Shown piece by piece: positions 1 to 64,000 of a stretch of 64,000 nt of DNA. Under the pieces are notes generated by a model. That model was not told the origin of the DNA, did no database searches, and worked only from the letters and a program-made list of their open reading frames with translations. Numbering within the stretch: position 1 is the first letter of the stretch; the number at the start of each line of letters is the position of its first letter. The stretch comes from Desulforamulus ruminis DSM 2154 (GTDB taxonomy: Bacteria; Bacillota; Desulfotomaculia; Desulfotomaculales; Desulfotomaculaceae), in the NCBI RefSeq assembly GCF_000215085.1, contig NC_015589.1, positions 1,922,001 through 1,986,000 of the forward strand. Reading direction: 5' to 3'. The translations under genes and the position numbers were made by a program.

Positions 1-2
1 TG

Positions 3-218
3 ATTGAAATTCATGCTACCGCTTTGAAACCCATTGTTTCGGGATCCACTCTCTTTCCTGCGGGAGTGAAGAAGATTTCCCGCGCAATTCAGGAGCAGGA
101 AATGGTTCAAGTCCAGCATAATGGTCGCTTGCTGGGTATTTATAAAGCGGTTTTGGACCAACAGGAACAAGGCCTGCGGCAAATATTTAAACCTGAAACG
201 GTATTATCCTCTGATTGA
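3..218 (+). CDS. truB: tRNA pseudouridine(55) synthase TruB, C-terminal end (5' truncated by window)
   Basis: Only the last ~70 residues are inside the window, so no catalytic residues can be seen. The fragment reads as the C-terminal RNA-binding (PUA-like) part of TruB: it has the SGSTLFPAGV segment, a GRLLGIYK strand and a final FKPETVL. TruB converts U55 in the T-loop of tRNAs to pseudouridine. The assignment rests mostly on position, because truB-ribF-rpsO-pnp is the usual Firmicute order and ribF follows 79 bases downstream. A reading frame continues to base 3 with no stop. The match to TruB is inference from a short tail plus synteny. Confidence 0.75.
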   Translation: MEIHATALKPIVSGSTLFPAGVKKISRAIQEQEMVQVQHNGRLLGIYKAVLDQQEQGLRQIFKPETVLSSD

Positions 219-297
219 TTACCAAAGAGAAGTGATTGCCCGGAGAAATCATGGGCATTCTATATAAAAGACGCACTGTTAAAAAACGCAGGGGGTA

Positions 298-1227
298 TTG
301 GCGTTGCGTATTTATGAGAGTCTTGAAGGGCTTAAAAATAGATATCCAGGTATCGTTGTAGCCCTGGGAAATTTTGATGGAATTCATCTAGGTCATCAAA
401 AACTGATCGGTGAAGCGGTAACCAGCGCACACCGCTCCGGCGGTACCGCCGCCGTGTTAACTTTTTATCCGCACCCCCTTCAAGTTTTAAGGCCGGAACG
501 GACACCACCTATGTTGCTCAGCCGTGAAGCCAAGGAAAACATGATGGCCCAGTTGGGGGTTGATTTACTGCTGATGCTTCCTTTTACCATGGAGTTCGCC
601 AAACGAAGCCCGGCGGATTTTATAGAAAAAGTGCTTTGGGGGCAACTGTCTGTAAAAGGCATTGTGGTTGGCTATAATTATACTTTTGGTCACCAGGGGC
701 GTGGAACTCCGGAGACCCTTTGGCAGTACGGTGAAAAATACGATTATTTTTTAAATGTGATTCCACCGGTTAAAGTTGGCGGACAAATTGTAAGCAGTTC
801 CCTTATTCGCAGCAAGCTGGCGGAGGGGGATGTGGTGTCCGCCAGAAAACTACTGGGATATTACCCTTTTACCGAAGGAACGGTGGTTCTCGGTGAACGG
901 CGGGGGAATACCCTGGGATTTCCTACGGCCAATGTGGAATGCCCGGAAGGCATGGTGGTTCCGGCCAAAGGCGTTTACAGAGTCAAAGTTGAAGTGGATC
1001 ATGAGATCTATATTGGCGTAACCAATGTAGGAACCAAACCGACCTTTCACAGCAATAGTCAACGAACCAATATTGAGGTGCACTTGCTGGACTTTTGCGG
1101 TGATTTGTATGGCAAAAAAATCCGGGTCAATTACACCCGTCGGTTAAGGGATGAGAAAAAATTTAATTCCGTTACCGATTTAATTCAGCAGATCCGCATG
1201 GATGTACAAAATGCCAGAGTTGATTAA
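298..1227 (+). CDS. ribF: Bifunctional riboflavin kinase / FAD synthetase
   Basis: Makes FMN from riboflavin and then FAD from FMN in the cytoplasm. The N-terminal nucleotidyltransferase half carries the family motif GNFDGIHLGHQ near residues 23-33. The C-terminal flavokinase half carries TLGFPTAN near residue 203 and GVTNVGTKPTF near 240. At 309 residues it is the usual length for the fused enzyme. I chose the TTG at 298 because a GGGGG ribosome site lies about 5 bases upstream and the protein then starts just before the first strand. It follows truB closely and is probably co-transcribed with it. Confidence 0.95.
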   Translation: MALRIYESLEGLKNRYPGIVVALGNFDGIHLGHQKLIGEAVTSAHRSGGTAAVLTFYPHPLQVLRPERTPPMLLSREAKENMMAQLGVDLLLMLPFTMEFAKRSPADFIEKVLWGQLSVKGIVVGYNYTFGHQGRGTPETLWQYGEKYDYFLNVIPPVKVGGQIVSSSLIRSKLAEGDVVSARKLLGYYPFTEGTVVLGERRGNTLGFPTANVECPEGMVVPAKGVYRVKVEVDHEIYIGVTNVGTKPTFHSNSQRTNIEVHLLDFCGDLYGKKIRVNYTRRLRDEKKFNSVTDLIQQIRMDVQNARVD

Positions 1228-1290
1228 TTCCCTTACGAATAAAGTCGAATATTCACCGGGTATTCCTAATATATTTATTATTGCCTAACA

Positions 1291-1319
1291 TTTACTTCTT
1301 GTACACGTTATGCTACAAT
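1291..1319 (+). promoter_or_regulatory. Putative sigma-A promoter with extended -10
   Basis: TTTACT at 1291-1296 and TACAAT at 1314-1319 are separated by 17 bases, and a TG one base before the -10 makes it an extended -10. It sits after the ribF stop and about 45 bases before the next gene, so it would drive the two small genes and perhaps rpsO. Confidence 0.5.
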
Positions 1320-1364
1320 GAATGCGGCAAACGTCCCGAGAGAGATTGAAAGGAGACGTTGTCC

Positions 1365-1595
1365 ATGGGATATCCGAAATTTGACACTCCGGAGGAGGAA
1401 GTCAAACGCTGGCTGAATCATATTGCTTTGATTTGCGTCAGTGAGGAGTTCCAAAGTCTCAAGCGAGAGTTGGAATCCCTGTATGTAAAATCCAACCTTG
1501 ACAATGTAAGGATTACGGCCTTTCAAGATGCCTTATATGCCTTCCTGGCCCAGGAGGATGATGAGGATTGCCGTTACCAGTCCCATAGTTGTTAA
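1365..1595 (+). CDS. Small conserved-looking protein of unknown function
   Basis: A 76-residue acidic, helical protein with no signal peptide or membrane segment. I do not recognise the family. ATG 1365 is preferred over an in-frame TTG at 1359 because the AAAGGAGA ribosome site ends about 8 bases before the ATG but almost touches the TTG. The protein ends in a Cys- and His-containing tail (DCRYQSHSC). It is followed 11 bases later by another small gene, so the pair may be an operon inserted between ribF and rpsO. A toxin-antitoxin reading of the pair is possible but nothing in the sequence proves it. Confidence 0.65.
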   Translation: MGYPKFDTPEEEVKRWLNHIALICVSEEFQSLKRELESLYVKSNLDNVRITAFQDALYAFLAQEDDEDCRYQSHSC

Positions 1596-1606
1596 TGGTG
1601 TGATGT

Positions 1607-1828
1607 ATGCGAATCATTATCACAGAGCATGCTCACAAGCGCCTGAGGGATTTTCGTCAGGATAAAATAACAACGACGGATATTATCTGCGCGGCCAGAG
1701 GTATCCCGGGGCGTATTCCCACTGCCACAAGATTTAGAGGTTTTTTTGCCAAATCAGGCCGTATGTTTGATATTGTTGCTAAGGATATTGAAAATGGCCG
1801 TTTGGTGATAACCATAATTGGGAAGTGA
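1607..1828 (+). CDS. DUF4258-like small protein
   Basis: A 73-residue protein starting with a beta strand, then HAHKRLRDF, a short helix, and a basic segment with several Arg-Gly pairs, ending in a strand LVITIIGK. The spacing of His and Arg near the N terminus and the terminal beta strand resemble DUF4258-type proteins, a RelE-like fold. This is a pattern match only. It sits just downstream of the 76-residue gene at 1365 and upstream of rpsO. ATG start with a weak GGTGTGA ribosome site. Confidence 0.6.
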   Translation: MRIIITEHAHKRLRDFRQDKITTTDIICAARGIPGRIPTATRFRGFFAKSGRMFDIVAKDIENGRLVITIIGK

Positions 1829-1916
1829 TTTTCCATGAACTGTTATCTAGGGAATTTCGTTCACTCCGACGATTGTCTTGGGTAACAGCGATTATTTAGT
1901 TAAGGAGGTGAATCCC

Positions 1917-2186
1917 GTGGCATTAACGGTAGAAAAAAAGAATGAAATTATTCAGACTTTCAAAACCCACGAAAATGATACCGGTTCTCCAGAAGTGCAA
2001 ATCGCCCTGTTAACCGAACGTATCAATCAGCTCACCGAACACCTGAAGTCTTTTAAGAAAGACCACCATTCACGTCGTGGTCTCTTAAAAATGGTCGGTC
2101 AGCGTCGCGCCCTTTTGAATTATCTGCGGGACCGTGATTTTAACCGGTACCGTAAAATAATTGAAAAATTAGGACTGCGCAAGTAG
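1917..2186 (+). CDS. rpsO: 30S ribosomal protein S15
   Basis: An 89-residue primary 16S rRNA-binding protein of the small subunit platform. The sequence shows the conserved DTGSPEVQ segment near residues 22-29, HHSRRGLL in the middle and YLRDRD near the end. The GTG at 1917 is the start: TAAGGAGGTG lies 7 bases upstream and this gives exactly the family length. A longer frame from 1878 would put that ribosome site inside the gene. A terminator follows at once and pnp comes next, as in many bacteria. Confidence 0.97.
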
Positions 2187-2188
2187 CA

Positions 2189-2219
2189 AAAGCGGGCTTA
2201 TAGGCCCGCTTTTATTATT
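2189..2219 (+). terminator. Rho-independent terminator after rpsO
   Basis: A perfect 9-bp stem AAAGCGGGC / GCCCGCTTT with a 6-base loop, followed by TATTATTTT, starting just after the rpsO stop. Confidence 0.9.
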
Positions 2220-2342
2220 TTACATAAGTTAAAGTCGGTAAAAGTGGTATTTTTCTTTAATTAAGAAGGAAATACTATAAAAAATGTCGAATTGCTAACA
2301 TTTGTAAGGAGAATAGGAGATTCAGGAGGTTAGAAAAACAGA

Positions 2343-4568
2343 ATGCTAGAAGAGAGTCAAAAATTAATCAGGGAAATGAACCTGGGGGGAAGAACCATTT
2401 CCCTGGAGACCGGTCGTCTGGCCAAACAAGCCAGTGGAGCCGTATTGGTTAAATATGGCGATACGGTGGTCATTGTAACGGCGACTGTGGCCAAAAATAC
2501 CCGGGATATTGATTTTTTCCCGCTGACCGTTGATTATGAAGAGCGGCTCTATGCTGTAGGCAAAATCCCTGGAGGATTTATAAAAAGGGAAGGCCGTCCC
2601 AGTGAAAAGGCGATTCTTTCGGGAAGATTGATCGACCGGCCCATTCGGCCTTTATTTCCCAAACATATGAGGAACGAAGTTCAGGTGGTTGCTACGGTTT
2701 TATCGGTGGATCAGGATAACGCTCCGGAGATCGCGGCCATGATTGGCGCCTCCGCTGCGCTGCATATATCCAAGATCCCCTTGAAAAAGCCCATTGGCGG
2801 CGTTATTGTTGGCCGGGTTGACGGCCAGTTTGTAGTAAACCCTATGGTAAGGCAGGCAGAGAACAGTGATATGCATCTGGTGGTAGCCGGTACCGATGAT
2901 GCGGTTATGATGGTGGAAGCCGGCGCCAAGGAAGTTCCGGAAGATCAAATGCTGGAAGCCATTATGTTTGGTCATAGCGTGGTTCAAGAGATTGTCAATT
3001 TTATTGAAGAATTCCGCACAGCCGCCCTTGAAATGGGCTTGGCCCATGAAAAAATGGTTGTTCCGGAACCGGAAAGTGATCCGGACATGGGAGAAGCGAT
3101 CCTTCCCAAAGCGGAAGAAACCATCCGTGAGGCTGTTCTGCATTGCTCCAGGGAAAAACTAACCAAGAAAGACCGGGAAGCCTACATGGACGAAGTGATG
3201 ACCGGCTTAAAGAAATCTTTCCTGGAACAGTTCCCGGAAAATGAGAAACAAGTGCTTGCTTTCATTGAGAAGGCGGAGAAGAAGGTTGTACGGCGAATCA
3301 TTACCCATGATAAGCTGCGCATTGACGGCAGGGCGGTGGATGAAGTCCGTCCCATTTCCGTTGAAGCCGGCGTTCTTCCCCGTACCCATGGTTCAGGACT
3401 GTTTACCCGCGGACAAACACAGATTTTAACGGTAGCTACCCTGGGTTGTGTCAGTGAAGAGCAAATCCTGGATGGGCTCGGCCTGGATGAGACCAAGCGC
3501 TATATGCACCACTACAACTTCCCGCCCTTCAGCACCGGCGAGACCAAACCCATGCGTTCTCCCGGCCGGCGTGAAATCGGGCACGGCGCTCTGGCGGAAA
3601 GGGCACTGGAACCCATGATTCCTTCGGAAGAAGTTTTCCCTTATACTTTAAGGGTGGTTTCGGAGGCTCTTGAATCCAATGGTTCCACCTCCATGGGCAG
3701 CGTTTGTGGAAGTACTTTGTCCCTGATGGATGCCGGCGTACCTTTAAAAGCCCCGGTTGCCGGGGTGGCTATGGGTTTAATTATGGAAGAGGATCAATTT
3801 ACGGTCTTGACCGATATCCAGGGACTGGAAGACCACTTGGGCGACATGGACTTTAAAGTGGCCGGAACTGCCAACGGCATTACTGCGCTGCAAATGGATA
3901 TAAAGATTCCGGGGATTACCCGGGAAGTCTTTGAGCAGGCCCTTGCGCAAGCCTACAGAGGCCGTATGCATATTATGGGTGAGATGCTGAAGGTGATTCC
4001 CGAGCCCCGTCCGGAGATTTCCCAGTATGCGCCCAGTATTTTACGCACCACCATCCATCCGGATAAAATCCGCGATGTTATTGGACCCGGCGGAAAGATT
4101 ATCAAGAAGCTGGTTGAGGAAACCGGTGCGGATATTGATATTGAAGATGACGGCAGAGTATTTATTGCCGCCGTGGACCGGGAAAAGGGCAAACGGGCCC
4201 TGCAGATTATCCAGTCTATCACTGCCGAGGTTGAGGTTGGCAAGCTTTATGAAGGGAAGGTTACCCGGGTAACGGATTTTGGTTGCTTTGTGGAAGTGAT
4301 CCCCGGCGTCATGGGACTACAGGGCAAAGAGGGATTGGTCCATATTTCCCAATTGGCTTTCCAGCGGGTGGAAAAAACCGAAGATGTGGTTAAGGAAGGT
4401 GAAATTATCACCGTTAAAGCCACCGGATATGACCACCAGGGACGGCTTAAACTGTCCCGCAAAGAAGCTTTGCGGGATATGGGGATGGCGCCGCCGGTAG
4501 AGGAAGCACCTGCCGGTGAACGCAAGGAACGCAGACCTTTTAGCAGACCAAAACCTACCAAGGAATAA
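2343..4568 (+). CDS. pnp: Polyribonucleotide nucleotidyltransferase (PNPase)
   Basis: A 3'-to-5' phosphorolytic exoribonuclease that works as a trimer in RNA decay. The 741-residue order is typical: a first RNase PH domain (~10-220), a helical linker, a second, catalytic RNase PH domain (~310-540) with [13 protein letters not shown] and the FPPFSTGE loop, a KH domain (~555-615) with the GPGGKIIK turn, and an S1 RNA-binding domain (~625-695). It starts at ATG with CAGGAGGT 12 bases upstream. The basic, Pro-rich tail is variable in the family. RNase J and RNase Y are also encoded in this window, so three main Firmicute RNA-decay enzymes lie within about 40 kb. Confidence 0.97.
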
Positions 4569-4717
4569 AATCTCATCAACCGGTAAATGGGAGTGAACAT
4601 TTGATTTAACTTTCCATTACCGGTTATATTTTTTTTATAGCGGGTGAGTGGAATATATCTGCTTTTAGCAGGCAATACACTCTTTGCCAAATATCCTAAG
4701 GAATAGGTAAAATTAAT

Positions 4718-5476
4718 TTGGCCAAGCTGCTGCATTTATTAAGAACAGAGGTGATGACGATCATTAAAGGCAAGAAAGTAGCAATGCTTCTGTCCTTTTT
4801 TGTATTCAGCTTGCTACTGATTTTACCCTTGCAAAAGGCCGATGCTTACCTGGGTGACCGGACCCTCCGGTATGGCTCCCAGGGTTATGATGTACAACAA
4901 CTGCAAAAAAACCTAGGGTACCTTGGTTATAAAGTTGGTAAGGTCGACGGAGCATTCGGTTGGCAGACCCTTCAGGCAGTGAAAAATTTTCAAGGGAATA
5001 ACGGTTTAGTGGCGGACGGAATTGTCGGAAAAATAACGGCCAATGCGCTTATACGCCAGGTTAGCGGCGGACAGGCCCAACGTGCACAGACACAAACCGT
5101 ATCCCGGGGTTCCATTTCACTTTCCAGGCAGGACATGTATGATTTAGCCAGAATTGTCTACGGCGAGGCTAGGGGAGAGTCCTTCCAGGGGCAGGTGGCC
5201 GTGGCCTCGGTGGTACTAAACCGGCTGTATTCCGGTCAATTTGGAAACTCTGTTCAAGAGGTCATTTATCAGCCCTTGGCCTTTACAGCCGTACAGGACG
5301 GCCAATTTTACATGACGCCCAACTCCAGTGCCTATCAAGCAGTGGATGCGGCTGTAAAGGGTTGGGACCCCACCGGAGGAGCGATCTATTACTGGAACCC
5401 GGTTACCGCCACCAGCAAATGGGTCTGGAACCGGCCCATTGTTACCAAAATCGGGCAGCACGTCTTTGCCTTGTAG
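4718..5476 (+). CDS. sleB: SleB-type spore cortex-lytic / cell wall hydrolase
   Basis: Contains a signal peptide (charged GKK, then a Leu/Phe-rich core ending QKADA), a peptidoglycan-binding domain with the YGSQGYDVQQLQ motif, and a C-terminal Hydrolase_2 domain beginning near RIVYGEARGE, which has the family's conserved Glu. SleB-type enzymes are lytic transglycosylases that break spore cortex at germination. The start is uncertain: TTG 4718 has an AAGGAATAGG site upstream, but ATG 4754 would give a more ordinary signal peptide and a 240-residue protein. No ypeB partner follows. It could also be a CwlJ/SleB relative acting in growth. Confidence 0.85.
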   Translation: MAKLLHLLRTEVMTIIKGKKVAMLLSFFVFSLLLILPLQKADAYLGDRTLRYGSQGYDVQQLQKNLGYLGYKVGKVDGAFGWQTLQAVKNFQGNNGLVADGIVGKITANALIRQVSGGQAQRAQTQTVSRGSISLSRQDMYDLARIVYGEARGESFQGQVAVASVVLNRLYSGQFGNSVQEVIYQPLAFTAVQDGQFYMTPNSSAYQAVDAAVKGWDPTGGAIYYWNPVTATSKWVWNRPIVTKIGQHVFAL

Positions 5477-5498
5477 GTTTTTAACTGTATAAAAACCA

Positions 5499-5548
5499 TA
5501 ACAAAACCGCAGGTACGGAAAAACCGTACCTGCGGTTTTGTTATTTTT
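5499..5548. terminator. Long bidirectional terminator between convergent genes
   Basis: A perfect inverted repeat of about 20 bp (AACAAAACCGCAGGTACGG and its complement) around a 5-base A loop. A-runs and T-runs flank it on both sides, so it can end both the sleB transcript and the minus-strand PASTA gene. Confidence 0.9.
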
Positions 5549-6185
5549 ACACAATAATCTCGCCGGTTCCGGTAAGGATATCCGCCGGGCTTGCTTCGTT
5601 TTTGTCCGGATCATGCTTGCTCTTCATGGGAGTATAAGCCACCTGATCCTGCTTCTTCAAGGTGCTGTGCCTTTCTTTTTCCGGCGGCGGACCTTTGCTG
5701 ATAACCAGTTTAATCTTAGCATTTTTAGACGAGGCTCCTCCAGGGGCGGGAACCTGGGTAATCACTTGACCTTCAGGCACCCGTTCGCTGTATTCCGCCA
5801 CCACCTGCCCCACCCGCATGCCTGAACCCTTTAGTTTGGAGGCGGCGCCATTCAGCGAGAGACCTAATACCGAGGGCATCGGTCGTGGCTCCACCCGTAA
5901 AGGTTTCAATTTTTCTGCGGCTGCTTTAATTTTTTGATTGCTTTCATACACCATTTGGTAAAATCGGTCCAATTCTTGTTCCATTTCATCTTTCTGGGTC
6001 AGGATTGTATCAACGGTTTCCGGCGCAAGAACCGCCGCATCCTCCTGGCTCTGCTCCGATGGCGGGGCAGGAGGACTGGCGGCACTACTTTGACTGCGGC
6101 CTTCCTTAGGGGTGCTTTTAGAAATTTGGTGGACGCTGCTTTTTTGTTCCACAGGGCCACCGGGCGGTATTGAGCTGTATTCCAT
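5547..6185 (-). CDS. PASTA-domain protein of unknown function
   Basis: A 212-residue soluble protein: a Pro/Ser-rich low-complexity N terminus, a predicted helix (~45-85), then one PASTA domain (~105-165) recognisable by PSVLGLSLNGA, the short VGQVV strand, EGQVITQVPAPG and LVISKG. PASTA domains usually bind muropeptides or beta-lactams outside the cell, but here there is no signal peptide, kinase or penicillin-binding domain. Start ATG 6185 has TAGGTG six bases upstream; the GTG further out lies inside that site. It is transcribed against its neighbours and is absent from the Bacillus order at this place. Confidence 0.8.
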   Translation of the reverse strand: MEYSSIPPGGPVEQKSSVHQISKSTPKEGRSQSSAASPPAPPSEQSQEDAAVLAPETVDTILTQKDEMEQELDRFYQMVYESNQKIKAAAEKLKPLRVEPRPMPSVLGLSLNGAASKLKGSGMRVGQVVAEYSERVPEGQVITQVPAPGGASSKNAKIKLVISKGPPPEKERHSTLKKQDQVAYTPMKSKHDPDKNEASPADILTGTGEIIV

Positions 6186-6398
6186 AAAGAACACCTACTT
6201 TCGCGGTTCTGAATCTTTCCACCGTATTCTTTATAAGGATTATCGGCACAGGCTATGGGAAATCTTTAATTGACAAAAACAGGGCCAAGAAAAATGTTTC
6301 AGCCATGGTAGTTTTTCATTCTGTATGCCGGAAGTATACTATTCCTTTTCTTTCCTGCATAGAGATCTATGACAAGATTTAACAAGGAGGAAAGGAAT

Positions 6399-7139
6399 AT
6401 GAAGGTATTCTATATAAGAAGGGGAATGGTCTATAAAACCATCCTCTGGCTGCTGATCGGTGCAATTTTTATCGGTCTTGGTTTTTTAGCCACCAGGGAA
6501 AGAACCGAAAGAACCCTGTCGCCCATTTATCAAGGCAGTGATCGTGAAAAGAAGATTGCTTTAACTTGCAATATCTTTTGGGGTGAAGAATACATTCCTA
6601 GAATGCTGGAAATATTACAGGAGCACGATGTTAAAATGACTTTTTTTCCCGGAGGAACCTGGGTAGAGGACTTTCCTGAACTGCTAAAATCCATCGATGG
6701 CGCGGGCCATGAAGTGGGAACCCACGGTTATGCCCATCCCCATCCGGACCAGTTATCCAAGAGCGCCAACCTAAGGGATATGCAAAAAGCCGAGGAGCTC
6801 ATTTACCAAGCCATTCATAAAAGACCCAAACTGTACGCCCCTCCCTATGGCGAAAAAGGAGCGGCTGTTTTAAAGGCAGCGGAGGAACAGGGCTATTCCT
6901 TTATTTTATGGAGCATTGATACCATCGACTGGCAGCGTCCTTCCCCGGAGGTGATTGTGCGCAGGGTGGTGGGCAAAGCGCATAATGGCGCCATTGTTTT
7001 GATGCACCCTACGGCCCCCACGGTAAGCGCCTTGCCGCAAATCATCCAGGAATTAAAGAAGCAGGGCTATCAATTCGTGATGGTTGGAGAAATGATGGAT
7101 GGGATGACTGCCAAAACAGCACCGGAAAAGAAAAAATAA
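6399..7139 (+). CDS. ylxY: YlxY-like polysaccharide deacetylase homologue with degenerate active site
   Basis: A 246-residue membrane-anchored protein: one N-terminal membrane segment (~12-32), then a NodB-type deacetylase fold. The metal-binding motif HGYAHP is present, as are APPYGEK, a WSIDTIDW strand and LMHPT. The first motif, normally T-F-D-D or T-F-D-x-x-W-G, reads TCNIFWGEE, so the aspartates at that position are replaced by Asn and Ile. Deacetylase activity is therefore doubtful. Position after pnp and before the M16 protease matches B. subtilis ylxY. ATG 6399 is chosen for its AAGGAGG site; an earlier ATG at 6369 lacks one. Confidence 0.85.
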   Translation: MKVFYIRRGMVYKTILWLLIGAIFIGLGFLATRERTERTLSPIYQGSDREKKIALTCNIFWGEEYIPRMLEILQEHDVKMTFFPGGTWVEDFPELLKSIDGAGHEVGTHGYAHPHPDQLSKSANLRDMQKAEELIYQAIHKRPKLYAPPYGEKGAAVLKAAEEQGYSFILWSIDTIDWQRPSPEVIVRRVVGKAHNGAIVLMHPTAPTVSALPQIIQELKKQGYQFVMVGEMMDGMTAKTAPEKKK

Positions 7140-7268
7140 AGCTTTATAAATAGAGTCCACGATTCGGGGCATACTGATTCCAATCCTGAAAAATTAACCA
7201 TAGAATAAAGGTTTTTATCTACTTGTGAAGAATATCGTAACTTTAATGAGTTTCCAGGAGGGGTTCTG

Positions 7269-8537
7269 ATGTTTTACCAAAAAGAAGAACTAGCAAACGG
7301 AGTAAGAATTTTAACACAAAGGGTTTCCCATGTCCGGTCCGTGGCTCTGGGGATTTGGGTGGACGTGGGTTCCCGGGATGAGAGCGATAGCACTGCCGGA
7401 ATCTCTCATTATATCGAACACATGTTGTTTAAGGGTACGATGAATCGGACAGCCAAACAAATTGCCGAGGAATTGGATGCTGTGGGCGGCCAGTTAAATG
7501 CTTTTACCACCAAGGAATATACCTGTTATTATGCCAAGGTATTGGATGAGCATTTTGATTTGGCGGTGAATATTCTCACGGATATGCTTTTTAATTCTAA
7601 AATTGATGAGCAGGATGTAGAACGGGAGAAGAACGTGATCCTAGAGGAAATCAAGATGTATGAAGATGCTCCCGACGAACTGGTTCACGATATGTTTGCC
7701 AAGACCATCTGGTCCGGTCATCCTTTAGGCAGACCCATTATCGGCACCACAGAGACCGTCAGCAGTTTTACATACAAAGATTTACGTTCCTACATGGCAC
7801 AAAACTATATTGCCAACCGTATGGTTATTTCCGTAGCCGGCAATATCGAGCACCAGCAGGTGGTGGATAAGCTTAAGCCCATATTTGAAAAAATGCCGGG
7901 CAATGAATTTAAACGTCAGTTGGTAAAGCCAACCCATTCCAGCGAATTAAACTGCCGCAACAAAGAAACAGAACAAGTGCATATGGTCATTGGTACTCCG
8001 GGTTTACGCCTGGAAGACGATGATGTTTATATTGTTCAGGTCATCAACACCGTTCTGGGAGGCGGCTTATCCTCCCGCTTATTCCAAGAAATCAGGGAAC
8101 AAAGGGGACTGGTGTACTCTGTCTACTCCTATCATAGTTCCTATTATGATACAGGGATTTTCGGCGTATATGCGGGTTTAAGCAAACAAAATGTGGGCCA
8201 GGTCATGGAGTTAATTTTTAAAGAAATTAAAGATATAAAGAATAAGGGAATCTCTGGAGAAGAGCTGCAGCGGGCCAAAGACCAGCTAAAAGGGAATCTT
8301 TTATTGTCCCTGGAAAGCGTTAATACGCACATGAGCCGTCTGGGCAAATCGGAACTGTACTTGAAAAAGGTCTATAAGCCGGAGGAAATCGTAGAAAGGT
8401 TAAACAAAATCACCATTGAGGATATTCATCGTATGGCTTCGAGCCTGTTTCAACCTGAAAAGTTCTCTATGGCTGCCATCGGACCCTGGCAGGATTGCGG
8501 TGAGTTAAAGGCGGAGCTTGAAAAATTAAGGGATTAA
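7269..8537 (+). CDS. M16-family zinc metalloprotease (MlpA/YmxG-like)
   Basis: A 422-residue insulinase-type (M16B) peptidase. The inverted zinc motif HYIEH is at residues 47-51 and the distal Glu lies in the EREKNVILEEI helix. A C-terminal M16 domain follows, with GGGLSSRLFQEIRE and RGLVYSVYS. These enzymes form a clamshell of two homologous halves. Located, as in B. subtilis mlpA, between ylxY and ymxH. ATG start with CAGGAGGGG upstream. The cellular substrate is not evident; in Bacillus the orthologue has been linked to control of extracellular protease genes. Confidence 0.92.
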   Translation: MFYQKEELANGVRILTQRVSHVRSVALGIWVDVGSRDESDSTAGISHYIEHMLFKGTMNRTAKQIAEELDAVGGQLNAFTTKEYTCYYAKVLDEHFDLAVNILTDMLFNSKIDEQDVEREKNVILEEIKMYEDAPDELVHDMFAKTIWSGHPLGRPIIGTTETVSSFTYKDLRSYMAQNYIANRMVISVAGNIEHQQVVDKLKPIFEKMPGNEFKRQLVKPTHSSELNCRNKETEQVHMVIGTPGLRLEDDDVYIVQVINTVLGGGLSSRLFQEIREQRGLVYSVYSYHSSYYDTGIFGVYAGLSKQNVGQVMELIFKEIKDIKNKGISGEELQRAKDQLKGNLLLSLESVNTHMSRLGKSELYLKKVYKPEEIVERLNKITIEDIHRMASSLFQPEKFSMAAIGPWQDCGELKAELEKLRD

Positions 8538-8540
8538 TGA

Positions 8541-8567
8541 AAAAACCTCCTCCGGGGAGGTTTTTTA
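8541..8567 (+). terminator. Rho-independent terminator after the M16 protease gene
   Basis: Stem AAAAACCTCC / GGAGGTTTTT with a short TCCGG-type loop, running straight into a T tract. Confidence 0.9.
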
Positions 8568-8652
8568 ATGGGCTTTTTGCTATCTATAAAATACGAACCC
8601 CAGTCATATTTGTCCAAGCACAGCCATAGACTTTAGCAGGAGGTGGACAAAT

Positions 8653-8994
8653 GTGACAGGCAGCATCCTGATAGCCATACTGGCAACCCTGCTGATCTTT
8701 TTTTCGGTAAAGGAGCGGCTGAAGCAGAAACGTTTTCGCAAGGAATGGGATGTCATCGGTGAGAACAAATCTTCACCCCTTTCCGAGTCTCTGGCGGCAC
8801 TGGTTGGGACTGCCGGAGGGATTTACCTTTCCATGGTGATGCTGACAACCTTTCTGGAAATTGATGTTCCGTCCAGGGTAAATATACACACGGTAAGCCT
8901 GGAGCCTATGGCTGCCCTGTCTTTTTTGTTGTCCATCATCAGTCCTTACATCAATAAAGTCATGAACCGTTTAAAAAGGCTACGATTCAGATAA
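8653..8994 (+). CDS. Small membrane protein of unknown function
   Basis: A 113-residue protein with an N-terminal hydrophobic helix (~3-19), a basic loop (KERLKQKRFRKE), and two further hydrophobic stretches around 50-68 and 85-102, ending in a basic tail. I do not recognise a family. The GTG start at 8653 is supported by GCAGGAGGTGG upstream; an ATG two bases earlier would read straight into a stop. Only a few bases separate it from ymxH, so the two are likely co-transcribed after the terminator that ends the M16 gene. Confidence 0.75.
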   Translation: MTGSILIAILATLLIFFSVKERLKQKRFRKEWDVIGENKSSPLSESLAALVGTAGGIYLSMVMLTTFLEIDVPSRVNIHTVSLEPMAALSFLLSIISPYINKVMNRLKRLRFR

Positions 8995-9006
8995 GGAGGA
9001 GACACC

Positions 9007-9276
9007 ATGCGGATGGCGGAGCTGGTGGGCAAAGAAATTGTAAATATTAATAACGGAGCCCGTTTGGGAGTCATTGGGGAATCGGATTTAACCATTGATG
9101 TTGAATCCGGTGCGGTTTGTTCCATTATATTACCTCGCCGGAATAATTTTATTAACATGTGGGTGGACCGGCAGCAGATGGTTATTCCCTGGGACGCCAT
9201 ACGAAAGATTGGGGAAGAGGTTGTTATTGTAGAGATGGATCAGGGCAATCCCATATTTCAGAGATATTCTTATTGA
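9007..9276 (+). CDS. ymxH: YlmC/YmxH-family PRC-barrel sporulation protein
   Basis: An 89-residue single PRC-barrel-like domain: an N-terminal RMAELVGKEIVNI strand pair, NGARLGVIGESDL, then a strand with PWDAIRKIGE. The family is found in spore formers, and in B. subtilis ymxH sits between mlpA and the dipicolinate synthase genes, as here. No catalytic residues are known. ATG 9007 follows AAGGAGGAG with good spacing. Confidence 0.9.
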   Translation: MRMAELVGKEIVNINNGARLGVIGESDLTIDVESGAVCSIILPRRNNFINMWVDRQQMVIPWDAIRKIGEEVVIVEMDQGNPIFQRYSY

Positions 9277-9300
9277 ACCCCCCAGGGGGTTCTTTTTGTT
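9275..9300 (+). terminator. Rho-independent terminator after ymxH
   Basis: Stem GAACCCC / GGGGTTC with a 4-base loop, overlapping the ymxH stop codon and followed by TTTTTGTTTTT. Confidence 0.9.
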
Positions 9301-9441
9301 TTTACCGGGGGCTTATGGGAGGGAAGATCCATGGACAAAGAAGTTCGCTTCGGTAAACAGGAGGGCAGGGATTTTTATGACCGGTTTTCCTGAAGGGCCT
9401 TTTCGGCTATACTATTCTTAACCCCTTCGTGGGGAATCTTC

Positions 9442-9471
9442 TTGACAAGCGCAAATATTGGGGTTCATAAT
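9442..9471 (+). promoter_or_regulatory. Sigma-A promoter for dapB
   Basis: TTGACA at 9442-9447 and CATAAT at 9466-9471 with an 18-base spacer, 46 bases before the dapB start and downstream of the ymxH terminator. Confidence 0.6.
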
Positions 9472-9516
9472 AAAGTGCATAATTATACCTGTGATAATTT
9501 TAGAGGTGATGAAACG

Positions 9517-10317
9517 GTGATAAAAGTTGTTGTGTCAGGAGCATTGGGTAAAATGGGCCTTGAATCTTGTAAGGCTGTGGCCAATGCAGACGGATTGCTG
9601 CTGGTTGGAGCAGTTGATCACCAGGGAATTGGAGATTGTATTGGTCCTCTCATTGGGAGGCCGGATGTGGATGTAACCCTATCCGGAAATCTGGAAGAGG
9701 TTCTTTTATATCAGAAACCGGATGTATTGATTGATTTCACCAGACCCGGAGCGGTACAGGGAAATATCGAACTGGCACTGAAGCACGGGGTCAGACCGGT
9801 GGTCGGTACAACCGGCATGTCGACCCAAGAGATTGAACACTTTACCGCTTTGGCCCAGAGCAAAAAAATAGGTGGGCTGATCGCTCCCAATTTTGCCATT
9901 GGAGCGCTGTTGATGATGAAGTTTGCTGCCGAAGCGGCCAAATATTTTCCGAATGTGGAGATTATTGAACTGCATCATGATCAAAAGGTGGATGCGCCTT
10001 CCGGTACCGCTTTAAAAACAGCGGAAATCATTACCTCTGTAAGAGGGAATCGGCCCCAGGGCATGCCCAGTGAATTTGAAAAAATTCAGGGTGTGCGTGG
10101 AGGCAATTACGAAGGAATGAGGATTCACAGTGTACGGCTGCCGGGGTTGGTTGCTCATCAAGAGGTGATCCTCGGAGACATTGGCCAAACCCTGACCATC
10201 CGGCATGATTCCATCTCCCGGGAGTCCTTCATGCCCGGGCTCATCATGGCTGTTCGTAAGGTGGTAAATTTAGAGCATCTGGTGTACGGACTGGAAAACC
10301 TTTTGTTTCAAAACTAA
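9517..10317 (+). CDS. dapB: 4-hydroxy-tetrahydrodipicolinate reductase
   Basis: Reduces the DapA product to tetrahydrodipicolinate with NAD(P)H, in the lysine/diaminopimelate pathway. The Rossmann motif GALGKMG is at residues 9-15 and the substrate loop ELHHDQKVDAPSGTA near 152-166; 266 residues is the normal length. GTG 9517 is chosen because AGAGGTGA lies 7 bases upstream and the protein then starts at the Rossmann strand. Placing dapB directly before the dipicolinate synthase genes differs from B. subtilis, where dapB is elsewhere. Confidence 0.96.
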   Translation: MIKVVVSGALGKMGLESCKAVANADGLLLVGAVDHQGIGDCIGPLIGRPDVDVTLSGNLEEVLLYQKPDVLIDFTRPGAVQGNIELALKHGVRPVVGTTGMSTQEIEHFTALAQSKKIGGLIAPNFAIGALLMMKFAAEAAKYFPNVEIIELHHDQKVDAPSGTALKTAEIITSVRGNRPQGMPSEFEKIQGVRGGNYEGMRIHSVRLPGLVAHQEVILGDIGQTLTIRHDSISRESFMPGLIMAVRKVVNLEHLVYGLENLLFQN

Positions 10318-10424
10318 ATCCCCATCGCACCTCTGTTTGGCGTGGCTAGGTACAAGCACCACCCTCTCCGCTTACTCATATCATGTAGTGTGCAAATACA
10401 TGATTGAGAGGAGGGTGCAACAAG

Positions 10425-11327
10425 ATGCAGCCTGATTTAAAAGGGGTAAAAGTGGCTGTGCTGGGTGGTGATGCCAGAGAGATCGTATTGGTTTCCACCC
10501 TGTCTCGCTTGGGTGCCTATGTACGGGTGGTGGGTCTTCCGGTAAAAAATGATCCCCCCCATGTACAGGTATACCCAACCCTAGAAGATGCTCTGGCAGA
10601 AGTGCAGGCAGTGATCTTGCCGGTACCGGGCATACTGGAAAAAAGCATTATCTATTCCGTTTATTCCGAAAGCCCCCTGGTGTTGTCGGAAGTTCTGTTG
10701 GTTAAACTGCCACCCCAGACGCCGATTTTTGCAGGCTTTGCCCGTCCCAAATTAAAAGAAATGGTCCAACGCAGTAATGTGCGTTTAATCACCCTGTTAG
10801 ACCTTGATGAAGTAGCCATTCTGAATTCCATTCCTTCCGCTGAAGGCGCTGTCCAAATGGCCATGGAGAATACGGCCATCACCATTCATGGCAGTCAGTC
10901 CTTTGTTTTGGGTTTTGGGCGGACCGGGGCTACCATTGCCAGACTTCTGCAGGGCATGGGGGCAAAGGTCACGGTGGTCAGCCGGAATGCCTCCCAGCGG
11001 GCAAGGGTCTATGAACAGGGAATGAATGCCATTTCCTTTGATGAGCTGGCGGATGAGATTCCCCAGGCCGAGATCATATTCAATACTGTACCCTCCATGG
11101 TGTTAACTAACTGTATTCTTAGTAAGGCTTCGGAGGAAGCGGTCATCATCGATGTTGCTTCCCCGCCGGGCGGCACCGATTTTGAGGCTGCCGAGCGTCT
11201 GGGAGTCAAAGCCTTGCTGGCGCCGGGATTACCCGGAAAGGTAGCACCAAAAACAGCAGGACAAATCCTGGCCAGAGTGATTCCTAAGCTCCTGGTTCGG
11301 GAGCTGGCACGGAATGAGGAGCAGTAG
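10425..11327 (+). CDS. dpaA: Dipicolinate synthase subunit A
   Basis: With DpaB, oxidises the dihydrodipicolinate-pathway intermediate to dipicolinic acid, the calcium chelator of the spore core; made in the mother cell during sporulation. A 300-residue protein with an N-terminal domain (VAVLGGDAREI) and a second Rossmann domain with VLGFGRTGATIA near 163-174. ATG 10425 is preceded by GAGAGGAGGGTG; an earlier TTG at 10404 overlaps that site. An upstream gap of about 100 bases could hold a mother-cell promoter, but I found no exact sigma-K or sigma-E match. Confidence 0.95.
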   Translation: MQPDLKGVKVAVLGGDAREIVLVSTLSRLGAYVRVVGLPVKNDPPHVQVYPTLEDALAEVQAVILPVPGILEKSIIYSVYSESPLVLSEVLLVKLPPQTPIFAGFARPKLKEMVQRSNVRLITLLDLDEVAILNSIPSAEGAVQMAMENTAITIHGSQSFVLGFGRTGATIARLLQGMGAKVTVVSRNASQRARVYEQGMNAISFDELADEIPQAEIIFNTVPSMVLTNCILSKASEEAVIIDVASPPGGTDFEAAERLGVKALLAPGLPGKVAPKTAGQILARVIPKLLVRELARNEEQ

Positions 11328-11353
11328 AGGAATGGTTGACGGAGGTGCGGAAT

Positions 11354-11941
11354 ATGAGATTTAAAGGCATAAAAATTGGCGTTGCCTTAACCGGCTCCCA
11401 TTGTACCATTGATGAAATATTGCCTAAAATACAGGAATTGGTGGATGAAGGAGCCGAGGTATACCCGATCATCAGCTACGCCGTGGATACCCTGGACACT
11501 CGTTTTGGTACAGCCCAGAAATGGAAGGACGCCCTAAAAAAGATTACCGGCCGGGAACCCATCAATACCATTTCCGGTGCGGAACCGGTGGGTCCCAAAC
11601 AATTGGTGGACATTATCGTCATTGCCCCCTGCACAGGCAATACCATGTCTAAACTGGCCAATGGCATTACAGATACACCGGTCTTGATGGCGGCCAAGGC
11701 GCATTTGCGTAATCTTAAACCGGTGGTTATCGCCATATCCACCAATGACGGACTGGGCATGAATGCAAAAAATCTTGGATTATTAATTAACACCAAGAAT
11801 GTATATATGGTACCCTTTGGTCAGGATAATCCGGCAGGTAAGCCGAATTCTTTGAAAAGTAAAATGGATTTAATTCTGGATACCATTGAATATGCATTAC
11901 AAGGAAAACAAATTCAACCCGTTTTGGTACAAACCACGTAA
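11354..11941 (+). CDS. dpaB: Dipicolinate synthase subunit B
   Basis: The flavoprotein-fold partner of DpaA (195 residues). It shows the typical N-terminal KIGVALTGSHC strand-loop, the IIAPCTGNTMSKLANGI segment and a LVINTKNVY-like C-terminal strand (here LLINTKNVYMVPF). ATG 11354 has GGAGGTG 6 bases upstream. It starts 26 bases after dpaA, and asd follows 47 bases later, so dpaA-dpaB-asd-dapG-dapA probably form one unit as in B. subtilis spoVFA-spoVFB-asd-dapG-dapA. Confidence 0.95.
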   Translation: MRFKGIKIGVALTGSHCTIDEILPKIQELVDEGAEVYPIISYAVDTLDTRFGTAQKWKDALKKITGREPINTISGAEPVGPKQLVDIIVIAPCTGNTMSKLANGITDTPVLMAAKAHLRNLKPVVIAISTNDGLGMNAKNLGLLINTKNVYMVPFGQDNPAGKPNSLKSKMDLILDTIEYALQGKQIQPVLVQTT

Positions 11942-11988
11942 GTCACCGATCGGGGGGGTTTCACCTAAATAAAGGAGGGAAAGTCACT

Positions 11989-13011
11989 TTGAAAAAAGTA
12001 AATGTGGTAGTGGTTGGAGCTTCTGGAGCAGTGGGCCAAGAAATTTTAAATATCCTTTCTGAACGTAATTTTCCTATAGAGAACCTGAAACTTTGTGCTA
12101 CTTCCCGTTCCGCCGGCACTGAAATAGATTTTCAGGGACGAAAATACCGGGTTGAAGAAACCACCCCCGATTCTTTTACAGGCATGGATATCGCTCTGGT
12201 TGCCGGCGGCAAAGCCAGTGTGGAATTCAGAGAAGCAGCCTTTGCACGAGGCTGTATTATCATTGACAACAGCAGCAATTTTCGCATGGACCCCGAAGTA
12301 CCCCTGGTGGTACCGGAAGTGAACCCCGAGGATGTAAAAGGACACAAGGGCATCATTGCCAATCCCAATTGTTCTACCATTATTATGGTGGTTGCCCTTA
12401 AACCCATTTATGACGCTGCAGGAATCAAAAGGGTGGTGGTATCCACCTACCAGGCGGTTTCCGGAGCGGGCAAAGAAGGGATTGAAGAGCTTACGGCCCA
12501 GACCAAAGCGGTTCTCGAAGGCAGTGAATACCCTCCCAATAAATTCGCCTATCCCATTGCCTTTAACTTGATTCCCCATATTGATGTTTTTCAGGAGATG
12601 GATTATACCAAAGAAGAATGGAAAATGGTGAAAGAAACGCAAAAAATTCTGCATGACAGCGAAATTAAGATTACGGCCACCACGGTCCGGGTTCCGGTTT
12701 ACCGCAGCCATTCAGAGTCCATTAATATAGAAACAAAGCAAAAACTTACGGTTGAAAAGGTCAAAGAAATATTATCTCAGGCCCCGGGCATGATTGTCCA
12801 GGATGATGTGCAGAACAAAAACTATCCCATGCCCCTGTTCACCTCGGGCAGGGATGAGGTGTTTGTGGGACGGATTCGTGAAGATAATACCATTGAAAAA
12901 GGTCTGAACCTTTGGGTGGTAGGGGATCAGATCCGCAAGGGGGCGGCCACCAATGCCGTGCAGATTGCAGAGCTTTTACTTCAATATAATTGCTTAATGG
13001 AGAAGAGATAA
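11989..13011 (+). CDS. asd: Aspartate-semialdehyde dehydrogenase
   Basis: Converts aspartyl phosphate to aspartate semialdehyde with NADPH, the branch point to lysine/dipicolinate and to threonine/methionine. The 340-residue sequence has the nucleotide-binding GASGAVGQE at 9-17, the catalytic cysteine in NPNCSTI (~residue 127), QAVSGAG, and the RVPVYRSHSES segment with the active-site His. A TTG start at 11989 follows AAAGGAGGG by 9 bases. Its end is 2 bases before the dapG ATG. Confidence 0.96.
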   Translation: MKKVNVVVVGASGAVGQEILNILSERNFPIENLKLCATSRSAGTEIDFQGRKYRVEETTPDSFTGMDIALVAGGKASVEFREAAFARGCIIIDNSSNFRMDPEVPLVVPEVNPEDVKGHKGIIANPNCSTIIMVVALKPIYDAAGIKRVVVSTYQAVSGAGKEGIEELTAQTKAVLEGSEYPPNKFAYPIAFNLIPHIDVFQEMDYTKEEWKMVKETQKILHDSEIKITATTVRVPVYRSHSESINIETKQKLTVEKVKEILSQAPGMIVQDDVQNKNYPMPLFTSGRDEVFVGRIREDNTIEKGLNLWVVGDQIRKGAATNAVQIAELLLQYNCLMEKR

Positions 13012-13013
13012 AC

Positions 13014-14249
13014 ATGCGCTTTCTTGTTCAAAAATTTGGTGGCACCTCTTTGCTTACCCAGGAATTAAGGGACCGGGTGGCTACCAGAATTGCCGAAGCG
13101 GTGGATGAGGGCTATGCGCCGGTGGTGGTTGTTTCAGCCATTGGCCGGGCAGGAGAACCCTATGCAACGGATACGCTGTTAAATTTCGCCCTCGCCGCAG
13201 GGCGAGACCTGCCGGCCAGAGAACTGGATATACTCATGTCCTGCGGCGAGGTCATATCCGGAGTGGTGATGGTTAACACCCTGCAGCGTATGGGCAGGCA
13301 GGCGGTATTTCTTACCGGAGCTCAGGCAGGCATTATTACGGATCACAATCATAATGACGCGCGAATTCTCCGGGTGGATCCTAAAAATGTGATTTCTCAG
13401 GCAAAAGAAGGCAAAATTGTAATTGTGGCAGGATTTCAGGGGATCAGTGAAGAAGGAGAGATTACTACCCTGGGGCGGGGTGGCAGCGATACCACTGCGG
13501 CTGCCCTGGGGGTGGCATTAAATGCAGAATGTATTGACATTTTTACCGACGTAGAGGGCATAATGACAGCAGACCCCAGAATTGTTGAAGATGCCCGTAT
13601 CCTGGATAATGTCACCTACAATGAGATTTGCCAATTGGCCCATGAAGGGGCAAAAGTGATACACCCCAGAGCGGTAGAGATTGCCATGCAAAAAAACATC
13701 CCCATCCGGGTCCGGTCCACCTTTACCAATTCGCCCGGCACCCTGGTGGCAAGTCATAATCAGGTCTATGGCACCATAGACATTACCACCGACCGCTTGG
13801 CCAGCGGCGTTGCTCATATTGCCGGAGTAACACAGTTTAAACTGACGGTCAGCGAGGTAAATATTGATAACCCCGCTTTACGCATTTTCAAGGCGCTGGC
13901 CCTGGCGGACATCAGTATTGATTTCATAAATGTGAGTCCGGAATTAATCATGTTTACAGTAAAAGACGAGGTAGCCAAAAAAGCCACAGCGGTACTGCAG
14001 AACCTGGGCATCCACCCGCAGATCCGGCCTAATTGCGCTAAGATTTCCACCGTGGGGGCAGGCATTCACGGTGTACCGGGTGTCATGTCCCATATTGTTG
14101 AAGCCCTTGCTGAGGAGCAAGTGGAAATTTTACAGTCATCCGATTCCCATACCACTATTTGGGTCCTGGTACAACAGGATCAGATGCATAAAGCCATCCA
14201 GGCCCTGCACCGGAAGTTTGAACTGGGACATGGGAAAAATGTACCTTAG
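13014..14249 (+). CDS. dapG: Aspartate kinase (DapG type)
   Basis: Phosphorylates aspartate, the first step toward lysine, diaminopimelate and dipicolinate. Domains: kinase domain (~1-230) with the KFGGTS motif at residues 7-12 and GRGGSDTTA, then two ACT regulatory domains (~265-335 and ~345-405). At 411 residues it fits DapG, whose Bacillus orthologue is feedback-inhibited by meso-diaminopimelate; that control is inferred from family and position only. The start is ATG 13014 with GGAGAAGAG upstream; a longer frame from 12990 overlaps asd and lacks a ribosome site. Confidence 0.95.
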   Translation: MRFLVQKFGGTSLLTQELRDRVATRIAEAVDEGYAPVVVVSAIGRAGEPYATDTLLNFALAAGRDLPARELDILMSCGEVISGVVMVNTLQRMGRQAVFLTGAQAGIITDHNHNDARILRVDPKNVISQAKEGKIVIVAGFQGISEEGEITTLGRGGSDTTAAALGVALNAECIDIFTDVEGIMTADPRIVEDARILDNVTYNEICQLAHEGAKVIHPRAVEIAMQKNIPIRVRSTFTNSPGTLVASHNQVYGTIDITTDRLASGVAHIAGVTQFKLTVSEVNIDNPALRIFKALALADISIDFINVSPELIMFTVKDEVAKKATAVLQNLGIHPQIRPNCAKISTVGAGIHGVPGVMSHIVEALAEEQVEILQSSDSHTTIWVLVQQDQMHKAIQALHRKFELGHGKNVP

Positions 14250-14292
14250 TGGCGGGTTGAATTGAATAAAATGAAGGATGGTGAAAGACAAA

Positions 14293-15183
14293 ATGGCCAT
14301 AGTGGATTTTGGACGGTTACTGACCGCCATGGTGACCCCCTTTAATGCCGATTTGACCATTAACTTAACACAGGCTCAAAGGTTGGGAAAATACTTGGTG
14401 GAGAATGGTTCGGACGGTCTGATCGTGTGCGGAACCACCGGTGAATCGCCAACACTCGGCAAGGAGGAAAAAGCAGCCCTTTTTGCAGCCATTGTTGAAG
14501 AGGTGGGCGGCCGGGCCGCGGTGGTAGCCGGAACCGGCAGTTACGATACCGTCAGCAGCATTGCCCTCACCAAGGAAGCGGAAAAAGTAGGTTGTGACGG
14601 GGTCATGCTGGTAGCACCATACTATAATAAACCTTCCCAGGAGGGCCTATACCGCCACTTCCGTGCCATTGCCGAGAGTACCAGCTTACCGGTGATTCTG
14701 TATAACATTCCGGGCCGTACAGGGATTAACGTTCTGCCGGATACGGTAGCCAGGCTGGCCGGGGATGTGCCGAACATTGTAGCCATTAAGGAGGCTGCCG
14801 GAAACATCGATCAAGTTTCTGAACTGCGCAGAATCCTGCCTGAGGAGTTTAGCATTTACAGCGGGGACGATTCCATGACCCTGCCCATGCTGGCCCTGGG
14901 GGCCAAGGGTGTCATCAGTGTAGCCGGGCACGTAGCCGGCAAACAAATTAAAGAAATGATTGATGCCTTTACTACCGGGAACACCACCTTAGCTGCCAAC
15001 CTTCATAGAAAACTGTTTCCCTTGTTTAAAGGTCTCTTTATCACAGCCAATCCTGTGCCGGTAAAGGCGGCTTTAAATTTAAAAGGCTTTGGCGTGGGGG
15101 GCGTTCGCTTGCCTTTGGTGGAAGCCACACCGAATGAAGTGGAGACGGTTAAAAATATTATGACATCACTGGAACTGCTTTGA
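14293..15183 (+). CDS. dapA: 4-hydroxy-tetrahydrodipicolinate synthase
   Basis: Condenses pyruvate and aspartate semialdehyde. A TIM-barrel aldolase of 296 residues with GTTGESPTL, the tyrosine motif YNIPGRTG, and the Schiff-base lysine in VAIKEAAGN (~residue 162). ATG 14293 is preferred (protein begins MAIVDFGRL); in-frame ATG 14278 and GTG 14281 lie at or inside the GAAGGATGGTGA site. It ends the lysine/dipicolinate block and is followed by a strong terminator. Confidence 0.96.
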
Positions 15184-15222
15184 TACAACAGGGCACAGAT
15201 GGTGCCCTGTTGTATTTTTTTG
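15184..15222 (+). terminator. Rho-independent terminator after dapA
   Basis: Stem ATACAACAGGGCAC / GTGCCCTGTTGTAT with a short AGATG loop, then TTTTTTTGG. It marks the end of the dpaAB-asd-dapG-dapA transcript. Confidence 0.92.
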
Positions 15223-15241
15223 GTAATAATGGGTAATCATA

Positions 15242-15271
15242 TTGCCGTTAAGGCATTATTTAAAGTATAAT
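15242..15271 (+). promoter_or_regulatory. Putative sigma-A promoter for RNase J gene
   Basis: TTGCCG (15242-15247) and TATAAT (15266-15271) with 18 bases between. The leader to the TTG start is about 130 bases. Confidence 0.5.
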
Positions 15272-15407
15272 TTAATGCGGAGGTCATCGGACGGGTTTCC
15301 ACAATCTTGTACAATGATGTATCCTGCCTTCTCCTACTCTCTCACTGTATATTTGGCGAACGATCCAATATTCTTCGTTACTTTTTGAACTAATAGGAGG
15401 TGCAGGC

Positions 15408-17072
15408 TTGGCTAAAGAACCAAAATTAGCCGTAATTCCCCTGGGGGGATTAGGCGAGATCGGCAAGAACATGACTGCGGTGAGATTTGGGGATCACATT
15501 GTACTGATTGATTGTGGATTGATGTTTCCTGAAGAGGAAATGCTGGGAATTGACATCGTTATTCCGGATATTTCCTATCTTATTGAAAACAGGCAACAGG
15601 TGCGTGCAATATTACTGACCCACGGACACGAGGATCACATTGGAGCTTTACCCTATGTGCTGCGGCAAATCAATGTTCCCGTGTATGGTTCAAAACTGGC
15701 TTTAGGCTTAGTCCATGGCAAATTGAAAGAACACCATATGGTGGATCAAGTTCAACTGAATACGGTAAAACCACGGGATACTGTACAAATTGGGCCTTTC
15801 AAGGCGGAATTTATCCGTGTATCGCACAGTATTCCGGATGCCATGGCCGTGGCCATCCATACGCCGGTGGGAACCCTGCTTCATACCGGGGATTTTAAGA
15901 TTGATCAAACCCCTGTGGATGGAGAAGTAACTGACTTCCATCGTTTTGCCCAGTTGGGGGAAAAGGGTGTGCTGGTCATGATGTCCGACAGTACCAATGT
16001 TGAACGGCCCGGATACACCATGTCTGAGCGGGTGGTAGGGAACACCTTTGATGAAACCTTTCGGCATGCTAAAGAACGAATTGTTATCGCTACCTTTGCC
16101 TCAAATGTTCATCGTTTACAACAGGCTATCCTGGTAGCCCATAAATATGACCGGCGGGTGGCTGTGGTTGGCCGAAGCATGGTGAACGTGATGGCCACCG
16201 CCGGCGAACTGGGTTATTTGAATATTCCCGAAGGAAGCCTGATTGAGCTGGATGAGGCAGCAAGATTACCTAAAAACAAGGTTGTTTTATTGACCACCGG
16301 CAGTCAGGGGGAACCCATGTCCGCCCTGACCCGGATCGCCATGTCCGATCACCGTCAGGTTGATATTGTGCCCGGGGATACGGTGATCATTTCGGCAACG
16401 CCCATACCCGGTAATGAAAAATTGGTGGCCCGCATTATTGATCAGCTTTTTAAGCTGGGGGCCAAGGTGATTTACGAAGGGGCTTCCGGAATTCACGTTT
16501 CCGGCCATCCCAGCCAGGAAGAGCTAAAATTAATGCTCAACTTGGTGCGGCCGAAATTCTTTATTCCCGTGCATGGCGAGTATCGGATGCTGAAAAGACA
16601 TGCAGACCTGGCAAGAGAAGTGGGAATCCCCGCTGAAAATATCTTTGTGGCGGAAAACGGTCAAGTGCTGGAGTTTACCCGGAGATACGGCCGTTTAGCC
16701 GGCAGGGTTACCGCCGGCAGAGTACTGGTAGACGGTCTTGGTGTCGGCGATGTGGGCAATATTGTTTTAAGAGACAGAAAACAATTGTCTCAGGACGGTA
16801 TTCTCATCGTTGTTGTAACCATGGATAAACAAACCAATCAGGTTCTGTCCGGTCCGGATATTGTTTCCAGGGGTTTTGTTTATGTTCGAGAATCGGAACC
16901 CCTGATGGAAGAAGCAAAGGCTAAGGTCAAAGGCGCATTGGAAAAATGCACTTTACGCGGCGTCTCTGAATGGGCTGCCATCAAATCACAGGTCAGGGAT
17001 GACCTGGGCAAGTTTTTGTATGAAAGAACTAGGAGAAGGCCAATGATCTTACCGATCATTATGGAAGTATGA
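15408..17072 (+). CDS. rnjB: Ribonuclease J
   Basis: A 554-residue metallo-beta-lactamase/beta-CASP ribonuclease with endonuclease and 5'-3' exonuclease activity in mRNA turnover and rRNA maturation. Zinc motif THGHEDHIG (~residues 72-80), a second ligand region with HTGDFKID, the beta-CASP segment, and a C-terminal dimerisation domain. TTG 15408 is supported by AGGAGGTG 6 bases upstream. The place between dapA and tepA is that of B. subtilis rnjB (ymfA), hence the symbol; whether it behaves as J1 or J2 cannot be told. Confidence 0.93.
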   Translation: MAKEPKLAVIPLGGLGEIGKNMTAVRFGDHIVLIDCGLMFPEEEMLGIDIVIPDISYLIENRQQVRAILLTHGHEDHIGALPYVLRQINVPVYGSKLALGLVHGKLKEHHMVDQVQLNTVKPRDTVQIGPFKAEFIRVSHSIPDAMAVAIHTPVGTLLHTGDFKIDQTPVDGEVTDFHRFAQLGEKGVLVMMSDSTNVERPGYTMSERVVGNTFDETFRHAKERIVIATFASNVHRLQQAILVAHKYDRRVAVVGRSMVNVMATAGELGYLNIPEGSLIELDEAARLPKNKVVLLTTGSQGEPMSALTRIAMSDHRQVDIVPGDTVIISATPIPGNEKLVARIIDQLFKLGAKVIYEGASGIHVSGHPSQEELKLMLNLVRPKFFIPVHGEYRMLKRHADLAREVGIPAENIFVAENGQVLEFTRRYGRLAGRVTAGRVLVDGLGVGDVGNIVLRDRKQLSQDGILIVVVTMDKQTNQVLSGPDIVSRGFVYVRESEPLMEEAKAKVKGALEKCTLRGVSEWAAIKSQVRDDLGKFLYERTRRRPMILPIIMEV

Positions 17073-17075
17073 GAC

Positions 17076-17123
17076 AAACAGCCCCAGTCCGTGTTAAGCG
17101 GGCAGGGGCTGTTTTGTTTTTTA
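17076..17123 (+). terminator. Rho-independent terminator after the RNase J gene
   Basis: AAACAGCCCC pairs with GGGGCTGTTT across a 19-base loop that can pair further, followed by TGTTTTTTATTT. Confidence 0.88.
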
Positions 17124-17306
17124 TTTGCCTTTACCAGTAATTAAAGAAGAGCAATAATATTGGAATGATCTCTATAAATCATAAAGGAAATTAAAAATTT
17201 TATAGAGAATAATAAAAAAATATACAATAATTATCTTGTTGTTGTTTTTATAAGTTTTATGCATTCATTTTAGATACCTGCAAAATATAGGAGAGGAGAT
17301 GAAGTC

Positions 17307-17963
17307 ATTAAAAAGCTGGTTATAGATACTGAACAGAAGGATGGAGCAACAGCATATTGTGTTCACACAGAAAGTGGTGAAACAATTGAGGTTGTGTTAG
17401 CCGGGAAAAGAATAATTTCAGTTCCCGTCAGTGAACAGGCTGATCGTATTTATAGACTACTGGAAGAAAACTGTGATTTGATTTTTTGCACGACACAAAA
17501 ACCGAATGATTTTCCCTTTTATCCTATTCCGCAATTTTTTATTTTTGCAGTTGATAGTAAAGAAAATTGCTTTGGTACCATCGGTGGTATGGGCGATATT
17601 GCGGATGATGATTTCCCAGTGGGGTATGTTAACCGTAAAGGCGAGTTTGGAATAATAACTACTGATTTTAAAGAGTTTCTAAGCCTTGTTACCTTTTATC
17701 CCTGTTGGCGGGATATTATTAGATGTGAGAGAACCGGAGCAATCTATAACATTGAAGATATGAAGATGAGTAAAATAGAAAACCATTCGCAATATCTTGC
17801 ACGACAAAGCCAGATTGTAGAAACACTTAAGCTTTCTAAAAACCCAAAATCTCTGGAATTACTTATATCAAATATCAAAAGTCCGTCGGACTTTATGGTC
17901 TATGCCTCAAAAGAGGAAGCCGAAAAGGTAAATACATTTTTGGATATAAGTAACCTTATATAA
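17307..17963 (+). CDS. AT-rich orphan gene, possibly SMI1/KNR4 (SUKH)-like; unusual ATT start proposed
   Basis: The open frame runs from base 17307 as I-K-K-L-V-I-D-T-E. No ATG, GTG or TTG lies upstream in frame before a stop, but AGGAGAGGAG ends 8 bases before an ATT codon at 17307. An ATT start giving 218 residues is my reading. The alternative is GTG 17394, which has a poor ribosome site and would lose a predicted beta hairpin. The protein mixes strands and acidic turns (FFIFAVDSKENCFGT, GGMGDIADDDFPVGYV) and ends in a helix. The pattern recalls SUKH-type immunity proteins, at low confidence. Base composition is clearly more AT-rich than the neighbours, suggesting acquisition. Confidence 0.55.
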   Translation: MKKLVIDTEQKDGATAYCVHTESGETIEVVLAGKRIISVPVSEQADRIYRLLEENCDLIFCTTQKPNDFPFYPIPQFFIFAVDSKENCFGTIGGMGDIADDDFPVGYVNRKGEFGIITTDFKEFLSLVTFYPCWRDIIRCERTGAIYNIEDMKMSKIENHSQYLARQSQIVETLKLSKNPKSLELLISNIKSPSDFMVYASKEEAEKVNTFLDISNLI

Positions 17964-18352
17964 AAGGGATTTCTCCAAACCAAACTTACCCTTGGCTGGA
18001 TAGACGGAAATTCATTTTCAAGTGGCCGTTAACCTATTAAGCGATCAGTAAAGCGCATACTTGAAATTATTAATATCTTTGACATTGATTATTTATAAAA
18101 AGGAGCTCAGATTGCCATACAAAAAAATTCTTGGGAAATGATTTTACTAACGATAACCAATGCCTGAAGATAGAGAATACTTTTGAAACTGACACCCCTG
18201 ATGGAAAAGACACAAGCAACCCTTGCCCTCATTGAGTGGTTTGGGGTTCTTTGTTTTATATCTTTTTACTCTTTTTCATTCCAGATACATTATGCTGGCG
18301 GATAATAAGCATAATAGTATCAGCAGAACATTTCATTTGAGGAGTGACACCA
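17964..18352. other. Intergenic stretch with no supported gene
   Basis: AT-rich for its first half. Every frame is interrupted, and there is no convincing ribosome site leading into an open frame. A weak stem AACCC...GGGGTT at about 18215-18251 followed by TTCTTTGTTTT may be the terminator of the preceding gene. The last 50 bases contain the tepA leader. Confidence 0.5.
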
Positions 18353-19174
18353 GTGCCCAAACGTTTCCAAAGTGACAATCCGGGAATTCCCTATCAGCCC
18401 AACACCCCGAATCCAATACATCCGCCGGGTCCCGTCCCCATTGACCCTTCCACCCAGCCTAATCCCAGCACGGCTCCCAAAAGAGTGGCCGGGCAGGCCA
18501 AGGGAACACTGGAAAATATCCGGGAATTAGGAACGCCCAGTGTGCCGGAAGTAAAAAGCAATATTCATTGCGTTACCATTGTGGGTCAGATTGAAGGACA
18601 CATTGTTTTACCGGGTCAAAACAAAACCACCAAATACGAGCATGTCATCCCTCAATTGGTGGCTATTGAACAGGCGGACGACATCGAAGGGGTTGTCATC
18701 ATTTTAAATACCGTGGGCGGGGATGTTGAAGCAGGTCTGGCCATTGCCGAAGTGGTTGCCACCATGACCAAACCAACGGTGACCCTGGTTCTCGGAGGAG
18801 GTCACAGCATCGGAGTTCCCATTGCGGTCAGCGGAAATTATAGTTTTATTGCTCCCACCGCATCTATGACCATCCATCCCATCCGGCTGAACGGTTTGGT
18901 TATCGGCGTACCTCAGACCTATGACTATCTGGATAAAATGCAGGACCGGGTCATTCGGTTTGTAACGGAGCATTCCGATGTTACAGAAGAAAAATTCAGA
19001 GACTTAATGTTTAAAACCGGAGAATTAGCCAGGGATATCGGTACGGTGGTGATTGGCAAGGATGCCGTGGAATACGGCCTGATTAATGAAGTGGGCGGAA
19101 TTGGCCATGCCTTGTGCAAATTGAAGGAACTTATCGAGGAAAGGAAAAACAGGGGAGGGTGTATGCCGCAATGA
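18353..19174 (+). CDS. tepA: TepA-like ClpP-family serine protease
   Basis: A 273-residue ClpP/crotonase-fold protein: a Pro-rich N-terminal tail (~1-45), then the protease core. The [10 protein letters not shown] oxyanion strand, the nucleophile serine in [10 protein letters not shown] (~residue 152) and the histidine in SMTIHPIR are intact; the acid is less certain. In B. subtilis tepA follows rnjB and precedes ylzJ and spoIIIE, exactly as here; it was named for an effect on protein translocation, and its substrate is not settled. GTG 18353 has GAGGAGTG 8 bases upstream. Its stop overlaps the ylzJ start as ATGA. Confidence 0.92.
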
Positions 19175-19386
19175 TCCTTTGGACCGTCCTTCCGGTTGAA
19201 CAGGTGATGGAGGGGTTTGCCGATGATGCCTATAACCGCTATGAAACCGGAGAGGTGGCCGGAATCCCGGTTTTATTCGAGAAGATGGACACAGGGCTAA
19301 AAAAGATTGTCAGGATTAACAGCTCGGACCCTGCCCATTATTTAAATCAAAAGGTTTTTCCGGGATTAATAACCAGTGGGCTGTAA
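19171..19386 (+). CDS. ylzJ: YlzJ-like small protein
   Basis: A 71-residue protein starting [15 protein letters not shown] and ending near [10 protein letters not shown], the pattern of YlzJ-like proteins of spore formers. ATG 19171 overlaps the tepA stop by four bases, with GGGGAGGG about 12 bases upstream, so it is translationally coupled to tepA. A longer frame from GTG 19114 lies inside tepA and is not needed. Function unknown. Confidence 0.85.
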
Positions 19387-19439
19387 AGGCTAAACAAATT
19401 TTAATAAAGATGATGCGCTAAACAAAGAAGAAAACAATG

Positions 19440-19532
19440 GAACACGGATTTAACGGATTATACGGATTTACGCGGATATAATAAAGATTAAAAAATCCGT
19501 GAGAATCCTGGAAATCTGTAAAATCCGTGTTC
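19440..19532. repeat. Interspersed hairpin repeat, copy 1 of 3
   Basis: A 93-bp imperfect palindrome. The left arm begins GAACACGGATTTAACGGAT and the right arm ends AAATCCGTGTTC. Each arm is built from degenerate ACGGATTT units. Close copies lie at 38341-38433 and 52158-52248, all between genes. As RNA it would fold into one long hairpin. Confidence 0.9.
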
Positions 19533-19564
19533 TATTCAGACCCAGGATAAAACTTCATCAGATT

Positions 19565-19596
19565 AAAAGAAGCACCCGTCAGGTGCTTCTTTTCTG
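19565..19596. terminator. Bidirectional terminator
   Basis: Perfect stem AAAAGAAGCACC / GGTGCTTCTTTT with a 5-base loop. It sits 5 bases past the stop of the minus-strand coat gene and can also stop transcription coming from ylzJ. Confidence 0.88.
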
Positions 19597-19600
19597 GTGT

Positions 19601-20017
19601 TTAATAGTTTTGCTGGAAACTCCCACCGGACTGCTGTTGTTGATTGTAGAATACCGGGGAATAGGATTGCTGGTTTTGATAACCGGCCTGTTGGTTTTGA
19701 ATGCCTTGATATTGTGCCTGCTGATGAATGGTGCTCATACTTTGCTGTTGTTCACTGCTCAGCTTTTGCACGTCGCTCTGAACCTGGCTCACCAGATTCT
19801 GATTGGCCATCATGGGTTGATGCCATCCGTGCTGATTGGCTAAATCGTACAGACTTTTTTGTTCGGCAAAGGTTCGATCCAATACATTGATATAATCCTG
19901 ACGGAGACTTTGGTCGCTGCATTCCAGGATTTTATTGGTCAGGCAAACAGCATCCCATTTTAAGTGATTCAGCATAGCCATACATAAATTTTTATCGGTT
20001 ACTTGGTCACCGCGCAT
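19601..20017 (-). CDS. CotF-like spore coat protein
   Basis: A 138-residue protein with a helical coat-F-like domain (~1-85: TDKNLCMAMLNHLK, LRQDYINVLDRTFAEQKSLYDLANQHGW) and a Gln/Tyr/Ser-rich tail typical of spore surface proteins. The NQHGWHQP segment is a good CotF-family marker. ATG 20017 with a GGGGGT ribosome site. The smaller gene at 20037 lies 19 bases upstream on the same strand, so the two form an operon running against the backbone genes. Likely made in the mother cell or forespore during sporulation. Confidence 0.85.
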   Translation of the reverse strand: MRGDQVTDKNLCMAMLNHLKWDAVCLTNKILECSDQSLRQDYINVLDRTFAEQKSLYDLANQHGWHQPMMANQNLVSQVQSDVQKLSSEQQQSMSTIHQQAQYQGIQNQQAGYQNQQSYSPVFYNQQQQSGGSFQQNY

Positions 20018-20036
20018 GGTTTAAACCCCCTTTCTG

Positions 20037-20249
20037 TTATTGCATCATGTTCATATTGGTGTGTTTCGCCAACTGCTGGAAACAATCCGAGCGGCTGCGG
20101 GCCAAACTTTGGCAAGCTTGACTCAACTGAGGATCGGTACATTCCCGGGCAAAATGATTGAACTGCCCTACCAGATTGCTTTCTAACATCAAGTGGCTCT
20201 GCAAATCAATTAATTCCCGAACCGTGATTTTGCCTGTGGTATGCGGCAT
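20037..20249 (-). CDS. Small CotF-related coat protein
   Basis: A 70-residue helical protein (TVRELIDLQSHLMLE, SQACQSLARSRSDCFQQLAKH) that looks like a shortened coat-F helix pair and ends in an Asn/Met-rich tail. ATG 20249 has GGAAAGGAGG upstream. It is first in a two-gene operon with the larger CotF-like gene, a pairing often seen in clostridial spore formers. Assignment is by pattern and neighbour. Confidence 0.75.
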   Translation of the reverse strand: MPHTTGKITVRELIDLQSHLMLESNLVGQFNHFARECTDPQLSQACQSLARSRSDCFQQLAKHTNMNMMQ

Positions 20250-20290
20250 ATGTAAACCTCCTTTCCTGTGGAATGATCAGGTACATTTCT

Positions 20291-20321
20291 TAATATGATG
20301 TAACACAGGTACATTTATACA
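20291..20321 (-). promoter_or_regulatory. Candidate sigma-G promoter for the coat genes
   Basis: On the minus strand TGTATA (20321-20316) and CATATTA (20297-20291) are separated by 18 bases. Each differs by one base from the Bacillus sigma-G elements TGAATA and CATACTA. It lies 42 bases before the first coat gene start. Confidence 0.45.
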
Positions 20322-20399
20322 TGAATCCGGTGTTTCGTATTGAATTAAAGGATTTTGGAAATTTCTGTAGTATATATATTTCTGGAGGTGCAGGGAGAC

Positions 20400-22679
20400 T
20401 TGGACTTACTTAAGAAATTAAAGGATGAATTAAAATACGAAATCTTTGGCATTGGTCTGGTCTCCGTGGCGGTACTGGGTCTGATTAGTTTTGCCGATAC
20501 GCAGTTGGGCATGATCGGGGGCTTTATCGGGCGAGTGCTGAAAGGGCTGTTTGGAGCCTTCGGAGGCATTGTATTAATGATCTTTCTAGGGCTTTTTGGT
20601 ATAAAATTAATTGTTGAGCGAAACCGGACCGGAGTGAATATTAAGGTGTATGGAGCTACTTTGTTGTTTATCATCACCTTGACGGTATTAAGCTTATTCA
20701 CTCCTGTTGAAGGGTCCTTTTATGAGGTTTTAAAAGGAATCTTGGATGAAAGAACCGCCAGTGAAGGCGGCGGTTTAGTGGGTTCCCTGTTGGCCTTTTT
20801 AATGCTGCAATCCTTTGGACAGGCCGGGACTTACATTTTGCTGACCTCCGGTGTGGTGGTGGGTATCTTGCTGCTAACCAACATTTCGGTATCCGTTCTT
20901 ACCAAACAATCCCTGTCCAAAACCCAAGGCTGGGCCAAGGGTTTAGGCAGCAGGCTGAATAACTTTCTTTTTACGGAAGTGGAGGAAGAGAAGGGCCGCT
21001 CCAGCCGGTGTCCTGATGAGGATACCCTGCCGCCGGGAACAGTATTTATTAACAACGGCCAGGACAAGGTGCCCTTTCTAAATGTGGAAATGGATAAAGC
21101 CCCGGAAGAGGAACTGGCGTTTAAGGTTGAAACCGCTGAAATAAACCCGGATACCTGCTCCGGGTTTCAGGTGTCCCTGGAGGAGCCCTTGCCGGAGCCG
21201 GATGAAATAACCAGCTACACGCAAATGTCTTTAAATGATGTGGCTTCCTTTAAATTACCGCCCTTGTCCCTGCTGTCAAGACCGCTGAGAAGCTCCAAGA
21301 ATATTTCAACGGCCAAAGATATTACCGACAATATAACAAAGTTGGAAGAAACGCTGGAAAACTTCGGCATTAAGGCTAAAGTGACTCAGGTATCCAGAGG
21401 ACCGGCCATTACCCGTTATGAAATTCAACCCCCTGCCGGGGTGAAGGTCAGCCGGATTGTAAGTCTGGCCGATGATATTGCTTTGGCCATGGCCGCCCCG
21501 GATGTCCGGATTGAGGCTCCGATACCCGGTAAGGCTGCGGTGGGCATTGAGGTGCCCAATAAAGAGATTTCCATGGTTAATCTTCGGGATTTATTGGAAT
21601 CCAAAGAATTTACCGGTTCCAGCTCCAGCTTGACCGTAGCTCTGGGGAAAGATATTGCCGGGGCCCCTATTCTGGCGGACTTAACCAAAATGCCGCACCT
21701 TTTAATTGCGGGAGCCACAGGAGCCGGAAAAAGTGTTTGCATTAATACCCTGATTTCCAGCATCCTTTTTAAGGCCACTCCCGATGAAGTGAAATTTTTA
21801 ATGGTGGACCCTAAAATGGTGGAACTGGCTGTTTACAATGGGATTCCCCACTTAGTGTCACCGGTTGTAACCAATCCCAAAAAGGCGGCCACTACCTTGC
21901 GCTGGGCGGTTCGGGAGATGGAGAAGCGTTATGAACTGTTTGCCGCTGCCGGGGTAAGGGATATTACCCGTTATAATAGTTTGTTTAACGAAAAAAATAC
22001 CGCTTCGGGACAGAAACGTTTGCCCCTGATGGTCGTCATTATTGATGAGCTTGCGGATTTAATGATGGTAGCCCCGGCGGACGTGGAAGATGCTATCTGC
22101 CGTTTAGCCCAGATGGCCCGGGCTGCCGGCATTCATCTGGTGGTTGCCACCCAGCGGCCTTCGGTGGATGTGATCACCGGCTTAATTAAGGCCAATATTC
22201 CGTCCAGAATATCCTTTGCCGTTTCCTCTCAAGTGGATTCCAGAACCATTCTGGATATGGCCGGTGCTGAAAAGCTGCTGGGTAAGGGCGACATGCTGTT
22301 CTTTCCGGTGGGAGCTCCTAAACCTCTGAGAGTACAGGGCGCTTATCTATCGGATCGGGAAGTGGAGGATGTGGTGAGCTTCCTGAAGCATCAGGCCGAA
22401 CCAACCTATGATGAGTCTGTGGCCAAAGAGGAACCTCAGGAGCCGGTGGAAGAGGAAGTGGAAGACGAGTTGCTGCCCGAAGCCGTGAGAATTTTGATTG
22501 AGACCGGACATGCCTCCATTTCCATGCTGCAGCGCCGTTTACACATTGGTTATGCCAGGGCGGCACGGCTCATTGATATTATGGAGAAAAAGGGAATTGT
22601 GGGGGGCTATGAGGGAAGTAAGCCCCGGGCCATCCTCATGACCATGGAACAATACCAACAAGTTTTTAAAGCCAAATAA
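20400..22679 (+). CDS. ftsK: DNA translocase FtsK/SpoIIIE
   Basis: A 759-residue membrane-anchored motor that pumps chromosomal DNA through closing septa; in spore formers it fills the forespore. Four or so N-terminal membrane segments (~1-165), an acidic linker (~190-300), the FtsK motor with Walker A GATGAGKS (~435-442) and Walker B VVIIDELADL, and a C-terminal gamma winged helix (~690-755). The TTG at 20400 follows GGAGGTG and AGGGAG; an upstream frame from 20355 would bury that site. Position after tepA-ylzJ matches spoIIIE of B. subtilis. Confidence 0.95.
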   Translation: MDLLKKLKDELKYEIFGIGLVSVAVLGLISFADTQLGMIGGFIGRVLKGLFGAFGGIVLMIFLGLFGIKLIVERNRTGVNIKVYGATLLFIITLTVLSLFTPVEGSFYEVLKGILDERTASEGGGLVGSLLAFLMLQSFGQAGTYILLTSGVVVGILLLTNISVSVLTKQSLSKTQGWAKGLGSRLNNFLFTEVEEEKGRSSRCPDEDTLPPGTVFINNGQDKVPFLNVEMDKAPEEELAFKVETAEINPDTCSGFQVSLEEPLPEPDEITSYTQMSLNDVASFKLPPLSLLSRPLRSSKNISTAKDITDNITKLEETLENFGIKAKVTQVSRGPAITRYEIQPPAGVKVSRIVSLADDIALAMAAPDVRIEAPIPGKAAVGIEVPNKEISMVNLRDLLESKEFTGSSSSLTVALGKDIAGAPILADLTKMPHLLIAGATGAGKSVCINTLISSILFKATPDEVKFLMVDPKMVELAVYNGIPHLVSPVVTNPKKAATTLRWAVREMEKRYELFAAAGVRDITRYNSLFNEKNTASGQKRLPLMVVIIDELADLMMVAPADVEDAICRLAQMARAAGIHLVVATQRPSVDVITGLIKANIPSRISFAVSSQVDSRTILDMAGAEKLLGKGDMLFFPVGAPKPLRVQGAYLSDREVEDVVSFLKHQAEPTYDESVAKEEPQEPVEEEVEDELLPEAVRILIETGHASISMLQRRLHIGYARAARLIDIMEKKGIVGGYEGSKPRAILMTMEQYQQVFKAK

Positions 22680-22887
22680 GGATGACAACCGGCGGATGAA
22701 GTTTATCCATTATTGACCAATTTATTCAGCCCATGCTATACTGACGTTGCTAATGAAATGGTTTATGTGTTTAGCAAAACATTTAAAGGTTATAATACAA
22801 AGTATTTAATGAATAATAAATTGCGTGTTTTTGTAGATCGCTATTGCTTATCTGAAAAAATGAATGGGATTCAAGGATGTAAAGATT

Positions 22888-24015
22888 ATGTCAAGGGATA
22901 TCAGCATTGGAGAAGCTCTAAAAGTAAAAAATGTCTGTTTTATTGATGTTCGTTCCGAGGGAGAATTTGCAGAAGGCTCCATACCAGGGGCAATCAACAT
23001 TCCTTTATTTAACAATGAAGAAAGAGCTAGAGTAGGGACAACCTACAAACAAATAGGAACAGAAGCGGCAAAGTCCTTAGGTCTGGAAATTGTAGGGCCT
23101 AAATTCTCCGGGTTATTTAATCAAATTCGTTCTTTATCAAAGGATCAAAACGTCGTCCTGTATTGTTGGCGGGGGGGTATGCGAAGCAAGTATGCCTCAG
23201 CGGTTTTGGAATCCCTGGGTGTAAGAATATACCGGGTACAGGGAGGGTACAAATCCTTTCGCAGGTTTGTTTACCAATACCTGGACAGAGAGAAGATTCC
23301 TCACAAAAGCATTGTTCTGCACGGCCTAACCGGAGTAGGAAAAACGCTTATATTGCAAAAGCTTCAACAGTTAGGTTATCCTGTTTTGGATTTGGAGGGT
23401 GCTGCCAAACACCGAGGTTCCGTTTATGGAAAAATCGGTTTGTTGTCCTCACCTTCCCAAAAAGATTTTGAAGCGCAAATTGTGGAGAATTTAAGTCCAG
23501 CGGAAGCCAAGGGAATGATATTGCTTGAGTGTGAAGGCCGAAGGTTGGGTAAACTAATTGTGCCGCCAGCCGTTTTGGCCTCCATGGAAAGAGGATATCG
23601 GGTCTTATTATATGCTCCTCTGGAGGTACGGGTACAAAGAATTATTGATGAATACACCAAGGGTCCCAACCGCAACATCGAAGAATTGCAGAAATCTACC
23701 CTGCTATTAAAAAAACACCTTGGCAAAACGGTTACTGAAGATTTAATTCAAGAACTGAGTAAGAAAAATTTTGCCAACGTATTTGCTTACCTGCTCACCC
23801 ATTATTATGACCCTCTTTATAAATACCCGGGCGGCCAAAGTAATGAATTCGACCTGTCCATTGATTGCAGTGATTTGGAAAAAGCAGCGAACAAGATTGC
23901 TCAATGGGTAAAGTCTCTACCGGAGTATGGTGTTCCAGTGGAAAACGGGGGTGATATGAATGCCAATAGGGGAAACCTTGAGGAATGCACGGATGGAGAA
24001 GGGTTTTTCTCTTGA
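22888..24015 (+). CDS. mnmH: tRNA 2-selenouridine / geranyl-2-thiouridine synthase
   Basis: A 375-residue enzyme that replaces sulfur with selenium (via a geranylated intermediate) at the wobble 2-thiouridine of Lys, Glu and Gln tRNAs. The N-terminal rhodanese domain has the catalytic cysteine in CWRGGMRS (residue 93); the C-terminal half has a P-loop GLTGVGKT (146-153). ATG 22888 has AAGGATG 10 bases upstream. The stop lies 56 bases inside rodZ, so its last ~18 residues are read from rodZ's 5' end in another frame. It is not part of the Bacillus order here, and no selD is in the window. Confidence 0.92.
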   Translation: MSRDISIGEALKVKNVCFIDVRSEGEFAEGSIPGAINIPLFNNEERARVGTTYKQIGTEAAKSLGLEIVGPKFSGLFNQIRSLSKDQNVVLYCWRGGMRSKYASAVLESLGVRIYRVQGGYKSFRRFVYQYLDREKIPHKSIVLHGLTGVGKTLILQKLQQLGYPVLDLEGAAKHRGSVYGKIGLLSSPSQKDFEAQIVENLSPAEAKGMILLECEGRRLGKLIVPPAVLASMERGYRVLLYAPLEVRVQRIIDEYTKGPNRNIEELQKSTLLLKKHLGKTVTEDLIQELSKKNFANVFAYLLTHYYDPLYKYPGGQSNEFDLSIDCSDLEKAANKIAQWVKSLPEYGVPVENGGDMNANRGNLEECTDGEGFFS

Positions 24016-24706
24016 ATATCTTGAGGAAGCAACCAAGATCCGTGCTAAATATCTTGAAGCTCTAGAAAATGAAAGATTTGATGTGTTGCCCGGCCCGGTA
24101 TATGCCAAGGCATTTTTACGGACCTATGCCAAGTTTTTAAATTTGGATACCGAAGCAATTATGCAGGAATTTTCTGTAGAAGGAAACGAGCCTGTGCCTG
24201 ATTTGATCAAGGATCCTCAGGCAGAACCGGAACCTGGATACACCGGAGGCGGGAAAAACTTGAGGTATTTGGTGGCGGGCTTTGCCATCATTGCCCTGCT
24301 GGGAGTTCATTTCTTTTATGATGCGGGACGGCCGGAGGAAAACAAGCCCAATCTGCCACAGACAGCCCAGCAACAACAGCAAACTCAACCGGAAAATAAT
24401 ACCGGTGCCGGCAACCAGCCTCCCCAGGAGCAAACGGTTGAGGGAGTACGGGTAACCTTAAAGGTAATGGACGGACAAAGCTGGATGCAAATTGTGGCCG
24501 ATGGAAATACGGTATTTTCAGGCACCGTTTCTCCCGGGGAAACCAAAGATTTTCAGGCCCAGGAAAAGATTTATCTGCATGTGGGGAATGCCGGGGCGGT
24601 GGAAGTGAATGTGAACGGGAAAGATCTGGGGCGTCTTGGACAAACCGGAAAAGTCGTTAGAAACACCTTCTATTCCGGTCAGGAACCGGAAGTGAACCGG
24701 GGATAA
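23960..24706 (+). CDS. rodZ: RodZ (YmfM)-like cytoskeletal membrane protein
   Basis: A 248-residue protein linking MreB filaments to the wall-elongation machinery. N-terminal HTH_25 domain (~1-75: GETLRNARMEKGFSLE, EEATKIRAKYLEALE), one membrane segment (~103-122), a Gln/Pro/Asn-rich linker, and a C-terminal DUF4115 beta domain (~155-240) with SWMQIVADG. ATG 23960 has GGGGTGA six bases upstream inside the mnmH tail. It is the last backbone gene before the accessory island. Confidence 0.92.
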   Translation: MPIGETLRNARMEKGFSLEYLEEATKIRAKYLEALENERFDVLPGPVYAKAFLRTYAKFLNLDTEAIMQEFSVEGNEPVPDLIKDPQAEPEPGYTGGGKNLRYLVAGFAIIALLGVHFFYDAGRPEENKPNLPQTAQQQQQTQPENNTGAGNQPPQEQTVEGVRVTLKVMDGQSWMQIVADGNTVFSGTVSPGETKDFQAQEKIYLHVGNAGAVEVNVNGKDLGRLGQTGKVVRNTFYSGQEPEVNRG

Positions 24707-24779
24707 ATAAAAAGCGCTAAAAAACAGGGGCCCCAATCCGGGCATCTTTTAGGGCTATTATACCCTCTCTGCTTACCAT

Positions 24780-25452
24780 TTTTATTTTCAGTGCGGCAAG
24801 AATGCTCTTTGATTTTATTGGGCTTACCAATGGTCAGTGATCTTTTGCAGGCAATCAACAAGATATTTATAGCAGGGCAGAACTACTTTTCCGCATTACT
24901 CATTATTCTTGTCACATATTCTATGGTTTTTTGGCATACAAGACGGCAATGTTATTAAGGATACGTTGTCAAGCGCAACACCGGTTGCTTCTTCAATTGC
25001 AGAAACAACATCTTCACCAAGGGATTCTTTGATACCTATGTTTATTTAGGTGGTGCCGGAGCAACGCTGGGGCTGCTGATTGCCCTGTTATTGGTCGGAA
25101 AAAAACAGTAGTGAAAACCGGTTGGCGAAGGTATCTATTTTGCCCGGCATTATTAATATAAACGAAATTATGATTTTGGTTTACCTAATTATATTCAACC
25201 CTTATTTCTTTATTCCGTTTGTGTTTTCGCCTGTTGTACTGAGTCTTACCGCGTGGGTGTCTATACGTTTGGAATGGGTGCCTCTGGTAACGCAAGATGT
25301 CGAATGGACAACTCCATTTTCTTATCAGATTATCTTGGAACAGGATCAGTTGCCGGTATTGTGATGCAGGCCGTTAATCTGACACTTGCTGTTCTGATAT
25401 ATATTCTTTTTGTCCGAATGCAGCAAAGGCACCAGCAACACGTCCAGATTTA
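24780..25452 (+). pseudogene. Decayed PTS EIIC gene, lactose/cellobiose (CelB) family
   Basis: Three frames together spell the C-terminal half of a lactose/cellobiose-type EIIC permease. In order: NYFSALLIILVTYSMVFWH (about 24890-24950), FFDTYVYLGGAGATLGLL (about 25022-25080), PGIININEIMIL and NPYFFIPFVFSP (25140-25230), then GSVAGIVMQAVNLTLAVLIY up to a stop at 25452. At least three frameshifts and an internal stop break it, and the N-terminal half is missing. The order and spacing fit the permease domain, so this is a genuine relic rather than chance. No other PTS components are nearby. Confidence 0.75.
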
Positions 25453-25632
25453 AGTCTTTAAAAACTTAGGCAATGAGATTCAATATGTTCAAGAACGACA
25501 GCAGAAAACCATTCTTAATAGGCACGACGAAACAGGCTCTCTTGCCCGTGCTTTGATGGCTGAGATCAAAGACGGGTTCAGGAACCAGCCATTTAATTGC
25601 TTCCGGGCGAGTGCCGAATATAACCAATACCT
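25453..25632. other. Unassigned junction between PTS relic and glycosyltransferase gene
   Basis: No open frame with a start and ribosome site. Short in-frame stretches on the plus strand (such as ARALMAEIKDG) look like degraded coding sequence but match nothing I recognise. Confidence 0.4.
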
Positions 25633-27774
25633 TTATCGTACTACCATTTCCTTTCCGGCTGCTATTTCCTTTACGTGAACGAGCCTTTCCAATCCCAGCA
25701 ACCCCATATATTGCAGCATCTGACTTTCGGATATATTTTGGGTTGTTATGTAATTGTGAGCTATGATAAGTTGTTCGTAGTTAATAATGCCGCTGGTATA
25801 TAGTTCATCCAGCACAGAGTCTCCCTGCTCATTGCTTTGGAAGCCGTATGAAGCAAACATCTTGTCCAAACCTTCCATAATGAAGTTTTGTGACACGAAA
25901 ACTGCCTTGACAGTGATATCATATTTGTTTCGCAAAATGGTTTGCGCATCAATCGGGCTGTTGTCACAAAACGCGAATACATACCCTGATTTTGTTTTTA
26001 AAAGAGGGACAACGAGCAGTGAACGAAGTAATTTTTCGTCGAATACAGAAGCAAATTGCCAAAGCCGATAGTTTTTCAAAGTCAAAATATTGAGATACTG
26101 GATATGCTTAACATGCGACAGCGCATCGAGCAACTGTTCTTCTGTAATAATATTTTGCTCTAAAAGATAATTGCCAATGGTCTGCTTTTCATCATTTTGT
26201 GCACGCAGGCATACGTCCAAAGCATACTTGAGCTGTTCAGTGGTCACATAGCCCTTTTCCAGCAGCACATCACCCAATTTTCTATGGAAGCGTTTTAGCG
26301 CCTGCTCTCCAATAAAATCATGGTCCGTTTTATCCCACTTGATCTGTTTTTTTCCATTATTTTTGTTACCGGCAGCGAGCGTATTTACTTTTGCCGCTTT
26401 CTTTTCTTCCTTCTTTTTCGGCGTCTGATTGCCGAAAATTCTCTGCTTATATGCTTTGACAGTGGCGGTCATGTTAATGATATTTCCCCAAACCAGCCTG
26501 ATCGGTAACAGAGGCGGAAACAAGCAGGCAAAAAAGACGCTTCTCATACCATACACATTGTATATAGCGACGCTTCGGAACAGTTGCCGTTCAATCATCA
26601 TGACTGTAATCGCCAGACTTAAATACCAAGATGGGAAGTACATGGGGTATATGGGTTCCAGTGGAATAAACAACGAAACAAGAAAATAGATAAGTACAGG
26701 ATATCCGACGATTACCAACAGATTAACAACTTTTGCTTTCAAGTCTTTATAAAGCGAATAGCGCCCTACAAAGCGGATACCTTTGGTGGTGAAAACATCC
26801 TTCAATTTAAATGATTGCATTGTGATGCCCAAAATCCACCGCGCTTTTTGATTTACCGCTTGCTTAAAAGTATTAGGAAAAATGGATCGGGTTGCGATGA
26901 ACTCATCTACCAATTTATTATTATCGTTGATTCGGGGAACACGTTCCAAAACATAGTACACATCAATTCCTTTTTCGAAAAGAGTCAGTGAAAGACGGAA
27001 ATCTTCTGTTAGGCTGTCTTTTGGCAAAATATCTTCATCACCAAAAGCGCGAATGGTTTCCTTTGACAAAACAAACCCTGTTCCTGCCGAGGGAACAAAT
27101 GCCCCGTTATGATAGCGGCTTACCAATGTGATAAAATGATTCTCCGCAAATTCATCCGCATAGGTGCCTGTCGTAATGTTCTTGAAAAAGTTCCGGAATT
27201 TTGGCATTCGTATAAGAGGAAAGACAGGAAATTGCAGCACCGGATGTTTATCCAAAAGGGCATTTGTTACCTTTAACTCAAAAGGATGAACGACGTCTTC
27301 TGAGTCATGGATTGTGATAGATGCGAAACTCCATTGACGCTCCAGTTCAAACTGCTTAATTTGTTTAATAACATAGTTGATATTCTGTGCCTTCGATGTA
27401 GGCCCGTTCTTCTCATTGATAATCACATGTACATTCTCATACTTCTCCGCAAGTTCATTGGCGACAGCCAAAGTAGGCGCATCGTTCGGATAAATACCAA
27501 GAAAAATATGATACATGGACTTAGGGTAATGTGTTGAGGCAATGATATTGTTGATTACATCGCCAAGTACATTATCCTCACGCCAAGCGGCAATCACCAT
27601 TGCTAATAATTTAGGAGGAAGCGAATCCAATTTATGTAAATCCAATCGCTGTTTTCGATAGCGCGAACGCCTAAACATCGTAACAATGTCCCAAATAAAA
27701 TCATCTGCACCCATGATAATATATATCAGGGCCAGAAAAAAACCAATCAAATATATGGTGCTGTGATTACTCAT
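25633..27774 (-). CDS. NfrB-like membrane glycosyltransferase with C-terminal MshEN (c-di-GMP-binding) domain
   Basis: A 713-residue protein: one N-terminal membrane helix (~7-25), a GT2 catalytic domain with HDSED (156-160), TED (256-258) and QKARW (309-313), three to four membrane helices (~345-435), a Lys-rich linker, then an MshEN-type domain from ~498. That domain shows two tandem copies of the L-G-x-x-L-x-x-x-x-x-[IV]-[TI]-x-x-Q-L pattern (KLGDVLLEKG and TIGNYLLEQN). E. coli NfrB has the same architecture and length and is activated by c-di-GMP. No nfrA-like porin is next to it, as expected in a one-membrane cell. The polymer and sugar are unknown. Confidence 0.85.
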   Translation of the reverse strand: MSNHSTIYLIGFFLALIYIIMGADDFIWDIVTMFRRSRYRKQRLDLHKLDSLPPKLLAMVIAAWREDNVLGDVINNIIASTHYPKSMYHIFLGIYPNDAPTLAVANELAEKYENVHVIINEKNGPTSKAQNINYVIKQIKQFELERQWSFASITIHDSEDVVHPFELKVTNALLDKHPVLQFPVFPLIRMPKFRNFFKNITTGTYADEFAENHFITLVSRYHNGAFVPSAGTGFVLSKETIRAFGDEDILPKDSLTEDFRLSLTLFEKGIDVYYVLERVPRINDNNKLVDEFIATRSIFPNTFKQAVNQKARWILGITMQSFKLKDVFTTKGIRFVGRYSLYKDLKAKVVNLLVIVGYPVLIYFLVSLFIPLEPIYPMYFPSWYLSLAITVMMIERQLFRSVAIYNVYGMRSVFFACLFPPLLPIRLVWGNIINMTATVKAYKQRIFGNQTPKKKEEKKAAKVNTLAAGNKNNGKKQIKWDKTDHDFIGEQALKRFHRKLGDVLLEKGYVTTEQLKYALDVCLRAQNDEKQTIGNYLLEQNIITEEQLLDALSHVKHIQYLNILTLKNYRLWQFASVFDEKLLRSLLVVPLLKTKSGYVFAFCDNSPIDAQTILRNKYDITVKAVFVSQNFIMEGLDKMFASYGFQSNEQGDSVLDELYTSGIINYEQLIIAHNYITTQNISESQMLQYMGLLGLERLVHVKEIAAGKEMVVR

Positions 27775-28339
27775 GCGAAACCCATTTTCCCTCTAATCAT
27801 TAAAATAAATGTGGGTGTAATTATAAATTAGGCATAGATTTTGCGGGTTTCTATGTACTTAATTCGCCTTTTTTTGTTCTCAATAAAGCAGTATCTTTCT
27901 TCGATAGATGAAAGATGGTCACTCTTTACATATAGCTTCGATGGCATCAGCATAGCTTCATGAAGCAGGCAAGATATAATAGATAAATTAGGGGACATAC
28001 TTGCATTTTATTCTTTTTCGGGACGTAATAAGTGGAGTAACAAGCATAGGAAGTGGCTATCCACCCGCCACCTTCCGTCGATTGCCGCCCGGCCTGCTTG
28101 CGCAGGCTGAGCGTTGCAATCTGCTTAATGAGGACACCCATACCTCCGGAAAGGAACTGAATGAAATCGAACCACAAAAGCAGCCGAACTGCAAGCGGCC
28201 AATACAGAAAGATAGAAGAACCGAAAAAGACCGACGATAAATTCCTTTAACGTAGGCGATACAAGCCATTCCGCAAGGACATGACTCATCGTCAGGGCAA
28301 AATTAAACGGAATTTTGGCGCTATAACGCTACGGAAAAA
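27775..28339. other. Non-coding or decayed stretch
   Basis: AT-rich at its left end, GC-richer from about 28050. A 76-codon minus-strand frame at 27947-28177 has a mixed composition and no ribosome site, so I do not call it. The right part probably belongs to a decayed IS3 element ending at 28435. Confidence 0.4.
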
Positions 28340-28475
28340 CGCTATATGGATTACTACAATAACCACCGGAGCAAGGCAAAGCTTAAGGGCTTGCCGCCTG
28401 CACTTTACAGACAGCAAGCCCTCTCGGCTGCTTAATTAAAATTATTTTCTAACTTTTTGGGATCACTTCAAAATC
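28300..28475 (+). mobile_element. IS3-family element remnant: transposase OrfB 3' end
   Basis: Bases 28340-28435 encode RYMDYYNNHRSKAKLKGLPP followed by ALYRQQALSAA and a stop, the usual C terminus of an IS3-family DDE transposase. The sequence after the stop (TAACTTTTTGGGATCACTTCA) resembles the right-end region of such elements. The rest of the element is missing or unrecognisable, so it is inactive. Confidence 0.75.
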
Positions 28476-28626
28476 AGTGTCCTTCGTCGTTTTTCCACCA
28501 TCATACCCGCACCGCACAGTTTTGACTGTACCTGTTTATCGGGGCTTTTTTGTTATATGTCTTACTGGTGTGGAGGCTAAAGGCTCCTTTTTTATTGTGC
28601 GCTCAGGATATAAAGATTGGCTTGTC

Positions 28627-28935
28627 TTAATCCAGCAGGTTTTCTTTACAGTGAGGACAGCGAGCGGGGGATCCTCCATAGTATTTTCCACAATGCCGGC
28701 AGCTCTGGACCATATCCGATGTAATATCCCGCGGTTCTTGCCTGGAATTTTTTGATCCCCTATTTCCGGCAACCGTACTTTGCAGCCAAAAATAAAGAGG
28801 GATGGCAATAGCCGGCATAAAGAAAGTCCCCATGGCCCAACGCAATGAAGAGCGAAAGTCATAACCATTTTTTTGACTATGCCAGAGAATCCAGATGGCT
28901 CCCAGCAACCCAAAAGCAAACCAAAGCAAAGGCAT
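28627..28935 (-). CDS. Membrane protein with C-terminal zinc ribbon
   Basis: A 102-residue protein with two membrane helices (~3-18 and ~33-52) and a C-terminal CRHC-x10-CPHC rubredoxin-like zinc ribbon. This is a common layout for small membrane proteins of unknown role in Firmicutes. ATG 28935 is chosen because GAGGTGAT lies 5 bases upstream; the earlier ATG at 28968 has no site. It belongs to the minus-strand set of small genes in the island. Confidence 0.75.
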   Translation of the reverse strand: MPLLWFAFGLLGAIWILWHSQKNGYDFRSSLRWAMGTFFMPAIAIPLYFWLQSTVAGNRGSKNSRQEPRDITSDMVQSCRHCGKYYGGSPARCPHCKENLLD

Positions 28936-29010
28936 GGGTATCACCTCAATAAAAAAATTCTTTATCAAAAAAAGAATTCCTTTTTATCTGTTGTAAGATA
29001 TGAACAGAAT

Positions 29011-29035
29011 ATAACCCGGCTAATCGCCGGGTTAT
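29011..29035 (-). terminator. Stem-loop after the minus-strand gene at 29038
   Basis: Perfect 10-bp stem ATAACCCGGC / GCCGGGTTAT with a 5-base loop, just past the stop codon. The T tract is weak, so terminator function is probable rather than sure. Confidence 0.6.
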
Positions 29036-29037
29036 GA

Positions 29038-29235
29038 TTAAAATTCATGATCTTGGAATCCAGATGTTTGATTTCGCGAATTTCTTTCCGAAAAAGACAA
29101 ATCGTCTAAGGTCCCTTCTTTACATCTGCAATCCGTTGCTTTATAAGCAAAATAACCTAAAGTTGCCAGGGAAGCTACATGAATGGCCCAAAAACCCAGA
29201 TTGGGAAATCTCCAGGTACTTTCTCTCATAACCAT
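29038..29235 (-). CDS. Small single-pass membrane protein, unknown
   Basis: A 65-residue protein with one hydrophobic segment (GFWAIHVASLATLGYFAY) followed by TDCRCKEG and a polar tail. ATG 29235 has GGAGGTGAT five bases upstream, a strong site that supports a real gene. No family recognised. Confidence 0.6.
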   Translation of the reverse strand: MVMRESTWRFPNLGFWAIHVASLATLGYFAYKATDCRCKEGTLDDLSFSERNSRNQTSGFQDHEF

Positions 29236-29366
29236 AAATCACCTCCAAGCATATTCTTTTTTTAGTTTTCCTTTAAGCGAAAGATTTTACTCCATAAAGG
29301 AAACGAAACTTCTGCAGAACTTGACCTATTTACAGGACGAACAGGGAGGTGCCTGAAAATAATAAA

Positions 29367-29392
29367 AAATACCCGCCTTTAGCGAGTATTTA
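29367..29392 (-). terminator. Terminator of the minus-strand gene at 29390
   Basis: On the minus strand AAATACTCGC pairs with GCGGGTATTT around TAAAG, followed by TTTATTATTTT. One mismatch in the stem. Confidence 0.7.
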
Positions 29393-29542
29393 ACGTCTCT
29401 TAGGTTTTCTGATCATACCAATACCAAAAAGAAGGGCTCCGGTAATAATTAACCACCTTTGTTCAGGGAGAAACATACTGATGCCAATCATTAAAAAACC
29501 AACAGCACTTAAAATGAACCTCCAATTGATCTTACCATTCAA
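29390..29542 (-). CDS. Small two-helix membrane protein (proposed TTG start)
   Basis: Reading from TTG 29542 gives 50 residues with two hydrophobic helices (FILSAVGFLMIGISMF and WLIITGALLFGIGM) and a basic end RKPKRR. A GGAAGG site lies 10 bases upstream. The frame stays open further upstream, but that part is low in hydrophobic pattern and runs into the next gene's 3' end, so I take it as untranslated. Confidence 0.45.
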   Translation of the reverse strand: MNGKINWRFILSAVGFLMIGISMFLPEQRWLIITGALLFGIGMIRKPKRR

Positions 29543-29639
29543 TGTGATGCAACCTTCCTTATTCCTTTTGAGAAAGTATATCACATTCTCGATAAAGGAG
29601 CCAGGCAGAGAATTCCAAATTTTAAGTTTACAGGAGATT

Positions 29640-29903
29640 TTAAACGGCATCGTCCTGGGCATAAGGGGCAAGATCTTTGTAACCATAGGTAAAGTTAATT
29701 GCTTCGGGAGAAAGATAATCGATAATGTAACTGGCAATGGTTTCCATGTCCAGGGTACCGTTGACCGCAATTTGAATCATCTTTAGATGCTTTTCTTCAA
29801 AGGGAACCTGATAGTCATTATATTCCAACACCTGGTCGACCAGCATGGCCAGCCATTCCAGATCGATAATTTCTTCCAAGGAGAGCCTTCTAACATATAC
29901 CAT
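29640..29903 (-). CDS. Small acidic protein, unknown
   Basis: An 87-residue acidic protein beginning MVYVRRLSLEEIIDLEWLA, mostly helical, with no membrane segment. ATG 29903 has AAAGGGG about 8 bases upstream. I recognise no family. It lies between the DprA-like gene and the small membrane protein genes on the same strand. Confidence 0.65.
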   Translation of the reverse strand: MVYVRRLSLEEIIDLEWLAMLVDQVLEYNDYQVPFEEKHLKMIQIAVNGTLDMETIASYIIDYLSPEAINFTYGYKDLAPYAQDDAV

Positions 29904-30032
29904 AAATTCTACCCCTTTCCAAACCTTTTGGTTATATTATAAAATTCTTTAAAATACTTCAAGTATTATATGAAAAAATACAATATTATTTTTCTTGATA
30001 GTCAGTATACCCTTTTTTCTCTATTGTAAAAA

Positions 30033-30608
30033 TTAGTCTTTGGTTAAAATTTCACAATCTTTGCGAACCAGATAGAAGCCGTTCATTTCAAGGTAATGAT
30101 ATAGGGGCTTTCCCAGATTCCGCGCCCACCGGGCACAGTGCCTTGTGCCGCCTGTGATGATGCCGTCGGGAGGAAAGGTTCCTACTACCAATACTTTACT
30201 GGACAGCATGGCCTGAACTTTGTCCCGGACCACAAAGGTCCATTTGGCAGTCGATTGTCCGGATTTAAAGGGACTTAACAAGCAGCCTCCCCTTTGCATG
30301 ATCTTTACAGCCAGATCTTTATTCTCCGGGGGATAAACCGGGGCTGAAAGCCCAAAGGGCACTACGGCTACGGTAATGCCTCCTTCATCCAGACAGCCGT
30401 TATGGGCGGCGGTGTCAATGCCGGTGGCCAGGCCTGATAGGACCACCAGCCCTTTTTTTGCTGCCTGGCGGGCTAAAGTATAGGCCATATGGCAGTCCCG
30501 CAGGTGCTGGATGGAAGAAGGATCTTCCAAGGGCGGCCTGCGGGGGCCCACAATGGCGATAACCTTTTTGTTTTCCGGAAACAGACCGCTGCAGTGGAAA
30601 ATCATCAT
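30033..30608 (-). CDS. Stand-alone DprA/Smf-like (SLOG) Rossmann protein
   Basis: A 191-residue protein that matches only the Rossmann core of DprA: VIAIVGPRRPP at 16-26, GLATGIDTAAHNGC, YPPENKDLA, then a strand VLVVGTFPPDGIITGG. Classical DprA (SSB/RecA-interacting, in DNA uptake) is usually 280-370 residues with an N-terminal SAM-like or C-terminal DML1-like winged helix; both are absent here. SLOG-domain relatives also bind nucleotides in stress and defence contexts. ATG 30608 is chosen for its GGGAGG site; the track-length frame to 30665 lacks one and would overlap the yajQ promoter. Confidence 0.8.
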   Translation of the reverse strand: MMIFHCSGLFPENKKVIAIVGPRRPPLEDPSSIQHLRDCHMAYTLARQAAKKGLVVLSGLATGIDTAAHNGCLDEGGITVAVVPFGLSAPVYPPENKDLAVKIMQRGGCLLSPFKSGQSTAKWTFVVRDKVQAMLSSKVLVVGTFPPDGIITGGTRHCARWARNLGKPLYHYLEMNGFYLVRKDCEILTKD

Positions 30609-30648
30609 CAAAACCTCCCGGTTGATTTTAGTAAAAACAGTGAATCCT

Positions 30649-30676
30649 TTGACAACATTATCCATTATGATATAAT
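30649..30676 (+). promoter_or_regulatory. Sigma-A promoter for yajQ
   Basis: Consensus TTGACA (30649-30654) and TATAAT (30671-30676) with a 16-base spacer, 30 bases before the yajQ start. Confidence 0.8.
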
Positions 30677-30705
30677 TTTATAGAATTAAGTCAGGAGGGA
30701 AACAA

Positions 30706-31206
30706 ATGGCGAAAGATAACAGCTTCGATATTGTTAGTAAGGTGGACATGCCGGAAGTATTGAATGCGGTCAATCAGGCCAACCGGGAAATCGAAACCCG
30801 TTTTGACTTTAAAGGAAGTAAAAGTAAAATTATTTTTGAAGGAAAACCCGAGATTACGCTGATCAGTGATGATGATTTCAAACTTCGCAACGTAATTGAT
30901 ATACTGGAAAGCAAACTGGTTAAAAGGGGTGTTAACCTTAAATCCCTGCGCTATGGAAAAATAGAAGCGGCCGCAGGGGATACCGTCCGGCAAACGGCAT
31001 CCCTGGTTCAGGGCATTGAACAGGATTTGGCCAAAAAAATCGTAAAAGCCATAAAAGACAGCAAGATCAAAGTCCAGGCTTCGGTTCAGGGGGATCAAGT
31101 ACGCATTAGCGGAAAAAACAGGGATGATTTACAAGCGGTCATAAAACTGGTGAAGGAGATGGATTTACCCATTCCGGTTGAATTTGATAACTTCAGGACA
31201 TTCTAA
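30706..31206 (+). CDS. yajQ: YajQ-family nucleotide-binding protein
   Basis: A 166-residue protein of two ferredoxin-like domains; begins with the family signature [17 protein letters not shown] and includes [11 protein letters not shown] and [14 protein letters not shown]. Family members bind c-di-GMP in Xanthomonas and nucleotides or RNA elsewhere; the ligand here is not known. It has its own strong promoter and GGAGG site. Its gene is 39 bases from the rimO frame and marks the return to backbone after the island. Confidence 0.93.
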
Positions 31207-31281
31207 GGTATTCTTTGACAGTATTTTAGCACTGCTATATACTGTTTGGAGAATATTCTTTTTGTGCGAGGGAAAAATTTC

Positions 31282-32619
31282 ATGTCAACCAGTGTTGCTT
31301 TTGTCAGCTTAGGGTGTCCCAAAAATTTGGTAGATTCAGAAGTTATGTTGGGTCTTTTAAAAAATGCAAATTTTGATATAATTTGTAACGAAGCCAAGGC
31401 AGAGGTGTGTATTGTAAATACCTGCGGGTTTATTGAATCGGCCAAGGAAGAGTCCATCCGGCAAATTCTTCAGTTAGCTCAAAATAAAGCTACCGGCCGG
31501 TGTCGGGCTCTGATCGTGGCCGGTTGTCTGTCCCAGCGATATTCTAAAGAATTGCTGGAGGAAATGCCGGAAATTGATGCTTTGGTAGGCCCCGGCCGCA
31601 TTGAGGAGATTGTGCCCATTGTCAATGAGGTTTTAGCCGGTAAAAAAAGAACCTGCCATATCAACGAGCCCCTATATCTATATGATGAAAACAGTCCCCG
31701 ATTATTGAGTACCCCGGCTTATACGGCTTATGTTAAGATCGCTGAAGGCTGTGACAATCGTTGTGCCTATTGCGCCATTCCGGATATCCGGGGACACTTT
31801 CGCAGCCGTTCCCTGGAATCCATTGAAGCGGAAGTCATCAGGCTGGTCCGTGAAGGGGCCAAGGAAATTATTTTGATTGCTCAGGACACTACCCGCTATG
31901 GTCAGGATTTATACGGGGAGTACTCCCTGCACCGGCTGCTGAAGCGTTTGGCGCCCATTTCCGGCCTCCGTTGGATACGACTGATGTATTGTTATCCCAA
32001 CCGGTTTACAGAGGAATTAATTGAGACTCTGGCCAAGCAGAAAAACCTTTGCAAATATATTGACTTACCTTTGCAGCATGCCAATGATACCATTTTGCGG
32101 ACCATGGGAAGGCCGGTAACTCAGCAGCAGGCTCGGGAGCTAATTGGTCAATTGCGAGATAAAATTCCGGGTTTGGTTTTAAGAACCTCTTTTATAGTGG
32201 GTTTTCCTGGAGAAACGGAAGAACAATTCCAGGAACTTTTAGATTTTATGCGGGAGATAAAATTTGATCGTGCCGGTGTGTTTACTTATTCCCAGGAGGA
32301 AGGAACCCCTGCGGCCGGTATGCCCGGTCAAATCCCCGAGGAAGTCAAGCAAGATCGTTATCACCGGGCCATGGCTCTGCAACAGGAGATTGCTCGAGAG
32401 CAAAACCGGCAGCGCATTGGCCAGGTATTGGAGATACTGGTAGAGGAAATTGTTGATTCAGGAAAAAATATCTATGCCGGTCGCTCCTCCCTTGATGCTC
32501 CTGAAATTGACGGAACCGTGGAATTTGTTAGTCCCAGGCCATTAAAACCCGGAGATATGGTAATGGTTAAAATGAATCGGGCTATGGAGTATGATTTGAT
32601 GGGAGAGTTGACCCAATGA
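31282..32619 (+). CDS. rimO: Ribosomal protein S12 methylthiotransferase
   Basis: A radical-SAM enzyme that adds a methylthio group to an aspartate of ribosomal protein S12. Order: UPF0004 domain (~1-130) with SLGCPKNLVDSE, the radical-SAM core with CDNRCAYC (three cluster cysteines, ~150-157), and a TRAM domain (~375-440). 445 residues is normal. ATG 31282 has GAGGGA upstream; the longer frame from 31246 has none. Its last codons overlap pgsA by four bases (ATGA). Confidence 0.95.
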   Translation: MSTSVAFVSLGCPKNLVDSEVMLGLLKNANFDIICNEAKAEVCIVNTCGFIESAKEESIRQILQLAQNKATGRCRALIVAGCLSQRYSKELLEEMPEIDALVGPGRIEEIVPIVNEVLAGKKRTCHINEPLYLYDENSPRLLSTPAYTAYVKIAEGCDNRCAYCAIPDIRGHFRSRSLESIEAEVIRLVREGAKEIILIAQDTTRYGQDLYGEYSLHRLLKRLAPISGLRWIRLMYCYPNRFTEELIETLAKQKNLCKYIDLPLQHANDTILRTMGRPVTQQQARELIGQLRDKIPGLVLRTSFIVGFPGETEEQFQELLDFMREIKFDRAGVFTYSQEEGTPAAGMPGQIPEEVKQDRYHRAMALQQEIAREQNRQRIGQVLEILVEEIVDSGKNIYAGRSSLDAPEIDGTVEFVSPRPLKPGDMVMVKMNRAMEYDLMGELTQ

Positions 32620-33161
32620 ATTTACCCAATCGCTTAACCCTAGCCAGAATTTTTTTAATACCTATTTTTCTGGCAGTGGTCACCCTGCGTATAAAGTACG
32701 GCGATATGATTGCTGCTGGAGTGTTTGTACTGGCGGCCAGTACAGACGGCCTGGATGGATATATCGCAAGAAAAAATAAACAAATAACCACCTTAGGCAA
32801 GTTTATGGACCCGCTGGCGGATAAACTTCTGGTTTCAGCGGCTTTGATCGTGCTGGTGGAGCTGGGTCATTTATCCGCCTGGGTTGCTGTTATTATTATC
32901 GGAAGAGAATTTGCGGTTACGGGACTCCGAGCCATTGCAGCGGCAGAAGGCGTAATTATCTCCGCCAGCAAACTGGGAAAATGGAAAACCGTATCCCAGA
33001 TTATTGCCATTGTGGCCATGTTTTTGCACAATATTACTTTGACCATTTTCGGATTTGATTTTGGCATGGCGGCCATGGCGGTGGCGGTATTTTTTACCAT
33101 TTGGTCCGGAGTGGATTATTTAGCCAAAGGCTGGCATTTATTAAAAAAAGGAGATTATTAA
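32616..33161 (+). CDS. pgsA: CDP-diacylglycerol-glycerol-3-phosphate 3-phosphatidyltransferase
   Basis: Makes phosphatidylglycerol phosphate in the membrane. A 181-residue protein with about five membrane helices and the CDP-alcohol motif D-G-x2-D-G-x-A-R-x8-G-x3-D-x3-D (from STDGLDGYIAR through GKFMDPLADK). The ATG overlaps the rimO stop, indicating coupled translation. Confidence 0.95.
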   Translation: MNLPNRLTLARIFLIPIFLAVVTLRIKYGDMIAAGVFVLAASTDGLDGYIARKNKQITTLGKFMDPLADKLLVSAALIVLVELGHLSAWVAVIIIGREFAVTGLRAIAAAEGVIISASKLGKWKTVSQIIAIVAMFLHNITLTIFGFDFGMAAMAVAVFFTIWSGVDYLAKGWHLLKKGDY

Positions 33162-33194
33162 TCAGGAGGGAAAAACCTCCTGATTTCTTTTTTC
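33160..33194 (+). terminator. Rho-independent terminator after pgsA
   Basis: Stem AATCAGGAGG / CCTCCTGATT with a GAAAAA loop, then TCTTTTTTCC. Confidence 0.9.
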
Positions 33195-33227
33195 CAATGG
33201 TTTCATAAAGATTCGTATATATCATTA

Positions 33228-33236
33228 TGCTATAAT
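33228..33236 (+). promoter_or_regulatory. Extended -10 promoter
   Basis: TGCTATAAT, an extended -10, 42 bases before the next start codon. The surrounding 16 bases TCATTATGCTATAATT are identical to those at 47133-47148. Confidence 0.55.
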
Positions 33237-33278
33237 TGTATATCATGACGTCTGTACTGACTGGAAAGGATGATGGCT

Positions 33279-33851
33279 ATGCAATGGCACGGCCTTAAGC
33301 TTCCGGTTATTTTTTTGGCATTTGTTTGCGGACTGGCCCTGGCCTTTGGCGGGCAATGGGGTTATCAGGAATTTACCTTTCAAAAACCGTTAAACAAAGT
33401 ATTGGCCGAAAATAATCTGGTGAAGGATTTTAAGGTTGAAGAGAAGGAAAACCGCTCAGTGGTGCAGGTAACCTTATCTGGCAATGAGGGAAACCTGATG
33501 ACAGCCTACCAGGAACTTAATCAGCTAACCAGCCAGGTTATGGGTAAAAAGCCCTTTGTGCTGGAGATTGTCAGCAACCCGGATCCATCCCTGGAACAGG
33601 CTTATTACGAAAGTCATTTTGTTATTTATCAGGCTCAGGTAGCGGGTAATTTCCCGGAGGTTGCCCGTAAAGTGGAGGAAACCGCACAAAAATACGGGGC
33701 CGAAGGCAAAGTCTATGTTGATGAGCACAACCTATATATTCAAATAAGCGAACCGGACGGCCATTACCTCAATAAAATCATTCCCAGATACGGTGGACAG
33801 GATCAAATCGCTACTCTGCAAGGAGGTGGTCCGGTTGCTCAAGGAAATTAG
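33279..33851 (+). CDS. Membrane-anchored protein of unknown function, partner of the FtsH-like gene
   Basis: A 190-residue protein with an N-terminal membrane helix (~9-26) and a ~160-residue domain outside the membrane that alternates strands and helices (VVQVTLSGNEGNL, KPFVLEIVSNPDP, KVYVDEHNLYIQIS). I recognise no family. ATG 33279 is 8 bases after GAAAGGA; two further ATGs lie closer. Its last 17 bases overlap the FtsH-like gene, so the two are translationally coupled and probably work together. Confidence 0.8.
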   Translation: MQWHGLKLPVIFLAFVCGLALAFGGQWGYQEFTFQKPLNKVLAENNLVKDFKVEEKENRSVVQVTLSGNEGNLMTAYQELNQLTSQVMGKKPFVLEIVSNPDPSLEQAYYESHFVIYQAQVAGNFPEVARKVEETAQKYGAEGKVYVDEHNLYIQISEPDGHYLNKIIPRYGGQDQIATLQGGGPVAQGN

Positions 33852-35316
33852 CCTGGGTTTAGGAGCCGCACTGCTGGTATTTGCCCTGACGGCAGGCTAT
33901 GATGTAACTCCCTTGATCTTTCTGGTGGCCTTTGGCGGAGGATTATTTTATCTGGCCAGTGTAAAGGGGCTGGGGAAGGGCTTCGCGGCCAAAACAAACG
34001 CTCCCAGAAGGCGGGACATATCCTTTGAAGATATTGGCGGACAAGCATCGGCAGTTAAAGAATTAAAAGAAGCATTGGAATTTATTAAAAATGAAATTGC
34101 CATGCAGCGATTGGGGATTCGGCCTATAAAAGGCATTTTAATGACCGGTCCGCCGGGAACCGGCAAAACACTCATGGCCAGAGCGGCAGCCAATTACACC
34201 GATTCGGTGTTTGTGTCTGCCAGTGGATCTGACTTTGTGGAGATGTATGCGGGGGTTGGGGCCCAGCGGGTAAGAAAGATCTTTCAAACCGCCCGGGAAA
34301 CAGCCGGCAAGCAAAAGAAAAAAAGTGCCATTATTTTTGTGGATGAGATTGAAGTGCTGGCTGCCAAACGGGGACAAAATTCCAGTCACATGGAATACGA
34401 TCAAACCCTGAATGCACTGCTGGTGGAGATGGACGGACTAAAAGTGGATGACGAGGTAAGGCTGCTGGTGATGGCCGCCACCAACCGGGTGGATATGATG
34501 GACCCGGCCCTGCTTCGGCCCGGCAGGTTTGACCGTCAAGTAAAAGTAGAACTGCCGGATAAAACCGGACGTTTGGAAATCCTGATGCTGCATACCAAAA
34601 ACAAACCCTTGGCCGACGATGTGAACCTGTCTCTGGTGGCCAGAGAGACCTTTGGCTTTTCCGGGGCGCATCTGGAGAGCTTAGCCAATGAAGCAGCCAT
34701 TTTGGCCATGCGAGAAGATTTAAAAGAAATCCATTACCGGCATTTTCACGAGGCCGTTGATAAGGTGATTATGGGTGAGAAGCTGGATCGCCGTCCAAAT
34801 CCCGAGGAATTAAAACGGGTGGCCATTCATGAAACGGGACACGCCCTCATCAGTGAATGGGTCCGGGCCGGGTCGGTTTCAACCCTTACCGTTACTTCCC
34901 GAGGTGGCGCTCTAGGGTACATGCGCCAGAATCCCGAGGATGACACCTACCTTTACACCAAGGAATATCTGGAAAATCAAATTGCCATCATGCTGGCCGG
35001 GGCTGTGGCCGAAGAGGTGGTTCTGGGCAATCGCAGTACCGGAGCCTCCAACGACTATGAGAAGGCCCTGCATACGGCTGAAACCATTATTAAAGCAGGT
35101 ATGTCCCCGCTGGGTGTGGTCAGCCTGGAAAACCTTCCTCCGGAGACAAAACACCGGGTGATCTCGGAAATCATTCAGCAGCAGGAACAGCGAATTAACG
35201 GCTACCTTAAGGAAAGAAACAGTTTTCTAACTTCTACCGTGGAAATACTACTGGAAAAAGAAAAAATATCCGGTGACGAATTTCGTGATCTAGTACAACA
35301 AAAATCTGTTGCATAA
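33835..35316 (+). CDS. Short FtsH-like AAA+ zinc metalloprotease
   Basis: A 493-residue protein with two close membrane helices (~5-22 and ~26-42), an AAA+ domain with GPPGTGKT (105-112), VDEIEVL Walker B and a second region of homology NRVDMMDPALLRPGRFDRQ, and an M41 protease domain with HETGH (332-336). FtsH itself is 600-650 residues with about 75 residues outside the membrane between its two helices; here that loop is nearly absent and the C-terminal end is shorter. TTG 33835 has AAGGAGGTGG upstream. The overlapping upstream gene may supply the missing outer domain (inference). Confidence 0.88.
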   Translation: MLKEISLGLGAALLVFALTAGYDVTPLIFLVAFGGGLFYLASVKGLGKGFAAKTNAPRRRDISFEDIGGQASAVKELKEALEFIKNEIAMQRLGIRPIKGILMTGPPGTGKTLMARAAANYTDSVFVSASGSDFVEMYAGVGAQRVRKIFQTARETAGKQKKKSAIIFVDEIEVLAAKRGQNSSHMEYDQTLNALLVEMDGLKVDDEVRLLVMAATNRVDMMDPALLRPGRFDRQVKVELPDKTGRLEILMLHTKNKPLADDVNLSLVARETFGFSGAHLESLANEAAILAMREDLKEIHYRHFHEAVDKVIMGEKLDRRPNPEELKRVAIHETGHALISEWVRAGSVSTLTVTSRGGALGYMRQNPEDDTYLYTKEYLENQIAIMLAGAVAEEVVLGNRSTGASNDYEKALHTAETIIKAGMSPLGVVSLENLPPETKHRVISEIIQQQEQRINGYLKERNSFLTSTVEILLEKEKISGDEFRDLVQQKSVA

Positions 35317-35336
35317 ACAAAAAATTCCTGCAAACA

Positions 35337-35366
35337 ATGAAAGGGACCTTACGGTCTCTTTCATCT
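35337..35366 (+). terminator. Probable terminator after the FtsH-like gene
   Basis: ATGAAAGGGACC pairs with GGTCTCTTTCAT around TTAC with one mismatch. The T tract is poor. Confidence 0.6.
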
Positions 35367-35449
35367 TCTGTTACAATTGTTTCATCCTCTGAAGGGAAAT
35401 GAAAAGGTTCCGGCGAAATATACTTAAGATACTATGTGAAAGGTGATTA

Positions 35450-36688
35450 ATGGTGCAGGCGGAAATTATTTTTACAGGAACGGAATTACTGGTTGGTGAA
35501 GTGTTAAACTCTCATGCCCAGTACCTGGGTCGTCGTTTGACCGAGATGGGTATTGAAGTTATTCAACATACAACGGTCGGTGATTATTGGGGGCGCATGG
35601 GTTTAGTGCTCCTGCAGGCTTTGGAACGAGCAGACTTAATTTTTATTACAGGGGGGCTGGGCCCCACCATTGATGATTTAACCAAAGAAACGGTTGCGGA
35701 AGTTCTGGAACTGGACATGAAATTAGACGAGGCATCCTTACAAGCCATTAAGGCTTATTTTGCCGATCGGGGAACCGAAATGCCCGCTAATAACATAAAG
35801 CAGGCTCATTTCCCCGAGGGTGCCAGAATTTTGCCCAATTCCAGGGGAACTGCTCCGGGGGCCATTGTAGAGACCGGGAAAAAGGCTATTATTATACTGC
35901 CCGGACCACCCTGGGAATTGGAGACTATGTTTGAGTCCTCGGTGGTCTCCTATCTGAACAGTCTTCCTCACAGAGGGGTTCTCTGTACTTCCAAAATCTT
36001 TAAGCTGACCGGGATTAATGAAAGTTCTGTTCAGGAACTAATTGTGGATTTATGTGGGCAAAGCAATCCGGAAATTGCCTTTTTGGTCCAGCCCGGCATG
36101 GTGGAGGTAAGGATAACCGGCCAGGGAGAAACCCTGGAAGAGGCATCGGCTTTGGTACACGATTTATCCGAACAGGTGCGGCGCCGGCTGTTCCAGTATA
36201 TCTTTGCCGAAGATAATGAAAAGATTGAACAGGTTTTAGGGCAACTGCTAATGGATGCGGGGCTGACCATCAGTCTGGCGGAATCCTGCACCGGAGGCCT
36301 TATACAGGCGCGGTTGTCTGAAATACCGGGCGCCTCGCGGTATTTGGCCGGGGGTATTGTGGCTTACAACCATCAGATTAAGGAAAAACTGCTGGGGGTT
36401 CCCGGTGAAATATTATCTCAGTTTGGCGCAGTCAGCCGCCAAACAGCCATCGCCATGGCGGAGGGCGTGCGGCGGGAATTAAACAGCAACATCGGCCTGG
36501 CGGTAACCGGTGTGGCCGGACCCACATCCCCGGAAGGAAAACCCATCGGATTGGTCTATATTGCTTTATCCTCACCCACCGGAACCTGCTTCCGGGAGTA
36601 TCGTTTCCCGGGTGAGAGAAAGGCCATTCGTAACGGTACGGTCAATGCTGCCCTCAAAATGGCCAAGCATTTTTTACAGGGCAAGTAG
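35450..36688 (+). CDS. cinA: Competence/damage-inducible protein CinA (nicotinamide mononucleotide deamidase-type)
   Basis: A 412-residue protein with an N-terminal COG1058/MoCF-like domain (TGTELLVGEVLNSHAQYL, GGLGPTIDD) and a C-terminal PncC-type amidase domain (AESCTGGLIQARLSEI, VTGVAGP). The first domain hydrolyses ADP-ribose-type pyrophosphates and the second deamidates NMN in characterised members. ATG 35450 with AAAGGTGATTA upstream. It lies just before the helicase and recA, the usual Firmicute neighbourhood. Confidence 0.95.
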   Translation: MVQAEIIFTGTELLVGEVLNSHAQYLGRRLTEMGIEVIQHTTVGDYWGRMGLVLLQALERADLIFITGGLGPTIDDLTKETVAEVLELDMKLDEASLQAIKAYFADRGTEMPANNIKQAHFPEGARILPNSRGTAPGAIVETGKKAIIILPGPPWELETMFESSVVSYLNSLPHRGVLCTSKIFKLTGINESSVQELIVDLCGQSNPEIAFLVQPGMVEVRITGQGETLEEASALVHDLSEQVRRRLFQYIFAEDNEKIEQVLGQLLMDAGLTISLAESCTGGLIQARLSEIPGASRYLAGGIVAYNHQIKEKLLGVPGEILSQFGAVSRQTAIAMAEGVRRELNSNIGLAVTGVAGPTSPEGKPIGLVYIALSSPTGTCFREYRFPGERKAIRNGTVNAALKMAKHFLQGK

Positions 36689-36718
36689 GATATATATTTT
36701 TTGGAAAGAAGGAAATCA

Positions 36719-38317
36719 ATGAGTCAAGAAAAGGTTACACGGGCTTTTGGCGATCTTCAGTTAGATCCACGGGTTGTGGATGGTTTGATTGATATGGGCT
36801 TTGAGGAGCCCACTCCCATTCAACAGTTGGCTGTTCCTCTGGTTTTGGCGGGCCACGACATCATCGGCCAGGCGCAGACAGGCACCGGCAAAACAGCAGC
36901 CTTTGGTATTCCCCTGATTCAACGGCTGGATTTTAGAAAAAAAGGCGTTCAAGTGATTATTTTGACTCCCACCCGGGAGTTGGCCATCCAAGTGGGGGAA
37001 GAAATTACAAAAATCGGCCGCTACCGCCGTATTCGGGTACTGCCCATTTATGGTGGACAGTCCATCGACCGTCAAATTAAGTCCCTGCGTCAGGGAGTAC
37101 AGGTAGTGGTGGGGACTCCCGGGCGTCTGTTGGACCACCTCCGGCGTCAGACTTTAAAACTGGACCAGATTACCATGGCGGTACTGGATGAAGCGGATGA
37201 AATGCTGGATATGGGCTTTATTGAAGACATTGAGGAAATCCTGCGCCATACTCCGCCGGTCCGTCAAACTCTGCTTTTTTCGGCCACCATGCCGGATGAA
37301 ATTACCCGGTTGGCACGGCAATACCTGACGGAACCGAAGTTGGTCACCGTCAGTAAAACCAATCTGACCGTACCTCAAATTGAGCAGGTCTATTACGAAG
37401 CTCCTGAAAAACATAAGCTGGAAGCCCTTTGCCGGCTGCTGGATATAACCGATATCGCTCAAGGCATTGTTTTCTGCCGGACCAAACGGGGAGTGGACGA
37501 TCTGGTATCCGGCCTGCAGGCCAGAGGGTATACCGCCGTATCTCTACATGGGGACCTCAGTCAGCAGCAGCGGAATACCGTTATGCGCCAGTTCCGTTCC
37601 GGCGAGGTGGAACTGCTGGTGGCTACGGACGTTGCCGCAAGGGGTTTGGACATTGAAGGGGTTTCTCATGTTATCAATTACGATATTCCCCAGGATCCTG
37701 AATTTTATGTGCACCGGATCGGTCGCACCGGCCGGGCCGGCAGATCCGGCGTGGCCATAACCATTATTACGCCCCGGGAATATCGCCAGCTCCGGCTGAT
37801 TGAAAACATAACCAAAACACGCATTAAAAGAGAGCGCCTGCCCAGTATTGCCGATGTGGTGGAACGTCAGAAGGAAGGAATTAAGGACCGTCTGATCCGC
37901 ATTATGGAAGAAGGGAAGCTGGGTTACTATCGTTCGGTTATCGACGCTCTGGTGGATGAATATGATCCCATGGACATTGCCGCCGCAGCCCTTAAATTAT
38001 CCCTGGATCTGGAGCCGTCGGCCAACGAGGTGGATCTAGATACCGTTCACTTTGGCAATACCGGTGCGAGACCGGGTATGGTTCGCCTTTTCCTGACCCT
38101 GGGACGAAAGGACAGGACTTCACCGGCGGAAATTATTAAGTTGTTTTCCGATGAATCGGGAATTTCCGGAAGTAAAATTGGCAGCATCAATATCTATGAA
38201 AATTTCAGCTTTGTGGAAGTTCCCGAGGATTGGGCCAACTGTGTGATGAGCTGCCTGCACCGGCTGAATTACAAGGGACGTAGACTGTTTGTGGAACCGG
38301 CCCGGGCCAGACGGTAA
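36719..38317 (+). CDS. DEAD-box RNA helicase with DbpA-like C-terminal RNA-binding domain
   Basis: A 532-residue ATP-dependent RNA helicase. All motifs are present: Q motif (PTPIQQ), AQTGTGKT, PTRELA, DEAD, SAT, and HRIGRTGRAG in the second RecA lobe. The C-terminal ~75 residues (RLFLTLGRKD, FSFVEVPE) are a DbpA-type RNA-recognition fold. In DbpA this domain directs the enzyme to 23S rRNA hairpin 92, but CshA/DeaD-like roles in cold growth are equally possible. ATG 36719 has AAGAAGGAAA upstream. Confidence 0.94.
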   Translation: MSQEKVTRAFGDLQLDPRVVDGLIDMGFEEPTPIQQLAVPLVLAGHDIIGQAQTGTGKTAAFGIPLIQRLDFRKKGVQVIILTPTRELAIQVGEEITKIGRYRRIRVLPIYGGQSIDRQIKSLRQGVQVVVGTPGRLLDHLRRQTLKLDQITMAVLDEADEMLDMGFIEDIEEILRHTPPVRQTLLFSATMPDEITRLARQYLTEPKLVTVSKTNLTVPQIEQVYYEAPEKHKLEALCRLLDITDIAQGIVFCRTKRGVDDLVSGLQARGYTAVSLHGDLSQQQRNTVMRQFRSGEVELLVATDVAARGLDIEGVSHVINYDIPQDPEFYVHRIGRTGRAGRSGVAITIITPREYRQLRLIENITKTRIKRERLPSIADVVERQKEGIKDRLIRIMEEGKLGYYRSVIDALVDEYDPMDIAAAALKLSLDLEPSANEVDLDTVHFGNTGARPGMVRLFLTLGRKDRTSPAEIIKLFSDESGISGSKIGSINIYENFSFVEVPEDWANCVMSCLHRLNYKGRRLFVEPARARR

Positions 38318-38340
38318 TCGTTAACAGAGAAGACCTTTTA

Positions 38341-38433
38341 GAACACGGATTGAACGGATGATACGGATTTACGCGGATTAAATGAAGATCAAAAAATCCG
38401 TGAAAATCGGCAAAATCCGTAAAATCCGTGTTC
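38341..38433. repeat. Interspersed hairpin repeat, copy 2 of 3
   Basis: Same 93-bp palindromic unit as at 19440, beginning GAACACGGATTGAACGGAT and ending AAATCCGTGTTC. It lies 24 bases after the helicase stop codon and could act as its transcript end. Confidence 0.9.
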
Positions 38434-38551
38434 AATTAGGTTTTTGGGGAAGGCGTTTGCTTCAACAGGACCCCAAGAAAAAGCAGAATGAGTCCGAAAA
38501 CCGAAGCAATTCCTTGAATGGTAATATAGTCTAAACCTTTTTATTAACCTA

Positions 38552-38580
38552 TTGACCAATGGATATAGATACCTTATAAT
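38552..38580 (+). promoter_or_regulatory. Sigma-A promoter of recA
   Basis: TTGACC (38552-38557) and TATAAT (38575-38580) with the ideal 17-base spacer. Confidence 0.85.
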
Positions 38581-38588
38581 GGAAATAC

Positions 38589-38602
38589 CGAACATATGTT
38601 TA
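38589..38602 (+). promoter_or_regulatory. LexA (SOS) box at recA
   Basis: CGAACATATGTTTA matches the Gram-positive SOS box CGAACRNRYGTTYG at 13 of 14 positions. It lies over the expected transcription start, where bound LexA would block recA. Confidence 0.85.
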
Positions 38603-38622
38603 GGGAGGAAGGGGAGCCTTTG

Positions 38623-39669
38623 ATGTCCGATAAAACAAAAGCCTTGGAACTTGCTTTATCACAAATAGAGAAACAGTTTGGCAAAGGGTCAATTATGAAG
38701 CTGGGGGATTCCACCAAGTTAAACATTGAAGCAATTTCCACCGGCGCTTTGTCCCTGGACATTGCCTTGGGGGTTGGAGGCCTTCCCCGGGGGCGGGTGG
38801 TAGAAATTTATGGACCTGAGTCTTCCGGTAAAACCACCATTGCTCTGCATGTTATTGCTGAAGCGCAAAGACTGGGAGGCATGGCTGCTTTTATTGATGC
38901 GGAGCATGCCCTGGATCCTGTTTATGCCCGTCGTTTGGGAGTGGACATTGAGAATTTGCTGGTATCCCAACCGGATACCGGTGAACAAGCGCTGGAAATC
39001 TGCGAAGCCCTGGTCCGCAGCGGCGCCATTGACGTAGTAGTGGTGGATTCGGTGGCTGCTTTGGTTCCCCGGGCTGAAATAGAGGGCGAGATGGGGGATA
39101 CCCATGTGGGCCTGCAGGCGCGCCTGATGTCCCAGGCTCTGCGGAAATTAACCGGTATTGTCAGCAAGTCCAAGACCACGGTTATTTTTATTAATCAAAT
39201 CCGGGAAAAGGTTGGCGTTGTCTATGGTTCCCCGGAGGTTACCACCGGTGGACGTGCTTTAAAGTTTTATGCCTCCGTGCGCCTGGAAGTCAGGAAGCAG
39301 GAAAACATTAAACAGGGCGTGGATATTGTCGGCAGCCGCACGAAAGTTAAAGTTGTGAAAAACAAAGTGGCCCCGCCTTTTAAATTGGCCGAATTCGATA
39401 TGATGTATGGCACCGGCATTTCCCGGGAAGGCAGTATTTTGGATGTGGCCACCGACCTGAAAATTGTTAATAAAAGTGGGGCCTGGTATTCTTATGGCGA
39501 TGAAAGATTGGGTCAGGGCCGGGAGAATGTAAAAGAATTCTTTAAGGAACGACCGGATTTGTGTCAGGAAATCGAAGGCAAGGTTCGCGAGAAATTGAGC
39601 CTGGGGAACACAAGTTTGCCGGGGAAAGATGATTTAAGCCTTCCCGCCGGAGATACGGAGATTTCATAA
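38623..39669 (+). CDS. recA: Recombinase RecA
   Basis: A 348-residue DNA strand-exchange ATPase and LexA co-protease. Shows GPESSGKTT (Walker A, ~64-72), the [21 protein letters not shown] region (L1), and [10 protein letters not shown] leading into loop L2. ATG 38623 follows GGAGGAAGGGGA; an adjacent TTG at 38620 is less likely. Controlled by the promoter and LexA box just upstream. Normal length, no intein. Confidence 0.98.
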
Positions 39670-39702
39670 GGGGTTAACCCCGGGTTGCCAGGGGGCTGCA
39701 CC

Positions 39703-39731
39703 TTGACAGTGACAGTAAAAACCTGTACAAT
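39703..39731 (+). promoter_or_regulatory. Sigma-A promoter in the recA-rny gap (drives the ncRNA)
   Basis: Consensus TTGACA (39703-39708) and TACAAT (39726-39731) with exactly 17 bases between, 250 bases upstream of rny. A terminator lies about 180 bases downstream, so the transcript would end before rny. Confidence 0.8.
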
Positions 39732-39737
39732 TACTGT

Positions 39738-39936
39738 TGGGAGAAAATAGAATTTGATATCTGGCAACAGGTTTTTATATATACAAAAAATCCAATATCC
39801 TTAAGGAAAAACCCGGTTTACAGGGATTTATTGGGCTTTATGTTAAGTTGTTGTATCCTCGGGTGATTTACCCTGGTATATGGACAACCCAGATATCGGT
39901 TCGTTTTCTACCGAGTTATACTCGGTATTTTTTATT
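39738..39936 (+). ncRNA. ssrS: 6S-like regulatory RNA
   Basis: A ~200-base non-coding transcript bounded by a strong promoter and a terminator. It folds as a rod. Closing stem: GATATCTGG (39756-39764) with CCAGATATC (39889-39897), extended by GAATT/GGTTC. Lower inner stem: 39771-39784 with 39876-39888. Apical stem: 39787-39801 with 39823-39839. The open 3' strand between (39840-39875) carries a small GGGT/ACCC hairpin. Size, rod shape, asymmetric central bubble and bubble hairpin are the hallmarks of 6S RNA, which captures sigma-A RNA polymerase. I folded it by eye, so identity is probable, not proven. Confidence 0.6.
39910..39936 (+). terminator. Terminator of the 6S-like RNA
   Basis: Stem ACCGAG / CTCGGT with a TTATA loop, then ATTTTTTATT. 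It lies 45 bases before the rny start. Confidence 0.85.
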
Positions 39937-39980
39937 GTCTAGAAAAATTAAAGTTGATTTTTATGACAGGAGGTGAGGAT

Positions 39981-41522
39981 ATGGATTTAACGCAGGTTAT
40001 TCTAATTGTTTTTGTAACTGTCCTGGTTGGCTTGGCCGCCGGGTTTATCATTCAAAAGAAGATTGCTGAAGGAAAAAAGGCGTCGGCTGAACAACAGGCT
40101 AAAAGAATTCTTGAAGAAGCAGAGAAGGATGCGGAAGGTAAAAAACGCGAAGCCATTGTCATGGCTAAAGAGGAAGTTCTGAAACTGCGCAATGAAATGG
40201 AACGGGATATCCGTGAGCGCAGAAGTGAACTGCAACGTCTGGAGCGGCGTCTGGTCCAGAAGGAAGAAACCCTGGACCGGAAAATGGATTCTATGGAGAA
40301 AAAAGAGGATTCTCTGAGTCGTAAAGAGGCGGAAATTGAAAATACCAAAACGGAATTAACAGTGATGTTAAACAGGCAGTTGGCAGAATTGGAGCGGATT
40401 TCGGGACTTTCCTCGGAAGAAGCACGCCAATTACTGCTAAATGATATTGAGAAAGATTTACAACACGATATGGCGGTCATGATTAAGGACTATGAGAACA
40501 GGGCCAAAGAAGAATCGGAAAAACGAGCCCGGGATATCATTTCCTCCGCCATTCAACGCTGTGCGGCAGACCACGTAGCAGAGGCGACGGTGGCGGTTAT
40601 CCCCCTGCCCAACGATGAAATGAAAGGCCGCATTATTGGTCGGGAAGGCCGCAATATCAGAGCCTTTGAGACTTTGACAGGAATTGATTTAATTATTGAT
40701 GATACCCCTGAAGCGGTCATCCTTTCCGGCTTTGATCCTATTCGACGGGAAGTGGCTCGGCTGGCTCTGGAAAGATTGATTTCCGACGGGCGGATCCATC
40801 CGGCCAGAATCGAAGAAATGGTGGAGAAGGCCCAAAAGGATGTGGAGGTTCAAATCAGAGAGGCCGGAGAACAGGCTACCTTTGAAACCGGAGTGCACGG
40901 GCTTCATCCGGAGTTGGTTAAATTACTGGGCCGGTTAAAATTCCGTACCAGTTATGGCCAAAATGTGTTAAAGCATTCCATTGAAGTTTGCCACTTATCC
41001 GGCTTAATGGCAGCGGAACTGGGAATTGATGTTAAGCTGGCCAAACGGGCCGGTCTGCTTCATGATATCGGCAAAGCGGTTGACCATGAAGTGGAAGGAC
41101 CCCATGTGGCTATCGGTGTGAGTCTGTGCCAAAAGTATAAGGAAAGTCCGGAAGTCATTCATGCCATTGCAGCTCACCACGGCGACGAAGAACCCAGGAC
41201 CATTGAAGCGGTTCTGGTACAGGCGGCGGATGCCATTTCCGCGGCACGTCCGGGAGCCAGAAGAGAAACACTGGAATCCTACATTAAGAGATTGCAAAAG
41301 CTCGAAGAAATTGCCGGCACTTTCGAGGGTGTGGAGAAGTCCTTTGCCATTCAAGCAGGACGGGAAATTCGCATTATGGTTAAACCGGAAAAGATTGATG
41401 ATTTGGCGGCCATTCGCCTGGTGCGGGATGTTGCCAAAAGAATTGAAAATGAACTGGATTATCCCGGGCAGATTAAAGTGATCATTATCCGGGAGACCCG
41501 TTATGTAGAGTATGCCAAATAA
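39981..41522 (+). CDS. rny: Ribonuclease Y
   Basis: A 513-residue membrane-anchored endoribonuclease that starts much mRNA decay in Firmicutes. N-terminal membrane helix (~3-22), a long highly charged coiled coil (~30-190), a KH domain with [15 protein letters not shown] (~210-225), and an HD domain with H-D pair [12 protein letters not shown] (~355-366). ATG 39981 has CAGGAGGTGAGG upstream. Located between recA and ymdB as in B. subtilis. Confidence 0.96.
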
Positions 41523-41544
41523 TAGAGTTTTACACCCAAAAATA

Positions 41545-41582
41545 CAAACGGTCCTTTTCTAAGGGCCGTTTTATTTTTACCA
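41545..41582 (+). terminator. Rho-independent terminator after rny
   Basis: AAACGGTCCTT pairs with AAGGGCCGTTT (one G-U) around TTCT, followed by TATTTTTA. Confidence 0.85.
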
Positions 41583-41794
41583 CGCTATAGATAAAATTTT
41601 AGAGGATAAGGGGATAAAGACGGCCATGGCTTGCACCGGCACTTAATAATTAGTCAGGTCATGATCTACCTTCATAAAACTTTCCTCTACTGGAACAAAC
41701 TTTTATTTTTATTACCGGGTACTTTAGCAGGAAAGTTAACGTAATAACAGAATTACTTATTATTTGACTGCATAAAACAGGTGGTGACAAAGTT

Positions 41795-42313
41795 TTGGAT
41801 TTCCGTTACAAGGGGAAAGAGGATGTTACAAACAGTGTCAGTTTATTAATTTCAATTTTAATCAGACACCCTGAAGTTGCCAAGATTAATTTAGACCCCG
41901 AAAAACAGGTTTTGCGGTTTACCTTTATTTATTCGGGCCGGCTGGATTCCTCAGAAATGAACCTACTGAAGGGTAAAATCGTAACCAGTATTGAAGTTTA
42001 CAATGCCTTGGAAGGAAAAGACCCCCAGGTAGTTCAACTGGATTACAAAATTACAGATAATCTGACCATGATTGAAATACAGAGAGATGTGGATACACTA
42101 GTCCAAGAGGAAATTGCTTTAATGGTTGAGTTATTTCGGCATTATATTAATAATAAGCTGGTCACTGAGGAAAATGATCCTTTGGTGGATGAGGATTTAC
42201 TGGTGCAAGAAGAATTAATCGAGCATATGCTGGAAATTGTAAAGTCTAAATCAGAGGATAAGCGACTGTATGCCTTCAGGGATGAAGGCCGCGTTTTGGT
42301 TTTCAACAAATAG
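41795..42313 (+). CDS. Conserved-looking protein of unknown function between rny and ymdB
   Basis: A 172-residue soluble protein with a strand-helix N-terminal half (VLRFTFIYSGRL, GKIVTSIEVYNAL) and a Glu-rich helical C-terminal half ending RDEGRVLVFNK. I do not recognise the family. TTG 41795 has AGGTGGTGA 7 bases upstream. Only 16 bases separate it from ymdB, so it is likely co-transcribed with it. A 9-bp inverted repeat (AACTTTCCT/AGGAAAGTT) lies upstream at 41678-41737. Confidence 0.75.
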   Translation: MDFRYKGKEDVTNSVSLLISILIRHPEVAKINLDPEKQVLRFTFIYSGRLDSSEMNLLKGKIVTSIEVYNALEGKDPQVVQLDYKITDNLTMIEIQRDVDTLVQEEIALMVELFRHYINNKLVTEENDPLVDEDLLVQEELIEHMLEIVKSKSEDKRLYAFRDEGRVLVFNK

Positions 42314-42329
42314 GGAGGACTCTTCTCAA

Positions 42330-43109
42330 TTGCGTATTCTAATGATTGGTGATATCGTTGGCCGCCCCGGCAGGCGAGCCATACTGGATAACCTTAGTTA
42401 TATCCGGGGGGAACTGAACCTGGATTTTGTTATTGCCAATGGAGAAAATGCAGCCGGTGGTCACGGGATTACCAGAGAGATTGCCAGGGAGCTTTTTGCT
42501 GCCGGCATTGATGTTTTTACAATGGGCAACCATGTCTGGAATAAAAAAGAGATTTTTGAATATATTCAAAAAGAAAAAAGAATTCTTCGCCCGGCCAATT
42601 ACCCGCCGGGCACTCCCGGCTCCGGGTATAATTTTTTTAATGTGGGGGCCGGACCAACCCTGGCCATTATTAATATCTCCGGAAGAGTTTTCATGCAGGA
42701 ACTGGATTGCCCCTTTCGTAAGGTAGATGAAATTTTAAAGGAAATTGACAATAAAACCAAGATTATTTTTGTCGACTTTCACGCCGAAGCCACATCGGAA
42801 AAGGTAGCCATGGGTTGGTATCTGGATGGAAGGGTTTCGGCCATCTGTGGGACCCATACCCATGTCCAGACGGCAGACGAGCGAATCTTGCCAAAGGGCA
42901 GTGCCTATATAACCGATGTTGGCATGACCGGCCCCAGGGACTCGGTGATCGGCGTTGAAACGGAAATTGTGTTGGAAAAATTTGTTACCCAACTGCCCCG
43001 AAGATTTGAAGTTGCGGATACCAACTACCAGTTAAATGCCGTAATGGTTGAAGTGGATGAAAGCACCGGAAGAGCCCTGGAAATAGAAAGAATTTTTAAT
43101 TTAGAATAA
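42330..43109 (+). CDS. ymdB: YmdB-type metallophosphoesterase
   Basis: A 259-residue calcineurin-like phosphodiesterase of the TIGR00282 type. Metal ligands are visible in MIGDIVGRPG (Asp), NGENAAGGHG (Asn, Glu), MGNHVWNKKE (His), DFHAEATSEK and CGTHTHVQTAD. In B. subtilis YmdB hydrolyses 2',3'-cyclic nucleotides and affects motility versus biofilm choices. TTG 42330 is chosen since AGGGAGGA lies 10 bases upstream; the longer frame from 42270 runs inside the preceding gene. Confidence 0.94.
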   Translation: MRILMIGDIVGRPGRRAILDNLSYIRGELNLDFVIANGENAAGGHGITREIARELFAAGIDVFTMGNHVWNKKEIFEYIQKEKRILRPANYPPGTPGSGYNFFNVGAGPTLAIINISGRVFMQELDCPFRKVDEILKEIDNKTKIIFVDFHAEATSEKVAMGWYLDGRVSAICGTHTHVQTADERILPKGSAYITDVGMTGPRDSVIGVETEIVLEKFVTQLPRRFEVADTNYQLNAVMVEVDESTGRALEIERIFNLE

Positions 43110-43151
43110 TTTAACAAAAATGGCCTAAAAATTTTTATATTTCTTACAAAG

Positions 43152-43180
43152 GCAGGAATTTTTAGGATTTAGCAGAATAA
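43152..43180 (+). promoter_or_regulatory. Sigma-H promoter of spoVS
   Basis: GCAGGAATT and GCAGAATAA with an 11-base spacer match the Bacillus sigma-H elements RNAGGAWWW and RNNGAATWW at every position. spoVS is a known sigma-H gene in B. subtilis. Confidence 0.8.
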
Positions 43181-43232
43181 AATCATTACAGGGATTAGAG
43201 CAATCGTCCAAACTAACGAAGGAGGTTTCACC

Positions 43233-43493
43233 ATGGAAGTGTTAAAAGTTTCAGCAAAGTCCAACCCAAATTCTGTAGCAGGAGCACTGGCTGGTGTTCT
43301 TCGGGAACGTGGCTGTGCGGAAATGCAAGCCATTGGTGCAGGAGCTTTAAATCAAGCGGTTAAAGCCATTGCTATTGCCAGAGGCTTTGTGGCACCCAGT
43401 GGCGTAGATTTGATTTGTATCCCTGCCTTTACGGACGTAATTATTGATGGTGACGAAAGAACAGCCATTAAGCTAATTGTAGAGCCCCGCTAG
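43233..43493 (+). CDS. spoVS: Stage V sporulation protein S
   Basis: An 86-residue Alba-like protein, near-universal in spore formers. It has the conserved start MEVLKVSAKSNPNSVAGALA and the central GAGALNQAVKAIAIARG. It affects septation and coat assembly in Bacillus. ATG 43233 with AAGGAGGTTT upstream and a sigma-H promoter about 55 bases before the start codon. Confidence 0.97.
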   Translation: MEVLKVSAKSNPNSVAGALAGVLRERGCAEMQAIGAGALNQAVKAIAIARGFVAPSGVDLICIPAFTDVIIDGDERTAIKLIVEPR

Positions 43494-43521
43494 GGATTTC
43501 ATATAATCAGTTAATTGGTAC

Positions 43522-43556
43522 AACCTGTTTGCGTTATGGCAAACAGGTTTCTTGCT
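43522..43556 (+). terminator. Terminator after spoVS
   Basis: Perfect 11-bp stem AACCTGTTTGC / GCAAACAGGTT with a 6-base loop; the T tract is short (TTCTTGCTT). Confidence 0.75.
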
Positions 43557-43588
43557 TCCTGTGGAATATTTGCCAAGGGGGTGCTTTT

Positions 43589-44530
43589 ATGCCGGTTATC
43601 GACGCCCATTGTGATACCTTAACGGTATTGGGAGTGCAAAACAGAAAATTAGGTGTTGAATCCGCTCAGGGGCATTTAGACCTGCCTCGCTTAAAAAAGG
43701 GAGGAATCGATGTTCAGTTTTTTGCCGTTTTTGTCAGCCCGGATGCGGTTAAAACGCCTGCAGAATATACCTGGGAAATCATTGACCTTTTCCATGAGGA
43801 AATGGCCGCTAATCAAGGGGAAATTGAAAAGATTACCTGTTATGCGGAACTGAGAAAAGTTTTAGACCTGGGTAAAAAGGGGGCGGTTCTCACCATTGAA
43901 GGTGGAGAAGCCCTGCATGGAAAGATTGAGCTTCTTCATGAATACTATCAGTCCGGGGTAAGGGGACTGACGCTAACCTGGAACGGACGGAATGAGCTGG
44001 GAGACGGTGTAGGCATGGGAGCTGCCGCCGCGGGACTTACCTCCTTTGGCAGAATGGTGGTGCAAGAGATGTCCAGACTGGGCATGATGGTGGATGTGTC
44101 CCATTTATCCTCACCGGGATTTTGGGATGTAATTAAAGAAGTTAAAACACCGGTCATGGCTTCCCATTCCAATTGCTGGAGCATTTGTAACCACCCCAGA
44201 AATTTAACGGACCGGCAGATCAGGGCCATTGCCGGAAGCGGAGGCGTGATCGGCGTGACCTATGTGCCGCAATTTATCCATGATACAGTTCCTAATTTGG
44301 AGCGGCTGCTGGATCATATTGATCATTTATATAAAGTAGGAGGGATTGCTTGTATTGGTTTGGGCTCTGATTTTGACGGCATTGATCAACTGCCTGAGGC
44401 TTTGGATAGTGCCCAGCGGGCGGTTCCCAACATAAAAAAAGGATTATTGCAAAGAAAATATTCTCAGGATGAACTGGATAAAATCCTGGGAGATAACTGG
44501 TTGCGCCTGTTTAAAGAAGTTTGTGGCTAA
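43589..44530 (+). CDS. Membrane dipeptidase (M19) family peptidase
   Basis: A 313-residue zinc dipeptidase of TIM-barrel fold. Metal ligands: DAHCDT near the N terminus, Glu in TIEGGEAL, His in VDVSHLS and SHSN, and GSDFDG near the C terminus, all intact. Such enzymes cleave dipeptides, including D-amino-acid and beta-lactam-like substrates. ATG 43589 has AAGGGGGTG upstream; the longer frame from 43529 crosses the terminator of spoVS. Confidence 0.92.
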   Translation: MPVIDAHCDTLTVLGVQNRKLGVESAQGHLDLPRLKKGGIDVQFFAVFVSPDAVKTPAEYTWEIIDLFHEEMAANQGEIEKITCYAELRKVLDLGKKGAVLTIEGGEALHGKIELLHEYYQSGVRGLTLTWNGRNELGDGVGMGAAAAGLTSFGRMVVQEMSRLGMMVDVSHLSSPGFWDVIKEVKTPVMASHSNCWSICNHPRNLTDRQIRAIAGSGGVIGVTYVPQFIHDTVPNLERLLDHIDHLYKVGGIACIGLGSDFDGIDQLPEALDSAQRAVPNIKKGLLQRKYSQDELDKILGDNWLRLFKEVCG

Positions 44531-44638
44531 AAGTTTACAGGGCAGGAATTTTTTAAACCGGCTAGAAGTTAGAATATATCTAAATTTTCTGCAACAAGCA
44601 CATGGTCGGTCCGGATTTCGGCCGGGCGGACCATAGGC

Positions 44639-44668
44639 GTGACCGGGCGATGTCTCATCCGATATAAT
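44639..44668 (+). promoter_or_regulatory. Putative sigma-A promoter for the PHP gene
   Basis: GTGACC (44639-44644) and TATAAT (44663-44668) with an 18-base spacer, about 45 bases before the start. A GC-rich hairpin ATGGTC/GACCAT at about 44602-44633 lies just upstream. Confidence 0.45.
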
Positions 44669-44712
44669 GTCGGTTAACCTGGGAGAAGATAAAGTATAAA
44701 AACAAAGCGGTG

Positions 44713-45537
44713 ATGACTTTGAAGGCTGATTTGCATATCCATACCACAGCATCGGATGGCAGCGACACCCCTGCAGAAGTTGTCCAAAAGGCATTAGAAG
44801 CGGGACTTCGGGCCATAGCCATTTCCGATCATGATACGTTATCCGGGGTTAAGCTGGCTCAACAGGCGGCAGAGGGGCATGGGCTGGAAGTGTTGTCGGG
44901 AGTTGAGGTCAACACCTATTATGAGGGGCGTGAAATTCATATCCTGGGTTATTTAATTGATCCCAATCATCCCTACTTTAATGATCAATTAAAAAAACTG
45001 CAAGGGGACCGTCTGGAAAGAGTCCAGCAAATGATAAAAAAACTAAAGACATTTAAAATAAACATTCTTTTAAACAGAGTGTTAGAGATTGCCTCCGGAG
45101 CCAGCGTTGGTCGGCCTCACCTGGCACAAGCCATGGTGGAAAAGGGTTATGTAACCACTCGGCAGGAGGCCTTCAATTTATATATCGGGGCAGGAAAAAA
45201 AGCCTTTATTCCCCGGGAAAATTTGTCCCCTAAGGATGCCATTCAATTGATTCTTCAATGCAGGGGAGTGCCGGTGCTGGCACACCCGGGATTGAGTAAA
45301 GTGGAAAACCTGCTTCCGGAATTGGTTTCTTGCGGACTGAAAGGCCTGGAAGTTTGGCATGTCAGTCATCCCCGTCTACTGGAAGAACATTACCACAAAG
45401 TAGCCCAAAAATACCGTTTAATTGCAACCGGGGGCTCTGATTACCATGGAACAGGGCATGATGTCTGTAACCGTCTGGGGGCCATCTGCGCACCCTATGA
45501 AAGCGTTCTGCAATTAAAGGAATTGGCCGGGAAGTAA
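44713..45537 (+). CDS. PHP-domain phosphoesterase
   Basis: A 274-residue PHP-family metal hydrolase: ADLHIHTTASDGSDTP at the start, ISDHDTLSG, EVNTYYEGREIHILGY, a helical insert with ASVGRPHLAQAMV, and VLAHPG near residue 194. The layout fits bacterial PHP enzymes that act on nucleoside 3',5'-bisphosphates or short RNA 5' ends (YciV/TrpH-like), which is the likeliest role. The start is unsure among GTG 44710, ATG 44713 and TTG 44719; the only site nearby, GGTGAT, would favour the last. Confidence 0.85.
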   Translation: MTLKADLHIHTTASDGSDTPAEVVQKALEAGLRAIAISDHDTLSGVKLAQQAAEGHGLEVLSGVEVNTYYEGREIHILGYLIDPNHPYFNDQLKKLQGDRLERVQQMIKKLKTFKINILLNRVLEIASGASVGRPHLAQAMVEKGYVTTRQEAFNLYIGAGKKAFIPRENLSPKDAIQLILQCRGVPVLAHPGLSKVENLLPELVSCGLKGLEVWHVSHPRLLEEHYHKVAQKYRLIATGGSDYHGTGHDVCNRLGAICAPYESVLQLKELAGK

Positions 45538-45552
45538 AAGGAGATGAAGCAT

Positions 45553-46719
45553 ATGAAGCTGGCGAGGAGAATGGAAGCATTGACTCCGGGAATTTTTATG
45601 GAAATGGCCCGGGCCAAGGACGAAGTGGAACAAACCGGAGTAAAAGTGATTAATTTGGGAGTGGGGAGTCCGGATTTACCCCCTGCCCCCCATATTATTG
45701 AAGCCCTTCGTCAAGGGGTGGATAATCCCTTAAACTATCGCTATCCCTTAGGGGGTAAAATAGAATTGCACCGGGCTTTGGCCCATTGGTATCAGCAGCG
45801 GTTTAACGTTGTAGTGGACCCGGAGACAGAGGTGTTGACCCTGATGGGTTCCCAGGACGGTTTAGCGCATATTGCCATGGCTTTTATCAATCCCGGCGAT
45901 ATTGCACTGGTTCCGGACCCCGGCTACCCCATCTACGCGGCCTCCATATTATTGGCCGAAGGGGAGCTTTATCCCATGCCCTTGCTGGCAAGCAACCGCT
46001 TCCTGCCTGATTTTGAAACCATTCCGCCGCAAATTGCCCAAAGAGCCAGAATGATGACCCTTAATTATCCCAACAATCCCGTTGCTGCATCCGCCGACAG
46101 GGAGTTTTTTGTACGGGCGGTGGAATTTGCACGCCGGCATCATATTGTGCTTTGTCACGATGTGGCTTATGCGGAGTTGGCCTATGACGGTTTTAGGCCT
46201 ATGAGCTTTCTGGAGGTTCCCGGGGCCAAGGAAGTGGGCATTGAATTTTATTCCCTTTCTAAAACCTACAATATGGCTGGCTGCCGCATTGGTTTTGCCA
46301 TTGGCAACCCGGAGGTGCTGGAAGCCCTGGACCGGATTAAGTCCAATATTGACTACGGTGTATTTGCTGCTGTGCAGCAGGCCGGAATTGCCGCCTTATC
46401 CGGGCCCCAGGAGTGTGTTGCGGAAACCGCCGCCATCTATCAAAGAAGACGGGATATTTTAGTGGAAGGGCTGGGCAAACTGGGGTGGTCCATGCCTAAA
46501 CCCCAGGCATCCATGTTTGTGTGGGCGCCTCTTCCCGGCGGCTACACCTCCTCCAAGGATTTTAGCCTGGAACTTTTAAAAAAGACCGGTGTCCTTGTGA
46601 TTCCCGGCAAAGCCTTTGGCGACCGGGGGGAGGGTTATGTAAGAATCGCTCTGGTACAAAGGGAACAAGATTTAATGGAAGCGGTGGAGAGAATCGGCTC
46701 CGGTTTCCGGCTTGACTAG
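45553..46719 (+). CDS. dapL: LL-diaminopimelate aminotransferase (DapL-type)
   Basis: A 388-residue class I/II PLP aminotransferase. The PLP lysine is in SLSKTYNMAG, with YPNNP, HDVAYAELAYDG and GCRIGFAIG. The run HDVAYAELAYDG...SFLEVPGAKEVGIEF is characteristic of DapL, which converts tetrahydrodipicolinate directly to LL-diaminopimelate. dapA and dapB are in this window and no dapD/dapE genes are, which fits a DapL pathway. ATG 45553 has AAAAGGAGATG upstream. Other aminotransferases cannot be excluded from sequence alone. Confidence 0.85.
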   Translation: MKLARRMEALTPGIFMEMARAKDEVEQTGVKVINLGVGSPDLPPAPHIIEALRQGVDNPLNYRYPLGGKIELHRALAHWYQQRFNVVVDPETEVLTLMGSQDGLAHIAMAFINPGDIALVPDPGYPIYAASILLAEGELYPMPLLASNRFLPDFETIPPQIAQRARMMTLNYPNNPVAASADREFFVRAVEFARRHHIVLCHDVAYAELAYDGFRPMSFLEVPGAKEVGIEFYSLSKTYNMAGCRIGFAIGNPEVLEALDRIKSNIDYGVFAAVQQAGIAALSGPQECVAETAAIYQRRRDILVEGLGKLGWSMPKPQASMFVWAPLPGGYTSSKDFSLELLKKTGVLVIPGKAFGDRGEGYVRIALVQREQDLMEAVERIGSGFRLD

Positions 46720-46746
46720 TTCAATGTCTACATGTACACCACCCGG

Positions 46747-46755
46747 CATATACTA
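46747..46755 (+). promoter_or_regulatory. Candidate sporulation (sigma-K-type) -10 element
   Basis: CATATACTA fits the sigma-K -10 pattern CATANNNTA exactly, 30 bases before the coiled-coil gene. An AC dinucleotide lies 15 bases upstream, one short of the usual spacing, so this is tentative. Confidence 0.3.
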
Positions 46756-46785
46756 GGGTAAGCAGATATAAGGGGTGGTGAAGTT

Positions 46786-47049
46786 TTGAACGGAAATGCG
46801 GATTTTCAGTATCTGCAGAAACGGATCCTAGAACTTGAAGAAAAAATTGAACAGCTCCGGTTAAGCCGTCGGGTATTAATGAATTTAATTGAGAAGATTG
46901 AAAAGGATAAATCGGGTTTTGTTTCACGGCTGGAAAAGGAAAACCGGAAGCTGCATAAGGATAATTACCGTTATGCCCAAAACATGTTGAAGCAAAACCG
47001 GCGGATTGTTGAACTTCAGACCAAGCTGGAAAGTATGTTGAGTGAATGA
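46786..47049 (+). CDS. Small coiled-coil protein, unknown
   Basis: An 87-residue protein that is almost entirely heptad-patterned coiled coil (YLQKRILELEEKIEQLRLS, SRLEKENRKLHKDN). No membrane segment. TTG 46786 has GGTGGTGA upstream. A sporulation-type -10 element lies before it, so a role in sporulation is possible. A terminator follows at once, so it is a single-gene unit. Confidence 0.7.
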   Translation: MNGNADFQYLQKRILELEEKIEQLRLSRRVLMNLIEKIEKDKSGFVSRLEKENRKLHKDNYRYAQNMLKQNRRIVELQTKLESMLSE

Positions 47050-47055
47050 TTTTGC

Positions 47056-47080
47056 CACCGCTAAGGCGGTGTTTTTATTT
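47056..47080 (+). terminator. Rho-independent terminator
   Basis: Stem CACCGC / GCGGTG with a TAAG loop followed by TTTTTATTT, just after the coiled-coil gene. Confidence 0.88.
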
Positions 47081-47138
47081 AGGCTAAGAAATGCCCCCCT
47101 TTTTCTTACAGACAAGCCAGTACAAAGAGAATTCATTA

Positions 47139-47147
47139 TGCTATAAT
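47139..47147 (+). promoter_or_regulatory. Extended -10 promoter for the DUF3842 gene
   Basis: TGCTATAAT with no clear -35. The core TCATTATGCTATAATT is identical to the promoter at 33221-33236. Confidence 0.55.
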
Positions 47148-47222
47148 TTTAAACTGAGACAAGTAAAATCGAAGGATTTTGAATAAAGGGCTGCGTAGGA
47201 TCGGAAAGGACGGATTGGATTC

Positions 47223-47630
47223 ATGAGAATTGCTGTCATTGATGGGCAGGGTGGAGGAATTGGCAAACATTTAGTAGAAAAGCTTCGTAAGGAACTGCCG
47301 GAATCGGTTGAAGTCATCGCCCTGGGTACCAATGCTTTGGCTACTGCGGCCATGCTGAGGGCCGGAGCCAATGAAGGAGCAACCGGTGAAAATGCGGTGA
47401 TTTTTAATTCATCCCGGGTGGATCTGATTGTGGGAAGTTTAAGTATTGTTTTACCCAATGCCATGCTGGGGGAGTTGACAACGGCCATGGCTGAAGCCAT
47501 TGCCAACAGTAAAGCGGAAAAATATTTGCTCCCATTAACCCGCAGCAACCTGCATTTGGCAGGTTTGCGGGGTGAGCCCATGCCCCATTTGATTGACGAA
47601 TTGGTGGCCAGAATCAAAACTTTAATTTAG
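47223..47630 (+). CDS. DUF3842-family protein
   Basis: A 135-residue Rossmann-like protein starting MRIAVIDGQGGGIGKHLVEKL, the signature of DUF3842, common in clostridia and Desulfotomaculum. It includes GTNALATAAMLRAGAN and IVGSLSIVLPNAMLGE. Function unknown; the Gly-rich N terminus suggests nucleotide binding. Its 3' end overlaps the convergent HD gene by nine bases. Confidence 0.88.
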   Translation: MRIAVIDGQGGGIGKHLVEKLRKELPESVEVIALGTNALATAAMLRAGANEGATGENAVIFNSSRVDLIVGSLSIVLPNAMLGELTTAMAEAIANSKAEKYLLPLTRSNLHLAGLRGEPMPHLIDELVARIKTLI

Positions 47631-48146
47631 TTCGTCGGCCCGGCGTAAAATGGTTAATTCCATGGGTTCCCCAGGCCGGTAGGGTTGATGATGATGGCGA
47701 ATAAGATCAATGATGTCCGGGGGAAGCTTTATTTTTGCAGCCATTTCCGCCCCGCGATCCGGGTGTTGGACGTGGGCCAGAACGGCCTGCCCCAATTTTC
47801 CCCAACCTTGGGGCTGCCGGAGAATCCTCTTTAACAGCCCGGGCGCCAGGAGGGTTAGCAATACAATGAACACCCTATGCCTGGTCCGGATGATGTTGGC
47901 CGGCTTTCCGATGTCATGCAGCAGGGCGGCTCGAATCAGCTCATGTTGACGGACAGACATTTCCTTGGCCATCATCATGACCTGGCAGGTTCTGGCAACC
48001 CTGACACAATGGGTCTGGGTGGGTCTGTCCAGGCTAAAGAAAAGACGCTGCTCCTGATCATTTAAATGGGTCTGAATATACTTTTTTTCAGACGGTCCTA
48101 TTTTGCTAAAAAGGGCATGAGCAAATTGTCCGATACGATTTAGCAA
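47622..48146 (-). CDS. HD-domain phosphohydrolase
   Basis: A 174-residue single HD domain: THCVRVARTC (His), ALLHDIGKP (HD), LAHVQHP and IRHHHQPY supply the metal ligands. The class includes nucleotide and cyclic-nucleotide phosphatases; specificity is unclear. TTG 48146 is preferred because TGGAGGGA lies 7 bases upstream; the longer frame to 48197 lacks a site. It is convergent with DUF3842 and divergent from cobU. Confidence 0.85.
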   Translation of the reverse strand: MLNRIGQFAHALFSKIGPSEKKYIQTHLNDQEQRLFFSLDRPTQTHCVRVARTCQVMMMAKEMSVRQHELIRAALLHDIGKPANIIRTRHRVFIVLLTLLAPGLLKRILRQPQGWGKLGQAVLAHVQHPDRGAEMAAKIKLPPDIIDLIRHHHQPYRPGEPMELTILRRADELN

Positions 48147-48261
48147 CGCAGGGTCCCTCCATCCAACACCGGAAACGGCATGGCTATTTGCATACAAGGT
48201 TTACAGAAATGATCATATCTGTTTTTAAGTTAGAATGCAATCTTTTAAGGGAGGAAGACCT

Positions 48262-48840
48262 GTGGAAAAAACCAAGGGCAGACTCATCCTGGTTTTGGGA
48301 GGTTCTCGCAGCGGCAAAAGTCAGTTTGCCGAACAACTGGCCCAAAGACTGGGAGAAAGGCTTGCTTATCTAGCCACCGCGCCGATCCTAGATGAAGAAA
48401 TGAGCCGGCGGGTGGCCAAACACCGGCAGAGGCGTCCGGAACGCTGGCAGACAATCGAAGAACCCCTGCAGGTGGTAGAAGTGCTGGAGAGCCTGTCAAA
48501 GGAAGTGGATGTGATCCTTCTGGACTGTCTGACCCTGTGGTTGTCCAATTTGCTGCTGCATGACAACCTTCCTGAAGGGAAGAACTCCCAATCGGCAAAG
48601 GAAGATTTTATCCTGAGCCGGGTGGAACGTTTGGGGCGGGTAATGGTTGGATCAGGAGCCCACCTGGTTGTGGTTAGCAATGAAGTGGGTCTGGGATTGG
48701 TTCCCGACAATCCGTTGGGGCGTTTGTTCAGGGATATCGCCGGTCAGGCCAACCAAATCATAGCCCGGCAGGCAGATGAAGTCTATTGGGTGGCGGCGGG
48801 GCTGCCTTTAGAAATCAAGTCCAGGGCCTACCAATTTTGA
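48262..48840 (+). CDS. cobU: Adenosylcobinamide kinase / cobinamide-phosphate guanylyltransferase
   Basis: A 192-residue bifunctional enzyme of the nucleotide-loop assembly of coenzyme B12. Walker A GGSRSGKS near residue 12-19, YLATAPILDEEM, KHRQRRP with the guanylylated-His region, and LLDCLTLWLSN. GTG 48262 has GGAGGAAGA upstream. Followed 19 bases later by a cobC-like phosphatase, so the pair is a small cobalamin-salvage operon. Confidence 0.95.
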   Translation: MEKTKGRLILVLGGSRSGKSQFAEQLAQRLGERLAYLATAPILDEEMSRRVAKHRQRRPERWQTIEEPLQVVEVLESLSKEVDVILLDCLTLWLSNLLLHDNLPEGKNSQSAKEDFILSRVERLGRVMVGSGAHLVVVSNEVGLGLVPDNPLGRLFRDIAGQANQIIARQADEVYWVAAGLPLEIKSRAYQF

Positions 48841-48859
48841 GAGAAAGGGAGGATGGACC

Positions 48860-49474
48860 TTGCGTACCAGAATATATCTGGTTCGTCATGGTGAAACAGA
48901 CTGGAATTCCGGGGGAAAGTTTCAGGGGCATTCCGACATACCTCTTTCCGACAAGGGGCGTGAACAGGCCAAACGTCTGGCCAAACGCTTAAAGAATGTA
49001 GATATTCATGGTATCTACAGCAGTGATCTTTGCCGGGCCCGGGAAACGGCTGAAATTGCGGCTAAACCCCATCAACTGACGGTGCAAACCATGACGGATT
49101 TAAGAGAAATTAATTTTGGCGGCTGGGAAGGGCTGACCTACCAGGAGATTACGGAAAAATTCGGGGAAAGTTACTCCTGTTGGTCTGAAAATCCTCTGAT
49201 GACCCGGATTCCCTTCGGGGAAAGCCTGCAGGATATGGTAGACCGCTGCTCCAGGGCAATGCAGGCCCTGATCCTTGAGCATCCGGGAGAAACCCTTTTG
49301 ATTGTGGCTCATGGAGGCGTTATTCGCACCATTGTAGGGACTTCCCTGGGCATTAATATGAATTTATATTGGAAATTAAAGGTTGATCACGTCTCCCTTT
49401 CCATTCTTGAATATCATGGTTGGGATAAGGCCATTTTAGAATTATATAATGAGACCTGTCATATAAACCCTTAA
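48860..49474 (+). CDS. cobC: Histidine phosphatase, probable alpha-ribazole-5'-phosphate phosphatase
   Basis: A 204-residue phosphoglycerate-mutase-fold phosphatase: the catalytic RHGE box (YLVRHGETDWN), SSDLCRARETAE, the general-acid region EINFGGWEG, and VAHGGVIR with the second His. Alone this would only be a generic phosphatase; the cobU neighbour 19 bases upstream points to the last step of adenosylcobalamin nucleotide assembly. TTG start with GGGAGGA upstream. Confidence 0.85.
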   Translation: MRTRIYLVRHGETDWNSGGKFQGHSDIPLSDKGREQAKRLAKRLKNVDIHGIYSSDLCRARETAEIAAKPHQLTVQTMTDLREINFGGWEGLTYQEITEKFGESYSCWSENPLMTRIPFGESLQDMVDRCSRAMQALILEHPGETLLIVAHGGVIRTIVGTSLGINMNLYWKLKVDHVSLSILEYHGWDKAILELYNETCHINP

Positions 49475-49482
49475 TTCTTCAG

Positions 49483-49509
49483 ACCACCCTGGGGGTGGTT
49501 TTTTTATTT
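49483..49509 (+). terminator. Rho-independent terminator after cobC
   Basis: Stem ACCACCC / GGGTGGT with a 3-base loop, then TTTTTTTATTT. Confidence 0.92.
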
Positions 49510-49625
49510 GAGCGGGAAGGAAACGGTTGCTGAAATTGCACCGCCCGGATATCCTTGATTTTTGGATAACCGGATGGGAATAGAGAAAAACTAATCCCAT
49601 GAGAAAACGTGGGAGGTGCCATGGT

Positions 49626-49850
49626 ATGGAGGAATATTTAAGATCCAGAGTTCCCTGGAGTACGGAACCCAGTCTGGAAACCAAGGCGGAAGAAGTGGGC
49701 GTTAACTTTGATGCCTTAATTGAAGGCATAAAAAATAACCATTCGGATGAAGAAATGGCTGCCGAGTTTGGCGTCACGCCAAAAACCATTGAATACCTTA
49801 AGGATCATTTTATGACCAAAGGCATTGGTTCCATCATGGGACAGGATTAA
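49626..49850 (+). CDS. Small helix-turn-helix protein
   Basis: A 74-residue protein with an HTH-like core at ~30-60 (HSDEEMAAEFGVTPKTIEYLKDHF), the pattern of small sigma-region-4-like or MarR-like DNA-binding modules. ATG 49626 has GGGAGGTG 8 bases upstream; an out-of-frame ATG lies at 49621. Single-gene unit with its own terminator. Targets unknown. Confidence 0.75.
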   Translation: MEEYLRSRVPWSTEPSLETKAEEVGVNFDALIEGIKNNHSDEEMAAEFGVTPKTIEYLKDHFMTKGIGSIMGQD

Positions 49851-49857
49851 AAGGACC

Positions 49858-49900
49858 AACCCGGGCTGAGGGGGCAACTCCACCGCCCGGGTTTTTTAAA
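49858..49900 (+). terminator. Rho-independent terminator
   Basis: Perfect stem AACCCGGGC / GCCCGGGTT with an 18-base loop, then TTTTTAAATAAG. Confidence 0.9.
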
Positions 49901-49987
49901 TAAGATTTATGGCTGATTGGTTGTCCCGTAAATCTTTTCATTTGTAATGGCATTGCCTTTACGGATTTTCCAGTAATTGTATATGTA

Positions 49988-50016
49988 TTGACACTTTTTC
50001 TTTTTAAATATATTAT
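49988..50016 (+). promoter_or_regulatory. Sigma-A promoter of the PadR gene
   Basis: TTGACA (49988-49993) and TATTAT (50011-50016) with a 17-base spacer. Confidence 0.8.
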
Positions 50017-50035
50017 ATTTTGATTAAATATAATA
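50011..50035 (+). promoter_or_regulatory. Palindromic operator overlapping the PadR promoter
   Basis: TATTATATTT and AAATATAATA form a perfect 10-bp inverted repeat around TGATT. It covers the -10 box and start point of the PadR gene, the usual place for autorepression. Confidence 0.65.
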
Positions 50036-50050
50036 CTCGGGGTGATCTAA

Positions 50051-50437
50051 ATGACTTTCCCTACCAAAAAATGCCCTTGCGAAGGCGGCACCTTAACAAG
50101 GTTTATACAGCCGGTGATTCTTACCACTCTTACCGATGGCGATGATCACGGTTATAGTATTCTGCTGAAGATTTCTACAGCCCTGCTTTGGAAAGATAGC
50201 AAGCCGGATGCCTCGGGTCTCTACCGTACCCTTAAAGACATGGAAGAGAGGGGACTTGTAACGTCATATCTTGATACCACCAATACGAGAAATATCGGGA
50301 AAAGAGTTTTTTCCATAACTGAAGCTGGTTTGGAATGTATGTTTAAATGGGAAACCACACTTAGAGAGTATCAACAAGGTATTGACGAGATCATTAACAA
50401 TATTAAGCTGGTTAGAATAAAAGGAAAGAAAAATTGA
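50051..50437 (+). CDS. PadR-family transcriptional regulator
   Basis: A 128-residue winged-helix repressor: the PadR core FIQPVILTTL, DHGYSILLKI, and the wing SGLYRTLKDMEERGLVTS, ending in a C-terminal dimerisation helix. A CPC motif (KKCPCEGG) precedes the DNA-binding domain, which may bind a metal or sense redox state; this is inference. ATG 50051 has GGGGTGATCTA upstream. No obvious target operon adjoins it; guaB downstream has its own promoter, so autoregulation and distant targets are likely. Confidence 0.9.
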   Translation: MTFPTKKCPCEGGTLTRFIQPVILTTLTDGDDHGYSILLKISTALLWKDSKPDASGLYRTLKDMEERGLVTSYLDTTNTRNIGKRVFSITEAGLECMFKWETTLREYQQGIDEIINNIKLVRIKGKKN

Positions 50438-50568
50438 TGTTTTAAACTATGATACCGGACAAAAGGCTTTTGAAAAGCAAATTCTTGTTTTAAATTATAG
50501 TTCGGTATAATAATAGAGGTAAAATAAAGTGCCCGGTCAGTGAATTGGTAGCAACCGTAACTTTCCTG

Positions 50569-50577
50569 TGTTATAAT
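50569..50577 (+). promoter_or_regulatory. Extended -10 promoter for guaB
   Basis: TGTTATAAT (extended -10), 57 bases before the guaB ATG. A second TATAAT lies at 50506-50511 inside the imperfect inverted repeat ATTATA-GTTCGG-TATAAT. Confidence 0.5.
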
Positions 50578-50579
50578 AG

Positions 50580-52088
<1,509 letters not shown>

Positions 52089-52095
52089 AAAGTTT

Positions 52096-52130
52096 GGCTC
52101 CTGCAGTGCTGCAGGAGCCTTTGCTTTTCC
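52096..52130 (+). terminator. Rho-independent terminator after guaB
   Basis: Stem GGCTCCTGCA / TGCAGGAGCC with a GTGC loop, followed by TTTGCTTTT. Confidence 0.88.
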
Positions 52131-52157
52131 GGTGTTTTAGCATTTCAGTAAAAAATG

Positions 52158-52248
52158 GAACACGGATTTAACGGATAATAAGGATTTACACGGATATTAA
52201 ACAAAAATTTAATCCGTGAGAATCCGTAAAATCTGTTAAATCCGTGTT
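52158..52248. repeat. Interspersed hairpin repeat, copy 3 of 3
   Basis: A 91-bp copy of the palindromic unit at 19440 and 38341, beginning GAACACGGATTTAACGGAT and ending AAATCCGTGTTT. It lies 28 bases after the guaB terminator. The arms differ from the other copies mainly by short changes in the middle. Confidence 0.9.
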
Positions 52249-52333
52249 TTGTTGTTTTTAGTTTCTGTTTCTTAGGATGTAAATTTAAGCGGGTGTTGTG
52301 TGGCTCGCCCCGCTAGGCTTTCTGGGAAATATT

Positions 52334-52984
52334 TTATTGCCCCTTATTTAAGAAAGTTAATTCTTCAAAGCGTTGCAGGGCTTCTTTGGGTACATTTTTA
52401 CCAAACCGGACCATCATGGCATTGGCCGGGTGCTCGGTGATATCCGGGTCGTCGGTGGATCTTTTGTGCAGGCCCACGGTGGAAAATAACCTGGTTAACA
52501 TTTTTTGATAATTCATTAGGGTTAACCCACTATTTTTTATATCCCAGTGCCAGCAAAACTCAATGGTAATAATAATGTGGTTTTCTACAAAGTTGTTGGA
52601 AAAGGCTTCCAGGAGCAGGTAATGGGCAATTTTATACTGGCGCCACTCAGGACTGACCTCTACCGCCCCTAATTCCAAAACGTAGGGATGCTTGCTCCAA
52701 CGGCTGTATTCATCCGGATAGTGAAAAGTGACATACCCAATAATGTTTTCCTGTACCCTGGCAATAAAAACTTTTCCTTCGGGCAGATTGGATATTAACA
52801 TGAGCGCTTCCTGCTGCCGGGCCGGAGGGCGGAAATTACGAAGACCGCCATCCATTTTTAAACGGGAAATGTATTCACAGGTACAGGGACCTTCCAAATG
52901 GATCATACCATAGGGGGTTTTGAGCACACCGTTTTCCGGTCTAACCTTTGGATCTTTGGATTCTGAATTAAAGGCAATGCTCAA
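52334..52984 (-). CDS. acuA: AcuA-like GNAT N-acetyltransferase
   Basis: A 216-residue acetyltransferase: an N-terminal region with LKTPYGMIHLEGPC, then a GNAT fold (IGYVTFHYP, VLELGAVEVSPEWRQYKIAHYLL). B. subtilis AcuA acetylates and shuts off acetyl-CoA synthetase, so control of acetate activation is the likely role. No acuB, acuC or acsA adjoins it. TTG 52984 is chosen since GGGAGGTGA ends five bases upstream; the GTG at 52993 lies within that site. Confidence 0.85.
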   Translation of the reverse strand: MSIAFNSESKDPKVRPENGVLKTPYGMIHLEGPCTCEYISRLKMDGGLRNFRPPARQQEALMLISNLPEGKVFIARVQENIIGYVTFHYPDEYSRWSKHPYVLELGAVEVSPEWRQYKIAHYLLLEAFSNNFVENHIIITIEFCWHWDIKNSGLTLMNYQKMLTRLFSTVGLHKRSTDDPDITEHPANAMMVRFGKNVPKEALQRFEELTFLNKGQ

Positions 52985-53356
52985 AGAAATCACCTCCCTG
53001 CCGACCGTTTAGACAGACATATCAACTGCTTAAGTATAAAAATTAACCTTTCAGTTTATTATATGTTACTTGTGCCGTTTTTTACAAGCATTTACACCTT
53101 TTTTCTATCAATGAAACGCAACTTAAAATTGTAAAAAAAATTTGACAAATCAGCACCCATAACCAGCCGGAACGACACCGGTTGTTTTGAACAAGTCATA
53201 ATTCGGCGGTCAATGTAAACAGAGGGCAAAAGTTGTAGGAAATATTTTACAATTCTTAGCAGGGAAGTTATAAAACAAAGGGAATATTAGAAATGTAAAA
53301 GGCATATAATTCCAGAATTGCCGTTTTATATTAATATAGGAAGGTGATGGGTTGCG
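52985..53356. other. Intergenic region between divergent genes
   Basis: AT-rich promoter space for acuA (minus) and the coiled-coil HTH gene (plus). A TTGACA occurs at about 53142 without a well-placed -10; TATATTAATATAGG precedes the plus-strand gene. I see no gene or stable RNA fold. Confidence 0.4.
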
Positions 53357-54736
53357 GTGACGGCCAAATTAAATTCTTTAACCGATGTGCTAAAGAAAAC
53401 ACTTTTCTTTTTTGATGGACTATCCGTTGAAGAGATAACCCCATATGTTCAGAAAAAGATGCTGCAGGACTATCATCCGGAAAAGGTCGGAGAAAGGGTA
53501 ACCCTTTGCCTGAAGCAGCATACCTGTTTTTATTCAGATGAAAATGGAAAATGGCGATTAAAACTGCAGGGTTATCCGGAAAATGATTATTTTTACGCCA
53601 TGCTGATTAAGCGTCAGCAGCCCATCGGCCTGCGTCAAGTGGTAAGCAACCCGGTGGCTAAGAAAAAAAGAATTCGCAAATTGGCTGAAGAAGCGGCTTT
53701 AATGCCCGACGGCCGATTTATCCAACTGGATAACGGAAATTGGGGATTAACGGAATGGAATGTTGAAGCAGAACAGTATTCCTTAAAACATTTGGTCATA
53801 AAAGCTTTAAAGCTTCATCAGGGTGGCATGTCCAGCCAGCAGGTCTTTGAACTGGTCAGCGAGTGGAGGAACACCAGCAGAGCGGCGGTATTGCAAGTTC
53901 TAAACAAATTCCCCTATTTTGAAAATATGAGTCAGGATGTTTGGACCTATAATCCTCAATCTCATCGTTTGTATGACGATTTGATTAAACGGTATTTAAA
54001 AATGCTGAACAAACAAAAGAAACAATGGCAGCAGGAACGGAACAAATGGATGCAAAAGAATGAGCATTTATCCGCCCAACTGCAGGAAATTGGCTCGGCC
54101 CAGCGAGAAGCGGCGGCAGCACTGGCCCAGCGGGCTGCGGTGGTGGAGCAATATAATCAACTGGCTACCCAGTTGTCCGAAAAGGATTTGCTCCTAAATC
54201 TACGGAAAAAAGAAATCTTACGCTACCGTCATGAATTGGAAAGAACGGAAAATAAGGCCAACAGTATTCTTTATCAGTGCCGGCTGTGGGTACGGAAGGC
54301 CAATGAGGCCGAAAATGAAGCAATGCGTTTAAAGCAGTCCGGAGAAAAAAATCAAAACAATTTGGAGGGAATGTTTACAAAATTACAGCAGTATAAAGAG
54401 CGGGACCGGGAAAATAAAGCCCGTCTGGCGGAATTAAAGGAACGCTACAGCACCAGGGTGGCCGAACTGCAAACAGAAATCGTTGAATTAAAGCAAAAGC
54501 TGGAGAAATATCAGCACATGGCAAGCCTGGAAGAGAGGCGTCTACAGCAGGACATCCAGACTTTGAGCAATGATTTAAAGGAGGCCCTGGAAGGCGGAGA
54601 AAATCTGCAAAAAACTCTTCGTTTAACCCAGGAAGAGCTGAGCCGGGTTCAAGCGGAAAAACAGGAAGTGGAATCGAGATTAAATCGTCCCCTGGTAAAG
54701 CTGGTGAACAAAGTCAGCCATTTATTTGGCTGGTAG
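53357..54736 (+). CDS. Protein with tandem HTH-like modules and a long coiled coil
   Basis: A 459-residue soluble protein. Two HARE-HTH-like winged-helix modules are suggested at ~5-75 (LTDVLKKTLFFFDG, GERVTLCLKQH, NGKWRLK) and ~140-200 (LKHLVIKALKLHQGGMSS, AVLQVLNKFPYFE, QDVWTYN), each ending in a Trp-containing strand. A near-continuous coiled coil fills ~205-440. The resemblance to RpoE-delta/HARE domains is inference, and no function can be assigned. GTG 53357 has AAGGTGATGGG upstream. It faces the ParA-like gene. Confidence 0.75.
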   Translation: MTAKLNSLTDVLKKTLFFFDGLSVEEITPYVQKKMLQDYHPEKVGERVTLCLKQHTCFYSDENGKWRLKLQGYPENDYFYAMLIKRQQPIGLRQVVSNPVAKKKRIRKLAEEAALMPDGRFIQLDNGNWGLTEWNVEAEQYSLKHLVIKALKLHQGGMSSQQVFELVSEWRNTSRAAVLQVLNKFPYFENMSQDVWTYNPQSHRLYDDLIKRYLKMLNKQKKQWQQERNKWMQKNEHLSAQLQEIGSAQREAAAALAQRAAVVEQYNQLATQLSEKDLLLNLRKKEILRYRHELERTENKANSILYQCRLWVRKANEAENEAMRLKQSGEKNQNNLEGMFTKLQQYKERDRENKARLAELKERYSTRVAELQTEIVELKQKLEKYQHMASLEERRLQQDIQTLSNDLKEALEGGENLQKTLRLTQEELSRVQAEKQEVESRLNRPLVKLVNKVSHLFGW

Positions 54737-54798
54737 TTTAAATTGTAAAAGGACGGTGCTGAAAACTTAGCACCTAAAAAAGGAATATTATAATCAAA

Positions 54799-54848
54799 AA
54801 GCGTCCCTCTTCCTCATTCAAGTGGAATAAGGACGCTTATAATTTTTG
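54799..54848. terminator. Bidirectional terminator between convergent genes
   Basis: AAGCGTCC pairs with GGACGCTT, with an inner TTCC/GGAA stem, and T tracts on both sides (TTTTTGATTAT on the minus strand, AATTTTTG on the plus). Confidence 0.8.
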
Positions 54849-54904
54849 TTATATCCATAGAAGTGGGGCTGTAAAAATACGATAAACAAGTTTCGGCAAG
54901 GCTT

Positions 54905-55684
54905 TCAGGATAGTATACCTAGTTCATCTACCACACTCCCGATGGCTTGAACAAAGGACGGATTTTTCTCGGGTTGGGAAACGATCAGATGAATATCCTC
55001 CGTTTGTGTATCATAAGAGGGTGAAATAGATCCTGATAAGACAGGAATAATGCCCATCACCTTTAGTCCCGATTCTTTTTCCAATTCTTCCACCGGAATT
55101 TGAAGCGGGTTCGGTATTTTATTAAGCACAATTCTAAAATGATCGGTGTCGTAACCCATGTCATTTAGATCCCGTAGATAATGAACCAGATCCTTAACAT
55201 TATATCTGAAATTATCCATTACAATTAAGACCAGATCCGCCTCTTGGAGAACAACCTGATTGTAGTCCCGGTTGCTGCTGTCAGTATCCAGGATAAGCAA
55301 ATCATAGGGCATCTTTTTTAGATTTCTTACGGTGGTTCTTAACTTCTGGGCAATATCCTCATCATTGGCAAGCTTTTTTGAGTTTTCACTGGAAAGCACT
55401 TTAAGGCCGCTTTGATGGTTCAAAAAGAATTCTTCCAGTTGTTCTTTAGAAAATTGAATATCAAAAAAAGGTTTAGTATCTGACTGTTTGGTAATCTCTT
55501 GCAAAAGATCTTCCAGGTTAGGTTTGCTTGGCAGTCCCAGAGCACGCCGGTGCGGATCGGCAATAAAATCCAGGTCCGCCAGTATTACCTGACGGCCTTG
55601 CAATTGAACAAAGCCAGCCAGTTCTTTGGCGATCTTAGTCTTACCTTCTCTGGGATGAATGCTGTGTATAACAACGGTTTTCAT
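54905..55684 (-). CDS. ParA/MinD-superfamily ATPase with altered Walker A
   Basis: A 259-residue protein on the MinD/CpaE pattern: a P-loop HPREGKTKIAK near residues 10-20, VILADLDFIADPHRR, YDLLILDTDSS (Walker B), and RIVLNKIPN. The P-loop lacks the first signature lysine (K-G-G) of true ParA/MinD proteins but keeps GKT, so ATP binding is likely and dimer-dependent hydrolysis uncertain. ATG 55684 has AGGAGG six bases upstream. An 8-bp inverted repeat lies just before it. No parB or minD is adjacent. Confidence 0.8.
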   Translation of the reverse strand: MKTVVIHSIHPREGKTKIAKELAGFVQLQGRQVILADLDFIADPHRRALGLPSKPNLEDLLQEITKQSDTKPFFDIQFSKEQLEEFFLNHQSGLKVLSSENSKKLANDEDIAQKLRTTVRNLKKMPYDLLILDTDSSNRDYNQVVLQEADLVLIVMDNFRYNVKDLVHYLRDLNDMGYDTDHFRIVLNKIPNPLQIPVEELEKESGLKVMGIIPVLSGSISPSYDTQTEDIHLIVSQPEKNPSFVQAIGSVVDELGILS

Positions 55685-55687
55685 CAA

Positions 55688-56142
55688 TTACCTCCTGAAA
55701 CATAAAAGATGTTATTAAAACAATAACATTTTCGAATTAAGATGACAATAAACCATACTTCATTATTTAAAGCTTGCTGAACTAATCCTGTTTTAATCAA
55801 AAAACCTCTGTTCAAATCTTATTTTATACTTAATTTTGCCGTTTCAAATAGAAATGATCACAAATCTTTATATAAGGTTATCCATTTTGCCATTGAGACA
55901 GTACAATCTGGACAAATATAGATAATAATGGTCAAGGCCCTGGCAATTGCTACGGTTGTAGTTGACATAAAGGGGAGCTCCTTAACTACTGTCAAGAAAT
56001 AATTTAAACATTTCTAGAAACTTCTTTCTAAAGCAGTTCATTTTCGATTAATATTCTAGCTTAAGAAATTTTAGCGGGAAGGATATGGAAAATCATCGAG
56101 GAAATAATAAAGAAGCGATTGGTTAACAAGGGGGGGTATCGA
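55688..56142. other. Long intergenic region between divergent genes
   Basis: AT-rich, about 450 bases. It includes a perfect inverted repeat ATGTTATT-AAAAC-AATAACAT (55709-55729) immediately upstream of the ParA-like gene, and a TTGACA at about 55964 without a good -10. I see no open frame of note and no stable long fold. Confidence 0.5.
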
Positions 56143-56682
56143 ATGGAACAGGAATTTAAAGAAAAGACTCTATCCAGTAAAATGATTTATCAGGGAAAAA
56201 TATTAAACTTGAGAGTGGACCAGGTGCTGCTTCCCAACAACAAAGAAGGAACCCGGGAGGTAGTGGAGTTTTCCGGGGCAGTGGCGATTGTTGCCATCAC
56301 AGAGGATAAAAAGGTGCTGCTGGTGAGCCAGTATCGTTACCCGGTAGGAGAAGTTTTATTGGAAATCCCGGCGGGTAAAATGGACAGTCAGGAAAGTCCT
56401 GAAGCATGCGCCCGCAGGGAATTAAAGGAGGAGACCGGTTACTCTGCAGCCTTGATGCAAAAAATAGCGGAATTTTATACCACTCCGGGATTTACCACCG
56501 AGTTAATGCATGTTTATTTAGCCCGGGACTTGACCGGCGGCGAGCAGAGTCCCGACGAAGATGAGTTTGTCAGAGTTGAATCTTTTACCCTGGAAGAGGC
56601 GATCCAGATGATTTTGCACGGAAAGATCCGGGATGGCAAATCCATTACCGGGTTGTTGGCAGCCTATTACTTATTAAAATAG
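56143..56682 (+). CDS. nudF: ADP-ribose pyrophosphatase (Nudix)
   Basis: A 179-residue Nudix hydrolase splitting ADP-ribose to AMP and ribose phosphate. The full Nudix box GKMDSQESPEACARRELKEE (20 residues, ending in EETGY) is at ~85-107, and the VSQYRYPVGE and EIPAGK segments are those of the ADP-ribose group. ATG 56143 has GGGGGGT upstream; the frame from 56119 overlaps that site. Single gene. Confidence 0.95.
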   Translation: MEQEFKEKTLSSKMIYQGKILNLRVDQVLLPNNKEGTREVVEFSGAVAIVAITEDKKVLLVSQYRYPVGEVLLEIPAGKMDSQESPEACARRELKEETGYSAALMQKIAEFYTTPGFTTELMHVYLARDLTGGEQSPDEDEFVRVESFTLEEAIQMILHGKIRDGKSITGLLAAYYLLK

Positions 56683-56711
56683 CTTCTTTTTTAAAACGAA
56701 AGTTCTGCATG

Positions 56712-56750
56712 AAAAACCCGGCCCCTTTGAATTTGGGTCCGGGTCCATTT
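56712..56750. terminator. Terminator between nudF and minC
   Basis: Stem ACCCGG plus CCC pairs with GGG plus CCGGGT around CTTTGAATTT. The T tract lies on the minus strand (GGGTTTTTCATG), so it mainly ends the minC transcript. Confidence 0.8.
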
Positions 56751-56757
56751 CTTTTGG

Positions 56758-57447
56758 TTAGTTTTTACCCAAAGGCCTGCTGCTGTTATAGGCTGCTACA
56801 ATAATCTGGCCTTCTTTGGAAAGGTAAGCCACTTCAGGATAGAAAGTCTCCTGCTGGGCTTCCGAAGGAGCACAGGCAATGGAAGAGCCGATTCTTAGCT
56901 GAGAGGGCGATAAGCGGTGGGCAATAACCCGGGCACTGAGATCCCCGGCTGCCCCGGCATGAACCACTCCCCGGCAATTGCCCATGACCATGACATTGCC
57001 ATAGGCTACCACTTCAGAGCCCGGATGGATATCCCCCAGTACCAGCACGTGACCGGGATAATGAATTCGCTGTCCTGAACGGAGTCCCCTTTTGACTAAT
57101 AACGTGTCTCCTTTTTCGCTGTTAACCTTCCCGGCAGACTGATGAGCGCTCTCCAGCGGGGGCTGTTGAGAAGCAGCCGGGGGGCTGCTTTCCTTTGGGG
57201 TTGTGATCTTAACCCGGATATCGGGCTGGTAAATCAAGCCATATTGCTGACAAATATTTTCAAGTTCTTTTCTGTGCTCTTGGGCTGCCGGTTCCTGGTA
57301 AAAAGCAAACTCAGCCCCCTGAAAGAACCCCCTGGCGGCTTTCATTTTTTGATGAAGATTGGAGCGTATATCGTCAAAGTCCTTTTGTGGATCAAAAAAT
57401 ATTAACAGACCATGCCGGGTCCCTTTAATACTGACAACTTCATTCAT
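56758..57447 (-). CDS. minC: Septum site-determining protein MinC
   Basis: An inhibitor of FtsZ polymerisation. N-terminal MinC_N domain (~1-105), a Pro/Ser linker, and the C-terminal beta-helix (~125-225) with the diagnostic LRSGQRIHYPGHVLVLGDI, NPGAEVVA-like HPGSEVVAYGNV, and G-x-HAGA. ATG 57447 has GGAAGGTGAC upstream. minD is not adjacent, which is unusual, and no mreBCD genes are near, so control by MinD would have to come from elsewhere. Confidence 0.93.
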   Translation of the reverse strand: MNEVVSIKGTRHGLLIFFDPQKDFDDIRSNLHQKMKAARGFFQGAEFAFYQEPAAQEHRKELENICQQYGLIYQPDIRVKITTPKESSPPAASQQPPLESAHQSAGKVNSEKGDTLLVKRGLRSGQRIHYPGHVLVLGDIHPGSEVVAYGNVMVMGNCRGVVHAGAAGDLSARVIAHRLSPSQLRIGSSIACAPSEAQQETFYPEVAYLSKEGQIIVAAYNSSRPLGKN

Positions 57448-57542
57448 TGAAGTCACCTTCCAATTATTTCATTTTAAATATTCATTCGACTAGGGACGAC
57501 GAATTCCTTCTGATTCCATTCTAAAAAACCCATAAAAGGGAA

Positions 57543-58994
57543 TTATTTGTCCGAAGGTCGGAATAACCGTTCCTTCAGTTCCGGAATAAAAAACCCCATG
57601 GGAAGCCAGGCAATCAAAAAGGTAGTAAGCTGAACATAAAAGCTAACATTAGCAAACAGCATTTGCGGAATTCGTGAAAGTTCGGCGGTCAATGTCAGGA
57701 ATAGAGCCATTTGAGACAAGGGGTTGGGCCATGGGGTTAGGGCTGCCAAAGGAACCAGCCAGGCAAGATACCAAGGCTGAAACCACTTATTCGCCAGCAG
57801 CAGATAAAGAACCAGAATCCAAATACCGGAGTTCATTAAATGACCGAGGCTGGCGGGATGGGACCTTTGTTGCCAAAGGTCCCGGAGCAGCAGCGCCAGA
57901 AAGAGACAGGACAATCCCAGGGAAATCCCATAAAAGAGAATCTCCTTGGGATAACCGGGAAAAAGTTGGTAAAGGATCGCAGAAATTAAGGCGTGCAGGG
58001 ATTTAATGGAGTAGAAATTTATTTGCCGGTTTAATCCTTCCAGGGTTTTAAGGCCTTCCCAATAAGGGTAAAAAGTCAGGGAAATTACTCCTAAGGACAG
58101 AAGGCTTCCCCAAAGGAGGGCCTGCTGTCGTCCCTTTTGGTATAGCCACAAGGCAAAATGAGGGATCAACAGGACGGGAGTATATTTTATCAAGGCAGCC
58201 AAGATCAAACCCGGAAGGGTAAAAATCCCCCGTACAGTGGAAAGGGCATAAACCGCTAAAATTAAAAAGGTCAGCAAAAGAGCATCGTTATGAGCGTGAC
58301 CTGGAAGTTCAAATAGAAGTAAGGGATTCCAACCGTAGATTAACATGGCTTGAGCCGGATTTAAGTTGATTTTACGGGCTGTCAGGCCTACCAGAGCGGT
58401 GTTGAATAAGTGAACCAGCCCGGCTAAAAGCTTAAATAAAAAGAGCGCCGGATAGAAATGATTTCCGGCCAGAGATACCGTCCAACCGCTTATAGCCGTC
58501 CAGAGGGGGCCATAAACACTGGTTAAAAAACCCCAGCCGGTGCTGCTTAAAAAGGGATCGGAAGACCACCCGCTGATTTGCCGGGCCGAAGTGAGGTAAG
58601 GATTTACCTGGTAAAAGCTTTGCAGGCGGCCGGTGGACATATAATAAAAAACATCCTGGCAAGCAAAGGGAAAGGTCAAGACTAAAATAAGTGTAAAAAC
58701 AGCAGTCCAACCCAAAATGCTCTTTTTTTCCTTCACTTTTGCCTTTGCCCCGATAGAACAAAAGTAAAGGAAAAAAACGCCCCCAAAAATCAATCCGAGG
58801 AATAAAGACTGCCCCAGCCGTTGCAGCCACTCCAGTTGATTTATCAGTACATAGGAGGAGGAAAGCGGATTCAATGGATAGCCGCCCCAATAACCGATCA
58901 AGCTGGGTAACAGCAGGAGGAACCAGAGACCCGTTAGCAAAAAACCGCTATTAGAGATATTTAAAAAAAAGATTGACATCAACCGGTTTTTCAT
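57543..58994 (-). CDS. Polytopic glycosyltransferase (GT87 / polyprenol-phosphate mannosyltransferase-like)
   Basis: A 483-residue protein with about 12 membrane helices. The first outer loop has DVFYYMSTGRL and YQVNPYL, the acidic D-x-x-Y-Y loop typical of GT-C enzymes that use polyprenyl-phosphate sugars; GHAHNDALLL and KYTPVLLIP follow. It would add a sugar, probably hexose, to a cell-surface glycan or protein outside the membrane. ATG 58994 has AAGGTGAAAG upstream. The GT2 enzyme beyond the IS element could make its lipid-linked donor (inference). Confidence 0.85.
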   Translation of the reverse strand: MKNRLMSIFFLNISNSGFLLTGLWFLLLLPSLIGYWGGYPLNPLSSSYVLINQLEWLQRLGQSLFLGLIFGGVFFLYFCSIGAKAKVKEKKSILGWTAVFTLILVLTFPFACQDVFYYMSTGRLQSFYQVNPYLTSARQISGWSSDPFLSSTGWGFLTSVYGPLWTAISGWTVSLAGNHFYPALFLFKLLAGLVHLFNTALVGLTARKINLNPAQAMLIYGWNPLLLFELPGHAHNDALLLTFLILAVYALSTVRGIFTLPGLILAALIKYTPVLLIPHFALWLYQKGRQQALLWGSLLSLGVISLTFYPYWEGLKTLEGLNRQINFYSIKSLHALISAILYQLFPGYPKEILFYGISLGLSCLFLALLLRDLWQQRSHPASLGHLMNSGIWILVLYLLLANKWFQPWYLAWLVPLAALTPWPNPLSQMALFLTLTAELSRIPQMLFANVSFYVQLTTFLIAWLPMGFFIPELKERLFRPSDK

Positions 58995-59059
58995 GCTTTC
59001 ACCTTGTATAATGGAGTCCGGAAAGGGCTCCATTACCTTTCTCCCGATTATGGGTTAAA

Positions 59060-59240
59060 ATGTTGTCTGCGCTGTGGATTGGTTTGATCACCTACAGCGG
59101 TACGGCCGACTGGTTATACCTTAGAGGCTACAACCACAGCTTCATGCTCATTTGTTTATCGGTTGGATAGCGCATTGGACGCTTCATATCGGACAAGGAT
59201 ACATTCAGCATGAAGTGCGTGGACACACAGCGCCAAAATC
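59060..59240 (+). ncRNA. Candidate IS110 bridge RNA region
   Basis: The non-coding left end holds a hairpin CGCTGT/ACAGCG (59070-59075 with 59094-59099) and then a larger stem-loop closed by CTTCATGCT/AGCATGAAG (59140-59148 with 59207-59215) with a 58-base loop region. A 5' stem-loop followed by internal-loop hairpins is the layout of IS110-group bridge RNAs. The guide loops cannot be assigned without the insertion-site flanks. Confidence 0.45.
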
Positions 59241-59245
59241 AATCA

Positions 59246-60437
59246 ATGGGAGATGATTCTTTGATCTACGTGGGTATCGATGTAGCGTCCCGGAAACACG
59301 ACTGCTGCATCCTGAATCGCGATGGCTCCGCCCTCTTTGAAAACTTCACCTTTACCAATGACCGCAACGGTTTTGAGACGCTGATAAGCAACATCGTTTC
59401 CTTAAAATCGGCTTCCGGATCTCTAAACGTAAAAATAGGGCTGGAATCCACCGGCCATTTCAGCACGAATCTCACAAACTTTCTCATTGGACAGGGGTTT
59501 GAAGTCACTACCTTCAATCCCCTCCATGTCAATCTATACCGTAAGGCACAGACTCTGAGAAAAACCAAGACCGACAAGTCGGATGCAAGATTCCTGGCTG
59601 CCATGCTCTTCTCCGATGACACCAAGCCCTATTCTCCCGCATCATATCATATCTCCGAGCTGAAAGCACTAACCCGGCACCGGTTTCGTCTGCTTTCTAT
59701 ACGCTCTAAACTGAAAACGTCCTATAACCGGCAGCTTACGATCCTCTTTCCGGCTTCATACGGCCGTCTGGTCCATCCATCAGAATTCTTGTCTTGCCCT
59801 CCTCAGCCAGTTCCCCTCCGCTCAGGCCATCGCCCAATGTCATTTGACTCGCCTTACGAGCCTCCTTGCAGAAGCCTCACAAGGAAGGTATGGCAGAGAG
59901 AAGGCGATCCAGATTCGTGAGCTTGCCAAGGTTTCTATCGGTTCCTGCTCTCCTGCGCTCAGCTTCGAGCTGGTCCAGACGATTCAAACCGTCCGTTTTC
60001 TCCAGACTCAGATCACTGCCATTGATGCCCGCATCAGGGAGGTTATGGTGGAGCTCGATTCTCCCATTCTCACGGTACCGGGCATTTCTTATACCCTTGG
60101 AGCCATCATCCTGGCCGAGGTCGGCGACATTACTCGCTTTGCCACTCCGGCTAAGCTCCTTGCTTTTGCCGGTCTGGACCCTTCTACTTATCAGTCCGGT
60201 AAGTTCTCCGCCAATTCCACTCCGATGGTCAAGCGCGGTTCCTCTTATCTCCGCTGGGCTTTAATAAACGCCGCTAGACTTATTGCCATGCGCGACCCCA
60301 CCTTCAAGTCTTATATGGCGAAGAAAAAATCCGAAGGTAAGCATCAATTTGTCGCTTTGAGCCATGTCGGCAAAAAACTTGTTCGTGTGATCTTCAGTCT
60401 GCTTAAAAACAACTCCATTTTTATCCCTCAGGCCTAA
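59246..60437 (+). pseudogene. IS110-family transposase, frameshifted
   Basis: The 5' part reads YVGIDVASRKHD (first catalytic Asp), GLESTGH (Glu) and TKTDKSDARFLA (the D-x-x-D pair): a DEDD RuvC-like domain. The 3' part, in the +1 frame from about 59780, reads LTRLTSLLAEA, then the Transposase_20 domain VPGISYTLGAIILAEVGD, FAGLDPSTYQSG and KRGSSYLRWAL with the conserved serine. The frame changes near 59765-59790, so a single insertion or two-base deletion has broken an otherwise intact gene. The first start may be TTG 59261 after GGAGATGATT. Confidence 0.85.
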
Positions 60438-60673
60438 CCGTTCCTTTCTCTTTTTGCTGCCGGATATCCCGACAGTTTGCTTAAGCATGCCTTTTTTCGC
60501 TACTACTTTTTACTTCCTTCTCTTATTTTTCTCTTGACTTCATATAGTTGGTCTTATTTACTATGGTTTGGTTATTATTACCAATTATTTCCGGGTTATA
60601 CCGGGTATAGAGCGGTATCATCCTGGTGAAACTCGGTATTGGAAAATATATTGCTGGTAAAAGGAGCCTATTC

Positions 60674-61420
60674 ATGTCTGCTCAAAAGGCAAAACTATCT
60701 TTAATTATTCCCATGTATAACGAAGGGGAGGTGGCTAAAAAGGTTGTTGATGAGCTTCAGGAAGAGTTCAACCGTGCCCGGATTAACTATGAACTGGTGC
60801 TGGTGGACAATGGCTCCACCGATCACACCGGTGAAATTTTACTTAAAATGGCTGAAGAAGATCCCCGGATTAAAGTGATTCGAATCCGCCGCAACCAGGG
60901 ATACGGCTGGGGGATTATCAACGGGTTGCGCTGGGCCAGTGGGGAATATCTGGGGTTTATGGGCGGAGACGGACAAATTGAAGCGGGAGATGTGGTACGG
61001 GTTTATCAGGAAATGATCAAAGGTCATCACTCGCTGTGCAAAGCAAGACGGTTTAAAAGAAAGGACGGCTTATTGAGAAATATTATATCTCTCATATTTA
61101 ATAAGCTTTTTGTATATACATTTAAGGTAAATGTTGGAGACATTAATGCCACACCTAAAATCATGACCCGAAGCCTCTATAACCGGTTAAATCTTTCCAG
61201 CAAAGACTGGTTTCTCGATGCGGAAATTTTGCTTAAGTCCAGTTCCCTGGGGGTAGCGGTGGCAGAAATACCGGTTGTATTTCACTCCCGCCAGGGGGGT
61301 TCCTCAAACGTAAAAATGGGTACGGTGTGGGAATTTTTGCGTAACATGACCGCCTATCGGTTAAGGAGGAGCAGGCATGAAGGTAGCGATATTGTGTGGC
61401 GGGAAGGGGACCCGGCTTAA
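60674..61420 (+). CDS. GT2-family glycosyltransferase (dolichol-phosphate-mannose-synthase-like)
   Basis: A 248-residue GT-A fold transferase: LSLIIPMYNEGE, LVLVDNGSTDHTGE, RNQGYGWGIINGLRWASG and GGDGQ (D-x-D equivalent). The type moves a sugar from a nucleotide donor to polyprenyl phosphate. No C-terminal membrane domain is present. ATG 60674 has AAAGGAG upstream. It overlaps rfbF by 44 bases, so the three to four downstream genes form one operon for a CDP-sugar glycan. Confidence 0.88.
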   Translation: MSAQKAKLSLIIPMYNEGEVAKKVVDELQEEFNRARINYELVLVDNGSTDHTGEILLKMAEEDPRIKVIRIRRNQGYGWGIINGLRWASGEYLGFMGGDGQIEAGDVVRVYQEMIKGHHSLCKARRFKRKDGLLRNIISLIFNKLFVYTFKVNVGDINATPKIMTRSLYNRLNLSSKDWFLDAEILLKSSSLGVAVAEIPVVFHSRQGGSSNVKMGTVWEFLRNMTAYRLRRSRHEGSDIVWREGDPA

Positions 61421-62156
61421 AGAAGAAACGGTATTCCGACCCAAACCCTTGGTGGGAATCGGAGAAAAGCCCATTCTCTGGCACATCATGAATCTTTATT
61501 CTTTTTATGGTTTTAAGGATTTCATCTTATGCCTGGGCTACCAGGGGGAAATGATTAAGCAGTACTTCTTAAATTATGAATTAATGAACAGTGATTTTAC
61601 CGTTGAATTTTCCAAAGAACATCAAATATCCCTGCACAAAAAACCCTGTTTGGATTGGCGGGTGACCCTGGCGGATACCGGAATGGAGTCCATGACCGGG
61701 TGCCGGCTAAAGAAAATTGAAAACTATATTGGCGATGATCCCGATTTTATGGTGACCTACGGAGACGGTCTGGCCAATGTCAATGTGCAGAAACTGGCAG
61801 CCTACCACCGGAATCACGGTGCCATCGCCACGGTAACCGGAGTTCGCCCCCTGTCAAGGTTTGGTGAGTTGGATGTTGTGGAGGACAGGGTACAGGAGTT
61901 TCGTGAAAAGACTCAAGTGAAACAGGGTTGGATTAACGGGGGATTTTTTGTTTTCCGACGGGAATTTTTTAGTTATCTGACCAGTGAAGAAACTTGCGTG
62001 TTGGAGCAAGAACCCCTGGAGCGTTTGGCCCGGGACGGGCAGCTAAGAATATTTAAACATGGGGGTTTCTGGCAGTGCATGGATACCTACCGGGATATGG
62101 AACAACTTAATCAACTCTGGCGTGGGGGAAAGGCCCCTTGGGAGGTTTGGAAATGA
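61377..62156 (+). CDS. rfbF: Glucose-1-phosphate cytidylyltransferase
   Basis: A 259-residue nucleotidyltransferase making CDP-glucose. Start LCGGKGTRLKEET, RPKPLVGIG with the conserved Lys, YGDGLANVN (metal Asp), and WINGGFFVF. The length and GYQGEMIKQYF segment are those of RfbF. ATG 61377 lies inside the preceding gene after AAGGAGGAGCAGG. Its stop overlaps the next start (ATGA). Confidence 0.95.
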   Translation: MKVAILCGGKGTRLKEETVFRPKPLVGIGEKPILWHIMNLYSFYGFKDFILCLGYQGEMIKQYFLNYELMNSDFTVEFSKEHQISLHKKPCLDWRVTLADTGMESMTGCRLKKIENYIGDDPDFMVTYGDGLANVNVQKLAAYHRNHGAIATVTGVRPLSRFGELDVVEDRVQEFREKTQVKQGWINGGFFVFRREFFSYLTSEETCVLEQEPLERLARDGQLRIFKHGGFWQCMDTYRDMEQLNQLWRGGKAPWEVWK

Positions 62157-63145
62157 TGGGGGAATGGCAGGGTAAATCTGTCCTGGTAACCGGATGCACC
62201 GGAATGATCGGGAGCTGGTTAACGGAACGACTGGTTGAGGAAGGAGCCGGCATCGTTGGTATTGTCCGGGACCATGTGCCAAAGAGTTATCTTTTTTTAA
62301 AGGGTATTCATAAAAAGATAAACCTTACCTTTGGGGATATTACGGATTTTCATCTGATCAACCGTGTACTGGCGGAATATGAAGTGGACACTGTTTTCCA
62401 TCTGGCGGCCCAAACCATTGTGACCATTGCCAACCGTTCGCCCATGTCTACCTTTGAAACCAATATTCGGGGAACTTGGACTTTACTGGAGGCCTGCCGC
62501 CTTTCACCCACCGTGGAGCGAGTGGTGGTAGCCTCCAGCGATAAGGCCTACGGGCAGCGGGAGGATCTACCCTATATCGAGGAACACCCGTTGGAAGGCA
62601 GGCACCCCTATGATGTTTCCAAATCCTGTACCGATCTAATTGCCCGGAGTTTTTACCATACCTATGGATTGCCTGTGGCGGTCTCCAGACTGGCCAATGT
62701 CTTTGGCGGGGGCGATCTAAATTTCAATCGTATTATACCGGGCACCATTCAATCCCTGTTACAGAACAGGACACCGGTGATCCGTAGTGATGGCACTCCC
62801 CTGCGGGAATATATTTATGTACGGGATGCTGTTGAAGCTTATCTGGTCTTAGCTCGCAATGTTCACCGGCAGGAGGTCGCCGGCCAGGCTTTTAATTTTG
62901 GTCCCCACCGGCCTTATAGCGTGCTGGAAATCGTAGAAGCTGTGGTCAAGGCTGCAGGGCTGTCTTTAAAACCCGATATTCGTGGAAAAAGTTTTTTCAA
63001 CGGTGAAATTCCGCATCAGTACAGTGACAGCAGTAAAGCCAGAAGCCGTTTGGAATGGTATCCCCAATGGGAATTGCCGGAAGGCTTGGTGGAGACCATT
63101 GCCTGGTACCGTGATTTCTTTGAGAGGATGAAGGTTGTGGGGTAA
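62153..63145 (+). CDS. rfbG: CDP-glucose 4,6-dehydratase-like SDR enzyme
   Basis: A 330-residue extended short-chain dehydrogenase: GCTGMIGSWL for NAD, FHLAAQTIV, SSDKAYG with YDVSK holding the Y-x3-K pair, and RLANVFGGGD. Following rfbF, the likely reaction is CDP-glucose to CDP-4-keto-6-deoxyglucose, the entry to 3,6-dideoxy and related sugars. ATG 62153 has GGGAGGT upstream and overlaps the rfbF stop. Substrate is inferred from neighbour; a GDP- or UDP-specific relative is possible. Confidence 0.9.
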   Translation: MMGEWQGKSVLVTGCTGMIGSWLTERLVEEGAGIVGIVRDHVPKSYLFLKGIHKKINLTFGDITDFHLINRVLAEYEVDTVFHLAAQTIVTIANRSPMSTFETNIRGTWTLLEACRLSPTVERVVVASSDKAYGQREDLPYIEEHPLEGRHPYDVSKSCTDLIARSFYHTYGLPVAVSRLANVFGGGDLNFNRIIPGTIQSLLQNRTPVIRSDGTPLREYIYVRDAVEAYLVLARNVHRQEVAGQAFNFGPHRPYSVLEIVEAVVKAAGLSLKPDIRGKSFFNGEIPHQYSDSSKARSRLEWYPQWELPEGLVETIAWYRDFFERMKVVG

Positions 63146-63159
63146 AGAAGCAGCGGATT

Positions 63160-64000
63160 TTGGTAACCGGGGCGGGAGGATTTATTGGCCGGCACCTGCT
63201 AAAGAGGCTGACTGGGGAAACAGTGGAAATCGGCGCCCTGGTTAGAAATAAAGACCCCCTTTCCTTTATGCCAACCCATAAGGTAAGCCTCCTTTGCGGT
63301 GACCTTTTGGATGAGGTCCGTCTCCGGAAAATCATAAAGGAATTTAGCCCGGACCAGGTCTTTCACCTGGCCGGGGTCAGACCCCGGGGAAAAACCCGGA
63401 AGATTGTGCAACAGGCCTATCAGGGTAATTTAACGGCTACCATGAACCTGCTGGGTTGCCTGCAGGAATCCTCCTGCCGAGCCATTGTGCTGCTGGGCAG
63501 TACCGAGGAGTATGGCCTCGGGCCGGGGCCCTTCCGGGAAGATCAACCCCCTTGTCCTGTTTCCGCCTACGGCGCTTCCAAGGCTGCGGCCAACCAATGG
63601 GCTCTCCTGAATCACCGTTATTTTAATGATCCTATTTCTGTGGTCCGTCCGACCCTGGTCTACGGTCCCGGGCAGAGGAATCACCTTTTTCTGGGCCAGT
63701 TAATGGAGTCGCTGGCCCAAGGACAGCCCTTTGCCATGACCGCCGGAGAGCAGAAACGAGATTTTTTGTTTGTGGATGACTTGGTGGAAACTTTATGTTT
63801 GGTCGCAGAAAAACCGGAAACCAGAGGGCGTGTCCTAAACATTGGTAGCGGCAGATCCATCTCCATCCGTGAGGTGGCGGAAAAAGTTGGCTGCTTGATG
63901 GGACGACAGTCCCTGCTAAAAATCGGTGCCTTGGATTATTCCCCGGAGGACCCTTTTGATTACCGGGTGGATATTTCACTAGCCCACCGGCTGTTAAAAT
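63160..64000 (+). CDS. NAD-dependent sugar epimerase/dehydratase (3' end beyond window)
   Basis: An extended SDR enzyme: VTGAGGFIGRHL, FHLAGVRPRG, LLGSTEEYG, SAYGASKAAAN (Y-x3-K), and VRPTLVYGPGQ. It probably finishes or modifies the sugar made by rfbFG. The natural N terminus would be KKQRILVTGAGG from base 63145, but no ATG, GTG or TTG lies upstream in that frame before a stop at 63121. TTG 63160 is the first standard start and would remove the first strand residues. A start-site anomaly or sequencing slip is possible. Confidence 0.8.
   Translation, partial: MVTGAGGFIGRHLLKRLTGETVEIGALVRNKDPLSFMPTHKVSLLCGDLLDEVRLRKIIKEFSPDQVFHLAGVRPRGKTRKIVQQAYQGNLTATMNLLGCLQESSCRAIVLLGSTEEYGLGPGPFREDQPPCPVSAYGASKAAANQWALLNHRYFNDPISVVRPTLVYGPGQRNHLFLGQLMESLAQGQPFAMTAGEQKRDFLFVDDLVETLCLVAEKPETRGRVLNIGSGRSISIREVAEKVGCLMGRQSLLKIGALDYSPEDPFDYRVDISLAHRLLK

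Follow-up and report, generated by a model that had tools for sequence, protein, structure and literature searches.

An NfrB-like glycosyltransferase with an eroded MshEN motif and a truncated wecB neighbor in the Gram-positive bacterium Desulforamulus ruminis

An intact gene related to nfrB of Escherichia coli lies in the genome of Desulforamulus ruminis DSM 2154, a bacterium with no outer membrane, and raises the question of what such a synthase would make in this host, what would control it, and how it came to be there. The available text of the two reports on the E. coli system states that NfrB function requires WecB and no other ECA gene, and that two groups proposed a ManNAc polymer from this dependence; in the same text no solved structure is given for NGR, the polymer of E. 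coli NfrB (PMC8669469, PMC8669472). NfrB homologs are rare in Gram-positive bacteria, Eggerthella lenta being one example (Junkermeier and Hengge 2021, PMC8669469), and the available text of that report holds no analysis of a Firmicute clade, of its motifs or of its gene neighborhoods, such as we present here. We study the window, that is the whole 64-kb stretch of D. ruminis DNA that was analyzed, together with 33 related loci (numbered below with the prefix L) that were found by scanning 84,980 species genomes. These loci are mostly Firmicute, from Oscillospiraceae, Lachnospiraceae, Peptococcaceae and one Enterococcus, the non-Firmicute ones coming from Coprothermobacter, one Chloroflexota and one deltaproteobacterium. 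At L015 (8001–9497) and L035 (8359–8916) the nfrB-like sequence is broken into two frames, through either a pseudogene or an assembly error.

The window gene occupies exactly the interval originally predicted, 25633–27774, but on the minus strand, and encodes 713 amino acids in an intact frame, the plus strand across the same interval carrying 21 stops. The NCBIfam NfrB model (NF008411) scores 281.9 bits over residues 9–692 and so falls below its equivalog cut-off of 1170; judged by sequence, the protein is therefore a homolog of NfrB rather than an equivalog of the proteobacterial enzyme. Its GT2 domain and subsequent membrane helices span residues 54–387 (26614–27615, minus strand; Pfam PF13641 149.8 bits, PF13632 79 bits), and the three motifs by which a GT2 membrane transferase had been recognized are practically invariant in an alignment of 28 homologous sequences. 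HDSED (residues 156–160; 27295–27309) is kept in all 28, with S158 replaced by alanine in a few rows, TED, the catalytic base in GT2 synthases (residues 256–258; 27001–27009), is invariant, and so is the QK-x-RW pattern of QKARW, the QxxRW acceptor or channel site (residues 309–313; 26836–26850). A W-x-K-T-x-H linker (residues 480–485; 26320–26337) joins the membrane part to the MshEN domain; W480, K482, T483 and H485 are unchanged in 28/28 rows, the E. coli NfrB equivalent reads WDKTTH, and the linker is a candidate gating element. A full-length AlphaFold model (pLDDT 85.5, pTM 0.86) predicts a membrane-embedded processive-synthase fold, residues 1–498 matching BcsA and hyaluronan synthase (HAS) in a fold search with Z 21–24 over 370–400 residues; compared with the sequences of solved structures, the GT half matches BcsA weakly.

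The C-terminal half was folded separately because the fold search with the full-length model probed the GT half only. Its 230 residues give a model (pLDDT 86.4) whose top matches among solved structures include 5htl, MshE with bound c-di-GMP (Z 12.3; 138 residues at rmsd 3.2), as well as PilF-GSPIIB with Z 12.5 (5htl and 9glg together Z 12.3–12.5), the unrelated rows of the same search reaching Z 4.4 at most and residues 650–713 giving no interpretable match. At the sequence level the MshEN domain covers residues ~497–642 (25849–26286, minus strand), where the NCBIfam c-di-GMP_motif model (NF053729) scores 57.2 bits over a cut-off of 38, Pfam MshEN scores 13 bits, under its cut-off of 23.1, and the sequences of solved structures that match are PilB and MshE. 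The structure prediction proposed as a check on the original claim of a C-terminal MshEN domain, which a different fold would have refuted, thus supports the MshEN fold. A shared MshEN fold alone is, nevertheless, no proof of c-di-GMP binding.

Wang et al. 2016 (PMC5013675) described the binding signature as a pair of 24-residue motifs separated by 5 residues, and found that substitutions of Arg and Gln cost up to about fivefold and hydrophobic ones more than tenfold. In the window protein the motifs lie at residues 499–522 (repeat I, KLGDVLLEKGYVTTEQLKYALDVC) and 532–555 (repeat II, TIGNYLLEQNIITEEQLLDALSHV), and the two tandem L-G-x-x-L repeats of the original prediction are borne out only in part: the hydrophobic core and the LG/IG glycines (G501 and G534) do occur twice, but repeat II has I-G-x-x-L, the repeats are separated by 9 residues rather than 5, and neither passes even the relaxed motif that Wang et al. 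defined, Arg having become K and T, Gln C and V, and the second Gly of repeat II N. Both retained glycines correspond to G491 and G519 of E. coli NfrB, whose substitution lowered killing by N4 (PMC8669472). Repeat I of E. coli NfrB is degenerate too, its second motif being complete, unlike that of the window protein, and 27 of the 28 members still match the c-di-GMP_motif model. Binding of c-di-GMP by the window protein is on this basis likely, and is graded no higher because the Arg and Gln ends of the signature motif are lost; the assignment as an NfrB-like, c-di-GMP-gated polymer synthase in a Gram-positive bacterium stands putatively, with less sequence support for binding than had been implied. 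Three deeper-branching relatives (L030, L033 and L034) continue past the first pair with extra MshEN-type repeats, of which L034 has up to five, so that a second nucleotide site may have been present ancestrally and then lost in the main Firmicute clade; E. coli NfrB has a second C-terminal MshEN-type repeat at residues 691–714, which is absent in the window protein.

The gene sits in an insert at 24707–28629, between a rodZ-like gene and a small zinc-ribbon gene, in the order mnmH, rodZ, insert, zr113, o126, o87, dprA, yajQ, rimO. This insert is 3.9 kb long in the window, compared with about 0.03–0.16 kb at the same site in six same-genus genomes, in keeping with the island proposed originally, and nfrB was found in 0/8 other genomes of the genus. 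The window's is the only nfrB among the 113 genomes of its class that were searched, and 4/391 genomes have it in the class of Anaerotignum and 7/397 in the phylum of L005, counts that include genomes already known to carry the gene. On the tree the window protein groups with Oscillospiraceae sequences (66% to L005), a placement that has weak support (82/84) and departs from the lineage of the host; together with the empty site in congeners, this placement indicates that the locus was horizontally acquired, and it is partly decayed. Upstream of nfrB lies the C-terminal remnant of an IS3-type transposase (RYMDYYNNHRSKAKLKGLPPALYRQQALSAA; 28339–28435, plus strand; Pfam rve_2 31 bits, cut-off 22), and 27.8–28.3 kb is without a readable gene. 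As for vehicles, a phage-borne origin found no relative among 50,697 phage records, a plasmid-borne one found plasmid matches only to proteobacterial NfrB at ~28–31%, and the window has no tRNA that could have served as an integration site. No clear promoter was seen upstream of the gene in what is a weak test, and no c-di-GMP or other riboswitch reached Rfam gathering thresholds between positions 20 and 36 kb of the window. Elsewhere in the window, a 210-residue DprA/SMF-like protein (30033–30665, minus strand) stands in the same place in 6/6 congeners compared, and a protein with a Coat_F spore-coat domain (19601–20017, minus strand; Pfam 61.8 bits) fits a spore former.

The gene had been said to have no partner, which does not hold: directly past its stop comes the start of WecB, UDP-GlcNAc 2-epimerase (KVLVIFGTRPEAIK), which agrees with the consensus at 13/14 positions and ends after ~16 codons. 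This wecB stump (IKVLVIFGTRPEAIKW; 25589–25636, minus strand), beyond which homology stops, was identified by the consensus, whose next-best place in the 64-kb window matches at 7/14, and by tblastn in the 1 kb downstream of nfrB (E 7e-5). The host genome also has one intact wecB, at 3.76 Mb, so that both a truncated and an intact gene for supplying UDP-ManNAc are present. A survey of neighbors for epimerases and hydrolases, suggested with the original prediction, yielded both. Intact wecB adjoins nfrB in 7 of the 33 related loci (L012, L013, L020, L022, L023, L025 and L034), either upstream or downstream, and six of them group together in a seven-member clade with weak support; on the tree the adjacency requires 3 changes, a value as low being reached in 1/500 shuffles. 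No wecB was found beside nfrB in the closest homologs, L004–L011. Co-occurrence at the genome level was discarded as evidence, since wecB is present in 26/26 genomes with nfrB yet also in 59/60 relatives without it and is thus nearly universal; only adjacency was counted. According to the available text of Junkermeier and Hengge (PMC8669469), nfrB is linked to a wecB-like gene where the organism has no wecB in another pathway, and the window locus extends this pattern. The stump, the linkage in relatives and the WecB dependence of E. coli NfrB make a ManNAc-based polymer the leading guess for the product, by analogy, and to this extent the polymer is not wholly of unknown nature, as it had been called.

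Among the other neighbors, a GH8 hydrolase (L005 10212–11309, plus strand) lies directly downstream of the closest nfrB homolog and might trim or release the polymer, DUF2334 deacetylase-like proteins stand beside nfrB in L010 and L011, and an esterase-domain protein does so in L009. In the deltaproteobacterial locus L034 NfrA (NfrA_C) and a DUF4434 protein follow. GGDEF genes adjoin nfrB in L020, L025 and L029 and lie one gene off in L012, an enrichment that is only suggestive because the cases are few and from related lineages; the host genome itself has 20 GGDEF matches.

On the far side of the wecB stump is a second decayed gene, a PTS EIIC-EAL fusion truncated before its EAL domain (25080–25591, plus strand; Pfam PTS_EIIC E 5e-5, TIGR00359 52 bits). 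A further eroded EIIC reading runs from ~24740 on the same strand, the whole remnant region covering 24707–25591, and at least two frame changes plus stops fall within ~0.85 kb. What is left is the C-terminus of EIIC and a linker, the full-length type being a c-di-GMP phosphodiesterase with a sugar-permease sensor. The final stretch, NEIQYVQERQQKTILNRHDETGSLARALMAEIKDGFRNQP, is not EIIC; in the genome search it aligns to the linker of EIIC-EAL fusions, and residues 1–149/150 of the composite remnant align, linker included, to frames of ~700–750 aa. Matches that include the linker are mostly to frames of this length, and those without it mostly to frames of ~430–470 aa; three long frames scanned with Pfam all contain EIIC and EAL. 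A long frame that matches EIIC and the linker occurs in at least 14 of the 391 Clostridia-class genomes that were searched. The EAL catalytic domain was not found in the remnant, which stops ahead of it at the junction with the wecB stump, and for this reason the remnant is, as read from its sequence, not functional. The EIIC-EAL stump runs as far as 25591 and the oppositely oriented WecB stump as far as 25589, directly abutting, and from this coincidence we infer that a single deletion took the EAL domain together with the remainder of wecB. No EIIC-EAL gene was found in the analyzed flanks of other nfrB loci, L031 having a GGDEF-EAL protein ~3 kb off, and the link between EIIC-EAL and NfrB is accordingly drawn from this window only. 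Beside this stop-ridden remnant, the intact frame and catalytic motifs of nfrB suggest that the synthase has been retained.

The leading explanation, to which we give about an even chance, is that the gene encodes a processive synthase that responds to c-di-GMP and makes a ManNAc-type surface polymer, and that decay of its neighbors has left it an orphan. The protein would be a processive family-2 glycosyltransferase of NfrB type in the inner membrane, whose GT2 domain polymerizes a UDP-amino sugar, most likely UDP-ManNAc from a WecB-type epimerase, and threads the chain outward through the synthase's own membrane helices in the manner of BcsA and hyaluronan synthase; a cell that has no outer membrane would not need the NfrA pore. 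Binding of c-di-GMP to MshEN would relieve inhibition, perhaps through the W-x-K-T-x-H linker. The locus would have arrived horizontally with its own wecB, tail to tail with the gene for an EIIC-EAL c-di-GMP phosphodiesterase, and the deletion that joined the ends of these two genes would leave the surviving synthase dependent on the genome's other WecB and the general c-di-GMP pool, which probably still serve it. The lack of a clear promoter, the failure of both repeats against the relaxed motif and the absence of adjacent wecB in L004–L011 were counted against this explanation. A more elaborate form of it, in which the locus was a self-contained Gram-positive module with an NfrB-type synthase, its own ManNAc epimerase, an EIIC-EAL off-switch governed by sugar uptake and a reshaped MshEN tuned to a local c-di-GMP pool, we consider quite improbable.

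Several rival explanations bear on separate parts of this scheme. The MshEN domain of the clade may no longer sense c-di-GMP, being structural or otherwise regulatory and leaving the synthase constitutive or under another input, which we regard as possible but doubtful. The Arg and Gln anchors are gone from both window repeats, in the main Firmicute clade there is no protein whose two repeats both satisfy the relaxed motif, whereas E. coli and the deeper branches retain at least one that does, and the spacer is lengthened in the window protein and by ~30 residues in L004 and L006; yet the costlier hydrophobic positions (PMC5013675) and both glycines are kept, nearly all members match the c-di-GMP_motif model, motif I of E. 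coli NfrB is degenerate as well, and GGDEF genes lie at or one gene from nfrB in four loci. It is unlikely, in our estimate, that the product is built from a different amino sugar or from a hexose, as a GlcNAc polymer or a beta-glucan would be, with the vicinity of wecB incidental: the WecB stump, the seven loci with intact wecB on either side of nfrB and the dependence of E. coli NfrB on WecB speak for ManNAc, even though the fold is common to cellulose, hyaluronan and chitin synthases, the GH8, DUF2334 and esterase-domain neighbors would suit other polymers, and the closest homologs have no adjacent wecB.

The gene could also be a non-functional relic, intact in appearance, stranded by transfer and decay and unexpressed. 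Truncated partners, an IS remnant upstream, no clear promoter and no copy in congeners would all be expected of such a relic, but a 2.1-kb frame with every catalytic residue has survived next to a neighbor full of stops, and the genome encodes the enzyme for UDP-ManNAc and enzymes of c-di-GMP, which together lead us to think this improbable. A role of the polymer as a receptor for phages of this host, which the original prediction allowed, is suggested by analogy alone with NGR and phage N4 in E. coli (PMC8669472, PMC8669469); the search of 50,697 phage records, which probes phage-borne copies and not receptor use, gave no relative, and the idea finds no support and appears very improbable.

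As a c-di-GMP-responsive synthase of a ManNAc-type polymer, the window protein would resemble several known systems without coinciding with any. It shares with E. coli NfrB the full-length GT2 plus MshEN architecture, at about 29–34% identity, along with HD-x-ED, TED, QK-x-RW, the W-x-K-T-x-H linker and both MshEN glycines, but its motif II is eroded, its wecB is an nfrB-linked remnant rather than part of the ECA operon, its host has no outer membrane, and no NfrA partner, which is not expected there, was found in its gene neighborhood. Like the NfrB homolog of Eggerthella lenta, it comes from a bacterium without an outer membrane pore. BcsA (fold Z 22–24) is likewise a processive GT2 enzyme under c-di-GMP control, putatively so here, but senses the messenger through PilZ in place of MshEN and is expected to differ in substrate, and the hyaluronan synthases of Chlorella virus and Xenopus (Z 21–23) combine synthesis and export in one protein with no outer-membrane partner, as may be the case here, but alternate two substrates and have no second-messenger domain.

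The occurrence of NfrB in Gram-positive bacteria and the linkage of nfrB to wecB had already been published; new here are the eroded MshEN motif of the Firmicute clade, its wecB-linked branch and the lost EIIC-EAL neighbor. The decayed neighbors suggest which enzymes once traveled with the locus, and the clade illustrates the extent to which the MshEN motif can change while its fold persists, which bears on the prediction of c-di-GMP receptors from sequence. If it works without NfrA or ECA, a Gram-positive homolog would offer a simpler setting for addressing the identity of the sugar and gating by c-di-GMP.
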